This document shows positions 1 through 64,000 of a stretch of 64,000 bases of DNA, in pieces; position 1 is the first letter of the stretch; the number at the start of each line of letters is the position of its first letter. The position numbers were made by a program, and so were the translations under genes. The stretch spans positions 1,116,001 through 1,180,000 of the forward strand of contig NZ_CP060717.1 in NCBI RefSeq assembly GCF_014396585.1, given 5' to 3'. The notes beneath the pieces were generated by a model. The model had not been told where the DNA came from and ran no database searches. It worked only from the letters and a program-made list of their open reading frames with translations. The stretch comes from Sphingomonas rhizophila. Its GTDB lineage: Bacteria; Pseudomonadota; Alphaproteobacteria; Sphingomonadales; Sphingomonadaceae.

Positions 1-1027
1 TCAGCGCGTCGCACAGCACTAGGCGGCCTTCTGCGTCCGTGTTGATCACCTCGACCGTCTGGCCCGACATGGTGGTGACGACATCGCTCGGCCGCTGGGC
101 GTTGCCGTCGGGCATGTTCTCGACGAGGCCGCAGATGCCGACGACGTTGGCCGGGGCCTTTCGCCTGGCGATGGCCAGCATGGCGCCGGCGACAGCGCCC
201 GCGCCGCCCATGTCCCACTTCATCATCTCCATGCCCGCGGCCGGCTTGATCGAAATGCCGCCGGTGTCGAACGTCACGCCCTTGCCGACGAACACGAGCG
301 GCTTGTCGCCCTGGGTACCGCCGTTCCATTCCATCACCAGCAACTGCGGCGCCCGGCGCGACCCCTGCGACACGCCGAGCAGCGCGCCCATGCCGAGCTT
401 CTCCATCTCGGCCTGACCAAGGGCGCGAACCTTGAGACCGGCTTGTTCCATCGGCTCGCGGCAACGAGCGACGAAGCTTTCCGGATAGATGATGTTGGGC
501 GGCTCGGTCACCAGTTTGCGAGTCAGCGCGAGGCCGTCGGCAAGCGCCGAATAACGATCGCCCCACAGCGACTCCGCCCCGTCAGGAGCGCCGACGATGG
601 TGACCTGCTCCAGGGTCGGCTTCTGCTTGTCCTTGAGGCGGGTGCGATAGGCGTCGTGACGCCACGACCTCAGCACGGCGGCCAGCGCGACCCGCGCCGC
701 GGAGTCCGCATCAAGCCCCGCGCCCGACAGGTCGATCACTGCTTCACGCTCGCCCGACGTCAGCAACCGGCCCGCCACGGCACCGCCAAGCTGCTCGGCC
801 GCCGCCGCATCGGCACGGCCGATCCCGACAATCAACAATCGCCGCGCATCGTCGCCGGTCGTGAAATGTTCGACGACACTACCCGCATCCCCTTCGAACC
901 GCTGCCGCTTCAGGATCGAGGCCAGCCCGTTGGGGTCAATCCCGGTGGCGACGATCGAGGGGCCGGTTGCCGGCAAAACGAGCACATGATCACCGGCGGG
1001 GCGGCTGGTGGCGAAGCGAATCTGCAT
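1..1027 (-). CDS. pepA: Leucyl aminopeptidase, partial (C-terminus beyond window edge)
   Basis: Cytosolic M17 metallo-aminopeptidase that removes N-terminal residues from peptides, using two metal ions. The frame is open from an ATG at 1027 to the window edge (342 codons), so the last part of the catalytic domain is missing. The family signature NTDAEGRL, which supplies metal ligands, is visible about 12 residues before the edge, and the metal-binding Lys/Asp stretch GKGVTFDTGG lies upstream of it. The N-terminal third is the less conserved M17 N-domain. It diverges from lptD. No ORF caller that needs a stop codon would report it. Confidence 0.93.
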   Translation of the reverse strand, partial: MQIRFATSRPAGDHVLVLPATGPSIVATGIDPNGLASILKRQRFEGDAGSVVEHFTTGDDARRLLIVGIGRADAAAAEQLGGAVAGRLLTSGEREAVIDLSGAGLDADSAARVALAAVLRSWRHDAYRTRLKDKQKPTLEQVTIVGAPDGAESLWGDRYSALADGLALTRKLVTEPPNIIYPESFVARCREPMEQAGLKVRALGQAEMEKLGMGALLGVSQGSRRAPQLLVMEWNGGTQGDKPLVFVGKGVTFDTGGISIKPAAGMEMMKWDMGGAGAVAGAMLAIARRKAPANVVGICGLVENMPDGNAQRPSDVVTTMSGQTVEVINTDAEGRLVLCDAL

Positions 1028-1176
1028 GAAGGTCCTCGGGGCATGAACGATCGGGGTCGGCGCTCCTTAGGCCGCGCCGCCGGACTAGCAAAGCCTTGAG
1101 ACGGATTGCCGCCCTGCGCTCGAGGTGCAATAGGCTATTCACTCTGGCAAAAGCATCGAGCGGGACTGACACAAGC

Positions 1177-3396
1177 GTGCGAGCACTTCGGGGCTGCTGG
1201 ACGGCGTTGCCACTCCTTTTCGCGTTCTCCAACAACGCTGCCGCGCAGGATTCGCGGCCGGTCGCCGCGACGACTGCCGCCCCGGCGTCGTCCCCGGTCG
1301 ACTTTTCCGCCGACGTCGTCACCTACGACAGCGAGGCCGACCTTCTAACCGCGGAGGGGCGCGTGCGCATGGACCGCGACGGCTATTATGTCGCGGCGGA
1401 CAAGGTCGAATGGAGCCGCAGATCGGGTGCCGTCGTCGCCAGTGGTTCTGTCGTGCTGCTGTCGCCGGAAGGTGACCGGGTCATCGGCGAACGCGTCGTC
1501 CTCACCGATTCGCTTCGGGACGGAACGATCGAGAACCTGCTCGTCGTCCTCGACACCGGGGGACGCATTGCCGCCGACCGGGCGGTTCGCCGGGACGGTC
1601 GAACCACGCTCCAGAACGCCGTCTATTCGGCCTGTCCGGTCGTTGGCGACAAAGGGTGCCCGAAACGGCCGAGCTGGTCGATCAGCGCTGCCCAGGTCGT
1701 CCAGGACCCCGCGAACAACCGGATACGTTTTCGTGGCGGACGGTTGCACCTGTTCGGGGTCAGCCTGCCCCTTCTCCCGATCTTCTCCGTGAACACCGGC
1801 AATGGCGGCGGAGCGACCGGCGCCCTGATTCCGGACATCAGCATCTCCGCGTCGAATGGCTTCGAAGTCAGCCTGCCCTATTATTTCCGTCTGGCGCCCA
1901 ACCGCGACCTGACGATCACGCCGCATCTTTACACGAAGAACGTACCGGGGATCGAAGCGCGCTTTCGTAACCTCAACAGCCTGGGCGCGTTCCAGGTCGG
2001 CGCGTTCCTGACCTATGGAACGGTGGCCGAAACCGATCCCGCCGCGACCATCAGCGTCGAGCGCAAACGGGTCCGGGCCTATATCGAGGCGAACGGCAAG
2101 GCGCAGTTCTCGCCCGAGTGGGGCCTGACAACGTCGATCCGGGCGGCAACCGACAAAACCGTGACCCGCCGCTACGACCTTACCCGCGATGACCGGCTCC
2201 GCAGCTACATCAATCTCGAGCGCATTACGCCCGACGCCTATGTGTCGATTGCCGGCTGGGCGTTCCAGGGCCTGCGCGTCGACGACGTCCAGAAGCAGAT
2301 TCCCATCGCGCTTCCCGCAATCGACGCCCGCCTACGCGTGCCCTCGCCCGTGATCGGCGGCATGCTCGAACTGCAGGCCAACAGTCTCGCTATCCTGCGG
2401 CTCGAGGGCCAGGATACGCAGCGCGCTTTCGCGTCTGCCAAGTGGGAAACGCGGCGGATCACCCGATGGGGACAGGAGGTGGCGCTGACCGCCTATGCGC
2501 GCGGCGACGTCTATCACACGGACGAATCCGGCGACACCAGCGTCGCCATCTACCGCGGCACCGATGGCTGGCACGGCCGGGCGATCGGTGCACTGGCCGC
2601 GGACGTCCGCTGGCCGCTGGTCGGTCCGCTCCTCGGCGGCCTGCAACGGCTGACGCCGCGCGTGCAGCTGGTGATCACGCCCAACACCAACAATTTCGAC
2701 ATTCCGAACGAGGATGCCCGGGCGGTGGATCTCGAAGACAGCAACCTGTTCGCCCTCAACCGCTTCCCGGGCTATGACCGGTGGGAAGACAGTTCGCGGG
2801 TGACATATGGCGTCGAATGGGCCCTCGATCGGCCCAACTGGTCCGTCCAGACCGTCGTCGGACAAAGCTATCGCCTGTCCCGTCGACCGACGATCTTCCC
2901 GGACGGTACCGGCCTGACGGACCGGCTGAGCGACGTCGTCGGCAAGACGCGCGTGCGTTTCGGACGGTTGGTCGACCTCACCCACCGCTTCCGCCTCGAC
3001 AAGGATACCGCGGCGGTGCGGCGCAATGAGGTCGACCTGACGTTCGGGACCGACCTGACCTACGCCCAGATCGGCTACCTCCGGCTCAACCGGGACATCT
3101 CGAGCGAGGTCGAGGACCTTCGTGACAAGGAAGAGCTTCGCCTTGCCGGACGGCTGCAGTTCGCGCGGTATTGGTCCGTGTTCGGCGCCACGGTCGTCGA
3201 CCTGACCGACACCGAAGAGGACCCGCTCAGCCTGTCCGATGGGTTCCAATGGGTGAGGCACCGTTTCGGCATCAATTACGAGGACGAGTGTCTGGACCTT
3301 GGCCTGTCGTGGAAGCGCGACTATGAGCGCATCGGGGACTTCCGTAAGGGCAGCACTTTCTCGCTGCACTTGGCGTTCAAGGGGTTGGGCCGCTAA
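1177..3396 (+). CDS. lptD: LPS-assembly outer membrane protein LptD
   Basis: LptD forms, with LptE, the outer-membrane translocon that inserts lipopolysaccharide into the outer leaflet. From the GTG at 1177 the protein has a good signal peptide (hydrophobic TALPLLFAF, then AAA-QD as cleavage site). An OstA/LptA-like jelly-roll follows (roughly residues 35-135), with a conserved CPVVGDKGCPKRPSW cysteine motif at its end. The rest is a long beta-barrel rich in alternating aromatic strands. The frame also extends up to a TTG at 1096, but that would give an unusually long leader. It is first in lptD-surA-pdxA-rsmA, the classical cell-envelope operon. Confidence 0.92.
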   Translation: MRALRGCWTALPLLFAFSNNAAAQDSRPVAATTAAPASSPVDFSADVVTYDSEADLLTAEGRVRMDRDGYYVAADKVEWSRRSGAVVASGSVVLLSPEGDRVIGERVVLTDSLRDGTIENLLVVLDTGGRIAADRAVRRDGRTTLQNAVYSACPVVGDKGCPKRPSWSISAAQVVQDPANNRIRFRGGRLHLFGVSLPLLPIFSVNTGNGGGATGALIPDISISASNGFEVSLPYYFRLAPNRDLTITPHLYTKNVPGIEARFRNLNSLGAFQVGAFLTYGTVAETDPAATISVERKRVRAYIEANGKAQFSPEWGLTTSIRAATDKTVTRRYDLTRDDRLRSYINLERITPDAYVSIAGWAFQGLRVDDVQKQIPIALPAIDARLRVPSPVIGGMLELQANSLAILRLEGQDTQRAFASAKWETRRITRWGQEVALTAYARGDVYHTDESGDTSVAIYRGTDGWHGRAIGALAADVRWPLVGPLLGGLQRLTPRVQLVITPNTNNFDIPNEDARAVDLEDSNLFALNRFPGYDRWEDSSRVTYGVEWALDRPNWSVQTVVGQSYRLSRRPTIFPDGTGLTDRLSDVVGKTRVRFGRLVDLTHRFRLDKDTAAVRRNEVDLTFGTDLTYAQIGYLRLNRDISSEVEDLRDKEELRLAGRLQFARYWSVFGATVVDLTDTEEDPLSLSDGFQWVRHRFGINYEDECLDLGLSWKRDYERIGDFRKGSTFSLHLAFKGLGR

Positions 3397-3462
3397 GCCT
3401 GCGTTCAGCGGGCGTGAGTAAATCGACCTCGCAAATACCATTGGCTTTCAAGGAATTGACGC

Positions 3463-4824
3463 GTGGCAACAAGGATGACCGGTAAGCTGCTTTCGAAGCG
3501 TTCGGCGCTGCTAATGGCCGGAATCGGGCTTGCCGCCGCAACCACGGCAGCCGTCTCGCAAACCGCCGCGCCGCCCGCTGACAGCGCGGCCAACCTTCGC
3601 TTGCCGTCCAACCCCACCATCTACGGTGCGCCCCTGCCCCAGGTCGTGAAGGCGACCGTGATCGTCAACGGCGAGGTGATTACCCAGACGGATATCGACC
3701 AGCGCGTTGCGCTTCTCGCGATCGCCAATGGCGAGAGCATTCCGGCCGAGGAAATGGAACGCCTCCGCCAGCAGGTGCTTCGCAATCTTGTCGACGAAAC
3801 GCTGCAGATCCAGGCCGCCCGGGCAGAAGAGATCGAAATCAAGCCTGCCGATATCGACCGCACGATAACGCGCGTCGCCGGCAACCTGAAACAGAGCCCG
3901 GAACAGCTCGCGGCCTATCTTGCCGCCAATGGCTCATCGATCCGCTCGATCCGTCGGCAGATCGAGGGCGAAATCGCTTGGCGGCGCCTGCAAAGTGCGA
4001 AAATCGAAAGCGGCGTCAGCGTCGGCGAAGATGAAGTGAAGGCGGTCATCGCCAAGCTGGAAGCATCAAAGGGCACCCAGGAATATCGCGTCGGCGAAAT
4101 CTTCCTGTCGTCGACGGCCGCCAACCATGACGAAGTGAAGGCCAACGCGGGCAAGATCCTCGCCGCCCTTCGGCAGGGTGGCTCGTTCGCAGCTTACGCA
4201 CGCCAATATTCGCAGTCGACGACTGCCGCGGTCGGTGGCGACCTCGGATGGGTGCGCCCGGAACAGCTTCCCGCGCCGCTTGATGAGGCGGTCAAGGAAC
4301 TCGGCAACGGCGCGGTCTCGGTGCCGATCGATGTGCCCGGTGGCGTGTCGATCATCGCGGTGCAGGATACGCGCTCCATCCTGTCGAACGACCCGCGCAA
4401 CGCTGTCCTGAACCTCAAGCAGGTGTCCATCACCTTTCCGAAGGGAACGACAAGGGCACAAGCCGAAGCGCGGGTAGCGTCATTCGCCCAGGCTTCCCGT
4501 TCGATCGGTGGCTGCGGCGGTGCCGAGAAACTGGCCACCGACTTCCAGGGCGACGTCGTCCAGTCGGACCAGGTCAAGCTTCGCGAACTTCCGCCCGCGC
4601 TTCAGGAAATGATGCTGCCGATGCAGATCGGCCAGGCGACCCGTCCGTTCGGTAATCTGGAAGAAGGCGTCCGCGTCCTTGTGATGTGTGGCCGCGACGA
4701 GGTTGCGAGCACGCTTCCCACGTTCGACCAGGTCTATAGCCAGATCAACGAGGAGCGCGTGAACATGCGCGCCCGTCGCTATCTCCGCGACCTTCGGCGC
4801 GACGCAGTCATCGATTTCCGCTAG
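3463..4824 (+). CDS. surA: Periplasmic chaperone / peptidyl-prolyl isomerase SurA
   Basis: SurA escorts unfolded beta-barrel proteins, LptD among them, to the BAM complex. The 453-residue product has an N-terminal signal segment (GIGLAAATTAAVSQ region) and a SurA N-domain (about 60-200, starting IVNGEVITQTDIDQR). One clear parvulin domain follows (about 205-305, with the GGDLGWVRPEQLP signature), and then a weaker second parvulin-like region. The start is a GTG with AAGGA eight bases upstream; the ATG at 3475 has no usable ribosome site. It lies 66 bases after lptD and just before pdxA, as expected for co-transcription. Confidence 0.92.
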   Translation: MATRMTGKLLSKRSALLMAGIGLAAATTAAVSQTAAPPADSAANLRLPSNPTIYGAPLPQVVKATVIVNGEVITQTDIDQRVALLAIANGESIPAEEMERLRQQVLRNLVDETLQIQAARAEEIEIKPADIDRTITRVAGNLKQSPEQLAAYLAANGSSIRSIRRQIEGEIAWRRLQSAKIESGVSVGEDEVKAVIAKLEASKGTQEYRVGEIFLSSTAANHDEVKANAGKILAALRQGGSFAAYARQYSQSTTAAVGGDLGWVRPEQLPAPLDEAVKELGNGAVSVPIDVPGGVSIIAVQDTRSILSNDPRNAVLNLKQVSITFPKGTTRAQAEARVASFAQASRSIGGCGGAEKLATDFQGDVVQSDQVKLRELPPALQEMMLPMQIGQATRPFGNLEEGVRVLVMCGRDEVASTLPTFDQVYSQINEERVNMRARRYLRDLRRDAVIDFR

Positions 4825-4834
4825 GACCGGGCGG

Positions 4835-5848
4835 GTGTCGTCATTGCCCGCCCAGCCATTGGCCGTTTCACTTGGCGACCCCGCCGGGATCGGTCCGGAA
4901 GTCGTCGGCAAATGCTGGGACTATCGCGCGCGACTGGACCTTCCGCCGTTCGTGGCCATTGGTGACCCGCGAAGCCTGGCCGCCGTGTGGGACGGGCCAA
5001 TCGCGACCATCGACGACCCGCGGGAGGCGGACAGCGCGTTCGACATCGGATTGCCGCTGCTGGCGCTGGCCTCGGCCGAGCCGGACGTCCCCGGCGTGCC
5101 GAGCGTGGCCGGAGCCCACTGTTCGCTCGATTCGCTGGAGCTTGCGGTGGGACTGGCCCGGTCGGGCTCCGCGTCGGCGGTGGTCACCGGACCCGTGTCC
5201 AAGGTGCAGCTTTACGCGATTGGCTTCAGTCATCCCGGCCAGACGGAATTCGTCGCCGAACGGTGCGGCGTATCGTCGTCCAATGTCGCCATGATGCTTG
5301 CCGGGCCCACGCTTCGGACCGTCCCCGTCACCACCCACATTCCGCTGGCCGATGCGAGCAGCCTGTTGTCAACCTCTCTGATCGAGGCGAGAGCGCGGGC
5401 GACCCTGCGCGGCCTTCAGCGCAACTTCGGCATTGCCGATCCCCGTCTGGCCATCGCCGGGTTCAACCCGCACGCGGGCGAAGGAGGCGCGCTCGGTCGC
5501 GAAGAGATCGAGATCATCATCCCGGCGATCGACAATCTCCGGGCCGAAGGTTGGGACGTGACGGGTCCGCACCCTGCCGATACGATGTTCCATGCGGCCG
5601 CCCGAGCCCGCTACGACGCAGCGCTCTGCATGTATCATGACCAGGCGTTGATCCCCTTGAAAGCGCTCCATTTCGACGAGGGCGTGAACCTGACGCTGGG
5701 TCTGCCGATCGTCCGGACCGCCCCCGACCATGGCACCGCGTTCGATATTGCCGGCTTGGACCGCGCCGAACCAACGGCAATGGCGGCGGCGATCCGAATG
5801 GCGGCCAGCTGTGCGGCGCAACGCGCGGCAAACCTTCACCGGGCATGA
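4835..5848 (+). CDS. pdxA: 4-hydroxythreonine-4-phosphate dehydrogenase
   Basis: NAD-dependent oxidation of 4-phosphohydroxy-threonine in the DXP-independent-start branch of pyridoxal phosphate synthesis; a cytosolic dimer with a bound divalent metal. The 337-residue length is normal. Family motifs are visible: SLGDPAGIGPEV at the N-terminus, the metal-binding GFNPHAGEGG, HPADTMFH, and MYHDQALIPLK near the C-terminus. It begins with GTG ten bases after surA and overlaps rsmA by four bases (ATGA), which implies translational coupling. Confidence 0.95.
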   Translation: MSSLPAQPLAVSLGDPAGIGPEVVGKCWDYRARLDLPPFVAIGDPRSLAAVWDGPIATIDDPREADSAFDIGLPLLALASAEPDVPGVPSVAGAHCSLDSLELAVGLARSGSASAVVTGPVSKVQLYAIGFSHPGQTEFVAERCGVSSSNVAMMLAGPTLRTVPVTTHIPLADASSLLSTSLIEARARATLRGLQRNFGIADPRLAIAGFNPHAGEGGALGREEIEIIIPAIDNLRAEGWDVTGPHPADTMFHAAARARYDAALCMYHDQALIPLKALHFDEGVNLTLGLPIVRTAPDHGTAFDIAGLDRAEPTAMAAAIRMAASCAAQRAANLHRA

Positions 5849-6687
5849 GCGGGGACCCTGACGCCCCCGACGGGCCGGAGCCGCTGCGGTCCGTCATCGC
5901 CCGGCACGGCCTGTCCGCGTCAAAGGCGCTAGGCCAAAATTTCATCCTCGACCGGCAGCTCCTCGCCCGGATCGCGACCATTCCCGGCCTCGCACCCGGA
6001 GACAGGGTGTATGAGGTTGGACCCGGCCCGGGCGGCCTGACTCGAGCATTGCTCGACACGGGCGCCTCGGTCGTCGCCGTCGAACGTGACCGCCGTTGCA
6101 TCCCGGCCTTGGCGGAACTGGGGGCGGAGAGCGCTAACCGCCTGTCGCTGATCGAGGGCGATGCGCTGGAGGTGGACGAGGAACGTGAGGCCGGAACCGG
6201 TGCGCACATCGTCGCCAACCTGCCTTACAATGTCGGCACGGCCCTGCTGCTGCGGTGGCTCGGCGGCGAACGATGGCCGCCTTGGTGGAGCTCGCTGACC
6301 CTGATGTTCCAGAAAGAAGTCGCCGAGCGGATCGTCGCTCGAGCGGGCGACGATGCCTACGGCCGGCTGGCGGTCGCGGCGCAATGGCGATCGACTCCGC
6401 GGATTGCCATGCCCGTCCACCGCTCCGCCTTTGTCCCCCCGCCGAAAGTGGCGTCCGCCGTCGTTCACCTCGTCCCCGCCGCCGAGCCGGAGGGGGTCGA
6501 TCCTGCCGTTCTGGAAAGGCTCACCGCCGCTGCTTTCGGTCAGCGCCGGAAAATGCTTCGTCAGTCGCTCAAGGCGATGCCGGGTGCACTCGACGCGCTG
6601 GCAACATTGGGGATCGACCCGGCGCGGCGGGCGGAAACGGTCAGCGTCGACGAATATGTCGCGCTGGCGCGGCGGCTTTCGGCCTAG
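5845..6687 (+). CDS. rsmA: 16S rRNA (adenine1518-N6/adenine1519-N6)-dimethyltransferase
   Basis: RsmA (KsgA) dimethylates the two adjacent adenines in the 3' terminal loop of 16S rRNA late in 30S assembly. The protein (280 aa) opens with the substrate-binding segment KALGQNFILD, followed by SAM motif I (VGPGPGGLTRALL, about 58-70) and the catalytic NLPYN tetrad region (about residue 120). It is last in the lptD-surA-pdxA-rsmA operon. Its TAG stop lies in a CTAG shared with the opposing TPR gene, so no spacer is left for a terminator. Confidence 0.95.
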   Translation: MSGDPDAPDGPEPLRSVIARHGLSASKALGQNFILDRQLLARIATIPGLAPGDRVYEVGPGPGGLTRALLDTGASVVAVERDRRCIPALAELGAESANRLSLIEGDALEVDEEREAGTGAHIVANLPYNVGTALLLRWLGGERWPPWWSSLTLMFQKEVAERIVARAGDDAYGRLAVAAQWRSTPRIAMPVHRSAFVPPPKVASAVVHLVPAAEPEGVDPAVLERLTAAAFGQRRKMLRQSLKAMPGALDALATLGIDPARRAETVSVDEYVALARRLSA

Positions 6688-7181
6688 TTGACCTTCTTCG
6701 CCGTCGCGGGGGTCGCGGCGGCCATCGCCGGGCCCTTGACGATCGACGCCGACAGCGATGCCACCTGCGAGCAGCCCGCCGTACCGCACAGCTTCTGCAA
6801 CTTGGCGAGATTATCCTTGGCGCGAGGCAGCGCGCCAAGCTCAACCATCGCCTGCCCCTGGACCAGCAGCGCCTCGCGGTCGGTAGGTTCCATCGACAGC
6901 GCCTTGTTCGTCAGGCGAATCGCCTTTCCGAAGAGCTTTTGACGGATCGCCACCTTGCCCAGCGTGACAAACGCCGCGCGATTGCGCGGATCTACCGCCA
7001 GGGCAGTTTCGAGTGAATCGGCAGCAGCGTCCAGATTTCCCGACGCAAGTGATGCCTGGGCTTGAGTGGTCAGTTCAATGGAGCGCGGGATGATCTGGTC
7101 ATCCGGCTTCTGGGTCATACCGGGGACCGACAGGGCCGACGCGGCCAGGCCCAGGGTCAGTGCAAGCGGCGAAAAACGCAT
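6684..7181 (-). CDS. Secreted tetratricopeptide-repeat protein
   Basis: Small exported TPR protein of about 165 residues, with no enzymatic motif. The chosen ATG at 7181 has GGAG about seven bases upstream and gives a clean signal peptide (MRFSPLALTLGLAASALS). Two to three TPR helices follow, marked by ASLASGNLDAAADSLETAL and FGKAIRLTNKALSMEP, and there is a short Ala/Thr/Lys tail. Longer upstream starts in the same frame would bury the signal peptide. It is third behind guaB and rsmB on the same strand, 26 bases after rsmB. Such proteins usually act as periplasmic scaffolds; the partner is unknown. Confidence 0.75.
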   Translation of the reverse strand: MRFSPLALTLGLAASALSVPGMTQKPDDQIIPRSIELTTQAQASLASGNLDAAADSLETALAVDPRNRAAFVTLGKVAIRQKLFGKAIRLTNKALSMEPTDREALLVQGQAMVELGALPRAKDNLAKLQKLCGTAGCSQVASLSASIVKGPAMAAATPATAKKVN

Positions 7182-7207
7182 GATCATCTCCAACCAATTG
7201 CCCCGTC

Positions 7208-8372
7208 CTAACATGGGGCAACGAAGCACGCGACGGTAAAGCCGTCGGTCGTATCATGATGGGGCGTCAGCACCGTGGCCGCTCCATCCGTCCGACCTCC
7301 ATCGAAGCCGGCATCCTGCGCGCGCCAACCTGAATGGCGCCCTAAGAAATCGGCGGCCTGCCAGCTCCCTTCGACGGAAAGGATCGAGCAGGTCGCATAG
7401 ACCAACCTGCCGCCCGGCCGGACCAGCGGCGCCGCGATGTCGAGCAGGCGCTTTTGAAGGTCGACGAGGCGGGTCAGCCGCTCGGGTGTCAATCGCCACC
7501 GGCCTTCCGGGTTCCGCCGCCACGTTCCCGACCCGCTGCACGGCGCGTCGACCAGCACAACGTCCATCGAACCTGCCAGTTCTGCGAGTTGCTCGACCTC
7601 CCTGCCTCCGTCGAGCAGGCGAGTCTCGATCGTGGCGCCGGCGCGCTCGGCCCGCGGTGCGAGTTGCGACAGGCGCTGACGGTTGGTGTCGCTGGCAATG
7701 ACGCGCGCTCCCGGCGCCGCAGCGGCCAGCGCCAGCGCTTTGCCCCCGCCCCCGCACAAAGATCAAGGATCGCCGCACCGTCGGCCGGCTGGCAGGCAAG
7801 GGCAATCAGCTGGCTACCCTCGTCCTGGACTTCGACCAAACCCTCGTCGAACGCTGCGTCACCGGAAACCGCGCTGTCGGGCGGGAGGCGAAGCCCCACG
7901 GACTGAGCCGGGTCGCGACGGCGCCCTCGAAATGCGCGACCATCGAATCGCGATCAGTCCGCGTTATGTTTGCGCGCAGGTCGAGCGGCGCGCGTTCCAG
8001 CAATGCCCGCCACTCCTCCGGTCCGACGAGCGAAGAGAGTTCGGCCTCGATCCACTGCGGCAGGAGGCGCGAAGGCGCCGGCTGTTCTCCGTCACCAATG
8101 AGCGCAGGGCCATGCACCGAGCCATCGAACCACTGCCGCGCGTCTTCGAGCGCCAGTAATGCAGCTCGCCCGCTGTCCGGCCGATCACCGACGGCGCGAA
8201 TCGCCCTGAATACCAGCTCGCGCACTGCTCGCCGATCCTTCGAACCCGCATAGCGCCGAGGCTTGAAATAGCGCTGCACCAACGTGTCGGCAGGCGGCCC
8301 ATCATTGACGGCCGAGGCGATGATCTCGTCGAGCAGCTCGATCGCCGCTTGCGCGCGGGCGGCGGGCGTCAT
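7208..8372 (-). CDS. rsmB: 16S rRNA m5C methyltransferase of the RsmB/NOP family, frame broken twice
   Basis: SAM-dependent cytosine-C5 methyltransferase of the RsmB/NOP2 family. The N-terminal NusB-like region (8372 down to about 7897) and the Rossmann domain lie in three different frames. Adding one G to the run at 7894-7897 joins SPWG to LRLPPDSAV. Adding one G in the double run at 7743-7753 restores the SAM motif DLCAGAGGKALALAA. With both corrections the product is 388 residues, normal for the family, and retains the VDAPCSGSGTWRRNP catalytic motif and the second catalytic Cys (YATCSI). Both faults are in homopolymers, so sequencing error is likelier than decay. It starts three bases after guaB. 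Confidence 0.85.
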
Positions 8373-8375
8373 TGG

Positions 8376-9893
<1,518 letters not shown>

Positions 9894-10676
9894 CTAGCGG
9901 TCGTACCGATCCAGCAGACGCCGGGCCGCCTCGACATGCATATCCTCGACCATCGCGCCCTCGAACCGGACCGCCCCGCCCGTTGCATGGGCGACCAGCC
10001 GCCTCGCCCGCTCGATGTCCGTCTGGCTCGGCGCGAAGGCGGCATGACACGGGGCGATCTGGTCGGGATGAATCAGGGACTTGCCGTCGAAGCCGAGGCG
10101 ACGGCTCTCCTCTGCCTCGGCAACGAAACCTTCGGGATCCTCGAGCCGATTATAAACTCCGTCGAACGCCGCGATCCCCGCCGCCCGCGCGGCGAGCAGC
10201 GTTGACTGCAACGCGTAGCTCATCGATGCCCGCGAGCCGATCGGCAGGCGCAGGCTTGCCGCAAGATCATTTGTACCGACGATGAGCGCCGAACAGGATC
10301 GCGCGATCTCGGCGGCAGCCAGGACACCACCGGCGGTCTCGATCATCGCCGCGACCGGCTTGTCGAGCGGCTTCAGCGATTCTTCGACGAGTGGAAAGAC
10401 GACGAGGTCGCAGTTCGACGCGTTGGCTGCCGCGACGTCCATCTCGTGCCAAGTGGTGCGGATTCCATTCACCCGGATTGCGACCGGCATCGGCCAGTCC
10501 ATCGCCACCGCCTCGACCGCGGCCAACCTCGCCGACTCCTTGTTCTCGACCTTCACCGCGTCTTCCAGGTCGAGGACGACCAGGTCGGCGGCGCTGGCCC
10601 GCGCCTTCTCGATCGCTCGCGGATTGCTGGCCGGAAGGAACAGCACCGCCCGCCGGTCGACCAGGTTGAGCGTCAT
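9894..10676 (-). CDS. CitE-like CoA ester lyase (HpcH/HpaI aldolase family)
   Basis: A 260-residue TIM-barrel protein related to the beta subunit of citrate lyase and to (3S)-malyl-CoA or citramalyl-CoA lyases. These Mg-dependent enzymes cleave or hydrolyse acyl-CoA esters. Features seen: RRAVLFLPASNPRAIEKA at the N-terminus, VVLDLEDAV with acidic metal ligands, the RVNG strand, a MIETAGGVL strand, and FDGKSLIHPDQI near the end. There are no citrate lyase alpha or ACP subunits nearby, so a standalone CoA-ester lyase is the better guess; the substrate cannot be read from sequence. It precedes guaB on the same strand. Confidence 0.82.
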   Translation of the reverse strand: MTLNLVDRRAVLFLPASNPRAIEKARASAADLVVLDLEDAVKVENKESARLAAVEAVAMDWPMPVAIRVNGIRTTWHEMDVAAANASNCDLVVFPLVEESLKPLDKPVAAMIETAGGVLAAAEIARSCSALIVGTNDLAASLRLPIGSRASMSYALQSTLLAARAAGIAAFDGVYNRLEDPEGFVAEAEESRRLGFDGKSLIHPDQIAPCHAAFAPSQTDIERARRLVAHATGGAVRFEGAMVEDMHVEAARRLLDRYDR

Positions 10677-10739
10677 GCCGAATTTCCTTCCCGTTCGATG
10701 CGCCCGGCGTCATCATGGAGGCAAGCAAGGGGGATATAC

Positions 10740-11747
10740 ATGCTGACCACGTTCCTGATCGCCATCGTCGTATTGGTGCTGCTGTTCGTGATGATGGGCG
10801 TCAAGATCGTCCATCAGGGTTATCGCTACACGATCGAACATTTCGGCCGCTTTGTCCGTGTGGCTCAACCCGGCTTCAACTTCGTGCCGCCCTTCTTCTA
10901 CCGCGTCGGCCAGCGCATCAACATGATGGAGCAGGTGCTCGACATCCCTGGCCAGGAGATCATCACCAAGGACAACGCCATGGTCGCAGTCGACGGCGTG
11001 GTTTTCTTCCAGGTGCTCGATGCCGCCAAGGCCGCTTACGAAGTCAGCGACCTCTATCTCGCCATCCTCGCCCTTTCGACCACAAACCTGCGCACGGTGA
11101 TGGGGTCGATGGACCTAGACGAGACGCTGTCAAAGCGTGACGAGATCAACGCCCGGCTGCTCGCCGTCGTCGACCATGCGACCGAAGCATGGGGCGTGAA
11201 GATTACCCGCGTCGAATTGAAGGACATTCGCCCGCCCTCCGACATCGTCAACGCCATGACCCGCCAGATGAAGGCCGAGCGCGAGAAGCGCGCCTCGATC
11301 CTCGAGGCCGAGGGCAGCCGGGCTTCGGAAATCCTTCGCGCGGAGGGCGAGAAGCAGGCCAAGATCCTGTCGGCCGAAGGCATGAAGGAAGCCGCGTTCC
11401 GCGAGGCCGAGGCCCGCGAACGCGCCGCGCAGGCAGAGGCCAACGCCACCAAGTCGGTAAGCGATGCCATCGAAGGCGGCAGCGCGCAGGCGATCAATTA
11501 CTTCATCGCCCAGAAATATGTCGAAGCGCTCGGGAAATTCGCCACCTCGCCTAATGCCAAGACGATCCTGTTCCCGGTCGAAGCGACCCAGTTGATGGGA
11601 ACGCTCGGCGGGATCGGAGAACTGGCCCGCGACGTCTTCGGTGAAGGCGCGCCCCAGCCGCCTACGCCGCCGAAGGGCAAGGCCGCCACGGCCAGCCGTG
11701 GCGCGGCGCCATCGTCCGTTCCCGGCGTTCCGCGGATCGAAGGCTGA
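10740..11747 (+). CDS. SPFH/band 7 domain membrane protein (QmcA/paraslipin type)
   Basis: Stomatin-like membrane scaffold thought to organise lipid microdomains and modulate membrane proteases. The ATG at 10740 follows AAGGGGG and gives 335 residues; the much longer upstream frame has no support. One N-terminal transmembrane helix (TTFLIAIVVLVLLFVMMGV) is followed by the SPFH domain (VKIVHQGYRYTIEHFGRF to about 190). Next come a long Ala/Glu-rich coiled coil (about 190-250) and a Pro-rich tail. It is coupled to an NfeD gene by a TGATG overlap, the usual partner arrangement for this family. Confidence 0.9.
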   Translation: MLTTFLIAIVVLVLLFVMMGVKIVHQGYRYTIEHFGRFVRVAQPGFNFVPPFFYRVGQRINMMEQVLDIPGQEIITKDNAMVAVDGVVFFQVLDAAKAAYEVSDLYLAILALSTTNLRTVMGSMDLDETLSKRDEINARLLAVVDHATEAWGVKITRVELKDIRPPSDIVNAMTRQMKAEREKRASILEAEGSRASEILRAEGEKQAKILSAEGMKEAAFREAEARERAAQAEANATKSVSDAIEGGSAQAINYFIAQKYVEALGKFATSPNAKTILFPVEATQLMGTLGGIGELARDVFGEGAPQPPTPPKGKAATASRGAAPSSVPGVPRIEG

Positions 11748-12202
11748 TGCTCGGGGGAATCGAACCTGGCTGGCTGTGGGCGATCGGCGGCGTATTGCTG
11801 CTGATCTGCGAAGTCATCGCGCCCGGCTTTTTCCTGCTTTTCGTCGGCGCGGCCGCCGTCGCGACCGGGGCCTTCACGCTTTTGTTCGACCTCCGCCTGC
11901 CGGCGCAACTGGTACTATTCGCCATCTATACCGCCTTGGCGGTAATGCTCGGCCGGCGCTGGTACGCGCAGCCAAGCACGCCCGAGCAGCAAATCGGCCT
12001 CAACGATCCATCTAACCGGCTAATCGGCCGGACCGTCTTGGTCGTCACGCCGGTCGACGAACATGGCGGGCGCGTTCGCGTCGGCGATAGCGAGTGGAGC
12101 GCGCGTGGCGGTCCCGCCGCTGCCGGCGAGCGGGTCGAGGTCACCGGAGTCGACGGCAATTGCCTGGTCGTCGAGCCCGTCCGGCAGGACCGTCTCACCT
12201 AG
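11747..12202 (+). CDS. NfeD family membrane protein
   Basis: Partner of the preceding SPFH protein; short NfeD proteins bring an OB-fold domain to the membrane surface. The 151 residues contain about three transmembrane helices (AIGGVLLLICEVIAPGFFLLF, then AAAVATGAF and the LVLFAIYTALAV segment). A soluble C-terminal beta domain follows (about 88-150, LIGRTVLVVTPVDEHGGRVRV), typical of the OB fold. No ClpP-like protease domain is present, so this is the short form. Its start codon overlaps the upstream stop by one base. Confidence 0.88.
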   Translation: MLGGIEPGWLWAIGGVLLLICEVIAPGFFLLFVGAAAVATGAFTLLFDLRLPAQLVLFAIYTALAVMLGRRWYAQPSTPEQQIGLNDPSNRLIGRTVLVVTPVDEHGGRVRVGDSEWSARGGPAAAGERVEVTGVDGNCLVVEPVRQDRLT

Positions 12203-12220
12203 GGCGCGACGGTCCTGTCG
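12182..12220. terminator. Candidate hairpin between nfeD and pckA 3' ends
   Basis: An inverted repeat of 13 bases with one mismatch (CGGCAGGACCGTC at 12182 and GACGGTCCTGTCG at 12208) with a 13-base loop. It straddles the nfeD stop codon and the short gap to the converging pckA. There is no good T-run on either side, so this is only a candidate bidirectional stop or a mRNA-stabilising stem. Confidence 0.4.
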
Positions 12221-12225
12221 TTCCC

Positions 12226-13827
12226 TCAGGCGGCGAGCTGCGGTCCGGCCTGGCGTACACCCTCTTCGACGTGCGCCGCGAACTCGGTGAAGTTCTCGAC
12301 AAACAGGTCGACCAGCTTCGCTGCCGTGCGGTCATAGTCTTGCGGATCGGACCAGGTCGACCGCGGGTCGAGGATTGCGGTATCGACGCCCGGCACTTCG
12401 ACAGGCACTTCGAACCCGAAGTTCGGGTCCCTGCGGAATTCGGCCTGGTTGAGGCTGCCGTCGAGCGCGGCGTTGAGCAGGGCGCGGGTCGCCTTGATCG
12501 GCATGCGCTTGCCGACGCCATACTTGCCGCCGGTCCAGCCAGTATTGACCAGCCAGCAGGTCACGTCGCCCTCGGCAATCCGCTTCTTGAGCAGATTGCC
12601 ATAGACCGACGGATGACGCGGCATGAACGGCGCGCCGAAGCAGGTCGAGAACGTCGCTTCCGGCTCGGTCACGCCAATTTCGGTGCCCGCGACCTTGGCG
12701 GTATAGCCCGAAATGAAATGATACATCGCCTGGTCCGGCGTCAGCCGCGCGATCGGGGGCAGCACACCGAACGCGTCGGCAGTCAGCATGATGATGTTGC
12801 GCGGGACCGGGCCCATGTTCTTTTCCGACGAATTCGGGATGAAGTCGATCGGATAGGCTCCGCGGCTGTTCTCGGCGTAGCTGTTGTCGTCGAGGTCGAG
12901 CTCGCGCGTGACGGGGTCCATCACCACGTTCTCGAGCACCGTTCCGAAGCGCTTGGTCGTCGCGAAGATTTCCGGTTCGGCCTCTTCCGACAGTCGGATC
13001 ATCTTGGCGTAGCAACCGCCTTCGAAATTGAACACCGCGGTGTCCGACCAGCCATGCTCGTCGTCGCCGATCAGCGTCCGGTTCGGATCAGCCGACAAGG
13101 TCGTCTTGCCGGTGCCCGACAGGCCAAAGAAGATCGCCGTGTCACCCGCCGGACCGATATTGGCCGAACAGTGCATCGGCATGATGCCCTTTTCCGGCAA
13201 CAAGAAGTTTAACAGGCCAAACACCGACTTCTTCATCTCACCGGCATAGGCGGTGCCGCCGATCAGGATGATCTTCTTCTCCAGATTAACCGCGATGACC
13301 GTCTCGGTGCGGCAGCCGTGACGCTCCGGGTCGGCCTTGAAGCTAGGCAGGTCGATGATGGTGTATTCCGGCACGTAGTCGGCCAGCTGCTCAGGCTCTG
13401 GCCGCACCAGCAGCGTGCGGATGAACAGGTTGTGCCATGCGAATTCGTTGATGACCCGGACGTTGACCTGGTTTTCGGGCTGCGAGCCGCCAAAGAGATC
13501 GGCGACGAACAGCGTGTCCTTGGTCGCGAGGTGAGCAAGGAATTCCTCGTGCAGGCGATCGAACGCGTCGGCTTCCATCGGACGGTTGGATTTGCCCCAC
13601 CAGACGGTGTCGTTGCTGACGGAGTTGCGAACGACGAAACGGTCCTGGGCGCTGCGGCCGGTGTGCTTGCCGGTGCGGACGACCAGCGGGCCGTCCTTTG
13701 CCAGCTGCCCCTCGCCGCGAGCCACCGCGTGCTCGACCAAGGGCGCGGTCGTCAGGTTCCAATGAATTTTCGCCGGGACATTGATTCCCTGGGCGTCCAG
13801 CTGATGCGCCGGAATACGCTCGCTCAC
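12226..13827 (-). CDS. pckA: Phosphoenolpyruvate carboxykinase (ATP)
   Basis: Decarboxylates and phosphorylates oxaloacetate to PEP, the entry to gluconeogenesis. The GTG at 13827 with AAGGAG eight bases upstream gives 533 residues, close to the 540 usual for the family; the frame continues 18 codons further without a better site. The kinase loop GLSGTGKTT (235-243), the substrate motif [10 protein letters not shown] near the N-terminus and the EGGCYAK segment are all present. It diverges from chvI. In alphaproteobacteria this adjacency is conserved, and ChvI is known in some species to act on pckA. Confidence 0.96.
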
Positions 13828-13876
13828 TTCACCATCTCCTTGATTTTCAAGGACGCCCCCTTTGATCGTGGCGTCT

Positions 13877-13890
13877 CGCATACGTATGCG
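13877..13890. promoter_or_regulatory. 14-bp perfect palindrome in the pckA/chvI divergent region
   Basis: CGCATACGTATGCG is a perfect dyad 50 bases upstream of the pckA start and about 100 bases upstream of chvI. It stands out in the longest gap between genes in the window (166 bases). A dyad between two divergent, physiologically linked genes is a plausible operator. I cannot assign a protein to it. Confidence 0.4.
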
Positions 13891-13993
13891 GCGAGCCTAT
13901 ACACAGCGGCCCGAAACCGGTCAAAGCGCCATCTAGGCCATTGTGCCGAAGCGGGCCGCATCCTAATCAGGCCGGCGTGATGGAAACCCGTCG

Positions 13994-14719
13994 ATGAGCC
14001 AAGTGATCGCGCTGGTCGACGACGACCGCAATATCCTGACGTCGGTATCGATTGCCCTTCAGGCCGAGGGGTTCATCACCCGCGTCTACACCGACGGCGC
14101 AACGGCGCTCCGCGCCTTCACCGACAATGTTCCCGACCTTGGCGTGTTCGACATCAAGATGCCGCAGATGGACGGGATGGAGCTGCTCCGACGGCTGCGC
14201 GAAACGGGCGGCGCGCTGGGGGCGATGCCGGTCATCTTCCTCACGTCAAAGGACGACGAACTCGACGAGGCGCTGGGGCTGGCGATGGGCGCAGACGACT
14301 ACATCGCCAAGCCCTTTTCGCAGCGGCTGCTGATCGCCCGTATCCGCGCGATCCTCCGTCGCCAGGCACTGGCTCGCGGCGGCGCTACCGGAGGGAATGA
14401 CGGTGCCGAGCCCGTCGCCCTTATCGAGCGCGGCCGCTTGGTCATGGATCCGGCGCGGCATAAGGTGTCATGGGACGGCCGCGATGTCGTGCTGACCGTC
14501 ACCGAATTCTTGATCCTCGAGGCGCTTGCGCAGCGGCCCGGCGTCGTGAAATCACGCAACCAGCTTCTCGACATCGCTTACCAGGACGACGTTTATGTCG
14601 ACGACCGCACGATCGACAGCCATATCAAGCGAATCCGCCGCAAGTTCCGCGCCGTCGATGACCGGTTCGAAGCGATCGAAACCCTCTATGGCGTCGGATA
14701 CCGTTTCGGAGAAGAATGA
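13994..14719 (+). CDS. chvI: DNA-binding response regulator ChvI (OmpR family)
   Basis: Cytosolic response regulator of the ChvG-ChvI (ExoS-ChvI) envelope and acid-stress system of alphaproteobacteria. The receiver domain (1-120) shows the acidic pair in ALVDDDRN, the phosphoacceptor Asp53 in [11 protein letters not shown], and the KPF lysine near residue 109. The C-terminal winged helix (about 140-240) ends with the OmpR-type GVGYRFGEE. Length 241 aa is normal. It overlaps the kinase gene by 32 bases. Confidence 0.94.
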
Positions 14720-16260
14720 CGAGGCGGACCTCGCGCTCGCCTGGTCGGGCCGATGGACGCTGACCCACCGCATCCTGGCGGTGAACGTCCTGACGCTTGC
14801 CGTCTTTGCCCTCTCCGTCCTCTACCTCGACGCCTATCGCGAACAATTGCGGTCGGAGAGGATTACGCGGTTGGTCGCACAGACCTTGATGCTGGAGCGC
14901 ACCCTCCCCTCGCTCGACGGCGAGACCCGGCAAAGCCTGCTTCGGCGGGTGGGCAAGGACACCAAGGCCCGCTTCCGCCTCTACGGTCCCGACGGTGCGC
15001 TTCAGGAAGACAGCTGGGAAGGCGTCACCCCGACCTATCGACTTCGCGACCCTGCCATCGAACCCTGGCGAAAGGACCTGGCAAGAGCCACCGACCGCGC
15101 CTTCAACCGGCTGGTCGGCGCGTCACCGATCCAGGATTATGTCGAGCCGGCGCGCGACATCGCGTCAGCTTGGCCAGAGATCGAAGCCGCACACCGCGCC
15201 AACAAGGTCGCACCCTTCGAACGGCAGGCGCCCGACCTGACGCCGATCTATTCAGCCGCGGCGCCGTTGCCCGACGGGTCCAGCCTGTTCGTCACCACCA
15301 ACGATCGCAACTTCACGCTGACTGTACGAAGCCAGCGGCGCGCGCTGGTGGGCGCGATCCTTCTCACCACCCTGCTCGCGGTGCTGCTGTCTCTGTTCCT
15401 CGCCCGGACGATCGTCAAGCCGCTGCGGCGGATCGCCCTTGCCGCCCATCGCGTTCGCCTCGGACGGGCGCGAGAAGTCCGAGTTCCGCGCCTGCCGTCC
15501 CGCCGCGACGAAATCGGGACGCTGGCCCGCGCGGTTAGCGACATGAGCCAGTCGCTTCGCCATCGCATCGACAAGATCGAGGCCTTCGCCGCCGACGTCA
15601 CACACGAGCTCAAGAACCCGCTGGCCTCGCTTCGAAGCGCTGTCGACAGCCTCGATCGGGTCGAACAACCGGAGCTTCGCAAGCAACTGCTCGACGTCGT
15701 CCGTCAGGATGTCCTTCGCCTCGACCGCCTGATCGGCGATATCAGCGAGGCGGCGCGAACCGATGCCGAACTGGCCCGCGCGCGCTTCGAACCGGTCGAC
15801 ATGGGCGAACTGATTGCGCCGCTGGTCAAGGCGTTCGAGGCGCGTCGAACAACGGGCGATGTGCGAATCGCCTTCGCCCGCCCCCGCAAGGGCAGCACCC
15901 AGGTGCTCGGCGTCCCGTCGCGCCTTGCGCGGGCGGTCGACAACATCATCGACAACGCGATCAGCTTCTCACCCCGGGGGGCTCGTCGAGGTCGCGGTGA
16001 GTCACGTCGGCGACCAGGTCAAAATCCGAATCGACGACGAAGGACCCGGCGTTCCCGCCGAATTGCGGGAGGCGATTTTTAACCGGTTCCATTCAGTAAG
16101 GCCGGAAGCCGAAGGGTTCGGCCGCCATTCCGGGTTGGGACTTGCCATCTCGCGCGCGATTGTCGAGGGGCATGACGGGGAGATTGACGTGACAGACCGC
16201 GACGACGCGCCATCGGGCGCCCGCTTTACCATCAGCCTGCCGGCGGCGGATCCGCAATGA
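14688..16260 (+). CDS. chvG: Sensor histidine kinase ChvG, frame broken in the ATPase domain
   Basis: Membrane kinase partner of ChvI. From the ATG at 14688 (inside chvI) it has TM1 (about 28-47), a periplasmic sensor region, TM2 ([19 protein letters not shown]), a HAMP domain, and an H-box with His306 in [13 protein letters not shown]. The N-box ([11 protein letters not shown]) is followed by a break in the C4G6 run at 15972-15981. The ATPase domain then continues one frame over with DDEGPGVP and [16 protein letters not shown], up to 16260, overlapping hprK by ATGA. One base too many, or two too few, explains it. The system is normally essential or near-essential, so an assembly error is likely. 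Confidence 0.87.
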
Positions 16261-16694
16261 ACGCGCGCCTCAGTTCGGAAACGATACATGCCTCGACGGT
16301 TGCGAACGAAGGTCGCGCCGTCCTCATCACAGGCCCGTCCGGTGCCGGCAAGTCCGACCTTGCGCTTCGCCTGCTCGACCGCGGCTTCATCCTGGTCAGC
16401 GACGACCAGACGATCGTCCGCAAGGACGGGACGCGCCTCGTCGCTTCCGCGCCCGCCACGATCAAGGGCAAGCTGGAGATCCGCGGCGTCGGAATCGTCG
16501 AAATGGAAACGGTACAGGACGTGCCCGTCTCGCTGATCGTCGACCTGACCAGCGAAATCATGCGCCTGCCCGACGACAGCCGGGAGCGGCCGGTGCTGGG
16601 AATCGGCGTTCCGCTGATCAGTGTTGACGCGATGACCGCGTCCGCGGCCTCTAAGGTCGCGCTGGCGCTAGACCGCCTCGGCACCAAGTTCTGA
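16257..16694 (+). CDS. hprK: HPr kinase/phosphorylase, short alphaproteobacterial form
   Basis: Phosphorylates and dephosphorylates HPr on its regulatory serine in response to metabolites. The 145-residue protein contains only the C-terminal catalytic half of the Firmicutes enzyme, as is normal in alphaproteobacteria. Visible are the P-loop GPSGAGKS (26-33), SDDQTIV, and the family signature LEIRGVGIVEME. It sits between chvG (4-base overlap) and rapZ (TGATG overlap). The HPr encoded downstream keeps the serine site, so the pair looks functional. Confidence 0.92.
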   Translation: MNARLSSETIHASTVANEGRAVLITGPSGAGKSDLALRLLDRGFILVSDDQTIVRKDGTRLVASAPATIKGKLEIRGVGIVEMETVQDVPVSLIVDLTSEIMRLPDDSRERPVLGIGVPLISVDAMTASAASKVALALDRLGTKF

Positions 16695-17623
16695 TGGATC
16701 CGGCGCGGAGCCTGCCGCGCCTGCTGCTCGTCACCGGCATGTCCGGCGCCGGCAAGTCGAGCGTGCTCGACGCGCTGGAAGATATGGGCTGGGACTGCGT
16801 CGACAACCTGCCGACCGCCCTGCTCCACGACTTCGTGCATGGCGAGCAATCCGACGACCGCGTCGCGCCGGTGGCGGTCGGCATGGATGTCCGCAGCCGG
16901 GGTTTCGACCCGGATAAACTGCCGGACCTGCTCAAGTCGGTCGAGGGCGTCGTCCCCGAAATCCTTTACCTCGACTGTTCGGGCGTCGAACTCGTTCGGC
17001 GCTACGACGAGACCCGCCGCAAACATCCGCTCGCCGAGGATCGCCCGGCGGAAGACGGCATTGCCCGCGAACGGGCTTTGACGGCGCCGCTTCGCCAGAT
17101 CGCGGACAGCCTGCTCGACACGACCGACCTGACCCCCGCCGAGCTGCGCGACGAATTGGTGCGGCGCTATGGCGGCGATTCGCGTCAGCCGGTCATCACC
17201 ATCGCCTCGTTCGGCTTTTCGCGCGGCGTGTCGCGCACCGCCGACCTGATGTTCGACATGCGTTTCCTCGACAATCCGCACTGGATCGACTCGTTGCGCC
17301 CGCTGACGGGCGAGGATCCCGCAGTGCAGGAACACATCCGCAAGGACCCGTCCTTCGCTGCGACGATGGACCGCATCGAAGGCCTATTAACCGACCTCAT
17401 TCCCCGCTATTGGGCCGCCGGCAAACCTTACCTGGCAGTTGCGTTCGGCTGCACGGGAGGACGGCATCGCTCGGTGGCTGCTGCGGTCGACATGGCCGCA
17501 CGGTTGCGCGCCGCGGGGTTTCCGGTGAATATCCGTCACCGTGACCTTGCTTCGCCTCCCAGCGACACGATCGAAGACGACATGGCGCGCGCTACCGGAT
17601 ACGCGGGTGGCGCTGGCATTTGA
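16694..17623 (+). CDS. rapZ: RNase adapter protein RapZ (YvcJ-type nucleotide-binding protein)
   Basis: P-loop ATPase/GTPase family. In enterobacteria it recruits RNase E to a sRNA controlling amino-sugar synthesis; its role in alphaproteobacteria is less clear but it clusters with the PTS genes as here. The 309-residue product has Walker A GMSGAGKS (15-22), the strand MGWDCVDNLP, and the conserved C-terminal domain with AFGCTGGRHRSV and a HRDL motif. It starts within the hprK stop codon (TGATG). Confidence 0.92.
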   Translation: MDPARSLPRLLLVTGMSGAGKSSVLDALEDMGWDCVDNLPTALLHDFVHGEQSDDRVAPVAVGMDVRSRGFDPDKLPDLLKSVEGVVPEILYLDCSGVELVRRYDETRRKHPLAEDRPAEDGIARERALTAPLRQIADSLLDTTDLTPAELRDELVRRYGGDSRQPVITIASFGFSRGVSRTADLMFDMRFLDNPHWIDSLRPLTGEDPAVQEHIRKDPSFAATMDRIEGLLTDLIPRYWAAGKPYLAVAFGCTGGRHRSVAAAVDMAARLRAAGFPVNIRHRDLASPPSDTIEDDMARATGYAGGAGI

Positions 17624-17639
17624 AGATGCGGGTGATTGA

Positions 17640-18047
17640 ATGATCGGATTAGTGCTGGTGACCCATGGCCGCCTCGCGGTCGAGTTCATCACCGCCATGG
17701 AACATGTCGTGGGACCGCAGGAAGCCATTGAAGGCATCTGCATCGGCCCCGACGACGATATGGAAGCGCGGCGCAAGGATATCGCCGACGCTATACAGCG
17801 CTGCGACCAGGGCGGCGGAGTCATCATCCTGACCGACCTGTTCGGCGGCACGCCGTCGAACCTCGCCATCAGCTTGATGAAGAGCGAGACCGTAGAGGTC
17901 ATCGCCGGCGTCAACCTGCCGATGCTGATCCGCCTCGAAGGCGCTCGCAAGGCGATGGGCGTTCGCGCCGCGGTCGCCGCCGCCCGCGAAGCCGGCCGGA
18001 AATATATCTCGGTCGCGTCCGAAATCCTTGGCGAGGCCGCCGCTTGA
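17640..18047 (+). CDS. PTS system EIIA component, mannose family
   Basis: Phosphocarrier protein of 135 residues with the mannose-family EIIA fold. The N-terminal GLVLVTHGRLAVEFI contains the phosphorylatable His (about residue 9), and TDLFGGTPSNLA is the family's helix-capping motif. No EIIB, EIIC or EIID is nearby, so the protein probably regulates other proteins rather than carrying sugar, as in other alphaproteobacterial nitrogen/carbon PTS branches. It overlaps the HPr gene by four bases. Confidence 0.9.
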   Translation: MIGLVLVTHGRLAVEFITAMEHVVGPQEAIEGICIGPDDDMEARRKDIADAIQRCDQGGGVIILTDLFGGTPSNLAISLMKSETVEVIAGVNLPMLIRLEGARKAMGVRAAVAAAREAGRKYISVASEILGEAAA

Positions 18048-18316
18048 GCGGAACGTCGCGAACGCTGGAAATCACCAACCGGCGTGGCCTCCACGCGCGG
18101 GCTAGCGCCAAGTTCGTCAACCTCGCCGCTTCCCTCCCCGCCCAGGTCGAGGTCGAAAAGGACGGCAACCGCGTCTGCGGCACCTCGATCATGGGGTTGA
18201 TGATGCTCGGCGCCGCGATCGGCGATACCATCACCATCCACTGCAGCGGCGACGGGTGCGATGACGCCATGGCGCAGCTTGCCGAACTGGTCGAGGGCCG
18301 TTTCGGGGAAGATTGA
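18044..18316 (+). CDS. ptsH: Phosphocarrier protein HPr
   Basis: Small cytosolic phosphocarrier (90 aa) accepting phosphate from Enzyme I. The active histidine is in RRGLHARASAKF (about residue 16), and the regulatory serine recognised by HprK is in CGTSIMGLMMLGA. It begins with TTG inside the EIIA stop codon (TTGA overlap), so it is translationally coupled. No Enzyme I gene lies in the window; alphaproteobacteria usually carry a PtsP-type enzyme elsewhere. Confidence 0.92.
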   Translation: MSGTSRTLEITNRRGLHARASAKFVNLAASLPAQVEVEKDGNRVCGTSIMGLMMLGAAIGDTITIHCSGDGCDDAMAQLAELVEGRFGED

Positions 18317-19118
18317 TGCCCCGGACGATCACCAGCTTTTCCAACGAGACGGTCAAACGTATCCGCTCGCTGCGCGACAAGAAGGCGCGGCGCGAGGAAG
18401 GCCTGTTCCTGTCCGAAGGCCTTCGCATCCTGGCCGAAGCGCGGGACAGCGGCCGCTTGCCGGAGATCATCGCATTTTCGGCTGCCAACGGCGTTCATCC
18501 TCTCGCTGGCGAGATTATTGACGCCGCCGAAGCGGCCGGCGCTGACGTCATCGAGACAAGCCCGGACATCCTTTCGAAGATGAGCGGCAAGGATAATCCG
18601 CAGGCGATTCTGGGAGCGTTCCGCCAGCCCGACACGTCGCTGGCTGCGATCGACCGAACGACGTCGCCGCTTTGGCTGGCCGCCCAGTCGCTGCGCGATC
18701 CCGGCAACATCGGCACGATCCTGCGCACCGGCGACGCGACCGCGGCCGGCGGCCTGATCCTGCTCGACGACAGCGCCGACCCATTTTCGGTCGAGTCGGT
18801 GCGGGCGTCGATGGGTGCGATTTTCACCCAGTCGGTGGCGACAGCCAGATGGGATGAGTTCCTGCCCTGGCTGCGCGGTGGTCCGGGGCAGTTGGTCGGA
18901 ACGAGCCTCAACACCGACAACGACTATATGGCGGTCGAGTATGGCCAGCCCTGCTTTCTGCTGATCGGTAACGAAAGCCAGGGATTACCCCCGAGTATGA
19001 GGCCGAGTGCGACCTGCTCGTCAAAATGCCGATGATGGGACGGGCCGACAGCCTCAATGCAGCGGTCGCGGCGGCGGTGATGGCATTCCATATCCGTGGT
19101 ACCTGGCGGAACCGCTGA
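18313..19118 (+). CDS. TrmH/SpoU family RNA 2'-O-methyltransferase, frame broken near the 3' end
   Basis: SPOUT-class methyltransferase that modifies tRNA or 23S rRNA ribose. An N-terminal substrate-binding domain (LRDKKARREEGLFLSEGLRIL) precedes the SPOUT domain with motif 1 NPGNIGTILRTGDATAAG and motif 2 LLIGNESQGLPP. At the C5 run 18988-18992 the frame is one C short. With that C restored, the knot motif 3 (MMGRADSLNAAVAAAV) follows and the protein ends at 19118 with 268 residues. The exact target (RlmB-like or TrmH-like) cannot be settled. It overlaps the HPr stop by ATGA-type coupling. Confidence 0.85.
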
Positions 19119-19142
19119 CCCCCCAAGGGAGTTTGTTGCGGT

Positions 19143-19982
19143 ATGAAAACGATCCTCGCGCTTGTGCCGCTCGCCCTGGGTCTCGCAGCGTGCCAGACCT
19201 ATCCTAATGACTCCTACGGCTATCCGGGTCAGCCTTATCCGGGTCCCGGCCCCTATCCGGGCCAGCCCTATCCAGGACCGGACCCCTTCCCGTCGCCGAG
19301 CTATGAGGCGCCATACCGCGCCATCGGCACCGAACCGGGGTGGACGCTGGACATTACGGACCGCGAGCTTCGCTTCGACGGTGACTACGGCCAGTTCAAG
19401 GTCGTGCAGCCCAAGCCGCAGAGGATCGTCGGCGCTGCCGGCGAAATCTACGACACCCCGCGGCTGAATGTTAACATCATTCGCGGGCAGCAATGCAGTG
19501 ACGGAATGAGCGACCGCACCTACCCCGACCGTGTCGAGGTGCGAGCCGATGGCCGCCTGTATCGCGGGTGCGGCGCGCCAATCGATTTCTACAATCGCGG
19601 CGAAGGCGGTTGGCAGGGCCCGGACAATGCGCCCCCGCCCATCCTCCCGGGCGGATCGATCGGTTCGCTGGCCGAAACCAATTGGCGCGTGCTGTCGATC
19701 GACAATATCCGGGTGCCCAATACCGGTTATTACATGAACTTCCTGCCCGATCGCCTGTCAGCGAAGTTTGGCTGCAACGGCATGGGCGGCACCTATCGCG
19801 TGAACGGCGACAAGCTTACCTTCGGCCCGCTGATCGGGACCAAGATGGCGTGCGCCGACATGGGGTTCGAGACCAAGGCCGGCCGGATCCTGGCCGCTCC
19901 GCTGACCGTCAACCTGTCGAACCCGGAGCGGATGATCCTCAGCAACGCGCGCGGCACGATCGAGCTTCAGCGCGTCCATTAG
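19143..19982 (+). CDS. Lipoprotein with META (HslJ-like) domain
   Basis: Predicted membrane-anchored lipoprotein of 279 residues: signal peptide with lipobox LAAC (Cys17), then a Tyr/Pro/Gly-rich linker built on PYPGQ-type repeats. A COG3650-like domain follows (about 60-150, starting AIGTEPGWTLDI and containing CSDGMSDRTYP), and then a C-terminal META domain (about 180-279, ETNWRVLSI, FGCNGMGGTYRV, ILSNARGTIELQ). META proteins are linked to heat, motility or inhibitor-binding functions, and no specific role can be claimed here. It stands alone, converging with rmuC. Confidence 0.8.
   Translation: MKTILALVPLALGLAACQTYPNDSYGYPGQPYPGPGPYPGQPYPGPDPFPSPSYEAPYRAIGTEPGWTLDITDRELRFDGDYGQFKVVQPKPQRIVGAAGEIYDTPRLNVNIIRGQQCSDGMSDRTYPDRVEVRADGRLYRGCGAPIDFYNRGEGGWQGPDNAPPPILPGGSIGSLAETNWRVLSIDNIRVPNTGYYMNFLPDRLSAKFGCNGMGGTYRVNGDKLTFGPLIGTKMACADMGFETKAGRILAAPLTVNLSNPERMILSNARGTIELQRVH
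19221..19281 (+). repeat. Degenerate tandem repeat encoding a PYPG-rich linker
   Basis: Four imperfect copies of a unit beginning TATCCGGG are spaced 15-21 bases apart. They encode the Tyr-Pro-Gly linker just after the lipobox of the META-domain lipoprotein, a flexible spacer likely to vary in length between strains. Confidence 0.6.
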
Positions 19983-20090
19983 GTTTACAAATTTCATGGA
20001 GAGGACCGTCAATCCGGCCGGAGCCATGACGTCGAGAACGATTCGAGGATGCCGCGCCCATAGTGAGGATGTAGCGGCGACAGGAAAATG

Positions 20091-21487
20091 TCAGGCCGCG
20101 TCGTCCTCCGTGTCTGCGGACGCGGCCAGGCGGAGGGCCGGTTCCTCACCATAGCGGGCAAGCGCCTCGACAGGTGCCACGGCCTCGATTTCGCGTGCAC
20201 TTGGTTCGATGTTGAGGTCGCGCAACTTGCGTGCGGTGACCAGCGAACGGCTCTCAAAAGACGACACGAAGCTGTTGTAGTTATTGACCGCGCTGGTCAG
20301 TCCGCTTCCGACTTTGCGCAGGTCGGACGCTGCCTTGGCCAAGCGGTCGTACAGTTCCTTGCCGAGTTCACCGATCTGCCGCGCCTCCTTGGCAAGCCGT
20401 TCCTGCCGCCACACTGCAGCGACAGTTCGGGCGATGGCGATAAGGTTCGTTGGCGTCGCGAGCAGGACCCGCTTGTCGAAAGCATAGTCCCAAAGGGTGG
20501 AATCCTGTTCGAGGGCGGCGGACAGGAAATGTTCGCCGGGGATGAACATGACGACGTAGTCGGGAGCATCGTCGAACTGCGCCCAATAGGCCTTCGTGCC
20601 GAGAGCATTGACGTGGTTCTTGATCGCTGCCGCGTGGAGCGCGAGGTGGGTAGAACGCTCGCCCTCGTCCACAGCGCCGAACGCATCCTGATAGGCGTTC
20701 AACGACACCTTGGCGTCGATGACGAGGCTCTGTCCGCCTGGCACCCGAACGATGACGTCGGGCCGGATCCGCCCGCCATCCTCGTCCGACCGGCTGACTT
20801 CGGTCGCAAAATCCGCATGTTCGCTGAGCCCGCAGCTTTCCAGAACGTTGCGGAGCTGCTGCTCGCCCCACCGTCCCCGCGCCTTCGGGCATTGCGGAGT
20901 GCGTTGACCAGCTTCGCCGCTTCGGCCGACACGCGTTCCGTGCCGCTCTTCATGGCTTCGATGTGGCCGGTGAGCAGACCGAAGGCATCCTTGCGCTCGC
21001 CTTCGACCCGGTTGACCGTTTCCTCGTACTTCTGGAGCCGTTCATGCACGGGTTGGAGCAGCGCCTTGAGCTGATGGCCCGAAGTCGCCTCTGATTCACG
21101 AAAGCGCTGGTCGGCCCGCTCCAGGAATTGCTTCTGGGCATTTTCGAGCAGCTTGCCGCCGACTTCCGCGAATTGCGCGCCGAGCGCTTCCTTGGCGGCG
21201 ACCAGTTCGGCCAATCGCTCTTCGAACGCCCGCTCGCGCTCTTCCTGCGCCGCGGCGAAGGCGGCGTGGCGGTTGGCGAGTTCGCCATTCTCGGCGCGCA
21301 GCGTTTCGATCGTACGGGCGTTCTGGTCGCGCTCCTCGCGAACGCCGTCGAGCTGGAGACGGAGGGCATCCAGCACACCCTTACCCTCGGCCTGTCCGCG
21401 CGATGCGAACAACCAGCCGATCAGCGCGCCAAGCAGCAACGCGACAACGGAAACGACAATCAGGGTGGCGTCCAACGGGCCCTCCAA
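20091..21487 (-). CDS. rmuC: DNA recombination protein RmuC, frame broken mid-gene
   Basis: RmuC is a membrane-anchored coiled-coil protein with a PD-(D/E)XK-like nuclease fold that limits recombination at inverted repeats. From the TTG at 21487 there is one TM helix (TLIVVSVVALLLGALIGWLF), then a long coiled coil (about 30-190). The frame then breaks at the G3 run 20887-20889, one base short. Restoring it gives LRNAPKARGRWGEQQL followed by the nuclease core (VVIDAKVSLNAY-type strand, VVMFIPGEHFLSAAL, PTNLIAIARTVA) and a 465-residue protein. The other half of the locus reads cleanly to 20091. Confidence 0.85.
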
Positions 21488-21508
21488 CGAACGGAACGAA
21501 ATGCGAAC

Positions 21509-22063
21509 CTACGATGGATCCGGGGTCGGCTCAAGCGAGTGATCGAGGTCGCGCATGATGCTTTGTTCAAGCGGCGACAGGATGTACCGGTCTAGATAGC
21601 GGCACAGGGCCGTGATGTGCAGGAAAGCGGCCTGCTCTTCCGCCGCCGTCGCCGGATCGCCGCTCAGATAGTCCGCGAGGCCGCGACGCCAGCGCTGGCG
21701 CACGCCGGCGATCGTCATGGCGGAATCGGTCACGGCGCGAACGTTCGCCAGCAACCGCTCGACCTCCGCGAGCCGCGCTGCGCTCTGCTCCAGGTCGATG
21801 ACACCGTCGAGATACTCGTCGAGCATGCCGCACCGGTAGCGGGCGCAGGCGTCGGGACGGTCGGCATATACTTCGCACGCCAGGTCGGCACCCAGCCGCG
21901 GGCACGGCAACCCGAAGCTCACGCGGCCATTGGATTCGAAAACATCAAGCCCGCGCTCGCGAAGCCGGCCGACTTCATCGTCGCGGACCACGCCGTGTCC
22001 GTGGAGAACTCCACGGCAGCACAGTCCGCAATTCAGGCAAAGGTCGGATCCGTCGCGGGCCAT
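21509..22063 (-). CDS. YkgJ family zinc/iron-chelating cysteine-cluster protein
   Basis: Cytosolic protein of 184 residues with the N-terminal cluster CLNCGLCCRG (Cys9, 12, 15, 16). Further cysteines are in LPCPRLGADLACEVYADRP and the CARYRCG motif, the pattern of the CxxCxxCC family (UPF0153/YkgJ) thought to bind a metal ion. No catalytic domain is attached. It diverges from a cysteine-rich copper-binding-type gene 100 bases away, so both may respond to metals. Function is inferred from the family only. Confidence 0.83.
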   Translation of the reverse strand: MARDGSDLCLNCGLCCRGVLHGHGVVRDDEVGRLRERGLDVFESNGRVSFGLPCPRLGADLACEVYADRPDACARYRCGMLDEYLDGVIDLEQSAARLAEVERLLANVRAVTDSAMTIAGVRQRWRRGLADYLSGDPATAAEEQAAFLHITALCRYLDRYILSPLEQSIMRDLDHSLEPTPDPS

Positions 22064-22163
22064 CCCGGCGACCGTAACCCTGGCCGGGCGCAGCGCAATG
22101 GCGAGCGGTCGTCGGAACCGCTAGGCTGCTGTTTCGCTAAGGGAGGCGAGAGAGGGAGAATCC

Positions 22164-22553
22164 ATGTCCATTCGCAAAATGATTTCGCTTCACCCGGCAT
22201 CGAAGGCGCACGTCAACCAGGCGCTGGGCGATGCCGTCCACCACCTGATGTACTGTTCGAAGATGTGCCTGAGCTGTGCCGACGCATGCATGGCCGAAGA
22301 CATGGACATGACCCAGTGCATCCGGCTGTGCCTCGACTGCAGCGATATCTGCGAAGCGACGTCGCGGCTCGGCCTCCGCCGTACCGGCGACGACCAGCCG
22401 ATGCTTCGCGAACTGCTCGAGCTTTGCGCCCGGATGTGCGAACAGTGCGCCGCCGAGTGCGAGCGCCACGACCATGAGCATTGCAAGCTTTGTGCGCAGA
22501 TCTGCCGCGAATGCGCTGCCGATTGTCGGAACGCGGTCGCATCGCTGAGTTAA
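22164..22553 (+). CDS. Four-helix-bundle copper-binding-type protein (DUF326)
   Basis: A 129-residue cysteine-rich protein with 17 cysteines spaced along helices (MYCSKMCLSCADACM, CIRLCLDCSDIC, LCARMCEQCAAEC, HCKLCAQICREC). This is the pattern of the DUF326/Csp family, whose helical bundle stores Cu(I) in a thiolate-lined core. It lacks a signal peptide, like the cytosolic Csp3 type. Ribosome site GGGAG precedes the ATG. Its stop codon overlaps the start of a damaged VOC gene (TAATG). Confidence 0.86.
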   Translation: MSIRKMISLHPASKAHVNQALGDAVHHLMYCSKMCLSCADACMAEDMDMTQCIRLCLDCSDICEATSRLGLRRTGDDQPMLRELLELCARMCEQCAAECERHDHEHCKLCAQICRECAADCRNAVASLS

Positions 22554-22708
22554 TGACGCAGCAGCAGTTGTCGGTGGTGACGCTGGGCGTGGCGGAACTC
22601 GCCGCGTCACGGCGGTTCTACGCCGACGGCTTCGGCTGGCGGCCGGTAGATCGCCTACAACCCGCGTGGGCGATTAGCGACGACGGGTGGGTGACGTTCA
22701 GCGCCTAG
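22553..22708 (+). pseudogene. Remnant of a VOC (glyoxalase-fold) gene with internal deletion
   Basis: The 51-codon frame has a normal VOC start (VVTLGVAELAASRRFYADGFGWRPV) joined directly to what looks like the normal C-terminal tail of such a protein ([15 protein letters not shown]). The +1 frame at the join reads IAYNP, the usual lead-in to that tail. About 80 residues of the fold are therefore missing, and one base is lost after the join. Such a fragment cannot form the metal site. It is coupled to the DUF326 gene upstream and shares its CTAG stop with def. Either a real deletion remnant or an assembly collapse. Confidence 0.65.
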
Positions 22709-23253
22709 GCGGCGCGCAGGCCCCGCTCCTTGCGGGTCTTGGCGAGCTTTTTCAGCACCATGTCGCGCTTCAGCTTCGACAAATGATCGATGAACAACAC
22801 CCCTTCGAGGTGATCCATTTCGTGCTGGAGGCAGACCGCGAGAAGGCCGTCGAGGTCCTCCTCATGGCTTTCCCCCTGTTCGTCGAGCCAGCGGGCGCGG
22901 ATCCGGTCCGGGCGCATCACTTCGGCATATTGGTCGGGCACCGACAGGCAGCCTTCGGTGTAGGGCACATCATGATCGCTGTGCGACAGGATCTCCGGAT
23001 TGATGAACACCCGCGGCTCCTTAACAGGCGGGCTTTCCGGATCGTCGGGATTTTCGGGTTCCTGCAGGTCCATCACCAACAAGCGTTTGGGAACGCCGAC
23101 CTGCACCGCGGCAAGGCCAATGCCCGGCGCGTCGTACATCGTTTCGAACATGTCCTCGATCAGCGTCCGAAGCTCGTCGTCGACCTTTTCAACCGGGGTC
23201 GAGATCTGGCGGAGGACGGGGTCGGGCGTTTCGAGGATGCGCAAAAGGGCCAT
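22705..23253 (-). CDS. def: Peptide deformylase
   Basis: Removes the formyl group from nascent N-terminal methionine, using Fe(II) or Zn(II). The 182-residue product has all three active-site motifs: GIGLAAVQ (44-51), EGCLSVP with metal ligand Cys102, and HEMDH (144-148). A mid-protein insert rich in Asp/Glu/Pro ([13 protein letters not shown]) is seen in many alphaproteobacterial enzymes. Fmt, the enzyme that adds the formyl group, is encoded about 700 bases away on the other strand. Confidence 0.96.
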
Positions 23254-23284
23254 GGCGGCGATTTAGTCTTTCAATCGAGTGGGT

Positions 23285-23881
23285 TCAAGCGACCGGTCGG
23301 CGCAGGCGCAAGGCCTGGCTGAGCGTGCCCTCATCGAGATAGTCGAGTTCGCCGCCGACCGGGAGGCCGTGGGCGAGCTGGGTCAGTCGTACCGGGAAGG
23401 TTTCGAGGCGCTCGGCGAGGTAATGGGCCGTGGTCTGGCCCTCGAGGGTCGCATTCATCGCCAGAACCACCTCGTCGATGCCGCCGGCAGCGACGCGGGC
23501 GATGAGCGAGTCGATCGCGAGATCCTCGGGGCGAACGCCTTCCAGCGCCGACAATCGCCCGCCAAGGACATGGAACCGGCCGGGAAAGAGTCGCGAACGA
23601 TCAAGCGCCCACAGATCGGCGACCTCTTCCACGACGCATAGCAGGCGGTCGTCACGGCGCGTATCGGTGCAGATGGCGCAGGGATCCGACGTATCGACAT
23701 TGCCGCAGCTCGAACAGGTCGACAGGTTTTCGGCCACCGCCTGAAGCGCGGCGAGTAGTGGATCGAGCGTCGACTGTCGCTTCTTCATCAGGTGCAGGAC
23801 CGCGCGCCGCGCCGAGCGCGGGCCAAGGCCGGGAAGCCGCGCGAGCGCCTGGGTCAGCGTGTCGATCTGGTGCGAGGACAT
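23285..23881 (-). CDS. recR: Recombination mediator RecR
   Basis: RecR forms a DNA-clamp ring that, with RecO (and RecF), loads RecA onto gapped DNA. The ATG at 23881 gives 198 residues (family about 200); the frame extends 25 codons further into non-conserved sequence. Visible are the helix-hairpin-helix ([16 protein letters not shown]), the C4 zinc finger [16 protein letters not shown] (Cys56/59/68/71), the TOPRIM domain with [12 protein letters not shown], and a C-terminal Walker-B-like [12 protein letters not shown]. Only 58 bases separate it from the divergent fmt. Confidence 0.94.
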
Positions 23882-23939
23882 TGCGAGAACGACATAGGGC
23901 GCTTGGCCCGCGACGCAAGCCGCGCCATAGGCGGCGTCG

Positions 23940-24842
23940 ATGCGAGTGATCTTCATGGGTTCGCCGGACTTTGCGGTGCCGACGCTGGATGCACTGGCGC
24001 GGCGTCATGACGTCATCTGCGTCTACACCCAGCCGCCGCGTCCAGCGGGACGGGGCAAGGCGGATCGGCCGACGGCGGTCGAGATTCGGGCTCGAGATTT
24101 GGGGATCGAGGTGCGGAGCCCGCGGTCGCTCAAGGGAACAGAGGAGCAGGACGCCTTTGCGGCGCTGGACGCCGATGTTGCGGTGGTTGCGGCGTATGGC
24201 CTGATTCTGCCGCAAGCGGTGCTCGACGCGCCGCGCCTGGGATGCCTCAACGTCCATGCCTCACTCCTGCCGCGCTGGCGCGGGGCGGCGCCGGTGCAGC
24301 GGGCGATCATGGCCGGCGATGAGGAGACTGGGGTCACGATCATGCAGATGGAGGCCGGGCTCGATACCGGGCCGATGCTGCTGAAACGCGGTCTGCCGAT
24401 TGATGGCAGCAATGCTTCCGAACTCACGCAGAAGCTGGCCGAATTGGGCGCCGCGTTGATGGTCGAGGTGCTCGACGACTTGCCGCGGCATACTCCGATC
24501 GCTCAGCCTGCGGAGGGCGTTACCTATGCCTCGAAGATCAGCAAGGACGAGGCGCGAATCCACTGGTCGCGGCCGGCGGTGGAATTGGTGCGCCATGTGC
24601 AGGGACTGGCCCCCTTCCCTGGCGCTTGGTTCGAGGTTGGCGGGGAGCGGATCAAGCTGCTCCGCGCAGAGGTCTCCGCTGGGTGCGGCACCCCGGGTGA
24701 AGTCATCGACGACCGATTGACGGTGGCGACCGGCAACGGCGCGCTCCGGCCGCTGACTTTGCAGCGGTCGGGTAAAAGCGCGATGCCGCTGAATGAGCTG
24801 CTGCGCGGCTTTGCGGTGCCGAAGGGCACGCGGCTGGCATGA
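23940..24842 (+). CDS. fmt: Methionyl-tRNA formyltransferase
   Basis: Transfers formyl from 10-formyl-THF to initiator Met-tRNA. The 300-residue protein opens [16 protein letters not shown] and has the catalytic stretch [17 protein letters not shown] (Asn104, His106). The loop with the catalytic Asp is [12 protein letters not shown], and an OB-like C-terminal tRNA-binding domain follows (from about 205). It overlaps truA by four bases (ATGA). Confidence 0.95.
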
Positions 24843-25579
24843 CCCGCTGGCGGCTCACGGTCGAATTCGACGGCGGCCCCTTCATGGGCTGGCAGCGTCA
24901 GGACCATGGCCCGTCGGTGCAAGAGGCGCTGGAGCAAGCGATCGGCCGAATGACGGGCGAGACGGTCGCGGTGCATGCGGCCGGCCGGACCGACGCCGGT
25001 GTGCACGCGCTGGCCATGACGGCCCATGTCGACATCGATCGTGACGTCACCCCGCACCGCCTGCGCGAAGGGATCAACGCGCTGGTGCGACCCGATCCGG
25101 TGGCCGTGACGGCGGTCGAGCCGGTCGCCGACGACTGGCATGCGCGCTTTTCGTGCGTCGGCCGGCGCTATCTCTACCGAATCCTCAACCGGCGCGCGCC
25201 GCCGGCTCTGGACGCGGGACGGGTGTGGCACATTGCCCAGACGGTGGACTCAGACGCGATGGCCGAAAGCGCCACGCATCTCGTCGGAATTCACGACTTC
25301 ACGACCTTCCGGTCGGTGCATTGCCAGTCAGACAGCCCGGTGAAGACGCTCGACAGCCTGAGGGTGGAGCAGGTCGGCGAGGAAATCCACGTTCGCGCGG
25401 CGGCGCGCAGCTTCCTGCACCATCAGGTGCGCTCGATGGTCGGGTGCCTGGCGTTGGTCGGGCGCGGCCAGTGGAAGCCCGCTGACGTGAAGGCGGCGCT
25501 GGAGGCCCGCGACCGCGCCGCTCTCGGCTTCAACGCTCCGCCGCACGGCCTTTACTTCGTCGAGGCGATCTACCCCTAG
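24839..25579 (+). CDS. truA: tRNA pseudouridine(38-40) synthase
   Basis: Converts uridines 38-40 in the anticodon stem to pseudouridine. The 246-residue protein carries the catalytic Asp52 in [11 protein letters not shown], the RRYLYRI strand and the C-terminal [14 protein letters not shown]. It is translationally coupled to fmt. Its stop lies in a CTAG shared with the converging PLP-decarboxylase gene. Confidence 0.95.
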
Positions 25580-26805
25580 AGCAGCAACTCGCGGGCGACG
25601 GGCTGGCTAAGGAAGTTTTGGGGGCTTGCGCTGAGGCCGTAGGCACCGGCGCAAAAGATGGCGATGATGTCGCCAACGCCGACCGGCGGGAGCATCACCT
25701 CGTCGCCCAGCAAGTCCAGCGGGGTGCAAAGACAACCTGTTACGGTGACTTCTTGAGACGACTCCTCGCCAAATTTGGCCGCGTTGGCGATCGGGTAGTT
25801 GCGGCGAAGGAGCTGCCCGAAATTACCCGTCGCGGCGAGCATGTGCTGCAGGCCGCCGTCGGTGATGGCGAATCGCCGCCCGCCACTGTCCTTCACGTCG
25901 ATCACTCGAGTGAGGTAGACGCCCGCTTCGCCCACGAGCCAGCGTCCCAGTTCGATCGCGTAGCGCGTGCTTGAAAGGATGTCGGGCGCGGCGCGCAAGG
26001 TCTCGCCGAGCGCCTGACCGACGCGGTCGACGTCCAGCGCAATGTCGGTCGACGCGTAGGGGATGCCGAAGCCGCCACCGAGGTTTAGCTCGGGCGGCTC
26101 CCGACCGACCTCCGTTGCGATCCGGGCGGCCAACTCGACGGTCAAACGCTGTGTCTCGATCAGCGGTTCGGCATGTAGGAGCTGGCTACCGGCATAGACG
26201 TGGAGCCCGCGCCAGTTGGCACCGGCGTCAATCAGGTGACAGACCAGTGCAGGGACCCGATCGGCATCGACCCCGAACGGGCTGGCGAGCCCGCCCATCT
26301 TCATGCCTGCGCCCTTCAGCGCAAAAGGCGGATTGACCCTGACCGCGAGTTTGGGCGTGATCCCCAGGCGGTCGGCGATGGCCAGGGCCCGGTCCGCTTC
26401 CCCCTCACTTTCCAGGTGGATCGTGACACCCCTCTCGATCGCCTGCGTCAGTTCGGTATCGCGCTTGCCCGGACCGGCGAAGCTGACCGGCAGCACAAGC
26501 CCACCGGCCCGCTCCAGTGTCGCCAACTCGCCGCTCGACGCGAGGTCGAACCCGTCGACATAGCTGACAAGCCACTCAAGCAGTGGGGCGTAAGGGTTTG
26601 CCTTTACTGCATAATGCAGAGCGACGTTATCCGGCATGACGGCGCGGAATTGGGCGATCTTTCGACCGATGAGGCTGCGGTCGTAAACAAACAAAGGCGT
26701 GCCGCCGCTGCGGTCGAAGAGGCCAACGGCAGGCTCGCCAGAAATCGTCAAGCCGCCGTGCGGACCGGGAACGAAGCCATCCGGGATCGGTCCCATCGGT
26801 TTCAT
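25576..26805 (-). CDS. PLP-dependent decarboxylase, exosortase A system-associated
   Basis: Fold-type III PLP enzyme (alanine racemase-like barrel plus beta domain) of the diaminopimelate/ornithine decarboxylase superfamily. It most resembles the subgroup that travels with exosortase A (PEP-CTERM) loci. From the ATG at 26805 it has 409 residues. The PLP lysine is Lys68 in [20 protein letters not shown] binds the phosphate; the second-subunit Cys motif is in [12 protein letters not shown]. Its start overlaps the ligase stop (ATGA), so the two are co-translated. Substrate unknown; coupling to an acyl-CoA ligase and ACP suggests a small amino-acid-derived acyl group. Confidence 0.88.
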
Positions 26806-28301
26806 GACAGCAACGCCTTGAGCGCAACCCGGTCGAGCTTGCCGGTCGCGCCGGTCGGAAGCGCGTCGCGCCACAGGATCCGCCTGGGCATCATGAACGC
26901 GGGTGCATTGGCCGCGAACCAGGCGCGAAGCCTATCCTCAGCGTCATCGGTCGCGGCCACGGCGGCCAGAGCCACCACCTGTCCCAGCGCTTCGTCGGAA
27001 ATGCCGAAAGCCGCCACCTCGCGAACCGCGTCGCTTGCCATCGCCAGTTCTTCAATCTCGTTCGGACTCAGACGGTTACCGCTCACCTTGATCATCGCGT
27101 CATCGCGGCCGCGAAAGCGGAGGAGTCCGTCCGTCCCCTTGACCATCGTATCTCCGGACCAGACAGCCGTGCCGCCATACCGGCTGAAGGAGGGCGCCGG
27201 GCGGTAGCGCTCTGCAGTCTTCGCGGCGTCGCGCCAGTAGCCGTGGGCGACCAGCGGTCCGGCATGAACCAGCTCGCCTTCCTGGCCCGGCTCCGCTTCG
27301 CTTCCGTCGGGGCGTACGATCATCAATTCGGCGAAGGGGATGGAGACGCCGACGCTGTCGGGATGCGCGTCGACTAGCGCTGGATTAAGGCTTGCGGATC
27401 GGAACGCTTCGGTCAGGCCGTACATGAGATGGAGGTTGGCGTTCGGGAACAGCGCGCGCAACCGGCGGACCACCGGTTCCGGCAAATGCCCGCCGCTATT
27501 GGTCAGCGTTCGAAGGCTGCCCCCCGCCCCGTCCGACCAGTCGAGCGCAGCCAACTGCTGCCACAGCGGCGGAACCCCGGCGAGGACGGTGACGTCATGA
27601 CGCCGGATCGCCTTTTTGACATCGTTCGCAAGAAGATAGTCGAAGCTGATCACGCTCGCGCCGGCCGCCCACGACGACAGCAACTGGTTCTGGCCATAGT
27701 CGAAGGCGAGCGGGAGCACGGCCAGCGTCCGGTCCGGGCTCGACAGGCCAAGATAGTGCGCCACCGAAATCGCACCGAGCCACAGGTTGGCGTGGCTCAG
27801 CATCACGCCCTTCGGTCTGCCGGTAGAACCCGAAGTGTAGAGCAGTGCGGCCAGCACGTCGGGAAGGTGGCCCGAAAGGCCGACCGCGGTGTCACCGTCT
27901 CGCCAGTCTTCCAGCGCGACTGCCACGGCGTCGCCTCGCTCCTCCCCGGTGAGCGTTTCCAGCCGCGCCGCATTCGCGACAAGCAGTCGCGCCCCGCTGT
28001 CGGCAAGAATATGGGCCGCCTGCATCCGCTTCAGCAATGGATTGATCGGGACGTGAATCAAGCCGGCGCGGGCGGCGGCAAGTGGCATGACGCAGGCAAG
28101 AGCGGTCTTGCCCATCCAGGTCGCGACGCGGTCCCCCACCCTTAACCCGTGAGCGATGAGGGCATCGGCAACACGCCCGACCCGCTCGTCGAGGTCGGCG
28201 TAGGACAGTGTCTCTCCGCCCGCGACAAGCGCAACATCGTCGCTGCGGCCACGCCGGGCGAGGTGATCGAGCGGAAAGGGCGTCGGATCGGGGTCGCTCA
28301 C
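26802..28301 (-). CDS. Acyl-CoA ligase (AMP-forming), exosortase A system-associated
   Basis: ANL-superfamily adenylating enzyme of 499 residues. Motifs: A3 P-loop YTSGSTGRPKGVMLSH (about 155-170), A5 LMYGLTEAFR, A7 SGDTMVKGTDG, A8 FRGRDDAMIKVSGNRLSPNEIEE and the A10 lysine in PTGATGKLDR. Overlap with the PLP decarboxylase and divergence from an ACP gene match the exosortase-A-associated set (ligase, decarboxylase, ACP) known from PEP-CTERM loci. No exosortase or PEP-CTERM protein is visible in this window. It probably loads a substrate onto the neighbouring ACP. Confidence 0.88.
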   Translation of the reverse strand: MSDPDPTPFPLDHLARRGRSDDVALVAGGETLSYADLDERVGRVADALIAHGLRVGDRVATWMGKTALACVMPLAAARAGLIHVPINPLLKRMQAAHILADSGARLLVANAARLETLTGEERGDAVAVALEDWRDGDTAVGLSGHLPDVLAALLYTSGSTGRPKGVMLSHANLWLGAISVAHYLGLSSPDRTLAVLPLAFDYGQNQLLSSWAAGASVISFDYLLANDVKKAIRRHDVTVLAGVPPLWQQLAALDWSDGAGGSLRTLTNSGGHLPEPVVRRLRALFPNANLHLMYGLTEAFRSASLNPALVDAHPDSVGVSIPFAELMIVRPDGSEAEPGQEGELVHAGPLVAHGYWRDAAKTAERYRPAPSFSRYGGTAVWSGDTMVKGTDGLLRFRGRDDAMIKVSGNRLSPNEIEELAMASDAVREVAAFGISDEALGQVVALAAVAATDDAEDRLRAWFAANAPAFMMPRRILWRDALPTGATGKLDRVALKALLS

Positions 28302-28378
28302 CAGGCCGGACTAGCCCCACGCACGCGGGTTCGCAAAGCTTGCCCTTGTGCAACGCAGCGATTAGGCGTCTGCCCACT

Positions 28379-28672
28379 ATGACGACGGGGCAAGTCAGCG
28401 TGGCGACGAGCGATTTCGACGAGTTGGATTCGACGCTCCGCGCTATCCTCCAGGAAACATTGTCCCTGTCCCGCGAACGGGTCGCTGGGTTCACCGACGC
28501 AACCGAATTGTTCGGTGCGCTGCCAGAATTGGACTCGATGGCGGTCGCGACGCTCCTGACGGCGATCGAGGAGCGACTCGGCATCCTGATCGAGGACGAC
28601 GATGTCGAGGCCGAGGATTTCGCGACCTACGGCAGCCTCCTCGCCTTCGCGCGCCGCAAGGCCCTCCAGTAA
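28379..28672 (+). CDS. Acyl carrier protein of the exosortase A-associated set
   Basis: Acidic 97-residue carrier protein. The phosphopantetheine attachment serine is Ser53 in PELDSMAVATLL, followed by a typical helix II-III (EERLGILIEDDDVEAEDF). Start ATG at 28379, 77 bases from the divergent ligase gene. It is clearly not the fatty-acid ACP (AcpP) by sequence, and its position beside a ligase and PLP enzyme indicates a dedicated carrier. Confidence 0.86.
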   Translation: MTTGQVSVATSDFDELDSTLRAILQETLSLSRERVAGFTDATELFGALPELDSMAVATLLTAIEERLGILIEDDDVEAEDFATYGSLLAFARRKALQ

Positions 28673-28676
28673 TCAA

Positions 28677-31588
<2,912 letters not shown>

Positions 31589-31667
31589 GACGATTTCTCC
31601 CGGGCGCGACATGCCGCACCCATGATAAGGATGGTTGCCGGACTTGCCGGCACGGAGCGCGGCGGGA

Positions 31668-31988
31668 TCAGTCTCGGGGAGGCGGGATCTCGATTTCGAG
31701 ATGGCGTCCCGTGAGCGCGGCAAGTTGGGCGGACGGCTCGAACGATGACGTCGGACGACGTTGAGGCGCTCCGACGAACGGGGCGGCAGGGAGGGCGGAG
31801 GCGCAGCCCATCGTGCAGTCGCTCGACATTGCTTTGCCTTGGGCTGGCGCCTTTTCCTCACAATGGCCCAGCACCGAGGCCTTGACTACTGTCGTCGGTG
31901 CGGCGGCCGCAGGCTGCATCGCCAATGGCGACAACAGCAGCGCCATCAACGCTGCCCACTTCAGAAAAGACTGGACTAGCGGGATCAT
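31668..31988 (-). CDS. Small secreted Cys-containing protein of the thiol/metal operon
   Basis: Exported protein of 106 residues: a signal peptide (FLKWAALMALLLSPLAMQPAAAA), then a short mature region with three cysteines (LGHCEEKAP and SDCTMGCASALP), and a C-terminus ending EIEIPPPRD. The layout, a hydrophobic leader plus His/Cys motifs, resembles small periplasmic proteins found in sphingomonad heavy-metal clusters. No defined domain is recognised. Its ATG overlaps the MauE stop (TGATG), so it is translated together with the glutaredoxin-MauE gene. Confidence 0.65.
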   Translation of the reverse strand: MIPLVQSFLKWAALMALLLSPLAMQPAAAAPTTVVKASVLGHCEEKAPAQGKAMSSDCTMGCASALPAAPFVGAPQRRPTSSFEPSAQLAALTGRHLEIEIPPPRD

Positions 31989-32763
31989 CAGCGCGCCAAC
32001 GCGTGATGCCCGCTTCCGGGTTCAACCAGCATCCAGACTGCCATGCCGATCATGAGCAGATTCTCGGTAAGCGAGACAAAGCCAAGCGGCACGTTGCTCG
32101 ATCCACCTACGCAGGCACACTTCAATTCCCGGCGGTCGATATAGACTGCCTTGAATACCGAAACGGCGCCGATCGATCCGATCGTCAGTGCAATCGGAAT
32201 CGATAGCCAGTGTGCAACGCCGGCGATCATCAGGACACCCGCCAACGCCTCAGCGAACGGATAGATGTAGCTGTAAGGAACCCAGCGGCGCGCGAGCAGG
32301 TCGTAGTTGAGGAACATCGCCGAGAAGGTTTCGACATTCTGGAGCTTCAACATGGCGAGGACGGTCATCGAAAATGCGATGAACCATTTCAGTGCCTGGA
32401 CCGTGAACGGATCGCCGAACGCCGCCATGCTCGTCGCCAGCGCCATCAGTGCAGTGATGGTGAAAATGGCAATGACGGGGCGATAGCTGACGGCCTTGGA
32501 ATCGGCGACCGGCTTGCCAAGGTAACGCCGAAGGTCGTCGTAGCCGCCAATGCGCTGTCCCCGATGAAAATCTGGGGAGTTGTCGCAACCGCATGTTGCG
32601 CTTTGAATGCGTCGGTTTCCTCACGCGTCGTGAGGTGATGATCCTCGACCGTAAAGCCCTCGCGTCGAAGCAGGTCGACCGCCTTGAGGCCCCACGGACA
32701 GACATGGTTCGCCATCACCATGCGGTGAATTACGGCCGTCTTTGGGTACGAATCGTTGTTCAT
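31988..32763 (-). CDS. Glutaredoxin-MauE/DoxX fusion membrane protein, frame broken once
   Basis: The N-terminal glutaredoxin domain (CPWG redox motif in ANHVCPWGLKAVDLL, cis-Pro TTPQIFIGD) is followed by a four-helix MauE/DoxX domain carrying KCACVGG. Separate frames cover the two halves. Adding one base at about 32556 gives GD-x-RIGGYDDLRRYLGKPVAD and a continuous 258-residue protein, an architecture I know from sphingomonads. Such proteins are expected to move electrons or thiols across the inner membrane. The start ATG sits about six bases from the predicted -10 element, so the transcript may be leaderless; Met14 or Met16 are alternatives. Confidence 0.78.
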
Positions 32764-32769
32764 GGCACA

Positions 32770-32801
32770 TGCTTAGCTTCCGTACCATGGTACGGAATCA
32801 A
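32770..32801 (-). promoter_or_regulatory. MerR-family-type promoter and operator of the glutaredoxin-MauE operon
   Basis: On the minus strand a -35 box TTGATT (32801-32796) and a -10 box TAAGCA (32775-32770) are separated by 20 bases, too long for an ordinary sigma-70 promoter. The spacer is nearly filled by the perfect palindrome TTCCGTACCATGGTACGGAA (32778-32797). Its half-sites CCGTAC-N4-GTACGG are those of the mercury mer operator, which also lies in an over-long spacer. This is the hallmark of promoters untwisted by MerR-type activators. Confidence 0.75.
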
Positions 32802-32817
32802 GCGTTTTTACTGCCGA

Positions 32818-33033
32818 CTAAAGGATGAAGGTCGGCGTCGGGTCGACGATCGGCGGAACCGTCCTTGTGCGGCAATCGGTCCGAGGCGCCTTGGCGCGCT
32901 GGGGATCGCCAGCCGGGCGCGCGCAGGCTTGCTTCTTCACCTGCTCGTTCTGAACGGTGTTGCCAGCCAACGCAGCGGCCGGAGCCGTTCCGATGAGGAG
33001 TGCAAAGGCAAGCGCGATCCGCATGCCAGGCAT
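32818..33033 (-). CDS. Small secreted protein of unknown function
   Basis: 71 residues: a signal peptide (MRIALAFALLIGTAPAAALA) and a short basic mature part with two cysteines (KKQACARP, RTDCRTRT) ending PIVDPTPTFIL. Two starts are possible, ATG at 33033 or ATG at 33024. I recognise no family. It lies just upstream of the MerR-type promoter on the same strand and 47 bases from pyrG. Pattern of short, Pro-rich exported peptides is common in sphingomonads. Confidence 0.55.
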   Translation of the reverse strand: MPGMRIALAFALLIGTAPAAALAGNTVQNEQVKKQACARPAGDPQRAKAPRTDCRTRTVPPIVDPTPTFIL

Positions 33034-33080
33034 TTAACCTGAATTATCCTGAACAGCAAATGAAGCGGTTGCGAAACGAC

Positions 33081-34727
<1,647 letters not shown>

Positions 34728-34789
34728 TTAGGGATGCGCGCCGCCCACTGGCAAGCGCGCGAATCAGATAATTCGAAAAAAGCTTGCGC

Positions 34790-35173
34790 TTACTGGGCGA
34801 GCGGGACCGCCGGGGCGGGCTGGTTGGCCGGCTGCGCGCCGTTCGACGGCTGCGCCGGCGCTGCGCCCGGAAGCGTCATCGGGTTGGCCGCGGGCGCCTG
34901 CTGGGCCGGGGTGTCCTTGACCAGCGACGTGTCGATCTTCGGCGCTTCGCGGGTCACGCCGGCGATCGCGGCAAGCACGATCGACAGGATGATGAAGATA
35001 CCGCCCAGGATCGCGGTGGCGCGGGTCAGGAAATCCGCCGCGCCGCGCGCCGTCATAAACCCGGCCGACGAACCGCCGACGCCGAGCCCGCCACCTTCCG
35101 ATCGCTGCATGAGGATCACGCCGACCAGCGAGGCGGCGACGAGCGCTTGGACGATCAGGAGGAAGGTGAACAT
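34790..35173 (-). CDS. secG: Preprotein translocase subunit SecG
   Basis: Small SecYEG accessory subunit at the inner membrane. 127 residues with two transmembrane helices (FLLIVQALVAASLVGVILM and ILGGIFIILSIVLAAIAGV) joined by the typical loop QRSEGGGLGVGGSSAGFMTARGAADFLTR, split here as QRSEGGGLG and FMTARG. The C-terminal Pro/Ala/Gln-rich tail (about 85-127) is usual for alphaproteobacteria. It is between tpiA and pyrG on the same strand. Confidence 0.93.
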   Translation of the reverse strand: MFTFLLIVQALVAASLVGVILMQRSEGGGLGVGGSSAGFMTARGAADFLTRATAILGGIFIILSIVLAAIAGVTREAPKIDTSLVKDTPAQQAPAANPMTLPGAAPAQPSNGAQPANQPAPAVPLAQ

Positions 35174-35228
35174 GACGGTCTTTCGATCAAAGGTGGTGGC
35201 GCGCCCTTACTGAGGACGCCGTGAAAAC

Positions 35229-35966
35229 TCAACGCGTTGCCTGGATGATGGGGATGAAATCCGCTGCTGCAAGGCTGGCCCCGCCGACCAGCGCACCGTC
35301 GACATCGGCGACCGCGAAGATTTCTGCCGCGTTCGATGCCTTGACCGAGCCACCGTATAGAATGCGAATCCTGTCGCCCTCGTCACCGAAGGCGGCCATC
35401 AGGCGGAGGCGCAGCGCGGCATGCATTTCCTCGATATCCGCGACCGACGGCACCTTGCCGGTGCCGATCGCCCAGATCGGCTCATAGGCGATCGCGAACC
35501 TGTCAGCGGTTACGGAGCCGGGAAGTGAGGCGTCGAGTTGCGCGGTTACGGTGGTGATAGCCTGTCCGGATTCGCGGACCGCATCGCTCTCGCCGATGCA
35601 AAGGATAACGCCGAGCCTGGCCGCCAGCGCGGCCTCGGCCTTGGCGCGGACGTTGGCGTCGGTTTCGCCCTGCGCTTCACGCCGTTCGGAATGGCCAACG
35701 ATGGTCAGGGAAGCACCCGCGTCGAGCAGCATCGCGGAGGAAACGCAGCCGGTGTGCGCGCCCTTCGGCGCCGGATGCACGTCCTGGCCGCCGATGGCGA
35801 AGCCGGGAACGGCGCGGGCCGCGCGTTCGATGAGAGTTGCCGGCAAGCACAGCGCGACATCAGACTGCGGGTTGTCGCCAGCGGCGTGGGCAATTTCCGC
35901 GATCGCCGCAATATCCGCCGCAAGGCCGTGCATCTTCCAGTTCCCGGCCACCAGCATTCGACGCAT
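35229..35966 (-). CDS. tpiA: Triosephosphate isomerase
   Basis: Interconverts dihydroxyacetone phosphate and glyceraldehyde-3-phosphate. 245 residues with all catalytic residues: Lys11 in GNWKMHG, His92 in IVGHSERR, Glu162 in AYEPIWAIGTGK, and the phosphate loop YGGSVKASNA. It diverges from ppiD across 91 bases and leads secG and pyrG. Confidence 0.96.
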   Translation of the reverse strand: MRRMLVAGNWKMHGLAADIAAIAEIAHAAGDNPQSDVALCLPATLIERAARAVPGFAIGGQDVHPAPKGAHTGCVSSAMLLDAGASLTIVGHSERREAQGETDANVRAKAEAALAARLGVILCIGESDAVRESGQAITTVTAQLDASLPGSVTADRFAIAYEPIWAIGTGKVPSVADIEEMHAALRLRLMAAFGDEGDRIRILYGGSVKASNAAEIFAVADVDGALVGGASLAAADFIPIIQATR

Positions 35967-36057
35967 GACGCTTGTCCCCTCCTCGCCCCGGCCAGTTGCG
36001 GCGGCGCGTTGCCGCCCCTAAAGCGACCCTTCGAATTTTCATAGCGCGAGTATCCCG

Positions 36058-37992
36058 ATGTCGTCTGCCTTTCGCCGCCTGTCCAAGTCCAAGGTCGGGA
36101 CCGGCATCATGGTGCTGTTCCTGGTCCTGATCGTCGGCAGCTTCGCGGTTGCCGACATGAATAACCTCGGGGGCGGCTTTGGCACGGGCAGCGGAACGAT
36201 CGCCAAGGTCGGCGGCGAACAGGTCACGGAACGCGACCTCAGCACCATGTTCGACCGCGCATTGACCCAGCAGCGTCGGGAAAATCCCGAGATCACTCCG
36301 GCAGCCCTGGCGGGCCAGTTCGACCAGATCGTCGACGAGCTGGTCAACGAACGGCTGATGGCCGCCTTCGCTGCCGACAACGACATCATCCTCTCGCGCC
36401 GCCTGGTTGACGCCCAGATCGCCAACCTTCCCCAGGCCAAGGGGCTGGATGGGAAGTTCAGCGAGCAAGGCTATGCCCGCTGGCTGCAATCCGAGAACCT
36501 GACCGACGCCTGGGTCCGGCGCCTGATCTCCACCGATATCCTCCAACGCACCATCCTGCTGCCGGTCGCAGCCAGTCCGCGCATGTCGGTCGGGATGGCG
36601 ACTCCCTATGCCTCTGTCCTGCTCGAACAGCGCCAGGGCGAGGTCGCGCTGGTGCTGACCGATGCGTTCAAGCAGGGACTGACACCTACTGTCGGCGACC
36701 TCCAGGCGTTCTACAACCAGAACAAGGGGCGCTACATGGTGCCCGAGCAGCGGGTGCTGCGCTTCGCGACGATCGCCGCGGACAAGGTCCCCGTGCCCGC
36801 ACCGACGGACCAGGAGATCGCTGCCTACTACAAGGCCAACGCCGCCACCTATGGCGGCGAGGAGAAACGGGTCATCAGCCAGGCCGTCGTCCAGGACCAG
36901 AAGGTCGCCGCGGGAATTGCTGCCCGGGCCAAGAGCGGAACGCCGTTCGCCGCCGCCGCCGCGCCTGCCGGCCTTTCGGCCGAGGACGTCAGCGTCGGTC
37001 CGCAGAGCAAGTCCGAATTCACCGGGCTGGCCGGCGCTGCCGTCGCCAACACCGTCTTTTCGGCAGCCTCCGGCGCGATCGTCGGTCCGGTGAAGTCCGA
37101 CCTTGGCTGGCACGTCATCCGCATCGATGCGGTCCAGCCCGCCAGCGGCAAGTCGCTGGCCGCGGCACGCGCCGAAATCGTCACCAAGCTCACCGCGGAC
37201 AAGCGCAAGGACGCGGTCGCCGATGCCGTCTCACGCGTCGAAGATGCGATTGCCGATGGCGCCAGCTTTGCAGATGCGGCCCGGGCATCGGGCCTGGCGA
37301 TCACCGACACCCCCCTGATCAATTCCGCCGGCAAGAGCCTGACGGACCCTGCCTACACCGTGCCGGCCAACTACGCGCAAGCCTTGAAGAGCGGCTTCGA
37401 CCTGAGTGAAGATGACGATCCGGTCGTCGACGAGCTGGCCGACAAGAGCGGCTATGTCATTGTCGGGCTGGGGCGCCTCGTGCCCGCCGCGCCGGCCCCC
37501 TTGGCAAGCATCCGTGACCGCGTCGCCACCGATTGGATCCAGAAACGCGCTGCGGACCAGGCTCGCGCGGTCGCTTCCTCGATTGCCGCCAAGGTGGCCG
37601 CCGGCCAGAGCCTTGCCGACGCGACGAAGGCCGCCGGCAAGGGCGTGTCGCCGCCATCGACGGTGACCGCTCGCCGCATCCAGCTTCGTCAAGCCGACCA
37701 GGCAAGCATCGCACCGCTGCGGATGCTGTTTTCCCTGCCCCAGGGCAAGAGCCGGATGGTGGCCGATCCGCAACAGCGCGGTTTCTTCATCGTTCGCACC
37801 ACGCGCATCGTCCCCGGCAACGCCTCGACGAATCCGGGCATCATCAGCCGGGTACAGGTCGAGATGCAGCAGACCTTGTCACAGGAACTTGCCCAGCAGT
37901 TCATGAGCGCGCTCCGCAAGGACATCAGCGTCAAGCGCAACGAGGATGCGATCGCGGCGGCCAAGAAGCGGCTGACGCAGGTCACCAACTAG
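36058..37992 (+). CDS. ppiD: Periplasmic folding chaperone PpiD-like (SurA N-domain, parvulin)
   Basis: Inner-membrane-anchored periplasmic chaperone acting near the Sec translocon. 644 residues: a cytosolic N-terminus, one TM helix (TGIMVLFLVLIVGSFAVADM, about 14-33), a SurA-type N-domain (IAKVGGEQVTERDLSTMF), a parvulin domain (about 270-370, GPVKSDLGWHVIRID), and further C-terminal chaperone regions (SLPQGKSRMV). It is 12 bases before the trpG/pabA gene; in relatives trpE lies in that gap. Confidence 0.88.
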   Translation: MSSAFRRLSKSKVGTGIMVLFLVLIVGSFAVADMNNLGGGFGTGSGTIAKVGGEQVTERDLSTMFDRALTQQRRENPEITPAALAGQFDQIVDELVNERLMAAFAADNDIILSRRLVDAQIANLPQAKGLDGKFSEQGYARWLQSENLTDAWVRRLISTDILQRTILLPVAASPRMSVGMATPYASVLLEQRQGEVALVLTDAFKQGLTPTVGDLQAFYNQNKGRYMVPEQRVLRFATIAADKVPVPAPTDQEIAAYYKANAATYGGEEKRVISQAVVQDQKVAAGIAARAKSGTPFAAAAAPAGLSAEDVSVGPQSKSEFTGLAGAAVANTVFSAASGAIVGPVKSDLGWHVIRIDAVQPASGKSLAAARAEIVTKLTADKRKDAVADAVSRVEDAIADGASFADAARASGLAITDTPLINSAGKSLTDPAYTVPANYAQALKSGFDLSEDDDPVVDELADKSGYVIVGLGRLVPAAPAPLASIRDRVATDWIQKRAADQARAVASSIAAKVAAGQSLADATKAAGKGVSPPSTVTARRIQLRQADQASIAPLRMLFSLPQGKSRMVADPQQRGFFIVRTTRIVPGNASTNPGIISRVQVEMQQTLSQELAQQFMSALRKDISVKRNEDAIAAAKKRLTQVTN

Positions 37993-38004
37993 ATTCCAAG
38001 CGTC

Positions 38005-38595
38005 ATGACGGCGCGACAGCCCCGGTTGCTGCTGATCGATAACGTCGACAGCTTCACCTTCATGCTGGCCGACTATTTGCTGCAGGCCGGTGCAGAGGTC
38101 CGGGTCGAACGCAACGATGCGCTGACGGTTGATGAAGCGATTGCGGCCAATGCTGACGGCGTCGTCGTCTCGCCGGGACCGGGGGCGCCAGCGGAAGCGG
38201 GGATTTCGGTCGCGCTTGCCGGGGAGTGCGTGAGGCGCGGTGTCCCCTTTCTCGGCGTTTGCCTGGGACACCAGGCGCTGGCCGTGGCGTGCGGGTCGAC
38301 GGTCGAGCGCACCGCGCCGATCCACGGAAAGGTTGCCGCCGTGCGGCACGACGGGTCGGGCCTGTTCACCGGCCTCCCCTCACCCTTCGCGGCCACTCGA
38401 TATCATTCGCTGGCCGTGCCGGACCCGAAGCCGCCACTCGTCGCGAACGCGTGGAGTGATGATGGCACAGTGATGGCCATGCGGCATGCACAGGCACCGG
38501 CGCACGGCGTGCAGTTCCACCCGGAGAGCGTCGCCAGCGAACAAGGCCTCGTCCTGCTACGCGCCTTTGTCGGCAGGTGCGCTGAACTCGCTTGA
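38005..38595 (+). CDS. trpG: Glutamine amidotransferase subunit of anthranilate/aminodeoxychorismate synthase
   Basis: Class I glutaminase (196 aa) that supplies ammonia to TrpE or PabB. The nucleophile is in GVCLGHQAL, the oxyanion strand is VVSPGPGAP, and the catalytic pair is HPES; LLLIDNVDSFTFML is the characteristic opening. TrpG and PabA cannot be told apart by sequence, and many bacteria use one protein for both. Neither trpE nor trpD/trpC is next to it, so a folate (pabA) role may be what keeps it. lexA follows after 60 bases. Confidence 0.9.
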   Translation: MTARQPRLLLIDNVDSFTFMLADYLLQAGAEVRVERNDALTVDEAIAANADGVVVSPGPGAPAEAGISVALAGECVRRGVPFLGVCLGHQALAVACGSTVERTAPIHGKVAAVRHDGSGLFTGLPSPFAATRYHSLAVPDPKPPLVANAWSDDGTVMAMRHAQAPAHGVQFHPESVASEQGLVLLRAFVGRCAELA

Positions 38596-38619
38596 CCTAC
38601 CCCGTTACGTTGCCTACAC

Positions 38620-38634
38620 GTTCCCCGTTCGTTC
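38620..38634 (+). promoter_or_regulatory. LexA (SOS) box of lexA
   Basis: GTTC-N7-GTTC, the exact alphaproteobacterial LexA consensus, 22 bases upstream of the lexA start codon. This predicts autorepression of lexA and release on DNA damage. Confidence 0.85.
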
Positions 38635-38655
38635 CTTTTGCGCCGGGAGATCGAC

Positions 38656-39303
38656 GTGCTTACGTCCAAGCAGCATGAATTGCTTCGCTTCATCCAGGAT
38701 CGGTTGGCTGCAACCGGAGTCAGCCCGAGCTTCGACGAGATGCGCGAGGCGCTCGACCTCAAGTCCAAGTCGGGCGTGCATCGCTTGATCTCGGCACTCG
38801 AGGAACGGTCCTTCATTCGCCGCCTTCCCAACCGGGCGCGTGCGCTCGAGGTGCTGCGGATGCCGGATGCGGCGGTGGCCGCGACGGCAGCGCCCCGACC
38901 GCTCGTGCCTGCGCCTGCCAACGACATGATCGAAATCCCGCTGCATGGCCGGATCGCCGCCGGCACGCCGATCGAGGCGTTGCAGGGCACCGAGGGCTTC
39001 GCGGTTCCGGCCGCACTGCTCGGGCCGGGCGAACATTACGCGCTCGAAGTGTCGGGCGACTCGATGGTCGAGGAAGGTATCCTCGACGGCGATTACGCCC
39101 TTATCCGCAAGACCGAGACCGCGCGCGAGGGCGAGATCGTCGTCGCGCTGATTGATGCCGAGCATGCGACGCTCAAGACCTTCCGGCGCGAGGGTCAGAT
39201 GATCCGCCTCGACCCGGCCAACCGTCATTACGAAGCGCAGCGCTATCGCCCCGACCAGGTCCAGATCCAAGGCCGCCTCGCGGGTCTTATCCGCCGATAC
39301 TAG
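38656..39303 (+). CDS. lexA: SOS-response repressor LexA
   Basis: Repressor that self-cleaves with activated RecA. The GTG at 38656 has GGGAGA six bases upstream and gives 215 residues; a TTG six codons earlier is less likely. N-terminal winged helix ([31 protein letters not shown] as recognition region). The cleavage site is Ala102-Gly103 in RIAAGTP, and the catalytic dyad is Ser136 (SGDSMVEEG) and Lys174 (ATLKTF). A consensus LexA box lies directly upstream. Confidence 0.96.
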
Positions 39304-39304
39304 G

Positions 39305-39649
39305 ATGGCTCCCCCCCGCATCGACTACGTCGAATTGCCCAGCGTCACCGCGCATGAACTGACCCGATCATTCTACGCAAAAGCGTTCGGATGGACGTTC
39401 ACCGACTACGGCGCGGACTATGCGGCGACCACGACCGGAGACCTTGACGTTGGCCTCAATGGCCAGCCCGACGATGCCTTGTCCGCGCCGTTGCCGGTGG
39501 TGCGGGTCGATGATCTTGAAGCGGTGTTCGACGCGGTCAGCGACGCGGGCGGCGTAATCGCCAAGGCCATCTTCGCCTCTCCGGGTGGGCGCCGTTTCCA
39601 CTTCATCGATCCGTCTGGAAGCGAGCTTGCCGTGTGGAGCGACCGCTAG
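39305..39649 (+). CDS. VOC family (glyoxalase-fold) protein
   Basis: 114 residues spanning one complete vicinal-oxygen-chelate domain: the first beta-alpha-beta-beta-beta unit (IDYVELPSVTAHELTRSFYAKAFGW) and the second (LPVVRVDDLEAVFDAVSDAGG, FHFIDPSGSELAVW). The usual metal His/Glu pattern is only partly present, as in many small VOC proteins of unknown substrate. It follows lexA by one base after the stop and may share its transcript. Confidence 0.82.
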   Translation: MAPPRIDYVELPSVTAHELTRSFYAKAFGWTFTDYGADYAATTTGDLDVGLNGQPDDALSAPLPVVRVDDLEAVFDAVSDAGGVIAKAIFASPGGRRFHFIDPSGSELAVWSDR

Positions 39650-39712
39650 CGGGCTTGCGTGACCGACCGTCGGCTGCCAGCGTCCACCCGTGCCGAACAG
39701 GGGGGATGTGGC

Positions 39713-40990
39713 ATGGGGTATCGCGTCGACGCTTATGATCCGTATGGCAGTGTGCTCGAAGAGGAAGCGCTAGCAGACGGCAATTACCTGCTTCGCCATT
39801 GGCGCGGCCAGCTTCCGTTGGCGCAAAGCTACTGGCTGAACAGTTTCCTGGCGAACTTTGCACTCACCATCGTCGGCCTCACGCTGAAGTCGATGGGCGC
39901 GACCAGCATCGACCTTGCTTACTTCGCCGTGGCGTTCCTGTTTTATGTGCTGCTGGTCTACGCGGCTTCCATCTGGTCGATCGTCGGCGTGTGGCGTTCC
40001 GCGGGACGCCATCCCGCGCGCGGCGGATCGCCGGCGTGGGGCTTCATTGCCCGCGGCATGACCATCTTCAGCACCCTGGCACTGTTTGCCGCGACGCCCG
40101 GTCTTTGGGCACAATCGCGCGAGTTCGCGCTGATTGCCGTCGGCCGCGACCCGATCGGCGACCCGGCCAAGCTGACGTTGGTCGACGGCGGCAAGCGAAT
40201 GCTGTTGCGCGGCGCGATCACGGCGGGAACCGCTCACCGCTTCGAAAAGGCGATTGCAAACGCGGGATCGCTCCGGACCGTCGAGTTGCAGTCGCCCGGC
40301 GGACGGATCGCCGAAGCGCTCCGCATGGCGGAAATCATCAAGGCGCGCGGTTGGTCGACGCGGGTTGAGCGCGACTGCGAATCTGCCTGCACGCTGCTGC
40401 TCATGGCGGGAAAGGACCGCAGTGCAGACCCGATGGCGACAGTCGGTTTTCACCAGCCCGATTTTCCCGGCCTCAGCGCCTCTGACCGCGCCGAGATCAT
40501 TCGCATCAATCGCGACGATTATATCAAGGCCGGCGTCTCACCTGCCTTCGTCGACCGGATCATGGAAACCGAGCCGAACGACATGTGGTACCCGGTGCAT
40601 GCCGACATGGTCGACGCCGGCGTGCTGTCGGCGGAGGAAGTCGTCGTCGGCAACGATCGCGCGCGCCGTGAGCGGATGGAGGAGACGTTGGCGACCATGT
40701 TCGCCGCAGACCGGGCAGCAGTGGGCCAGCTCGTCGACGAAGTCACGCGCATCGACAATGTGTCTCGGCAAGGTAACGAACTCTCGGTCCGATACAGCGT
40801 GCTTCGGCCCCTTAGCCGATCGGAACTCGCCGCGATGAAGCGGGCGCTGGATCGCAATCTTCGTGCAATGCTGTGCGACAGTCCCCGGGCCCGGCTGATC
40901 GAGATGGGTGCAAGCTTTCGCTTCCACTATGTGGGGACGAAAGGCGAAGAAATTGCCGACGTGACCGTCAAGGATTGCGACGCGGCGTGA
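39713..40990 (+). CDS. Membrane protein with ClpP/crotonase-fold domain (COG3904-like)
   Basis: 425 residues from the ATG at 39713 (GGGGG seven bases upstream); a start at 39659 is possible. Three transmembrane helices in the first 130 residues (about 45-60, 68-92, 113-130) are followed by a ClpP/crotonase-like domain. There, LRGAITAGTAHRFEKAI, LQSPGGRIAEALRMAEII and the CESACTLLLMAG strand match the Ser-protease-like fold with a Ser in the nucleophile position. A helical C-terminus follows. COG3904-type periplasmic proteins of this kind have no firmly known substrate. Its 3' end overlaps comEC by 23 bases on the opposite strand. Confidence 0.75.
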   Translation: MGYRVDAYDPYGSVLEEEALADGNYLLRHWRGQLPLAQSYWLNSFLANFALTIVGLTLKSMGATSIDLAYFAVAFLFYVLLVYAASIWSIVGVWRSAGRHPARGGSPAWGFIARGMTIFSTLALFAATPGLWAQSREFALIAVGRDPIGDPAKLTLVDGGKRMLLRGAITAGTAHRFEKAIANAGSLRTVELQSPGGRIAEALRMAEIIKARGWSTRVERDCESACTLLLMAGKDRSADPMATVGFHQPDFPGLSASDRAEIIRINRDDYIKAGVSPAFVDRIMETEPNDMWYPVHADMVDAGVLSAEEVVVGNDRARRERMEETLATMFAADRAAVGQLVDEVTRIDNVSRQGNELSVRYSVLRPLSRSELAAMKRALDRNLRAMLCDSPRARLIEMGASFRFHYVGTKGEEIADVTVKDCDAA

Positions 40991-43136
40991 CCAACGCCCC
41001 TGATGTCCCCCACGGAAGTTGGCCGAGCCGGCCGGCGACTGTTTCGATACGTGGGATTTCGCCGAGGTAGACGGAAACACCGCCAACGCGTTCGAGGGCG
41101 GGCCGGTCAAGTTTCAGCCAACGCGGGGTGCAGCCGCGCGGCAATCGCCGTTCCGCGATGACTACGTCGGCGTCGGCACAGGCGGCGGTCAGGCGAGTCC
41201 ATTCGATACGGTCGGGCTGGCGAATGGCGAGGATTCGCCACGCCTTCCCGCTGCGCTCGATGTCAGCGAGGCAAGCCTCGCGAGAGCAGCGCGCAAGGGC
41301 CTGCTCCTCCAGCGCCCCCGGATCGCCGTCGAATGCGGACGCCTCCGCCAAGACGTTCCGCATGAAGTCGCCTGCCTTGGCACGGAGTAGTAGTGGCCGA
41401 CCGTCGGGCGCCAACAGGGCCATGTGCCTGCCGTCGCCGGTGACGAGCAAGTCCGGTACTGGTGCCGACGCCGCGAGCGCAGCGCCGGCGGCAAGCGGCG
41501 CCAGGCCCCACCATCGCCAGCGCCTGGTCCACAACGCGATCCAGAGTGCGCCGGCCACCATCGCGGCAAAGGCCGCGCGGGACATGGTCGGCAGCATCGT
41601 CACAGCCCCGTCCGCGCTGGAGACACGGCGCGCCAGTGCCAGCAAGAGATCGATCGCCCAGCCCGTTGCCGTCCACACAGGAGCGCCGAGGCCGACCACG
41701 TCGAGCAGCAATGCCGCTGCCTCCAGCGGCATGATCACGAAGGTCGTGAGGGGGATGGCGATCAGGTTGGCCGCGACGCCGTAAAGTCCGGAACGATGGA
41801 AGTGATAGAGCGCGAATGGCATCAGCGCAATCTCGACCGCGAGGCCGGTGATCAACAGGCCGGCCAGCGAGCGGCCCATGCGGAAAGGGACTGGTTCCTC
41901 GCGTCGGGCCAGAAAGTTGCGAACCGGCGCAAAGCCGTGGACAACGATGATCGCGGTGACCGCGGCGAAGCTTAGTTGGAAACTGGCTCCGGCGATCGCT
42001 TCGGGCCGGAACAGCAGCACGACCAGCGCGCCGACGGCGACGAGACGCAGGCTAATCGCCTCCCGGCCGAGAGCGATTCCGGCCAGCACCAGTAGCGCCG
42101 CGATGCAACTGCGCACCGTTGGCACCTGCATCCCGGTGAGCAGCGTGTAGGCAACACCTGCAAGCGCACCCATACCGGCCGAAATGAGGACCAGGTTCAG
42201 TCGCAGCGCGAGCCGTTCCGACAAGGCCAGCAAGCGCAGCGACAGCAGCATTGCCGCTGCCACGACGGCGGCGATGTGCAGACCGCTGACCGACAGCAGG
42301 TGGGTGAGACCCGAACGGCGCATGGCCTCTGCGTCCTCATCGCGGACGCCCGCCTGGTCTCCTGTTGCGAGCGCGGTCGCGATGCCGCCAGTAGAGCCCG
42401 GCAGGACCGTCCGGATATGACTGCCGAGCCGATCGCGAAGCCGGTCGAGGCCGCCACCCTTTCCCGGCCTCATCACCTCGACGGCACCGAGCGCCCGTCC
42501 GACACCGCCGATTTCCCGAAACCAGGCGTCGCGAGCGAAGTCATGCCCGCCGGGCAAGGCCATCGGCGGTGGCGGCTGGAGCCGGGCCCGCATCCAAACC
42601 GAAGCACCCGGCAGAAGCACGTCGGCGTTGTCGTCCGCCTTGACCGATACCCGTACCCGCGGCGGCAGGGTGTCGTCGTCGATCACCGACAGCGCCAAGC
42701 GCAGGTCGCCCTTGGCGGCAAGATGTTCGACACGCTCGATCGCTCCGGCGAACTCGACGATCACAGGTCTGGCAAGCCGCGGCGCCGCCACATGCTCCGA
42801 TCTCCACCAGATCAGTGCGCAGCCTGCCGCAAGCGCGAGACCGCCGGCGACCAGGGCGCGTGATGACCGAAGCCCCTGCCCCAATGCGGCCCCGCCGGCC
42901 ACCAGCGACATGGCAAAGGCGATCAAGCCGATCCAGCCACGCTCCCCGCCCACCCAGAACCAGCCGGCGATGCCCGCGCCAAAGCAGGCGACGAACCACA
43001 GCGGGAGTTGTCCGCGCTCCGCTTCCAGCAAGGCCTCTATCCGCGCCAGGAACCTGTCCCGGAACACAGGCAAAAAGGATGGGTGCGCCGGTTCCAGCGG
43101 CGCGACCACTATGTTAGGGGCGCTCACCTCGTTCAT
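40968..43136 (-). CDS. comEC: ComEC/Rec2 family DNA-uptake channel protein
   Basis: Inner-membrane channel for single-stranded DNA in natural transformation. From the ATG at 43136 it has 722 residues. A DUF4131 region (about 30-190) is followed by the Competence domain with many TM helices ([23 protein letters not shown] is its hallmark [10 protein letters not shown] stretch), and then a reduced C-terminal region. The metallo-beta-lactamase-like domain of long ComECs is not clearly recognisable, lacking the HxHxDH motif, as in other alphaproteobacterial forms. It diverges from gltX by 46 bases. Other competence genes are not in view. Confidence 0.88.
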
Positions 43137-43182
43137 CGGCCCCGGCAACCAAAAGGAATTCGCGCCCCGCGCAAGCCACATT

Positions 43183-44604
43183 ATGACCAGTGCACCTGCC
43201 AAGATTCCGGGCGTCGTTACCCGTTTCGCCCCCTCCCCGACCGGCTATCTGCATATCGGCGGCGCGCGCACGGCGCTGTTCAACTATCTGTTCGCCCGCC
43301 ACCATGGCGGAAAGTACCTGCTGAGGATCGAAGACACCGACCGCGCACGCTCTACCCAGCCCGCCATCGACGCCATTCTCGACGGCCTGACCTGGCTGGG
43401 CATCGAGGGTGACGGCGAGCCGACCTTCCAGTTCGAACGGTCCGCGCGACACGCCGAGGTAGCCGAGGCGATGCTCGCCAATGGCCATGCCTATCGCTGC
43501 TACCTCACCAACGAGGAACTGGCCGAACGTCGCGCCGCCGCGCAGGCCGAACGTCGGCCGTTCAGGATTCGGAGCGAATGGCGCGACTGCGAGCCGGGCG
43601 ATGCACCCACGGACCGCCCGTTCGTCGTTCGCCTCAAGGCTCCAAAGGACGGCGAAACGGTCATCGACGACCTCGTCCAGGGCCGGGTGACCGTCAGTAA
43701 TGCCGAAATCGACGATTTCGTCCTTCTTCGTTCCGATGGCACGCCGACCTACATGCTGGCAGTCGTAGTCGACGACCATGATATGGGCGTCACGCACATT
43801 ATTCGCGGTGACGACCATCTGAACAACGCGTTCCGCCAGCTGGGCATCATCCGCGCCATGGGCTGGCCGGAGCTGGCCTACGCTCACATTCCGCTGATCC
43901 ACGGGCCTGACGGTGCCAAGCTGTCGAAGCGGCATGGAGCATTGGGCGTCGATGCGTATCGCGACGAAATGGGCATCCTGCCGGAAGCGCTGGTCAACTA
44001 TCTGCTCCGCCTCGGTTGGGGACACGGCGACGACGAGATCATCGCGCTGGATCAGGCGATCGAGTGGTTCGACCTCGAACACGTCGGCAAGAGCCCGTCC
44101 CGGTTCGACCTCAAGAAGCTCGAGAATCTCAACGGCCACTACATCCGCGAAGCCGACGACGGCCGCCTGGCGGATCTCCTTGCCCCGAAGTTCAGCCTCG
44201 ATGCGGCGGGCCGCGATCTCCTGGTTCGCGCCATGCCCGAGTTGAAGGCGCGAGCGCACGATCTCAACCAACTCGCCGACGGAGCGGAGTTCCTGTTCGC
44301 GGCCCGGCCGCTTCAGGTCGATGACAAGGCAGCGGCGCTGCTCGACGAGGACAGTCGACGCCTGCTCGGCCGGGCGCATGCGGCCCTCGCGGCGCTCGAC
44401 CGATGGACGCACGATTCGACCGATGCTGCAGTGCGGGATATTGCCGAGCAGTCGGGAGTTAAGCTAGGCAAACTCGCCCAACCGCTTCGCGCGGCCCTGA
44501 CGGGCAAAACGACTTCCCCGGGGATTTTCGACGTCCTCGCCCTGTTGGGGCGCGACGAAAGCCTGAACCGGATCGCCGATCAGATGCTGGAGCCGATTGA
44601 ATGA
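43183..44604 (+). CDS. gltX: Glutamyl-tRNA synthetase
   Basis: Class I aminoacyl-tRNA synthetase (473 aa from the ATG at 43183; upstream extension of the frame runs through comEC and is not coding). The HIGH-like motif is in [16 protein letters not shown], and the KMSKS-like motif is AKLSKRHGA. The C-terminal anticodon-binding cage is all helical. It overlaps gltA by four bases (ATGA), so the two are coupled. The organism may need a second GltX or GatCAB for Gln-tRNA, not visible here. Confidence 0.95.
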
Positions 44605-45886
44605 GCGACAAGACCGTGACCTTCAACAACGAAGGCAAGGATATCCAATACCCGCGCATCAACGGTTCGGTCGGTCCCGACGTGGTCGACATCCGCAAAT
44701 TCTACGGCGACACCGGGATGTTCACCTACGATCCCGGATTCACGTCGACCGCGTCATGCCAAAGCGCGATCACCTTCATCGACGGGGATGAAGGCGTCCT
44801 CCTCCATCGCGGATATCCGATCGACCAGTTGGCCGAGCAGTCGACCTTCCTCGAGGTCGCCTACCTGCTGCTCCACGGTGACCTGCCGAAGCAGAAGGAG
44901 CTGGACGAGTTCGCCTACACGATCAGCCGTCACACGATGCTGCACGAGCAGCTGGCGACCTTCTACCGCGGGTTCCGGCGCGATGCCCACCCGATGGCGA
45001 TCATGTGCGGGGTCGTCGGCGCGCTTTCCAGCTTCTATCACGATTCGACCGATATCACCGACCCGCAGCAGCGGCTGATTGCCTCGCACCGGCTGATCGC
45101 CAAGATGCCGACAATTGCGGCGATGGCGTATAAATATTCGATCGGCCAGCCATTCCTCTACCCCGACAATTCGCTGAGCTATACCGGCAACTTCCTGCGG
45201 ATGACGTTCGGCGTCCCGGCCGAACCCTACGAGGTCAATCCGATCATCGAGCGGGCAATGGACCGGATTTTCATCCTCCATGCCGACCATGAGCAGAATG
45301 CATCTACCTCGACCGTCCGCCTCGCCGGTTCGTCGGGTGCGAACCCATTCGCCTGCATTGCGGCGGGCATCGCTTGCCTGTGGGGTCCGGCGCATGGGGA
45401 GCGAATGAAGCCGCGCTCAACATGCTGCGCGAAATCGGCAACGTGAAGCGGATTCCGGAGTACATTGCCCGGGCCAAGGACAAGAACGATCCGTTCCGCC
45501 TGATGGGCTTCGGCCACCGCGTCTACAAGAACTTCGACCCGCGGGCGAAGGTGATGAAGGCGACCGCCGACGAGGTGCTGAAGGAATTGGGCAAGAGCGA
45601 TCCGGTGCTCGATGTTGCCAAGGAACTTGAGCACATCGCTCTCAATGATCCTTACTTCATCGAAAAGAAGCTCTACCCGAACGTCGACTTCTATTCGGGC
45701 GTCATCCTCAACGCGATCGGCTTCCCGACCGAAATGTTCACGGCGCTATTCGCCCTCGCCCGCACCGTCGGCTGGGTCGCGCAGTGGAACGAGATGATTT
45801 CGGATCCCGAGCAGAAGATTGGCCGTCCGCGCCAGCTTTACGTCGGCGCCACCCACCGCGACTATGTCGCGGTCAACAACCGTTAG
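44601..45886 (+). CDS. gltA: Citrate synthase (type I), frame broken at a G4 run
   Basis: Condenses oxaloacetate and acetyl-CoA, the entry to the TCA cycle. The first frame covers residues 1-265 up to LWGPAHG, including the catalytic-His-adjacent [15 protein letters not shown]. One G is missing in 45396-45399. With it, the sequence continues [15 protein letters not shown] and the active-site [15 protein letters not shown], to the end at 45886, giving 428 residues, normal for the proteobacterial hexameric enzyme. Because this gene is essential in most aerobic bacteria, the break is very probably a sequencing error. Stop shared (TTAG) with the opposing kinase gene. Confidence 0.92.
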
Positions 45887-47247
45887 GACGCGATCGGAAG
45901 GGTCAGCGTGAAATGCGCGCCCTCGCCCGGCGCGCTTTTCAGCATGATGTCACCGCCCATGGAGCGCGCGAGGCGGCGTGAGATAGCAAGGCCGAGCCCG
46001 CTGCCGCCCGATGCGCTGCCCGCCTGTTCGTAGCGTTCGAAGATGCGCTGCTGGTCGGCCGGGGCGATGCCGGGTCCCTGGTCCGCGATCGTCACGGACA
46101 CGGTGGCCCCATCGTGGGCGAAGGCCGCACTCACTTTCCCGCCTTCGGGCGAGTGGCGAATGGCGTTACCCAGGATGTTGACGAGGATCTGGACGATCCC
46201 GCGCGCTTCACCTTTGGCATGGATGCGCGTTTCGGGCGCGGTGATCTCGACGGTGACCTTGCGAGCCTCGCTGGCGGCCTCAAGCAGGCCGTCGGCCTCG
46301 CGCACGAGCGCGGCAAGATCGACGCTCGAGGCGCTGATCGACGCTTCTTCCGACATCGAGCTGATGACCGACAGCAGATGGCGGCCTGCGGCGGCGATGT
46401 CGCCGGCATAGCTGGCATAATCGCTACGCAGCGGCCCGTCGGTACGCTCGACGATCCGGTCGGCTGCGTCGATGATCCGGTCGAGCGGTGAGCGAAGCGC
46501 CTCGTCGAGCGCATGGTCGATCAGGACGGCGTCCTCCGCCGACGGCGTGCTGGATACGCCGTCGTGAACGGCGCGGCCCGAGAACCCGGTGAAGCGGCCG
46601 TCGGGGTCGAGCATCGGCTGGGCGGTCAGGCGGATATCCTCGTCCGGAGAACCACGCGGGTGGGCGCGCTGCGCCACCATCTCCTCGCGAGCCGCCAGCG
46701 CGACGAGCAGCGGCATCCGGCCATCATCGTCCTCGACCAGCCGCAGCAGGCGAGTCAGCGGCTGGCCGATGGCGTCTTCCTCGGTCGAGCCGAGCAGTTC
46801 GGCCAGTGCCGGCGAGATCCTCGTAAAATGAAGCTCGGCGTCGGTCTGCCAGATCAGGGGATCGGGCTCCGGAGCCTGCGGTATGTCCGGCTCCTCCGGT
46901 TCGCCGTTGTTGCTGACCAGCGCCAGTCGCGGCGGCGACGGAGCGCGCTCGTTCCATCGTTCGATGCGCAGGGTGACTCCCTCGTCGTCCGGCTCGGCGC
47001 GCACCCACAGGTCGAGGTCGTGTTGATCGTTGGCCGCCAACACCGAGCGCGACAAGGGCACGACCAGCGTAAGTGCCGATCGTGCAAGCGCCGCGAGCTG
47101 CGGAAGGGCGAGCGGTCGCCCCAAGGTGGAGCCAGCCGCTTCCTGTAGCTGAAGCAGCGCCGCATCGGCCGACACCAGGCGGCCGTCGCGGTCGATCCGT
47201 CCGGTCACGGGCAATTCCCGGCTAGCCAAGACCGCTGGCTCCAGCAC
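45883..47247 (-). CDS. PAS-domain sensor histidine kinase (hybrid-less)
   Basis: 454-residue kinase with no obvious transmembrane helices, so probably soluble. A PAS-like region (about 150-245, [23 protein letters not shown]) precedes a degenerate dimerisation helix, [20 protein letters not shown], in which the usual H-box His-Glu is not apparent. The HATPase domain is intact ([40 protein letters not shown]). The start GTG at 47247 is a guess. It overlaps the upstream DUF2336 gene, implying co-expression. If the phosphoacceptor His is truly missing it may act as a pseudokinase or bind partners only. Confidence 0.75.
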
Positions 47248-48262
47248 TTCCCGGCCCCAAGGCCTCGATAGAATCCCGATAAACCTTCGGCAGTCGGAGC
47301 CAGCCTCGCTGGGCGTCGAGTTCCGGGCCGTCAATGCGGTCGAACTGGCCAATCGCTTCAGCCGGATCCGCTATGCCAAGCATGTCGCCGATCGCGACCA
47401 CGATCCGGGCCGCGGTGCTCCGTTCCAGTCCGGCAAGGCGTGCCAGCAGCATGGCGCAATAGCTTCCCTGTTCGACCATCATCAGCCAGCCGGTGGCAGG
47501 TTCGATACCGGCGCGAACGCTGAGCAGGGCGGAGAGAAGAGCGACTTCGCCTGCTTCCGCCAGCGAAGCGGCGACGGCATCGTTGCCACGCCGCCCGTCG
47601 ACGAGCGCAAAAGCCAGGCCGGAGACCCGTGCGTCGAGACGATTGCCCTCGTCGTGACGGGCCAGAACAGCCTTGGCCGCCGCAGCAATGGCGGTATCGT
47701 TGGCGGGTCCGCTGCCGCCCATTCCGCCGCGGATGGCGGCGGCGACCAGGTGGACGAGCGCCACGGCCTCTTCAGCAAGCAGATCGTCGAATTCGATGCC
47801 GAGCCGCCCAAATCGGTCACGACGGCGACCGCGGGCAACGGTCAACGCCATCGCCGCTTCGGCAATATCCTCGTCGTCGTCACCGACCAGGCTTTCGACC
47901 GGCCCAGCGGCTTGTGGCGAGGACAGCCGCTGTTCGTCGGTGCGGCGAAGGAGCAGCCCGATGAGTCCCGGGCGGTCGAGCGCGCCGCTGTCCCAGAGGC
48001 GGCGAAGCAACGTCGGCCGGGCGAGCTCGACATGATCGGCCAGCGCGGCCGGCATCGCGACGGCAATCTCGTCGACCAGCTGATCCAGCAACGCCGCCAG
48101 CATCGAGCCCATCAGCGCCCGCTCCTGCTCGGTCAGGCGCGCGCGATCGTCGAGGAAAAAATCGGCCCGGACGGCGGACAGCCGGTCGCGGCCCACCCCA
48201 CGCGCAGGGGAGACGGACTGGTCGGCTGACGAGGCAGCGATCGGCCATTCGACGGGCATCAT
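47222..48262 (-). CDS. DUF2336-like alphaproteobacterial protein
   Basis: 346-residue, mainly helical, Ala/Leu-rich soluble protein with no transmembrane segment. The opening of the core (RADFFLDDRARLTEQERALMGSMLAALL, split as FFLDDRARLTEQERALM) resembles DUF2336, a HEAT-repeat-like family restricted to alphaproteobacteria and often next to sensor kinases. Its function is unknown. It overlaps the histidine kinase downstream by about 26 bases, which fits a shared regulatory role. Confidence 0.65.
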   Translation of the reverse strand: MMPVEWPIAASSADQSVSPARGVGRDRLSAVRADFFLDDRARLTEQERALMGSMLAALLDQLVDEIAVAMPAALADHVELARPTLLRRLWDSGALDRPGLIGLLLRRTDEQRLSSPQAAGPVESLVGDDDEDIAEAAMALTVARGRRRDRFGRLGIEFDDLLAEEAVALVHLVAAAIRGGMGGSGPANDTAIAAAAKAVLARHDEGNRLDARVSGLAFALVDGRRGNDAVAASLAEAGEVALLSALLSVRAGIEPATGWLMMVEQGSYCAMLLARLAGLERSTAARIVVAIGDMLGIADPAEAIGQFDRIDGPELDAQRGWLRLPKVYRDSIEALGPGSAGASGLG

Positions 48263-48297
48263 CGAGCGTCTGTTAGCCCAAGGGCCTTAACGCGTCG

Positions 48298-49496
48298 TCA
48301 ATCGCCTTGGCCACTGTCCCGATGCCGGACATGCTGCACAAGGAAGAAGCTTGCCGCGGCGTAGAGCGCCAGCAAGGCAAGATAGGAGTTCCAGGCACCG
48401 AGAAGCGCAAACGGGATAGCAGCAATCACTGCCGACCGCCTGGAAAACAACCATAATTTGCCAGGAACATCGATCGAGCCGCGCTCGAGCCTGAACGCTT
48501 CGGCGAAGCCTGCGGCGGCGAACGCCGCCATGATCGCGCCCCAGCCGCCAACTCCCTGCCGGGTCACGAACCAGCCAAGTGCGAGCAAGGCCAGCCCCGC
48601 CGATGGCCACAGGAGCCTGGCACCGACCGAGCGCGCGCTGACGGGACGGAGCCGGAGAAGACCAATTCGGCGTGCGACGAGGTCGAGCGGCAAGGAAAGG
48701 ACCATCAATGCAACGGCAGGCCCGAGCCATCCGCGTGTGAAGGCGAACGCCGCGACCGTATTCAGCGCGACGGCGGCATATATCAGCCAATCGGACGCGA
48801 CGCGGGTTTCCATCAATCGCTCGGTCGCAATCTCTTCGACCAGCGGTAGGAGGTAACGAGCGACCCAATCGTCGCGGGCGCCGCGAGAAGCGACGAGCAA
48901 GCGACGCTCGAAGCCGGCCAGCGACGCTTCGTCCTCGGCCAGCAAGGGGCCCGCTCCCTCGCCAAGAGCAGCAGCGCGAAGCGGGACGCCGGCCTGGATC
49001 GCGCGTCGCAACAGCGTCGATTGCAGGTCCCAGTCACCGAGCATGGCGGCGGTGGCCCCCAGCAGGCTCGCCTCGAACCGAGCAACGCCGGCCCAGCGCC
49101 GCGAGGCGTCGATCCTCTCAAACCCGGCATGGTCTTCGTCATCCGGGACAGTGAGGATGACGGCGCCGTCCTGTTCCGCCAGCGCCGTGACATCGGTCAT
49201 GTCGGCGGCGACCCCATCGGCGAGCAGGAGCACATCGCTTCCCGCTTCGAATCGGCTTGCGGCCTCGACTCCGTCACTGACGGGGATGAGACCGATCCCC
49301 TCCCCCGAAGCCGTTCGATTGCCTCGTTGATAGCTGGCGGCATCCGCTCGACGAGGACGACGATCGGCGAGGCGCCGGCGGCAGCGAGGCAGCGCGCCTG
49401 GTACTCCAGCAAGGTTTGGCCGGCGAGCGGAAGCAGCGCGCGAAGGCCGCCCGCTTCATCCTCCTGATAGGCGCCGATCAGCGCGCCAAGCGCCAT
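48298..49496 (-). CDS. Nucleotidyltransferase-like membrane protein, frame broken once
   Basis: Two-domain protein rebuilt from two frames by adding one G at the C5 run 49302-49306 (399 residues). The N-terminal part (about 1-190) resembles a sugar/inositol-phosphate nucleotidyltransferase (LRALLPLAGQTLLEYQARCLAAAG, IVVLVERMPPAINEAI, LLADGVAADM) but lacks the canonical GxGTR loop. The rest has about six TM helices, suggesting a degenerate version of the transferase-synthase fusions that make phosphoinositol lipids. I see no intact CDP-alcohol phosphotransferase motif. Divergent from the coiled-coil gene by 127 bases. Confidence 0.6.
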
Positions 49497-49623
49497 GCCT
49501 GCCCTCAATCCCTTTTGCCCGTTCCCCTGAAAACCAGCATAGGGCAGCGCCGCCGGCGATTTCCACCCCCTCGCTCGGTCCATTTCGCTTTGCTCGGCGG
49601 TCAAAGATGGTAAACTCGGCCTT

Positions 49624-51935
49624 ATGAGCGCGCAGCCGTACCGGAGCGGGGGGGAACCCGACACGAGCCCGCTGGTCCTCGACCAGCCCATCGAACAGAA
49701 TGAATCGGTCGACTATGCCGTCGCACCCGAGTTTGCCCCCGGCGATTGGCAAAGCCATCAGGTAGAGCAGGCCAAGGCCGGCGGTCGCATGGTGCTGGGC
49801 AGCGTCCTCATCATCCTCGGCGCATTGTGGGTAGGCTATTCGGCCTGGGCTGCGGGACGATCGCTAAGCGGTGTTTCGATCGCAAGCCCGGCGGTCGCCC
49901 AGTGGATTGCGCTCGCCACCGGACCGCTCGCGCTGATGGGGCTGGTCTGGCTGATGTTCGGCCGGACACGCCGCAAGGAGGCGGAGCAATTCACCCGCTC
50001 CGTCGTGGCGATGCGCAACGAAGCGCGCGCTCTCCAGGAAATCCTTGGGGCCCTGTCGAACCAAATCGACCGCAACCATGCCGCGCTCGGGACGATGGCG
50101 GGCGACCTCATGGGCCTTGGCGATGAGGCCGCGACGCGCCTCCGCACGGTCACTGCCGATCTAGACGCCGGCGCGATGCGGCTCCAGCAGCAGGGGCTGG
50201 TCCTCGACCAGGTCGCCGACAATGCCCGCCGCGACATCGGCGTCCTGCTGGCCGACCTGCCCGTCGCCGAAGAGACGGCCCGACGGATGAGCGAACAGCT
50301 TCGGGGCGCGGGCAAAGCGCGACCGAGCAAGCACGCCAGTTCGAGATCCAGGTGCGCGCGCTGACCGAACGGACCGTCGAGGCCGATGCCGCGGTCCATG
50401 ATGCCGCCCAGCGCCTGGTCGCCCACCTCACCCACATCGAAAGCGCCGGCGCGGCCGCGACAACCCGCGTTGGCGAAGCGGGCGAAAGCACGAAGGCGGA
50501 GGTCGACGCGGTCCTTGCCCGCGCAGCGGAAGCCCTCGACGAAATTCGCGGCGGGATCGATGGGCAGGCCAAGGCCGTTCTCGCCCTTGTCGAACAGTCA
50601 CGCGTCGGCTTGGGTCAGGCCGGCGCCGACGCCGCCGAGAGGTTGAGCGAGCGTCTGGGAAGCGCCGGCTCGGCCGTCGATTCCCTGTCCCAGCGCATTG
50701 CCGAGCAGGAGCGCGCGTCTCAATCTCTCGTGGCCAACCTCGACACCGGGCTGGCAGCGCTCGACGAGCGGTTCGCGGCACTGGCGGAAAGCGGGGACGA
50801 ACGATCGGCGCGGGTCGCCAACGTCCTCGCTAGGCTACGTAGCGAGATCGAGGCGCTGAGCACCGACACCGGCGCCCACGACCAGGCGATCCTGGCCATC
50901 TCCGACCGCACCCAGGCGCTGCGGGAAGGCATGACCATGCTCAGCACGGCGATCCAGAACGAGCTGTCGGGTGCGCTCGACGACGCCGAAGGGCGCGCAA
51001 GCCGCCTGCTGGCCACGAGCAGCGAGGCCCATCCGCTGATCATTGGCGCCCGGGATGCGGCGGTCGAAGCTGGCGAGCGTATTGCGGCCAGCGCAAGCGA
51101 AGCCGAAACGCTTCAGCAGCGCGTCAGCGCAGCACTGTCGGGTATCCAGGAGGGTGTCGGCAGCGCCGAGCAGCGCCTGGCGGACCTTGGCGATGCCATC
51201 AGCCGTGCCAATGCCGATGCCATGCAGCTGTCGGGTGAATCCGCGCCGGCATTGATGAGTGCCCTGACCCAGGTTCGCGAAGCGGCTTCGCATGCCTCCG
51301 AGCGCGCCCGGGCTGCTATCGCCGAAGCGATCCCCGCAAGCGCTGTCCAGCTTGGCGACGCCGCTCGCGAAGCGCTTGAGCGTGCAGTGCGCGAGGCGGT
51401 CGAAGACAAGCTGGCCGAGATCGATCGATTGGCGGCGCAGGCAGTCACGACCGCCCGCAATGCGTCGCAGCAACTGACCGCGCAAATGCTCTCGATCGGC
51501 CAGAGCGCCGCTGCGCTCGAAGCGCATATCGAAAAGAGCCGCGATGCCGCGCGCAAAGACGATGGCGAGGACTTCACCCGCCGTGTCGCGCTGCTGATGG
51601 ACTCGATGCATTCTGCGTCGATCGACGTCCAGAAAATCCTCAGCGACGAGGTCGATGAGCGGGCGTGGAACAGCTACCTCAAGGGCAATCGCGGCGTGTT
51701 CACGCGCCGGGCCGTTCGCCTGATCGGCAACAGCGAAGGCCGCGCGCTCCAGGCGCATTACGACAGCGACCCCGAGTTCAACGGCTCCGTGAACCGCTAC
51801 ATCGCGGACTTCGAAGCGATGCTTCGCCGGGTGCTGGCCGAGCGCGACGGCGGGATGATCGCCGTGACGATGATGTCGAGCGACATGGGCAAGCTGTACG
51901 CCGCCCTGTCGCAGGCGATCGAGCGGCGACGTTAG
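49624..51935 (+). CDS. Two-TM coiled-coil protein of 770 residues, frame broken once
   Basis: Large alphaproteobacterial protein I cannot name. An acidic N-terminus precedes two TM helices (about 57-78 VLGSVLIILGALWVGYSAW; about 90-112). About 500 residues of Ala/Glu/Arg heptads without Pro follow, i.e. a long cytosolic coiled coil. A compact C-terminal domain (about 670-770, WNSYLKGNRGVFTRRAVRLI, NRYIADFEAMLRRVLAERD) ends the protein. The frame is one G short at the run 50310-50312; the restored join reads LRGAGQSATEQARQFEI. Could act as a membrane or chromosome scaffold, by analogy only. Its TTAG stop is shared with the DUF1467 gene. Confidence 0.7.
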
Positions 51936-52213
51936 GACGCGGCGTTAACCGGCGGGTTGTAGAAGTCGAGGTCGTCGACAGTCACCCAGCCAAACTGCCA
52001 GTTCGCATAGTAAATCGCGAAGAATACCAGTGCGAGGATCGCCGCCCGTCCGAGATGGCGCGGGAGATCGAACCGATGCGGCGCGCTTTCCGCCTGTCCG
52101 GGCACTCTTTCCTCCCCCGCCTCGTCGCTGGTCCGCACGCCAAACGGCAGAAGCGCGAAGGCGCTGAAGCAAAAGAACAGGAAATAGATCGCGAGGATCG
52201 AACCGATCTTCAC
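51932..52213 (-). CDS. DUF1467 family membrane protein
   Basis: 93-residue protein with two TM helices (ILAIYFLFFCFSAFALLPF and AAILALVFFAIYYANW). It carries the family motif GVRTSDEAGEERVPGQAESAPH, split as GVRTSDEAGEE and VPGQAESAP. The GTG at 52213 overlaps the RNase J stop (GTGA). It is a small alphaproteobacterial family of unknown function, located after rnj in many relatives. Confidence 0.87.
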   Translation of the reverse strand: MKIGSILAIYFLFFCFSAFALLPFGVRTSDEAGEERVPGQAESAPHRFDLPRHLGRAAILALVFFAIYYANWQFGWVTVDDLDFYNPPVNAAS

Positions 52214-53850
52214 GCGACCGTTTCCACCAGAATGACTTCGACGATCGGCTTCTTGCCGGTCCACAGGGTGGCGCAGCGGCGAACGGCGAGTCGTACCGCC
52301 TCGCGCACCTTTTCGCGGTCGCCCGCACCGTCGTACGCCTTGGCGGCCGCGTCGGTCGCGTCGGCCAGGAAGTCGTCGCGGTCGGCCTCGACCGGCACGC
52401 CCATGACCCGGACGACCGGGTCGCCGAGCAGGCGGCGGTTCTCACCCAGCGCCAGTGCCACCGAAATAACGCCATTGATCGACATCTTGCGCCGCTGGTT
52501 GACGGTCGATCCGTCGGCTGGGAGGATGACGTCGCCGTCGAGCACCAGCCGGCCGGTGCGCTCTTCGCCAATCTTGACCGGACCGTCGGGGGCCAGGCGG
52601 ATGACGTCGCCGTTCTTCTGGTAGACGGCTCGCGGCACCCCTTGCGACAGGGCGAAGCGGGCTTGCTCCGCCATATGCCGCGCCTCGCCATGGACGGGCA
52701 CGACGATCTCGGGACGGATCCAGCGATACATCTGCGCGAGCTCCGGACGGCCGGGATGTCCCGACACATGGACATGGACCTGCTTGTCGGTGACCAGCTT
52801 CACACCGAGGTCGCCGAGCGCGTTCATGATCCGGCCGATGGCGATTTCGTTGCCGGGAATGATCTTCGACGAGAAGACGACGGTGTCCCCTTCGGCAAGC
52901 TTGAGTTCGTGCGTGCCACCGGCGATTCGCCCAAGCGCCGCGCGTGGTTCGCCCTGCCCGCCGGTGGCGATGATCAGAACCTCCGATTTGGGCAGCCGCA
53001 TCGCCTCGTCGAACCGGACCGGCTCGGGGAAATCGCGGAGGTAGCCGGTCGCCTTGGCGACGCGCAGGATGCGGTCGAGCGATCGGCCCGCGACGCACAC
53101 GCGGCGATTGGTCTCCAATGCGACCTGGCCAATCGTCTGCAGGCGGGCGGCATTCGACGCGAAGGTCGTGACCAGCACCCGGCCCCGCGCCGCCGCGACG
53201 ACGTCGCGGAGCCCTTCGTGGACGCCGGCTTCGGAACCCGACGGCTCTTCCTGGAAGACGTTGGTGCTGTCGCACACCAAGGCGAGGATGCCGGTATCGC
53301 CGACCGCAGTCATCGCCTCGGCACTCGGTGCCTCGCCCAGCACCGGCGTCTCGTCAATCTTCCAGTCGCCGGTATGAAAAACATTGCCGTGCGGCGTTTC
53401 GATCAGCAGGCCGTTGCCTTCGGGGATCGAGTGCGACAGCGCGACGAAACGGACCTTGAATGGGTCGAGGTCGATTGATCCGTCGCGTTCGATGATGTGA
53501 AGGTCGACCTGACCCGTCAGCCCTTCCTCCTCCAGCTTTCCGGCGATCAGCCCCGCGGTGAACGGCGTTGCGTAAAGCGGCACCTTGAGGTCGGCGGCGA
53601 GGTACGGCAGCGCGCCGATATGGTCTTCGTGACCGTGCGTCAGGACGATCCCCACCAGATCCTTCATCCGCTCCTCGATGAACTCGAGGTCGGGCAAGAT
53701 GAGGTCGATGCCGGGATAGTCGCTGTCGGCAAAGGTCAGGCCGAGGTCGGCCATCAGCCATTTGCCGCGGCACCCATAGAGATTGACGTTCATTCCAATC
53801 TCGCCCGACCCGCCAAGCGCCAGGAACAGGAGTTCTTCGCCCGGGGTCAT
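52210..53850 (-). CDS. rnj: Ribonuclease J
   Basis: Metallo-beta-lactamase/beta-CASP nuclease with endo- and 5'-exonuclease activity, central to RNA decay and 5' processing. 546 residues from the ATG at 53850 (overlapping the coaX stop). The zinc motif [13 protein letters not shown] is at 72-84 (His72/74, Asp76/His77), with [23 protein letters not shown], the beta-[17 protein letters not shown], and a HVSGHPGR late motif. The ORF continues upstream into coaX but that is not coding. Alphaproteobacteria usually have RNase J beside RNase E. Confidence 0.94.
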
Positions 53851-54623
53851 CGCGATGCCTGCCCCGCCAGCAGCGCCAGCCCGGTGATGGTGAGGTCCGG
53901 CTCGATCGCGTCGAACACGTGGGTATGCTGGTCGAACAAGGTCGCGAGTCCGCCGGTGGCGACGACCTTGGCCGGCCGGCCGATTTCGGAGCGAAGGCGG
54001 GCGATTAGCCCCTCGATCATCGCGACATAACCCCAATAGACTCCGATTAGCATCTGGCTTTCCGTAGTGCGCCCGACGACGCTTCTATCCCTTGGCGCCT
54101 CGATCGCGATGCGCGGCAACTTCGCGGCCGCACCGACCAGCGCATCCAGGCTGAGATTAATCCCGGGGGCGATAATCCCGCCCTTGTACGACCCGTCGAA
54201 GTCGACGACGTCGAAGGTCGTCGCGGTGCCGAAATCGACGATGATCAGGTCGCCCTGATGCCGCGCGTGTCCGGCGAGGGCGTTGAGGGCCCGGTCGGCG
54301 CCGACGCTGCCGGGCTCCGGCACATCGAGGCGCAGTGTCCAGGCGGCAGCGCCTTGCCCCGCCACCAGCGGTTCGACCTTGAAATATTTCTGGGCGAGCA
54401 CGGTCAGGTTGTGGAGGGCGCGCGGGACGACGGTGCCGATGATCACCTGCGTCACATCCGCGGCCGCGAAACCTTCCAGCGCGAGCAACTGGTGAAGCCA
54501 TACGGCATATTCGTCGGCGGTCCGCCGCGGGTCGGTCGCGATACGCCAGCGGGCGCGGACCTCCCCCTCGTCAACCAGCGCGAAGACGACATTCGTGTTT
54601 CCGGCATCGACCGCGAGCAGCAT
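53847..54623 (-). CDS. coaX: Type III pantothenate kinase
   Basis: First step of CoA synthesis; ASKHA-fold kinase insensitive to feedback. 258 residues: phosphate-1 motif [13 protein letters not shown] (4-16), [24 protein letters not shown], and the PHOSPHATE-2-type [13 protein letters not shown]. It overlaps RNase J by ATGA. In the usual order coaX follows birA; here an opposite-strand gene separates them. Confidence 0.93.
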
Positions 54624-54690
54624 GGCGCGCTGCCTAGCCCTTGCCGCCGCGCCGCGCTAGCCTTCCGTCTTTCCGCGTCGGGGGCACGGT

Positions 54691-55413
54691 ATGGCGAACA
54701 GTTGGGCCAAGGACCGGGCCAACGCTTTCTACATGGGAATGGCCGGATTGTCGGTGGCCGCCGTGCTGGCCGGTTTCAGCACCACCTATTTCTTCCCGGG
54801 CGTCCGGGGAACGCTCGGTATTCCCTGGGTCGCGCATGTCCATGGTTGGCTCGCCATGGGTTGGGTGGTGCTGTTGACGACACAGGTCTTGCTCGTTCGC
54901 GCCGGAAAGACGCGCCTGCATCGCCGGATCGGTTGGATGGGCCTGCCGCTGGCCTTGTCCATTTGGGCCAGCAGCGTGCCGCTCGGACGGTGGGTAGCGG
55001 CGCGCGACCTGCCCGAGCAAGGCGGCTTCGCCTACGCGGCATTCGCGGGCACGCTGATCAGCCTGACCCTCTTCCTGACACTGGTCATCGCGGCCTTCGC
55101 GCTCCGCAGCCGACCAGACTGGCACAAGAGGCTGATACTGCTCGCCACGATTGTCCTGTTATGGCCGGCCTATTTCCGGTTTCGGCATTTCCTACCGTTC
55201 GTCCCGCGGCCAGAGATCACGCTGGCGCTGCTGCTCGCCGACCTGCCGATCCTCGTCGCCGCAATCCGCGACCGAGTTCGGTTTGGGCGGGTCCACCCAG
55301 CTTGGGCGATCGTCGGATCAGCGGTCTTTGTCGAACAGGTGGCGGAAATTGCCGCGTTCGAATCCGGCATCACCGCCACGCTCGGTGAGGCGTTGTTCGC
55401 CCTATTCGACTGA
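54691..55413 (+). CDS. Multi-pass membrane protein of unknown function, inserted between birA and coaX
   Basis: 240 residues, six to seven predicted TM helices (GMAGLSVAAVLAGFSTTYFF; HGWLAMGWVVLLTTQVLLV; RIGWMGLPLALSIWASSV; GTLISLTLFLTLVIAAFAL; LILLATIVLLWPAYF; ITLALLLADLPILVAAI). A HVHGWLAMGWV segment early in the chain resembles His-containing helices of small membrane oxidoreductases, but I would not assign function. The gene runs against its neighbours and its 3' end overlaps the birA 3' end by 12 bases. That suggests it was added here later. Confidence 0.75.
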   Translation: MANSWAKDRANAFYMGMAGLSVAAVLAGFSTTYFFPGVRGTLGIPWVAHVHGWLAMGWVVLLTTQVLLVRAGKTRLHRRIGWMGLPLALSIWASSVPLGRWVAARDLPEQGGFAYAAFAGTLISLTLFLTLVIAAFALRSRPDWHKRLILLATIVLLWPAYFRFRHFLPFVPRPEITLALLLADLPILVAAIRDRVRFGRVHPAWAIVGSAVFVEQVAEIAAFESGITATLGEALFALFD

Positions 55414-56100
55414 GAAAGTGACGTCGCCGGCGCGCACGATCTCGACGGCGCCGCCCGCAAGGCGCAGGCGAAGCGCGCCGTCGGGATCGAGACCGTCGAA
55501 GTTGCCGTCGATTCGTTGTCCTGGCCCGCTGTGCACGGAAAGAAGGCTGCCGACCGGGTGGGCGCGCGCCAGCCATGCGTCGACGATGCCTTGGCCCCGA
55601 GTGGTCCGCCACGCATCGAGCCAGGCGGCGAATCGATCGGCCAGGATTGGCGCAAACGTGTCGGGCGTGGTCTCGCCATCCAGCGCCGCGATTTGGCGCC
55701 CGGCAATTCGCGGTGCGCCGGCCAGGTTGACGCCCGTGCCGACCACGACGCGGTCGCCGCTTCGTTCGATCAGGACTCCGGCCAGCTTGGCCCCATCAAG
55801 CAGAAGGTCATTGGGCCATTTGAGCGAGAGCGACCGGTCCGGGGCGATCGCGGTGACCGCTTCAACCAGGGCTAGGCCAGCCAGCAGTGAGAGTGTCGAT
55901 GGCGACGGATCGTGCGGCCGCAACTCGACCAGTGTCGATCCAAGGAAATTGCCCGGAATGGAATCCCAGACACGGCCATGCCGCCCGCGCCCCGCGGATT
56001 GGCGTCGGGCCACCAGCCAATCGCCTTCTCTGGCGGTGGAATCGGCGAGCAACTCGGCGTTCGTCGAGCCGACCTGCCCGACGAAGCGGATGCGACTCAG
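55402..56100 (-). CDS. birA: Biotin-[acetyl-CoA-carboxylase] ligase, monofunctional, apparent CTG start
   Basis: Attaches biotin to the carboxylase carrier protein via biotinyl-AMP. The reading frame is intact: GSTNAELLAD, the biotin/AMP loop QSAGRGRHGRVWDS, LKWPNDLLLDGAKLAGVLIE, GTGVNLAG, and a short SH3-like C-terminus. There is no DNA-binding domain, so it is not a repressor. No ATG, GTG or TTG lies near the conserved start. CTG at 56100, whose bases overlap the nuoN stop (CTGA), gives 232 residues starting LSRIRFVGQ, a family-like N-terminus. It sits directly after nuoN. Confidence 0.88.
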   Translation of the reverse strand: MSRIRFVGQVGSTNAELLADSTAREGDWLVARRQSAGRGRHGRVWDSIPGNFLGSTLVELRPHDPSPSTLSLLAGLALVEAVTAIAPDRSLSLKWPNDLLLDGAKLAGVLIERSGDRVVVGTGVNLAGAPRIAGRQIAALDGETTPDTFAPILADRFAAWLDAWRTTRGQGIVDAWLARAHPVGSLLSVHSGPGQRIDGNFDGLDPDGALRLRLAGGAVEIVRAGDVTFSVE

Positions 56101-57530
56101 AACAGCGAACTCGCGGCGTTGGCGGTAAGCGTCCCGAGCGGACCGATCAGGAGGTAGCCGAGCGGCGACACGAACAGCGCCGCCAGAAGGATGAGGATGC
56201 CTTCGAGGTCGGTGCGTGCCTTCCGGAACGGACGGCCCGGCGCGTCGAAATACATCAGCTTGACGACCTTCAGGTAATAGAAGGCGCCCACCACCGTTCC
56301 TAGGATGCCGACGACGGCCAGCGGGATAAGGCCTTCCGCGACCGCCGCCTGGAACACCATCAGCTTCGGCCAGAAGCCGAACAGCGGAGGAATGCCGGCG
56401 AGGCTGAACATGAACACCGCCAGAGCGGCCGCCAGCCAGGGCCGCGACTGCGACAGGCCTGACAGACTGTCCATGCTTTCCAAGGGTTCGCCATCCTCGC
56501 CGCGCATACGCAGCACGCAAAGAAATGCGCCGAGCGTCATGACAACGTAGACCGCCATGTAGAACAACACCGACGACGCGCCGCGTGGGCCGCCGGCGAC
56601 GAGGCCAATCAACGCAAAGCCGACGTTGTTGATCGACGAATAGGCGAGCAGCCGCTTGATGTTGGTCTGGCCGTACGCCGCCACCGCACCAAGGATGATC
56701 GAGGCCAGCGAAGCGAAGATGATGATCTGGCGCCACGCGTCGATCGCCGGCGCCAGCGCATCGAGGCAGACGCGAACCGACAGCAGCACGGCGGCAACCT
56801 TCGGCGCCGAGGCGAAGAAGGCAGTAACCGGGGTCGGCGCGCCTTCGTAGACGTCCGGCGTCCACATGTGGAACGGAACAGCGCTGGTCTTGAAGGCGAG
56901 GCCGGCGAGCAGGAAAACGAGGCCGAACAGCAGGCCGAGCGAGTGAGTCCCCTCGCGCGCGAAGGCAGAGGCGATGCCGCTGAACTGGGTCGTGCCGGTA
57001 AATCCGTAGAGTAGCGAGATGCCGTAGAGCAGGATGCCCGAGGCCAGCGCGCCGAGGACGAAATATTTTAGGCCCGCCTCGGCCGACCGGTCGTCGGTTC
57101 GGCGGTAGGAGGCGAGGACATAGGCCGACAGGCTCTGAAGCTCGAGGCCGACGTAGAGGGTAACGAGGCTGGTCGCCGAGACCATCACCGCCATGCCGAC
57201 CGCGCTAAACAGGATCAGCACCGGATATTCGGCGCCATGCTCGAAGTCGCGCTCGAACCAGCCATGTGCGGCGACGATCGCCACCGCCGCGCACAGGAAA
57301 ATGAGCAGCTTGCCGAACGCTCCGAACCCGTCGGCGGCGATCAGGCCACCGAACAGGGCGCCGTCGGTCTGCGGCGGGCCGATGAGGCTGACCGCCGCGG
57401 CCAGCAGCAGCGCGATCGCGGCCCAGCTCGTCACACCCGCCGAGCGGCGGCCGGCGAAGGCGGCGACCATCATCAGCACGATCGCGCCGATGGTCAGAAT
57501 GGCTTCGGGAAGGATGGCGGCGAAGTTCAT
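56097..57530 (-). CDS. nuoN: NADH-quinone oxidoreductase subunit N
   Basis: One of the antiporter-like proton-pumping subunits of complex I. 477 residues with about 14 TM helices. The charged residues of the pump are in LKYFVLGALASGILLYG and LLAYSSINNVGFALIG, with a conserved Lys in FKTSAVPFHMWTPDVYEGAP. ATG at 57530 shares one base with the nuoM stop. Last gene of the nuo string visible, followed by birA. Confidence 0.96.
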   Translation of the reverse strand: MNFAAILPEAILTIGAIVLMMVAAFAGRRSAGVTSWAAIALLLAAAVSLIGPPQTDGALFGGLIAADGFGAFGKLLIFLCAAVAIVAAHGWFERDFEHGAEYPVLILFSAVGMAVMVSATSLVTLYVGLELQSLSAYVLASYRRTDDRSAEAGLKYFVLGALASGILLYGISLLYGFTGTTQFSGIASAFAREGTHSLGLLFGLVFLLAGLAFKTSAVPFHMWTPDVYEGAPTPVTAFFASAPKVAAVLLSVRVCLDALAPAIDAWRQIIIFASLASIILGAVAAYGQTNIKRLLAYSSINNVGFALIGLVAGGPRGASSVLFYMAVYVVMTLGAFLCVLRMRGEDGEPLESMDSLSGLSQSRPWLAAALAVFMFSLAGIPPLFGFWPKLMVFQAAVAEGLIPLAVVGILGTVVGAFYYLKVVKLMYFDAPGRPFRKARTDLEGILILLAALFVSPLGYLLIGPLGTLTANAASSLF

Positions 57531-59086
57531 CAGTGGGCCTCCGCCGGGGCGTGTTCGGCCGGCGCGCCGTGGGGCGCAGCGGTGACCGGCTTGCCGGGAA
57601 TGACATGGGCATCGCCCCTCGGCGCGGCGCGCTCGATGCGGGTCAGCAGGCGCCCGACATCCTCACGCATCGGCCGCATGAAGCTTTCGGGATAGATGCC
57701 CATCCACAATACGCAGGCCGCGATCGGGGCGAGCAGCCACAGTTCGCGCGCGTCGAGATCGGGCATCGCCGCTGCGTCGGCATTGCGCTGCGTGCCGTAG
57801 ACGACGCGCCAGTAGAGATAGAGCATATAGGCCGCGCCAAGGATGATGCCGGTGGTCGCGACCACCGCCGCCCATGACGACGCCTCGTAGGTGCCCACCA
57901 GGCTGAGGAACTCGCCGACGAAACCGCTGGTGCCGGGCAGGCCGACGCTGGCCATGGTGAACAACATGAAGAACAGCGCATACTTCGGCATGTTGTCGGC
58001 CAAACCGCCGTAGCGCGCGATCTCGCGGGTGTGGAGCCGGTCGTAAATCACGCCGACGCACAGGAACAGCGCACCCGACACCAGGCCGTGGCTCAGCATG
58101 ACGATCAGCGCGCCTTCGATCCCCTGCCGGTTGAAGGCGAACAGGCCGAACGTGACGAACGCCATGTGGGCGACCGACGAATAGGCGATCAGCTTCTTCA
58201 TGTCGTGCTGGACCAGCGCGATCAGCGAGGTGACGACCACCGCGATGCCGCTGAGGACGAACACGAACGGCATGAACTGAGCGGACGCTTCCGGGAACAT
58301 CGGCAGGCTGAAGCGGATGAAGCCATAGCCGCCCATCTTGAGAAGCACGCCGGCGAGGATGACCGAACCGGCGGTCGGCGCCTGGACGTGCGCGTCGGGA
58401 AGCCAGGTGTGGACCGGCCACATCGGCATCTTGACCGCGAAACTGGCGAAGAAGGCAAGCCACAGCCACCATTGCAGGCCGGGCGCGAAGTCGTAGGCCA
58501 TCAGCTCGGGGATCGACGACGTGCCGGCGATGCCGATCATCACCAGCATCGCGATCAGCATCAGCACCGATCCGGCCAGCGTATAGAGGAAGAATTTGTA
58601 GCTGGCCTTGATCCGCTCGACGCCGCCCCAGATGCCGATGATCAGGTACATCGGGATCAGGCCACCTTCGAAGAAGATGTAGAACAACAGCAGGTCCTGC
58701 GCGGCGAACACGCCAATCATCAGCGCCTCCATCAGGAGGAACGCCGCCATATATTCGGGCACGCGCTTGTCGATCGCGCGCCACGACGCGCCGATGCAGA
58801 TCGGCATCAGGAACACGCTGAGCATGATCAGCATCAGCGCGATGCCGTCGATGCCGAGCGCCCAGCTGACCGGAAGGCCGGTCCCCAGTTGCTCGACGAA
58901 CTGCCACTGCGCGCCCGCCGGGTCATAAGACGCCCATAGGCCGATGCCGAGGGCGAGATCGGCCAGCGTCGCGATCAGCGCCAGCCAGCGTGCGCCGTTG
59001 GCGTTAAGGAACAGCGCGACGATCCCCGCGATCAGCGGGATGGCGATCATCAGCGACAGGATCGGCAGTCCGGTCATGCCACCCAC
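57530..59086 (-). CDS. nuoM: NADH-quinone oxidoreductase subunit M
   Basis: Proton-pumping antiporter-like subunit of complex I, 518 residues, about 14 TM helices. Conserved core motifs [21 protein letters not shown], split as [16 protein letters not shown], and [17 protein letters not shown] with its Lys/His pair. The Glu in the fifth helix ([11 protein letters not shown]) is the key proton residue. A His/Ala/Pro-rich soluble tail ends AEHAPAEAH. It overlaps nuoL by 13 bases. Confidence 0.96.
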
Positions 59087-61134
59087 CAGAAAACCCAGGT
59101 AGCCGCGCCGATCAGGCCAAGAAGCATCACCAGCGCATAGTTGGTGACGTAACCCGACTGGAACCGCGTCGTGATCCGGTTGCCGACGCCGACCAGCGCC
59201 GCCGCGCCATGCGGTCCGAAGCGGTCGATGGTCTGCTCGTCACCGCGCTTCCAGAACAGGCGGCCAAGCGCCATCGCCGGACGGACGAAGATCGCGTCGT
59301 AGAGTTCGTCGAAATACCATTTGTGCATGAGGAAACGGTGCAGTCCCGGGAATTGCGCGACGAACGCGGCGGGGGCGCCGGGCACGCGAATATAATTGCG
59401 ATAAGCGATGGCGAGGCCGATGAGCATCACGGCGAACGGCGTGTACTTCACCCATTTCGGCACCTCGTGCATGGCGTGGGCAAGGTGCTCGTTGAACGCG
59501 AGGCTGTGGTTCCAGAACTCGCCGGCCGTTTCCGGTTCAATGAAGCTGTGCGCGAAGGTGAAGCCCGCCGCGACCGCGCCGAGCGCCAGCAGGGCGAGCG
59601 GCGCCAGCATCGTCCACGGGCTTTCGTGCGGATGATAGCCGGCGGTGCCTTCGACAACCCTGGCGCCATGGTCGTGAGCGCTGTCGTGATCCGACGCCTC
59701 CTCCGATTCATCCTCGTGATGGTGATGAACCGCGTGCTGGATGTGCTCGCTGCCCGCCCAGCGTGCCTTGCCGAAGAAGGTCAGGAAGATAAGGCGCCAG
59801 CTGTAGAAGCTGGTCAGGAGCGCGGCGAAGGCGCCAAGGAAGAAGGCAATGTTGCCGTGGACCGTGCCGCTGGCGAATGCGCTCTCCAGGATCGCGTCCT
59901 TCGAATAGTAGCCGGCAAAACCGAGTCCGAACAGGCCGACGCCAGTGATCGCCAGCGTGCCCGCGACCATCGTCCAGAAGGTGATCGGGATCTCTTTCCT
60001 CAGCGCGCCGTAATAACGCATGTCCTGTTCATGGTGCATCGCGTGGATGACCGAGCCGGCGCCGAGGAACAGCAGCGCCTTGAAAAAGGCGTGGGTAAAC
60101 AGGTGGAACATCGCCGCGCCATAGGCGCCGACGCCGGCGGCGAAGAACATGTAGCCGAGCTGCGAACAGGTCGAATAGGCGATGACCCGCTTGATGTCGT
60201 TTTGCACGGTGCCGACGGTCGCGGCGAAGATGCAGGTCGCGGCGCCGACGTAGGTGACGACGGTCATCGCGGTCGGCGACACGTCGAACATCGGCGACAG
60301 GCGGCACACCATGAACACGCCGGCCGTGACCATCGTCGCGGCGTGGATCAGCGCGCTGACCGGGGTCGGGCCCTCCATCGCGTCGGGAAGCCAGGTGTGC
60401 AGGCCGAGCTGGGCCGACTTGCCCATCGCGCCGACGAACAGCAGCAGGCAGAGCAGCGTCATCGTGTCGACGCGCAGGCCGGCAAAGCCGATCGTCGAAC
60501 CGGCCATGCCGGGAGCGGCCGCAAGGATGGCCGGAATCGACACGGTGTTGAACACCAGGAAGGTTCCGAAGATGCCGAGCGAGAAACCAAAGTCGCCGAC
60601 GCGATTGACGACGAACGCCTTCAGCGCCGCGGCGTTGGCCGACGGCTTGTGGTACCAGAAGCCGATCAGCAGGTAGGAAGCGAGACCCACCCCTTCCCAG
60701 CCGAAAAACATCTGCACCAGGCTGTCGGCGGTGACCAGCATCAGCATGGCGAAGGTGAACAGCGACAGATAGGCGAAAAAGCGCGGCTGGCTGGGATCCT
60801 CGTCCATGTAGCCCCAGCTGTAGAGATGGACGAGGCTGGACACGCTGGTAACGACGACCAGCATCACGGCGGTCAGCGCGTCGACGCGGAGCGCCCAATC
60901 GACGCTCATCGCGTCGGAGCGGATCCAGTCGAGCACCGGCACGACCGTCGGCTCGGCGCTATGTGCGACGAAGTTGAGGAAGATCGGCCAGCTGAGCAGG
61001 CAGCTGATGAACAGCGCGCCAGTGGTCACGACCTTGGCCGGCACCTTGCCGATGACGCGACCGCCGAGGCCCGCGACCAGCGCGGCCAGCAGCGGCAGGA
61101 AGACGATCAGCTTGATGGACAGGTCGAGAGGCAT
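59074..61134 (-). CDS. nuoL: NADH-quinone oxidoreductase subunit L
   Basis: Largest membrane subunit of complex I (686 aa), with the long lateral helix at the C-terminus. Conserved motifs: [34 protein letters not shown], split as [16 protein letters not shown], and [18 protein letters not shown] His-rich insert ([19 protein letters not shown], about residues 455-480) lies in a loop, as in some relatives. It is one base from nuoK (shared A). Confidence 0.96.
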
Positions 61135-61439
61135 CAGCCGCGCATCCGGTTGACGTCGTCGACCGCGATCGAGCCGCGGCGACGGAAGAAAATGACAAGG
61201 ATGGCGAGGCCGATCGCGGCCTCGGCGGCGGCAACGGTCAGGACAAACATCGCGAAAATCTGGCCGGTGATGTCGCTCAGATAGGCGCTGAACGCGACCA
61301 GGTTGATGTTCACCGCCAGCAGGATCAGTTCGATCGCCATCAGCATCAGGATGATGTTGCGGCGGTTGATGAAGATGCCGAGCACCCCGATCGTGAACAG
61401 GATCGCGGCGACAGTCAGATAGTGCATCAGGCCGATCAC
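61134..61439 (-). CDS. nuoK: NADH-quinone oxidoreductase subunit K
   Basis: Small (101 aa) three-helix MrpC-like subunit of the proton channel. Helices [37 protein letters not shown] (with the conserved Glu in IELIL) and [20 protein letters not shown] (second conserved Glu) are clear. It overlaps nuoJ by four bases. Confidence 0.96.
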
Positions 61440-62038
61440 AGCTTCATCCCCTCGCCAACACCCGGATTGAGGTTCCGAACCGCTTCCTTCGGATCACGAT
61501 CGACCTGGCGGCTGATTTTCTGCCCGCGAACGTCGCCGCGGCTGCGGTGGGTCAGGACGATCGCGCCGATCATGGCGACCAGCAGGATCAGGCCGGCCAA
61601 TTCGAACGGGAACAGGTAACGGCCGTAGAGCGCCGCGCCGACGGCTTCGATATTCGGCTGGCTGGCGGCCACAGGTGCGCCCTCGGTGACCGGACCGGCC
61701 TTCCACGCCGCTGCAGCCAACACCATTTCGGCCAGCAGCACCAGCGCGATCAGGATCCCGAACGGCAAGTTCTTGGAAAAGCCGGAGCGCAGAGCCGCGA
61801 AGTCGATGTCCAGCATCATGACGATGAACAGGAACAGGACGGCGACCGCGCCGACATAGACGATCACCAGCAGCATGGCGATGAACTCGGCACCCAGCAA
61901 CAGCATCAGGCCGGCCGCGTTGAAGAATGCGACGATCAGCCATAGCACGCTGTGGACCGGGTTACGCGCGAAGATGACCAGCACCGCCGAAGCGATGGTG
62001 AGCGTCGCGAACAGGTAAAATGCGAGGGTAGCGATCAT
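61436..62038 (-). CDS. nuoJ: NADH-quinone oxidoreductase subunit J
   Basis: Membrane subunit of complex I linking the peripheral and pumping arms. 200 residues with five TM helices; the conserved [41 protein letters not shown] core is visible in pieces ([20 protein letters not shown]). C-terminal soluble stretch ([18 protein letters not shown]). It follows nuoI by 15 bases. Confidence 0.95.
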
Positions 62039-62053
62039 GAGGTTGCGCGCCGC

Positions 62054-62536
62054 CTACCGGTAAGCCGCATCGGCGGCAAGATTGGCGGCAATCGCGCTTT
62101 CCCAGCGGTCACCGTTAGCCAGCAGCTTGGCCTTGTCGTAGAGCAATTCCTCGCGCGTTTCGGTCGCGAATTCCAGGTTCGGCCCCTCGACGATGGCATC
62201 CACCGGGCACGCTTCCGCGCACAGGCCGCAATAGATGCACTTCACCATGTCGATGTCGTAACGCGTCGTCCGGCGGCTGCCGTCGGCGCGCGGCTCGGCC
62301 TCGATCGTGATCGCCTGCGCCGGGCAGATCGCCTCGCACAGCTTGCACGCGATGCAGCGCTCCTCGCCGTTCGGATAGCGGCGAAGCGCATGCTCACCGC
62401 GAAAGCGCGGCGACTGCGGCACCTTCTCGTACGGATAGTTGATCGTCGCCTTTGGCTTGAAGAAATACTTCAATGTCAGGACGTGCGCCTTCACGAATTC
62501 CCACAGGGTGAAGGCCTTGATGGTGCGGGCGATCAT
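62054..62536 (-). CDS. nuoI: NADH-quinone oxidoreductase subunit I
   Basis: Peripheral-arm iron-sulfur subunit carrying clusters N6a and N6b. 160 residues from the ATG at 62536 (the frame runs much further upstream but through nuoH). The two 4Fe-4S motifs are [12 protein letters not shown] (Cys61/64/67/71) and [12 protein letters not shown] (Cys100/103/106/110), preceded by a single amphipathic helix. ATGA overlap with nuoH. Confidence 0.96.
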
Positions 62537-63588
62537 ACGGGCAACCCCTGGGTTTTGATCATCAGCCAGCCCGAAATGAGCACGACAAACAGCAGCGACA
62601 GCGGCAGGAAGATTTTCCAGCCCAACCGCATCAGCTGGTCGTAGCGGTACCTCGGCACGGTCGCCTTCACCCATCCGAAGACGAAGAAGAAGAAGGCCAT
62701 CTTGGCGAACAGCCAGATGATGCCGGGGACGGCGTAGAGGAAACCGATGTTGAGCGGCGGCAGGAACCCGCCCCAGAACAGGATGGCGTTCAGCGCGCAC
62801 ATCAGGATGACGTTGGCATATTCGCCGAGCCAGAACAGCGCGAAGCTCATCGACGAATATTCGGTCTGGTGCCCGGCGACGAGCTCGCTTTCCGCCTCGA
62901 CCAGGTCGAACGGCGTGCGAAAAGTCTCGGCCATCGAGCTGATCAGGAACACCACCGCCATCGGGAACAGTAGCGGATTGAAGCCAAAGCCGTTCAGCAG
63001 GCCGAAACCGATGTTGCCCTGCTGCTTCATGACGATGTCGGTGAGGTTGAAGCTGCCCGAATAGAGCACGACGCAAATCAGGACGAAGCCGATCGACACT
63101 TCGTAGCTGACCATCTGCGCCGCCGCGCGGAGCGCCGAGAAGAAGGGATATTTGGAGTTGGACGCCCAGCCGGCGATGATCACGCCGTAGACGCCCAGGC
63201 TGCTCGCGGCGAGGATGTAGAGCAGGCCGACGTTGATGTCGGTCAGCACCACGCCGACGTCGAACGGCACCACCGCCCACACGATCAGCGCGACCGTGAA
63301 GGTGATGATCGGCGCGATCAGGAACAGGCCCTTGTTCGCGCTCGACGGGACGATGGTTTCTTTCAGAAACACCTTCAGCCCGTCGGCGAAGCTTTGCAGC
63401 AGGCCCCAGGGACCGACAACGTTCGGCCCGCGCCGCAGCGCGATCGCCGCCCAGATCTTGCGTTCGGCATAGATGACCATCGCCACCGCCAGCATCAGCG
63501 GCAGGGCGATGACTAGGATGCCGATGATCGTCGCCAGGAACCACGCCCAGCCGTAAACCATGCCGTGAGAGACGAAGAAGTCGGTCAC
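62533..63588 (-). CDS. nuoH: NADH-quinone oxidoreductase subunit H
   Basis: Membrane subunit of complex I forming much of the quinone-binding chamber. 351 residues, eight TM helices. Visible: [33 protein letters not shown], shown as [16 protein letters not shown] and [10 protein letters not shown], plus [22 protein letters not shown] split at [17 protein letters not shown] start at 63588 inside the nuoG stop (GTGA overlap). Confidence 0.96.
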
Positions 63589-64000
63589 TCGGCCGCCTCC
63601 TCGTAGACAACGCCGTGGACGATTTCGTCGGAGCAGCGGCGCATCGTCGGGCTGGCGCGGCAGATCGCGTTGGTCAGGTAGAAGTCCTTGACCGGATAAC
63701 CGACCGGGCCTTCGGCCTTGGCGTCGAGCGTTGGCGGCGACCAGGGCATTTCGACGATACCGTCGGTGGCAAGCGCCGGCACGTCGGCGACCATCGCCGC
63801 GCGAAGCTGGTCGAAGCGGTCGAACGGCAGCGGCTTGCCGATGAGGTCGCTGACCGCGCGGAAGATCGTCCAGTCCTCGCGCGCATCGCCCGGCGGGAAG
63901 ACGGCGCGCTCGCCGCGCTGTACCCGGCCCTCGATGTTGACCCAGGTACCGTGCTTTTCGGCATAGGTCGCGCCTGGCAGCACTAGGTCCGCCTGCGCCG
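63585..64000 (-). CDS. nuoG: NADH-quinone oxidoreductase subunit G, partial (N-terminus beyond window edge)
   Basis: C-terminal end of the molybdopterin-oxidoreductase-like iron-sulfur subunit. The frame is open from the window edge: [40 protein letters not shown], and [20 protein letters not shown], which match the NuoG C-terminal region, and it ends at 63585. The conserved cluster ligands lie outside the window. It is followed by nuoH with a 4-base overlap, the standard nuo order. Confidence 0.92.

Follow-up and report, generated by a model that had tools for sequence, protein, structure and literature searches.

A mer-type operator-promoter of a glutaredoxin-MauE operon in Sphingomonas rhizophila: probable copper defence under a distant MerR-family regulator

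Which metal does a mercury-type operator serve when it stands before an operon that holds none of the classical mer genes, and which regulator reads it? A promoter in a 64,000-nucleotide stretch of the S. rhizophila genome (the window) poses both questions. Which metal a MerR-family regulator senses is usually guessed from its operator, from its nearest named homologue and from a Ser/Cys rule for a single position. In our case these guides conflict: operator and homologue point to mercury, the regulon points to copper, and the selector residue is an arginine. We assign a probability of roughly 75% to the reading that this operator-promoter serves a defence operon against copper (Cu(I), perhaps also Ag or Au), controlled by a distant MerR-family regulator of a distinct clade. 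On this copper-defence reading, and with the same confidence, the DNA-binding half of the regulator and the half-sites are mercury-like, while the sensing site and the regulon are copper-like.

The promoter and the operon behind it

The promoter is read on the minus strand and comprises a -35 box TTGATT (32796..32801) and a -10 box TAAGCA (32770..32775) separated by a 20-bp spacer (32776..32795). A pattern scan places the operator CCGTACCATGGTACGG, of the form CCGTAC-N4-GTACGG, at 32780..32795, and the site is kept at orthologous loci; the full 20-bp palindrome TTCCGTACCATGGTACGGAA spans 32778..32797. The preliminary description had put this palindrome inside the 20-base spacer of TTGATT/TAAGCA. 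Boxes, spacer and palindrome all stand, but the palindrome extends past the spacer and shares two bases with the -35 box. The description's assignment to over-long MerR-type promoters with mer-type half-sites agrees with what we found, as the palindrome occupies a spacer in the 19-20 bp range of such promoters (20 bp) and its half-sites are those of mer operators.

The exact pattern CCGTAC-N4-GTACGG occurs once in the genome (2,557,483 bp). Copies with up to two mismatches proved uninformative because they are rarer genome-wide than matches to the reversed control (51 forward versus 117), and we dropped them as evidence; the window holds three against 1.63 expected, and three or more arose in 22 of 100 shuffles. 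When the operator was scanned together with its adjoining -35 box (TTGAYTCCGTACYNYRGTACGG, up to two mismatches), three rows were returned that represent two distinct places in the genome, one row being the window site on the opposite strand, and the reversed control gave none. Promoter and terminator scans gave nothing exceeding shuffles.

The end of the -10 box lies 6 nt from the ATG at 32763, and we therefore predict that the operon is transcribed into a leaderless mRNA that starts on this ATG. The spacing between -10 box and start is alike, within 3 nt, at 13 of 67 loci with both operator and glutaredoxin-MauE gene (ATG or GTG starts; from the best 80 of at least 551 named matches). Such closeness of -10 box and glutaredoxin-MauE start, with the same prediction of a leaderless mRNA, occurs among others at L211, L216, L227, L242, L244, L246 and L250, and several Novosphingobium loci have it.

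The first gene (31988-32763, minus strand) encodes the two parts of a glutaredoxin-MauE (Grx-MauE) protein in two mutually out-of-frame ORFs. The glutaredoxin part (32446..32763, minus; PF00462, 25.2 bits against a cut-off of 22.9) carries CPWG and is out of frame in its last third; the MauE part (31988..32446, minus; PF07291, 53.5 bits against 27) lies in the other frame and keeps its CxC motif; the break falls near 32545-32575. The fusion protein named in the preliminary description thus exists in most relatives, whose genes are mostly a single open frame (a few have in-frame stops), but not in the window as assembled. The Grx-MauE cysteines, one in CPxG and the CxC of MauE, are invariant in 65 of 65 proteins from named genomes (from the best 80 of at least 551). 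The operator was present at 26 of 30 fetched Grx-MauE loci, so some of the family is not under its control; many weaker Grx-MauE matches lie outside this count.

Two further genes follow on the minus strand, both from ORF reading. A 106-aa protein with a signal-like N-terminus and Cys and His residues (31668..31988) fits the secreted Cys/His protein described earlier. The next gene, with an assumed TTG start, encodes a 472-aa Met/His-rich protein that also has a signal-like N-terminus (30170..31588); it has 10 His and 12 Met within its first 170 residues, and its relatives adjoin the regulator or the operator in other loci. Neither protein matched a family in Pfam or NCBIfam. By ORF reading and Pfam, there is no merA, merT or merP among the operon's genes, in line with the earlier account, and the operon thereby lacks the hallmark of a mer operon. 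A thioredoxin reductase gene, trxB (by eye; 29160-30125, minus), begins 45 bp past the end of the Met/His-rich gene and is read in the same direction; we rejected it as a conserved operon neighbour, with one weak match in 155 loci.

The broken first gene bears on a different reading of the site, namely that the operon is decaying in this organism and the operator, though intact, is a relic. Besides the split of Grx-MauE over two frames, two genomes of the genus speak for decay: one has Grx-MauE without the operator (G077) and another has regulator and peptide without a Grx-MauE match (G197). Arrangements in the genus also include a linked one (G145) and one with regulator and Grx-MauE both present but apart (G000). 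Against it, both promoter boxes and the palindrome are intact, and a gene at 28602-29265 (plus strand), which we take to be a GNAT-type acetyltransferase, also appears by eye to be split, into two overlapping frames. As this second gene looks split too, indel errors in the assembly are the likely cause. We regard decay as unlikely.

A distant regulator with its own copy of the operator

The preliminary description had noted the absence of a MerR gene from the window and had proposed an unlinked regulator. Both points stand: a genome search for MerR-family proteins and for operator copies found five MerR-family matches, all outside the window, and the second of the two operator-plus-(-35) places lies at one of them. 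There, 1.07 Mb from the window site, CCGTACCATGGTCCGG (C1:2218269-2218284), one of four single-mismatch operator copies in the genome, lies directly upstream of a MerR-family gene encoding 128 aa (C1:2218308-2218694). Read in the opposite direction, the same site presents TTGACT-20 bp-TAGAGA before a gene encoding a peptide of 33 aa, eight of them cysteines (C1:2218105-2218206). A near-identical operator at an unlinked MerR-family gene argues that the proposed distant regulator exists, and we consider the promoter and its unlinked regulator well supported. At the level of sequence, the same operator is shown to precede the regulator gene, a gene for a putative Cys-rich, metallothionein-like peptide, and the window operon.

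The other four MerR-family genes were rejected as partners after inspection of their sequences by eye. One, a CueR-like gene whose product has a selector Ser, forms a separate locus with Cu-ATPase and oxidase genes; one is CadR/PbrR-like and has a ACCCTGTAG-type site; the remaining two are unlike metal sensors of this kind.

Regulator matches at E≤1e-20 were found in 71 of 199 family genomes (91 rows). We took as orthologues the 54 rows of at least 50% identity, leaving out 37 rows of 37-46%. Seven of these 37 were fetched, and because they have Cys at the selector (7/7), a CDF transporter gene nearby (6/7) and a CACCCTG-type site (6/7, by eye), we class the fetched rows as CadR/PbrR-like. The operator, at up to two mismatches, lies just upstream of the regulator in all 54 orthologues. 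The divergent partner of the regulator gene is Grx-MauE in 47 and the Met/His-rich gene in two; in the other five it is, by eye, a Cys-rich peptide gene (four) or a broken Grx start (one). All 54 regulator-side promoters have a -35 box with TTG, and 51 have TA of the -10 box at spacer 20.

Scanning the family genomes for the operator with its -35 box gave matches in 52 of 199, at 63 distinct places, against five for the reversed control. Fifty-three places are at orthologue regulators, one is at a Grx-MauE gene with a contig end (G193), six lie at other positions, upstream of genes for copper functions, peptides or Grx-MauE, and three have no clear partner (G118, G169 and G182) and were set aside, with no regulator orthologue beside them. 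The G169 site (L173 ~4530, plus strand) has no TA at spacer 20 and lies upstream of a gene that by eye we take to encode a PCuAC-like copper chaperone; in G169 the regulator search gave no match at E≤1e-20.

A class-wide sample gave a regulator match at E≤1e-25 in five of 289 genomes, our own included, and each of the four other loci carries the operator at no more than one mismatch in 22 bases. We also scanned named GTDB genomes with peptide patterns in the DNA-binding half, taken from 15 aligned regulators, and kept the best 80 of at least 551 matches; these are mostly from Alphaproteobacteria with a few from Gammaproteobacteria, and they share some contigs with the earlier sets, so that the sets overlap. 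Among these best 80, the operator with its -35 box was present at up to two mismatches in 22 bases in 77, Grx-MauE was divergent in 72, and TA stood at spacer 20 in 64. Six annotated plasmid records all carry the operator at up to three mismatches in 22. ORFs of fetched loci were called with a GC-frame filter. The palindrome is therefore conserved at orthologous loci, as the preliminary description would lead one to expect, and these counts show that the pairing of regulator clade and operator holds across genera and classes alike. Our search of titles and abstract openings in the open-access literature found no description of the pair.

A mercury-like lineage with a copper-like regulon

The selector residue, located by alignment and by counting at a constant distance of 35 residues ahead of the first loop cysteine, is Arg in 54 of 54 orthologues, the position at which the same alignment has Cys in both annotated Hg regulators and Ser in both CueR rows. 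The metal loop is C-x7-C in all 54, without a further Cys in 49. Among the best 80 of at least 551 named regulators, the selector is Arg in 73 and His in seven, and the loop is C-x7-C in 77 and C-x6-C in three; the His residues are those of L214, L217, L222, L254, L260, L264 and L268. Ser at this position marks monovalent-metal sensors and Cys divalent-metal sensors, according to the accessible part of one report (PMC11591864). That part gives Ser for Cu(I), and we found no report of Arg in a Cu(I) MerR-type site.

Sequence comparisons connect the regulator to the mercury side of the family. In NCBIfam it stays below all equivalog cut-offs, scoring 93.5 against a cut-off of 150.85 for Hg MerR and 78.6 against 147.4 for CueR, and in a PDB search the Hg MerR is its best match (82.4 bits, versus 53.5 for CueR). 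In a 76-row tree, which is limited by few columns, long branches and few reference rows, the 64 clade rows group together (100/95) and join three Hg-type rows, of which two are annotated and one is an unannotated Cupriavidus sequence, apart from the CueR/CadR-like rows (100/98). The clade likely originated on the Hg branch of the MerR family.

The genes behind the operator point to copper. Away from the regulator, the operator stands before a Cu-ATPase gene at L116, before CopC-CopD at L117 (CopD exceeds its equivalog cut-off), before DUF305 at L118, before a CopC-like gene at L119 and before a Cys peptide gene at L120. Cu-translocating ATPases over the TIGR01511 cut-off stand behind the operator at L116, L238 and L254, and in the latter two, both gammaproteobacterial, the Cu-type ATPase itself is divergent from the regulator; the operator-linked ATPases also exceed a looser cadmium subfamily cut-off. 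At L119, Grx-MauE is followed by a copper_res_A multicopper oxidase and CopB, and at L240 a multicopper oxidase lies behind a broken Grx. From their usual roles, we presume that CopB and DUF305 belong with the copper-type targets. In the plasmid annotation, copper genes flank the regulator in Paracoccus and Agrobacterium. The Sphingomonas naphthae record lists the Co/Ni transporter dmeF along with a copper-binding protein and an RND pump, Sphingobium YBL2 has Grx together with DUF305, and S. meliloti has Grx alone; the Rhizobium record is sparsely annotated.

Genes for Cys-rich peptides of 25-40 aa stand behind the operator at L021 (10106-10207, minus), L120, L122, L123, L124, L192, L219 and L239, and the C-terminal end of the peptides is mostly CxCxPC[TN]CxxCxC. 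Seven distinct peptides were found by shape, all with the operator upstream, and an eighth by eye, although this link is not an independent test because the loci themselves had been chosen for a regulator or an operator. The two that we searched have no Pfam or NCBIfam family. L021 also has a ThiC-like gene (4937-6199, plus), behind which a further, incomplete ThiC-like C-terminus is encoded (6459-6965, plus; both by eye).

Overall, regulon and metal site together indicate that the cognate metal is probably copper or another monovalent metal, and the Grx-MauE operon, with copper-type genes behind the same operator elsewhere, suits the non-canonical thiol/metal target that had been proposed. 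Several points weigh against copper: only 22 of the 80 named loci (best 80 of at least 551) matched any of seven copper queries within ~5 kb, so most show none; the S. naphthae plasmid has dmeF; the selector is Arg rather than Ser; one named locus has merT/merP-like genes; and the genome already has its CueR-like locus. At that one locus, in Sphingomonas sp. Leaf33 (L253 219-850, minus), the merT/merP-like genes lie ~1 kb behind Grx-MauE and a Met/His-rich gene.

MerR-type regulators activate transcription by untwisting the spacer. On the copper-defence reading, the metal-free dimer would sit on the 20-bp spacer and keep the promoter off. The two cysteines of the C-x7-C loop would hold Cu(I), the invariant Arg standing in for the third Hg ligand, and the Cu(I)-bound dimer would untwist the spacer and thereby let RNA polymerase initiate. 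Grx-MauE, the secreted Cys protein, the Met/His-rich protein and the distant Cys peptide may then act in thiol protection or repair and in copper binding or movement.

The loop could instead respond to oxidative or thiol stress by forming a disulfide between its cysteines, with metal genes in the regulon since metals cause such stress. That a glutaredoxin fusion is the commonest target (47/54) and that most regulators have just two cysteines (49/54) would suit such a redox switch, but the nameable targets are genes of metal export and sequestration, and the loop spacing is the same as in the CueR rows; we think it improbable. A true mercury switch, in which an Hg(II)-sensing regulator would govern a reduced, thiol-based mercury defence, is very improbable, and we reject mercury, the metal of the preliminary description: the half-sites do equal those of real mer operators (L186 and L187, and the accessible parts of PMC1526738 and PMC11049809), the best structural match is Hg MerR, and merT/merP lie downstream at one named locus, but all 54 orthologues have Arg where the first of the three Hg-site cysteines would stand, the Hg MerR score is below its cut-off, no MerA in the genome exceeds the cut-off, 1 of the 80 named loci (best 80 of at least 551) matched any of five mer queries, and the operator precedes Cu-ATPase and CopC-CopD genes, the nameable regulon genes being of copper type.

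Implications and known systems

We see about an even chance that the clade is a second, independent lineage of Cu(I) or monovalent-metal sensors derived from the mercury branch of the MerR family, with Arg (in some, His) for the Hg-ligand Cys, the mercury operator kept, a spacer of mostly 20 bp, and half-sites shared by copper and mercury regulons. Spacer length may help to separate the two kinds of regulon, though some printed mer promoters also have 20 bp. The usual route to a regulator's metal could mislead where a mer-like operator serves copper-defence genes, which, if the reading is true, calls for caution in annotation and biosensor design based on the mer operator. It would also make a Ser-independent Cu(I) site testable, and would give a physiological setting to Grx-MauE proteins and to a family of tiny Cys peptides.

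The nearest known system by operator is that of the Hg(II) regulator MerR, which shares with our clade the half-sites TCCGTAC-N4-GTACGGA and a divergent regulator (as far as the accessible parts of PMC1526738 and PMC11049809 go), as well as the DNA-binding half, and is the nearest solved structure to our regulator. Our clade differs by its Arg for the Hg-ligand Cys, by its copper-type regulon, and by its spacer, which measures 20 bp in 51 of 54 promoters against 19 bp in the classical mer promoter; three mer loci in the part of PMC1526738 that we drew on nevertheless combine the same palindrome with 20 bp. The CueR/HmrR regulators of Cu(I) resemble the clade in their C-x7-C loop without a third Cys and in targets that include a copper ATPase and a multicopper oxidase (accessible parts of PMC1526738 and PMC11591864). 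Unlike the clade, with its CCGTAC, selector Arg, separate place in the tree and CueR score below the cut-off, they have, in print, ACCTTCC-type operators and a selector Ser.

SmGrx3 of Sinorhizobium meliloti is a Grx(CPYG)-MauE protein (PMC6315971) with the domain order and CPxG motif common to relatives of the window gene; in the window the two domains lie in different frames, and the accessible text on SmGrx3 gives neither a copper link nor a regulator. In Bordetella pertussis, the copper-induced copZ-prxgrx-gorB operon is under CueR (PMC7794356). Its enzymes, which are different ones, and its CueR regulator set it apart, and the part of that report available to us mentions no mer-type operator. 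It shares with the arrangement proposed here a glutaredoxin-type thiol enzyme under a copper-responsive MerR-family regulator, with copper the putative metal in our case.
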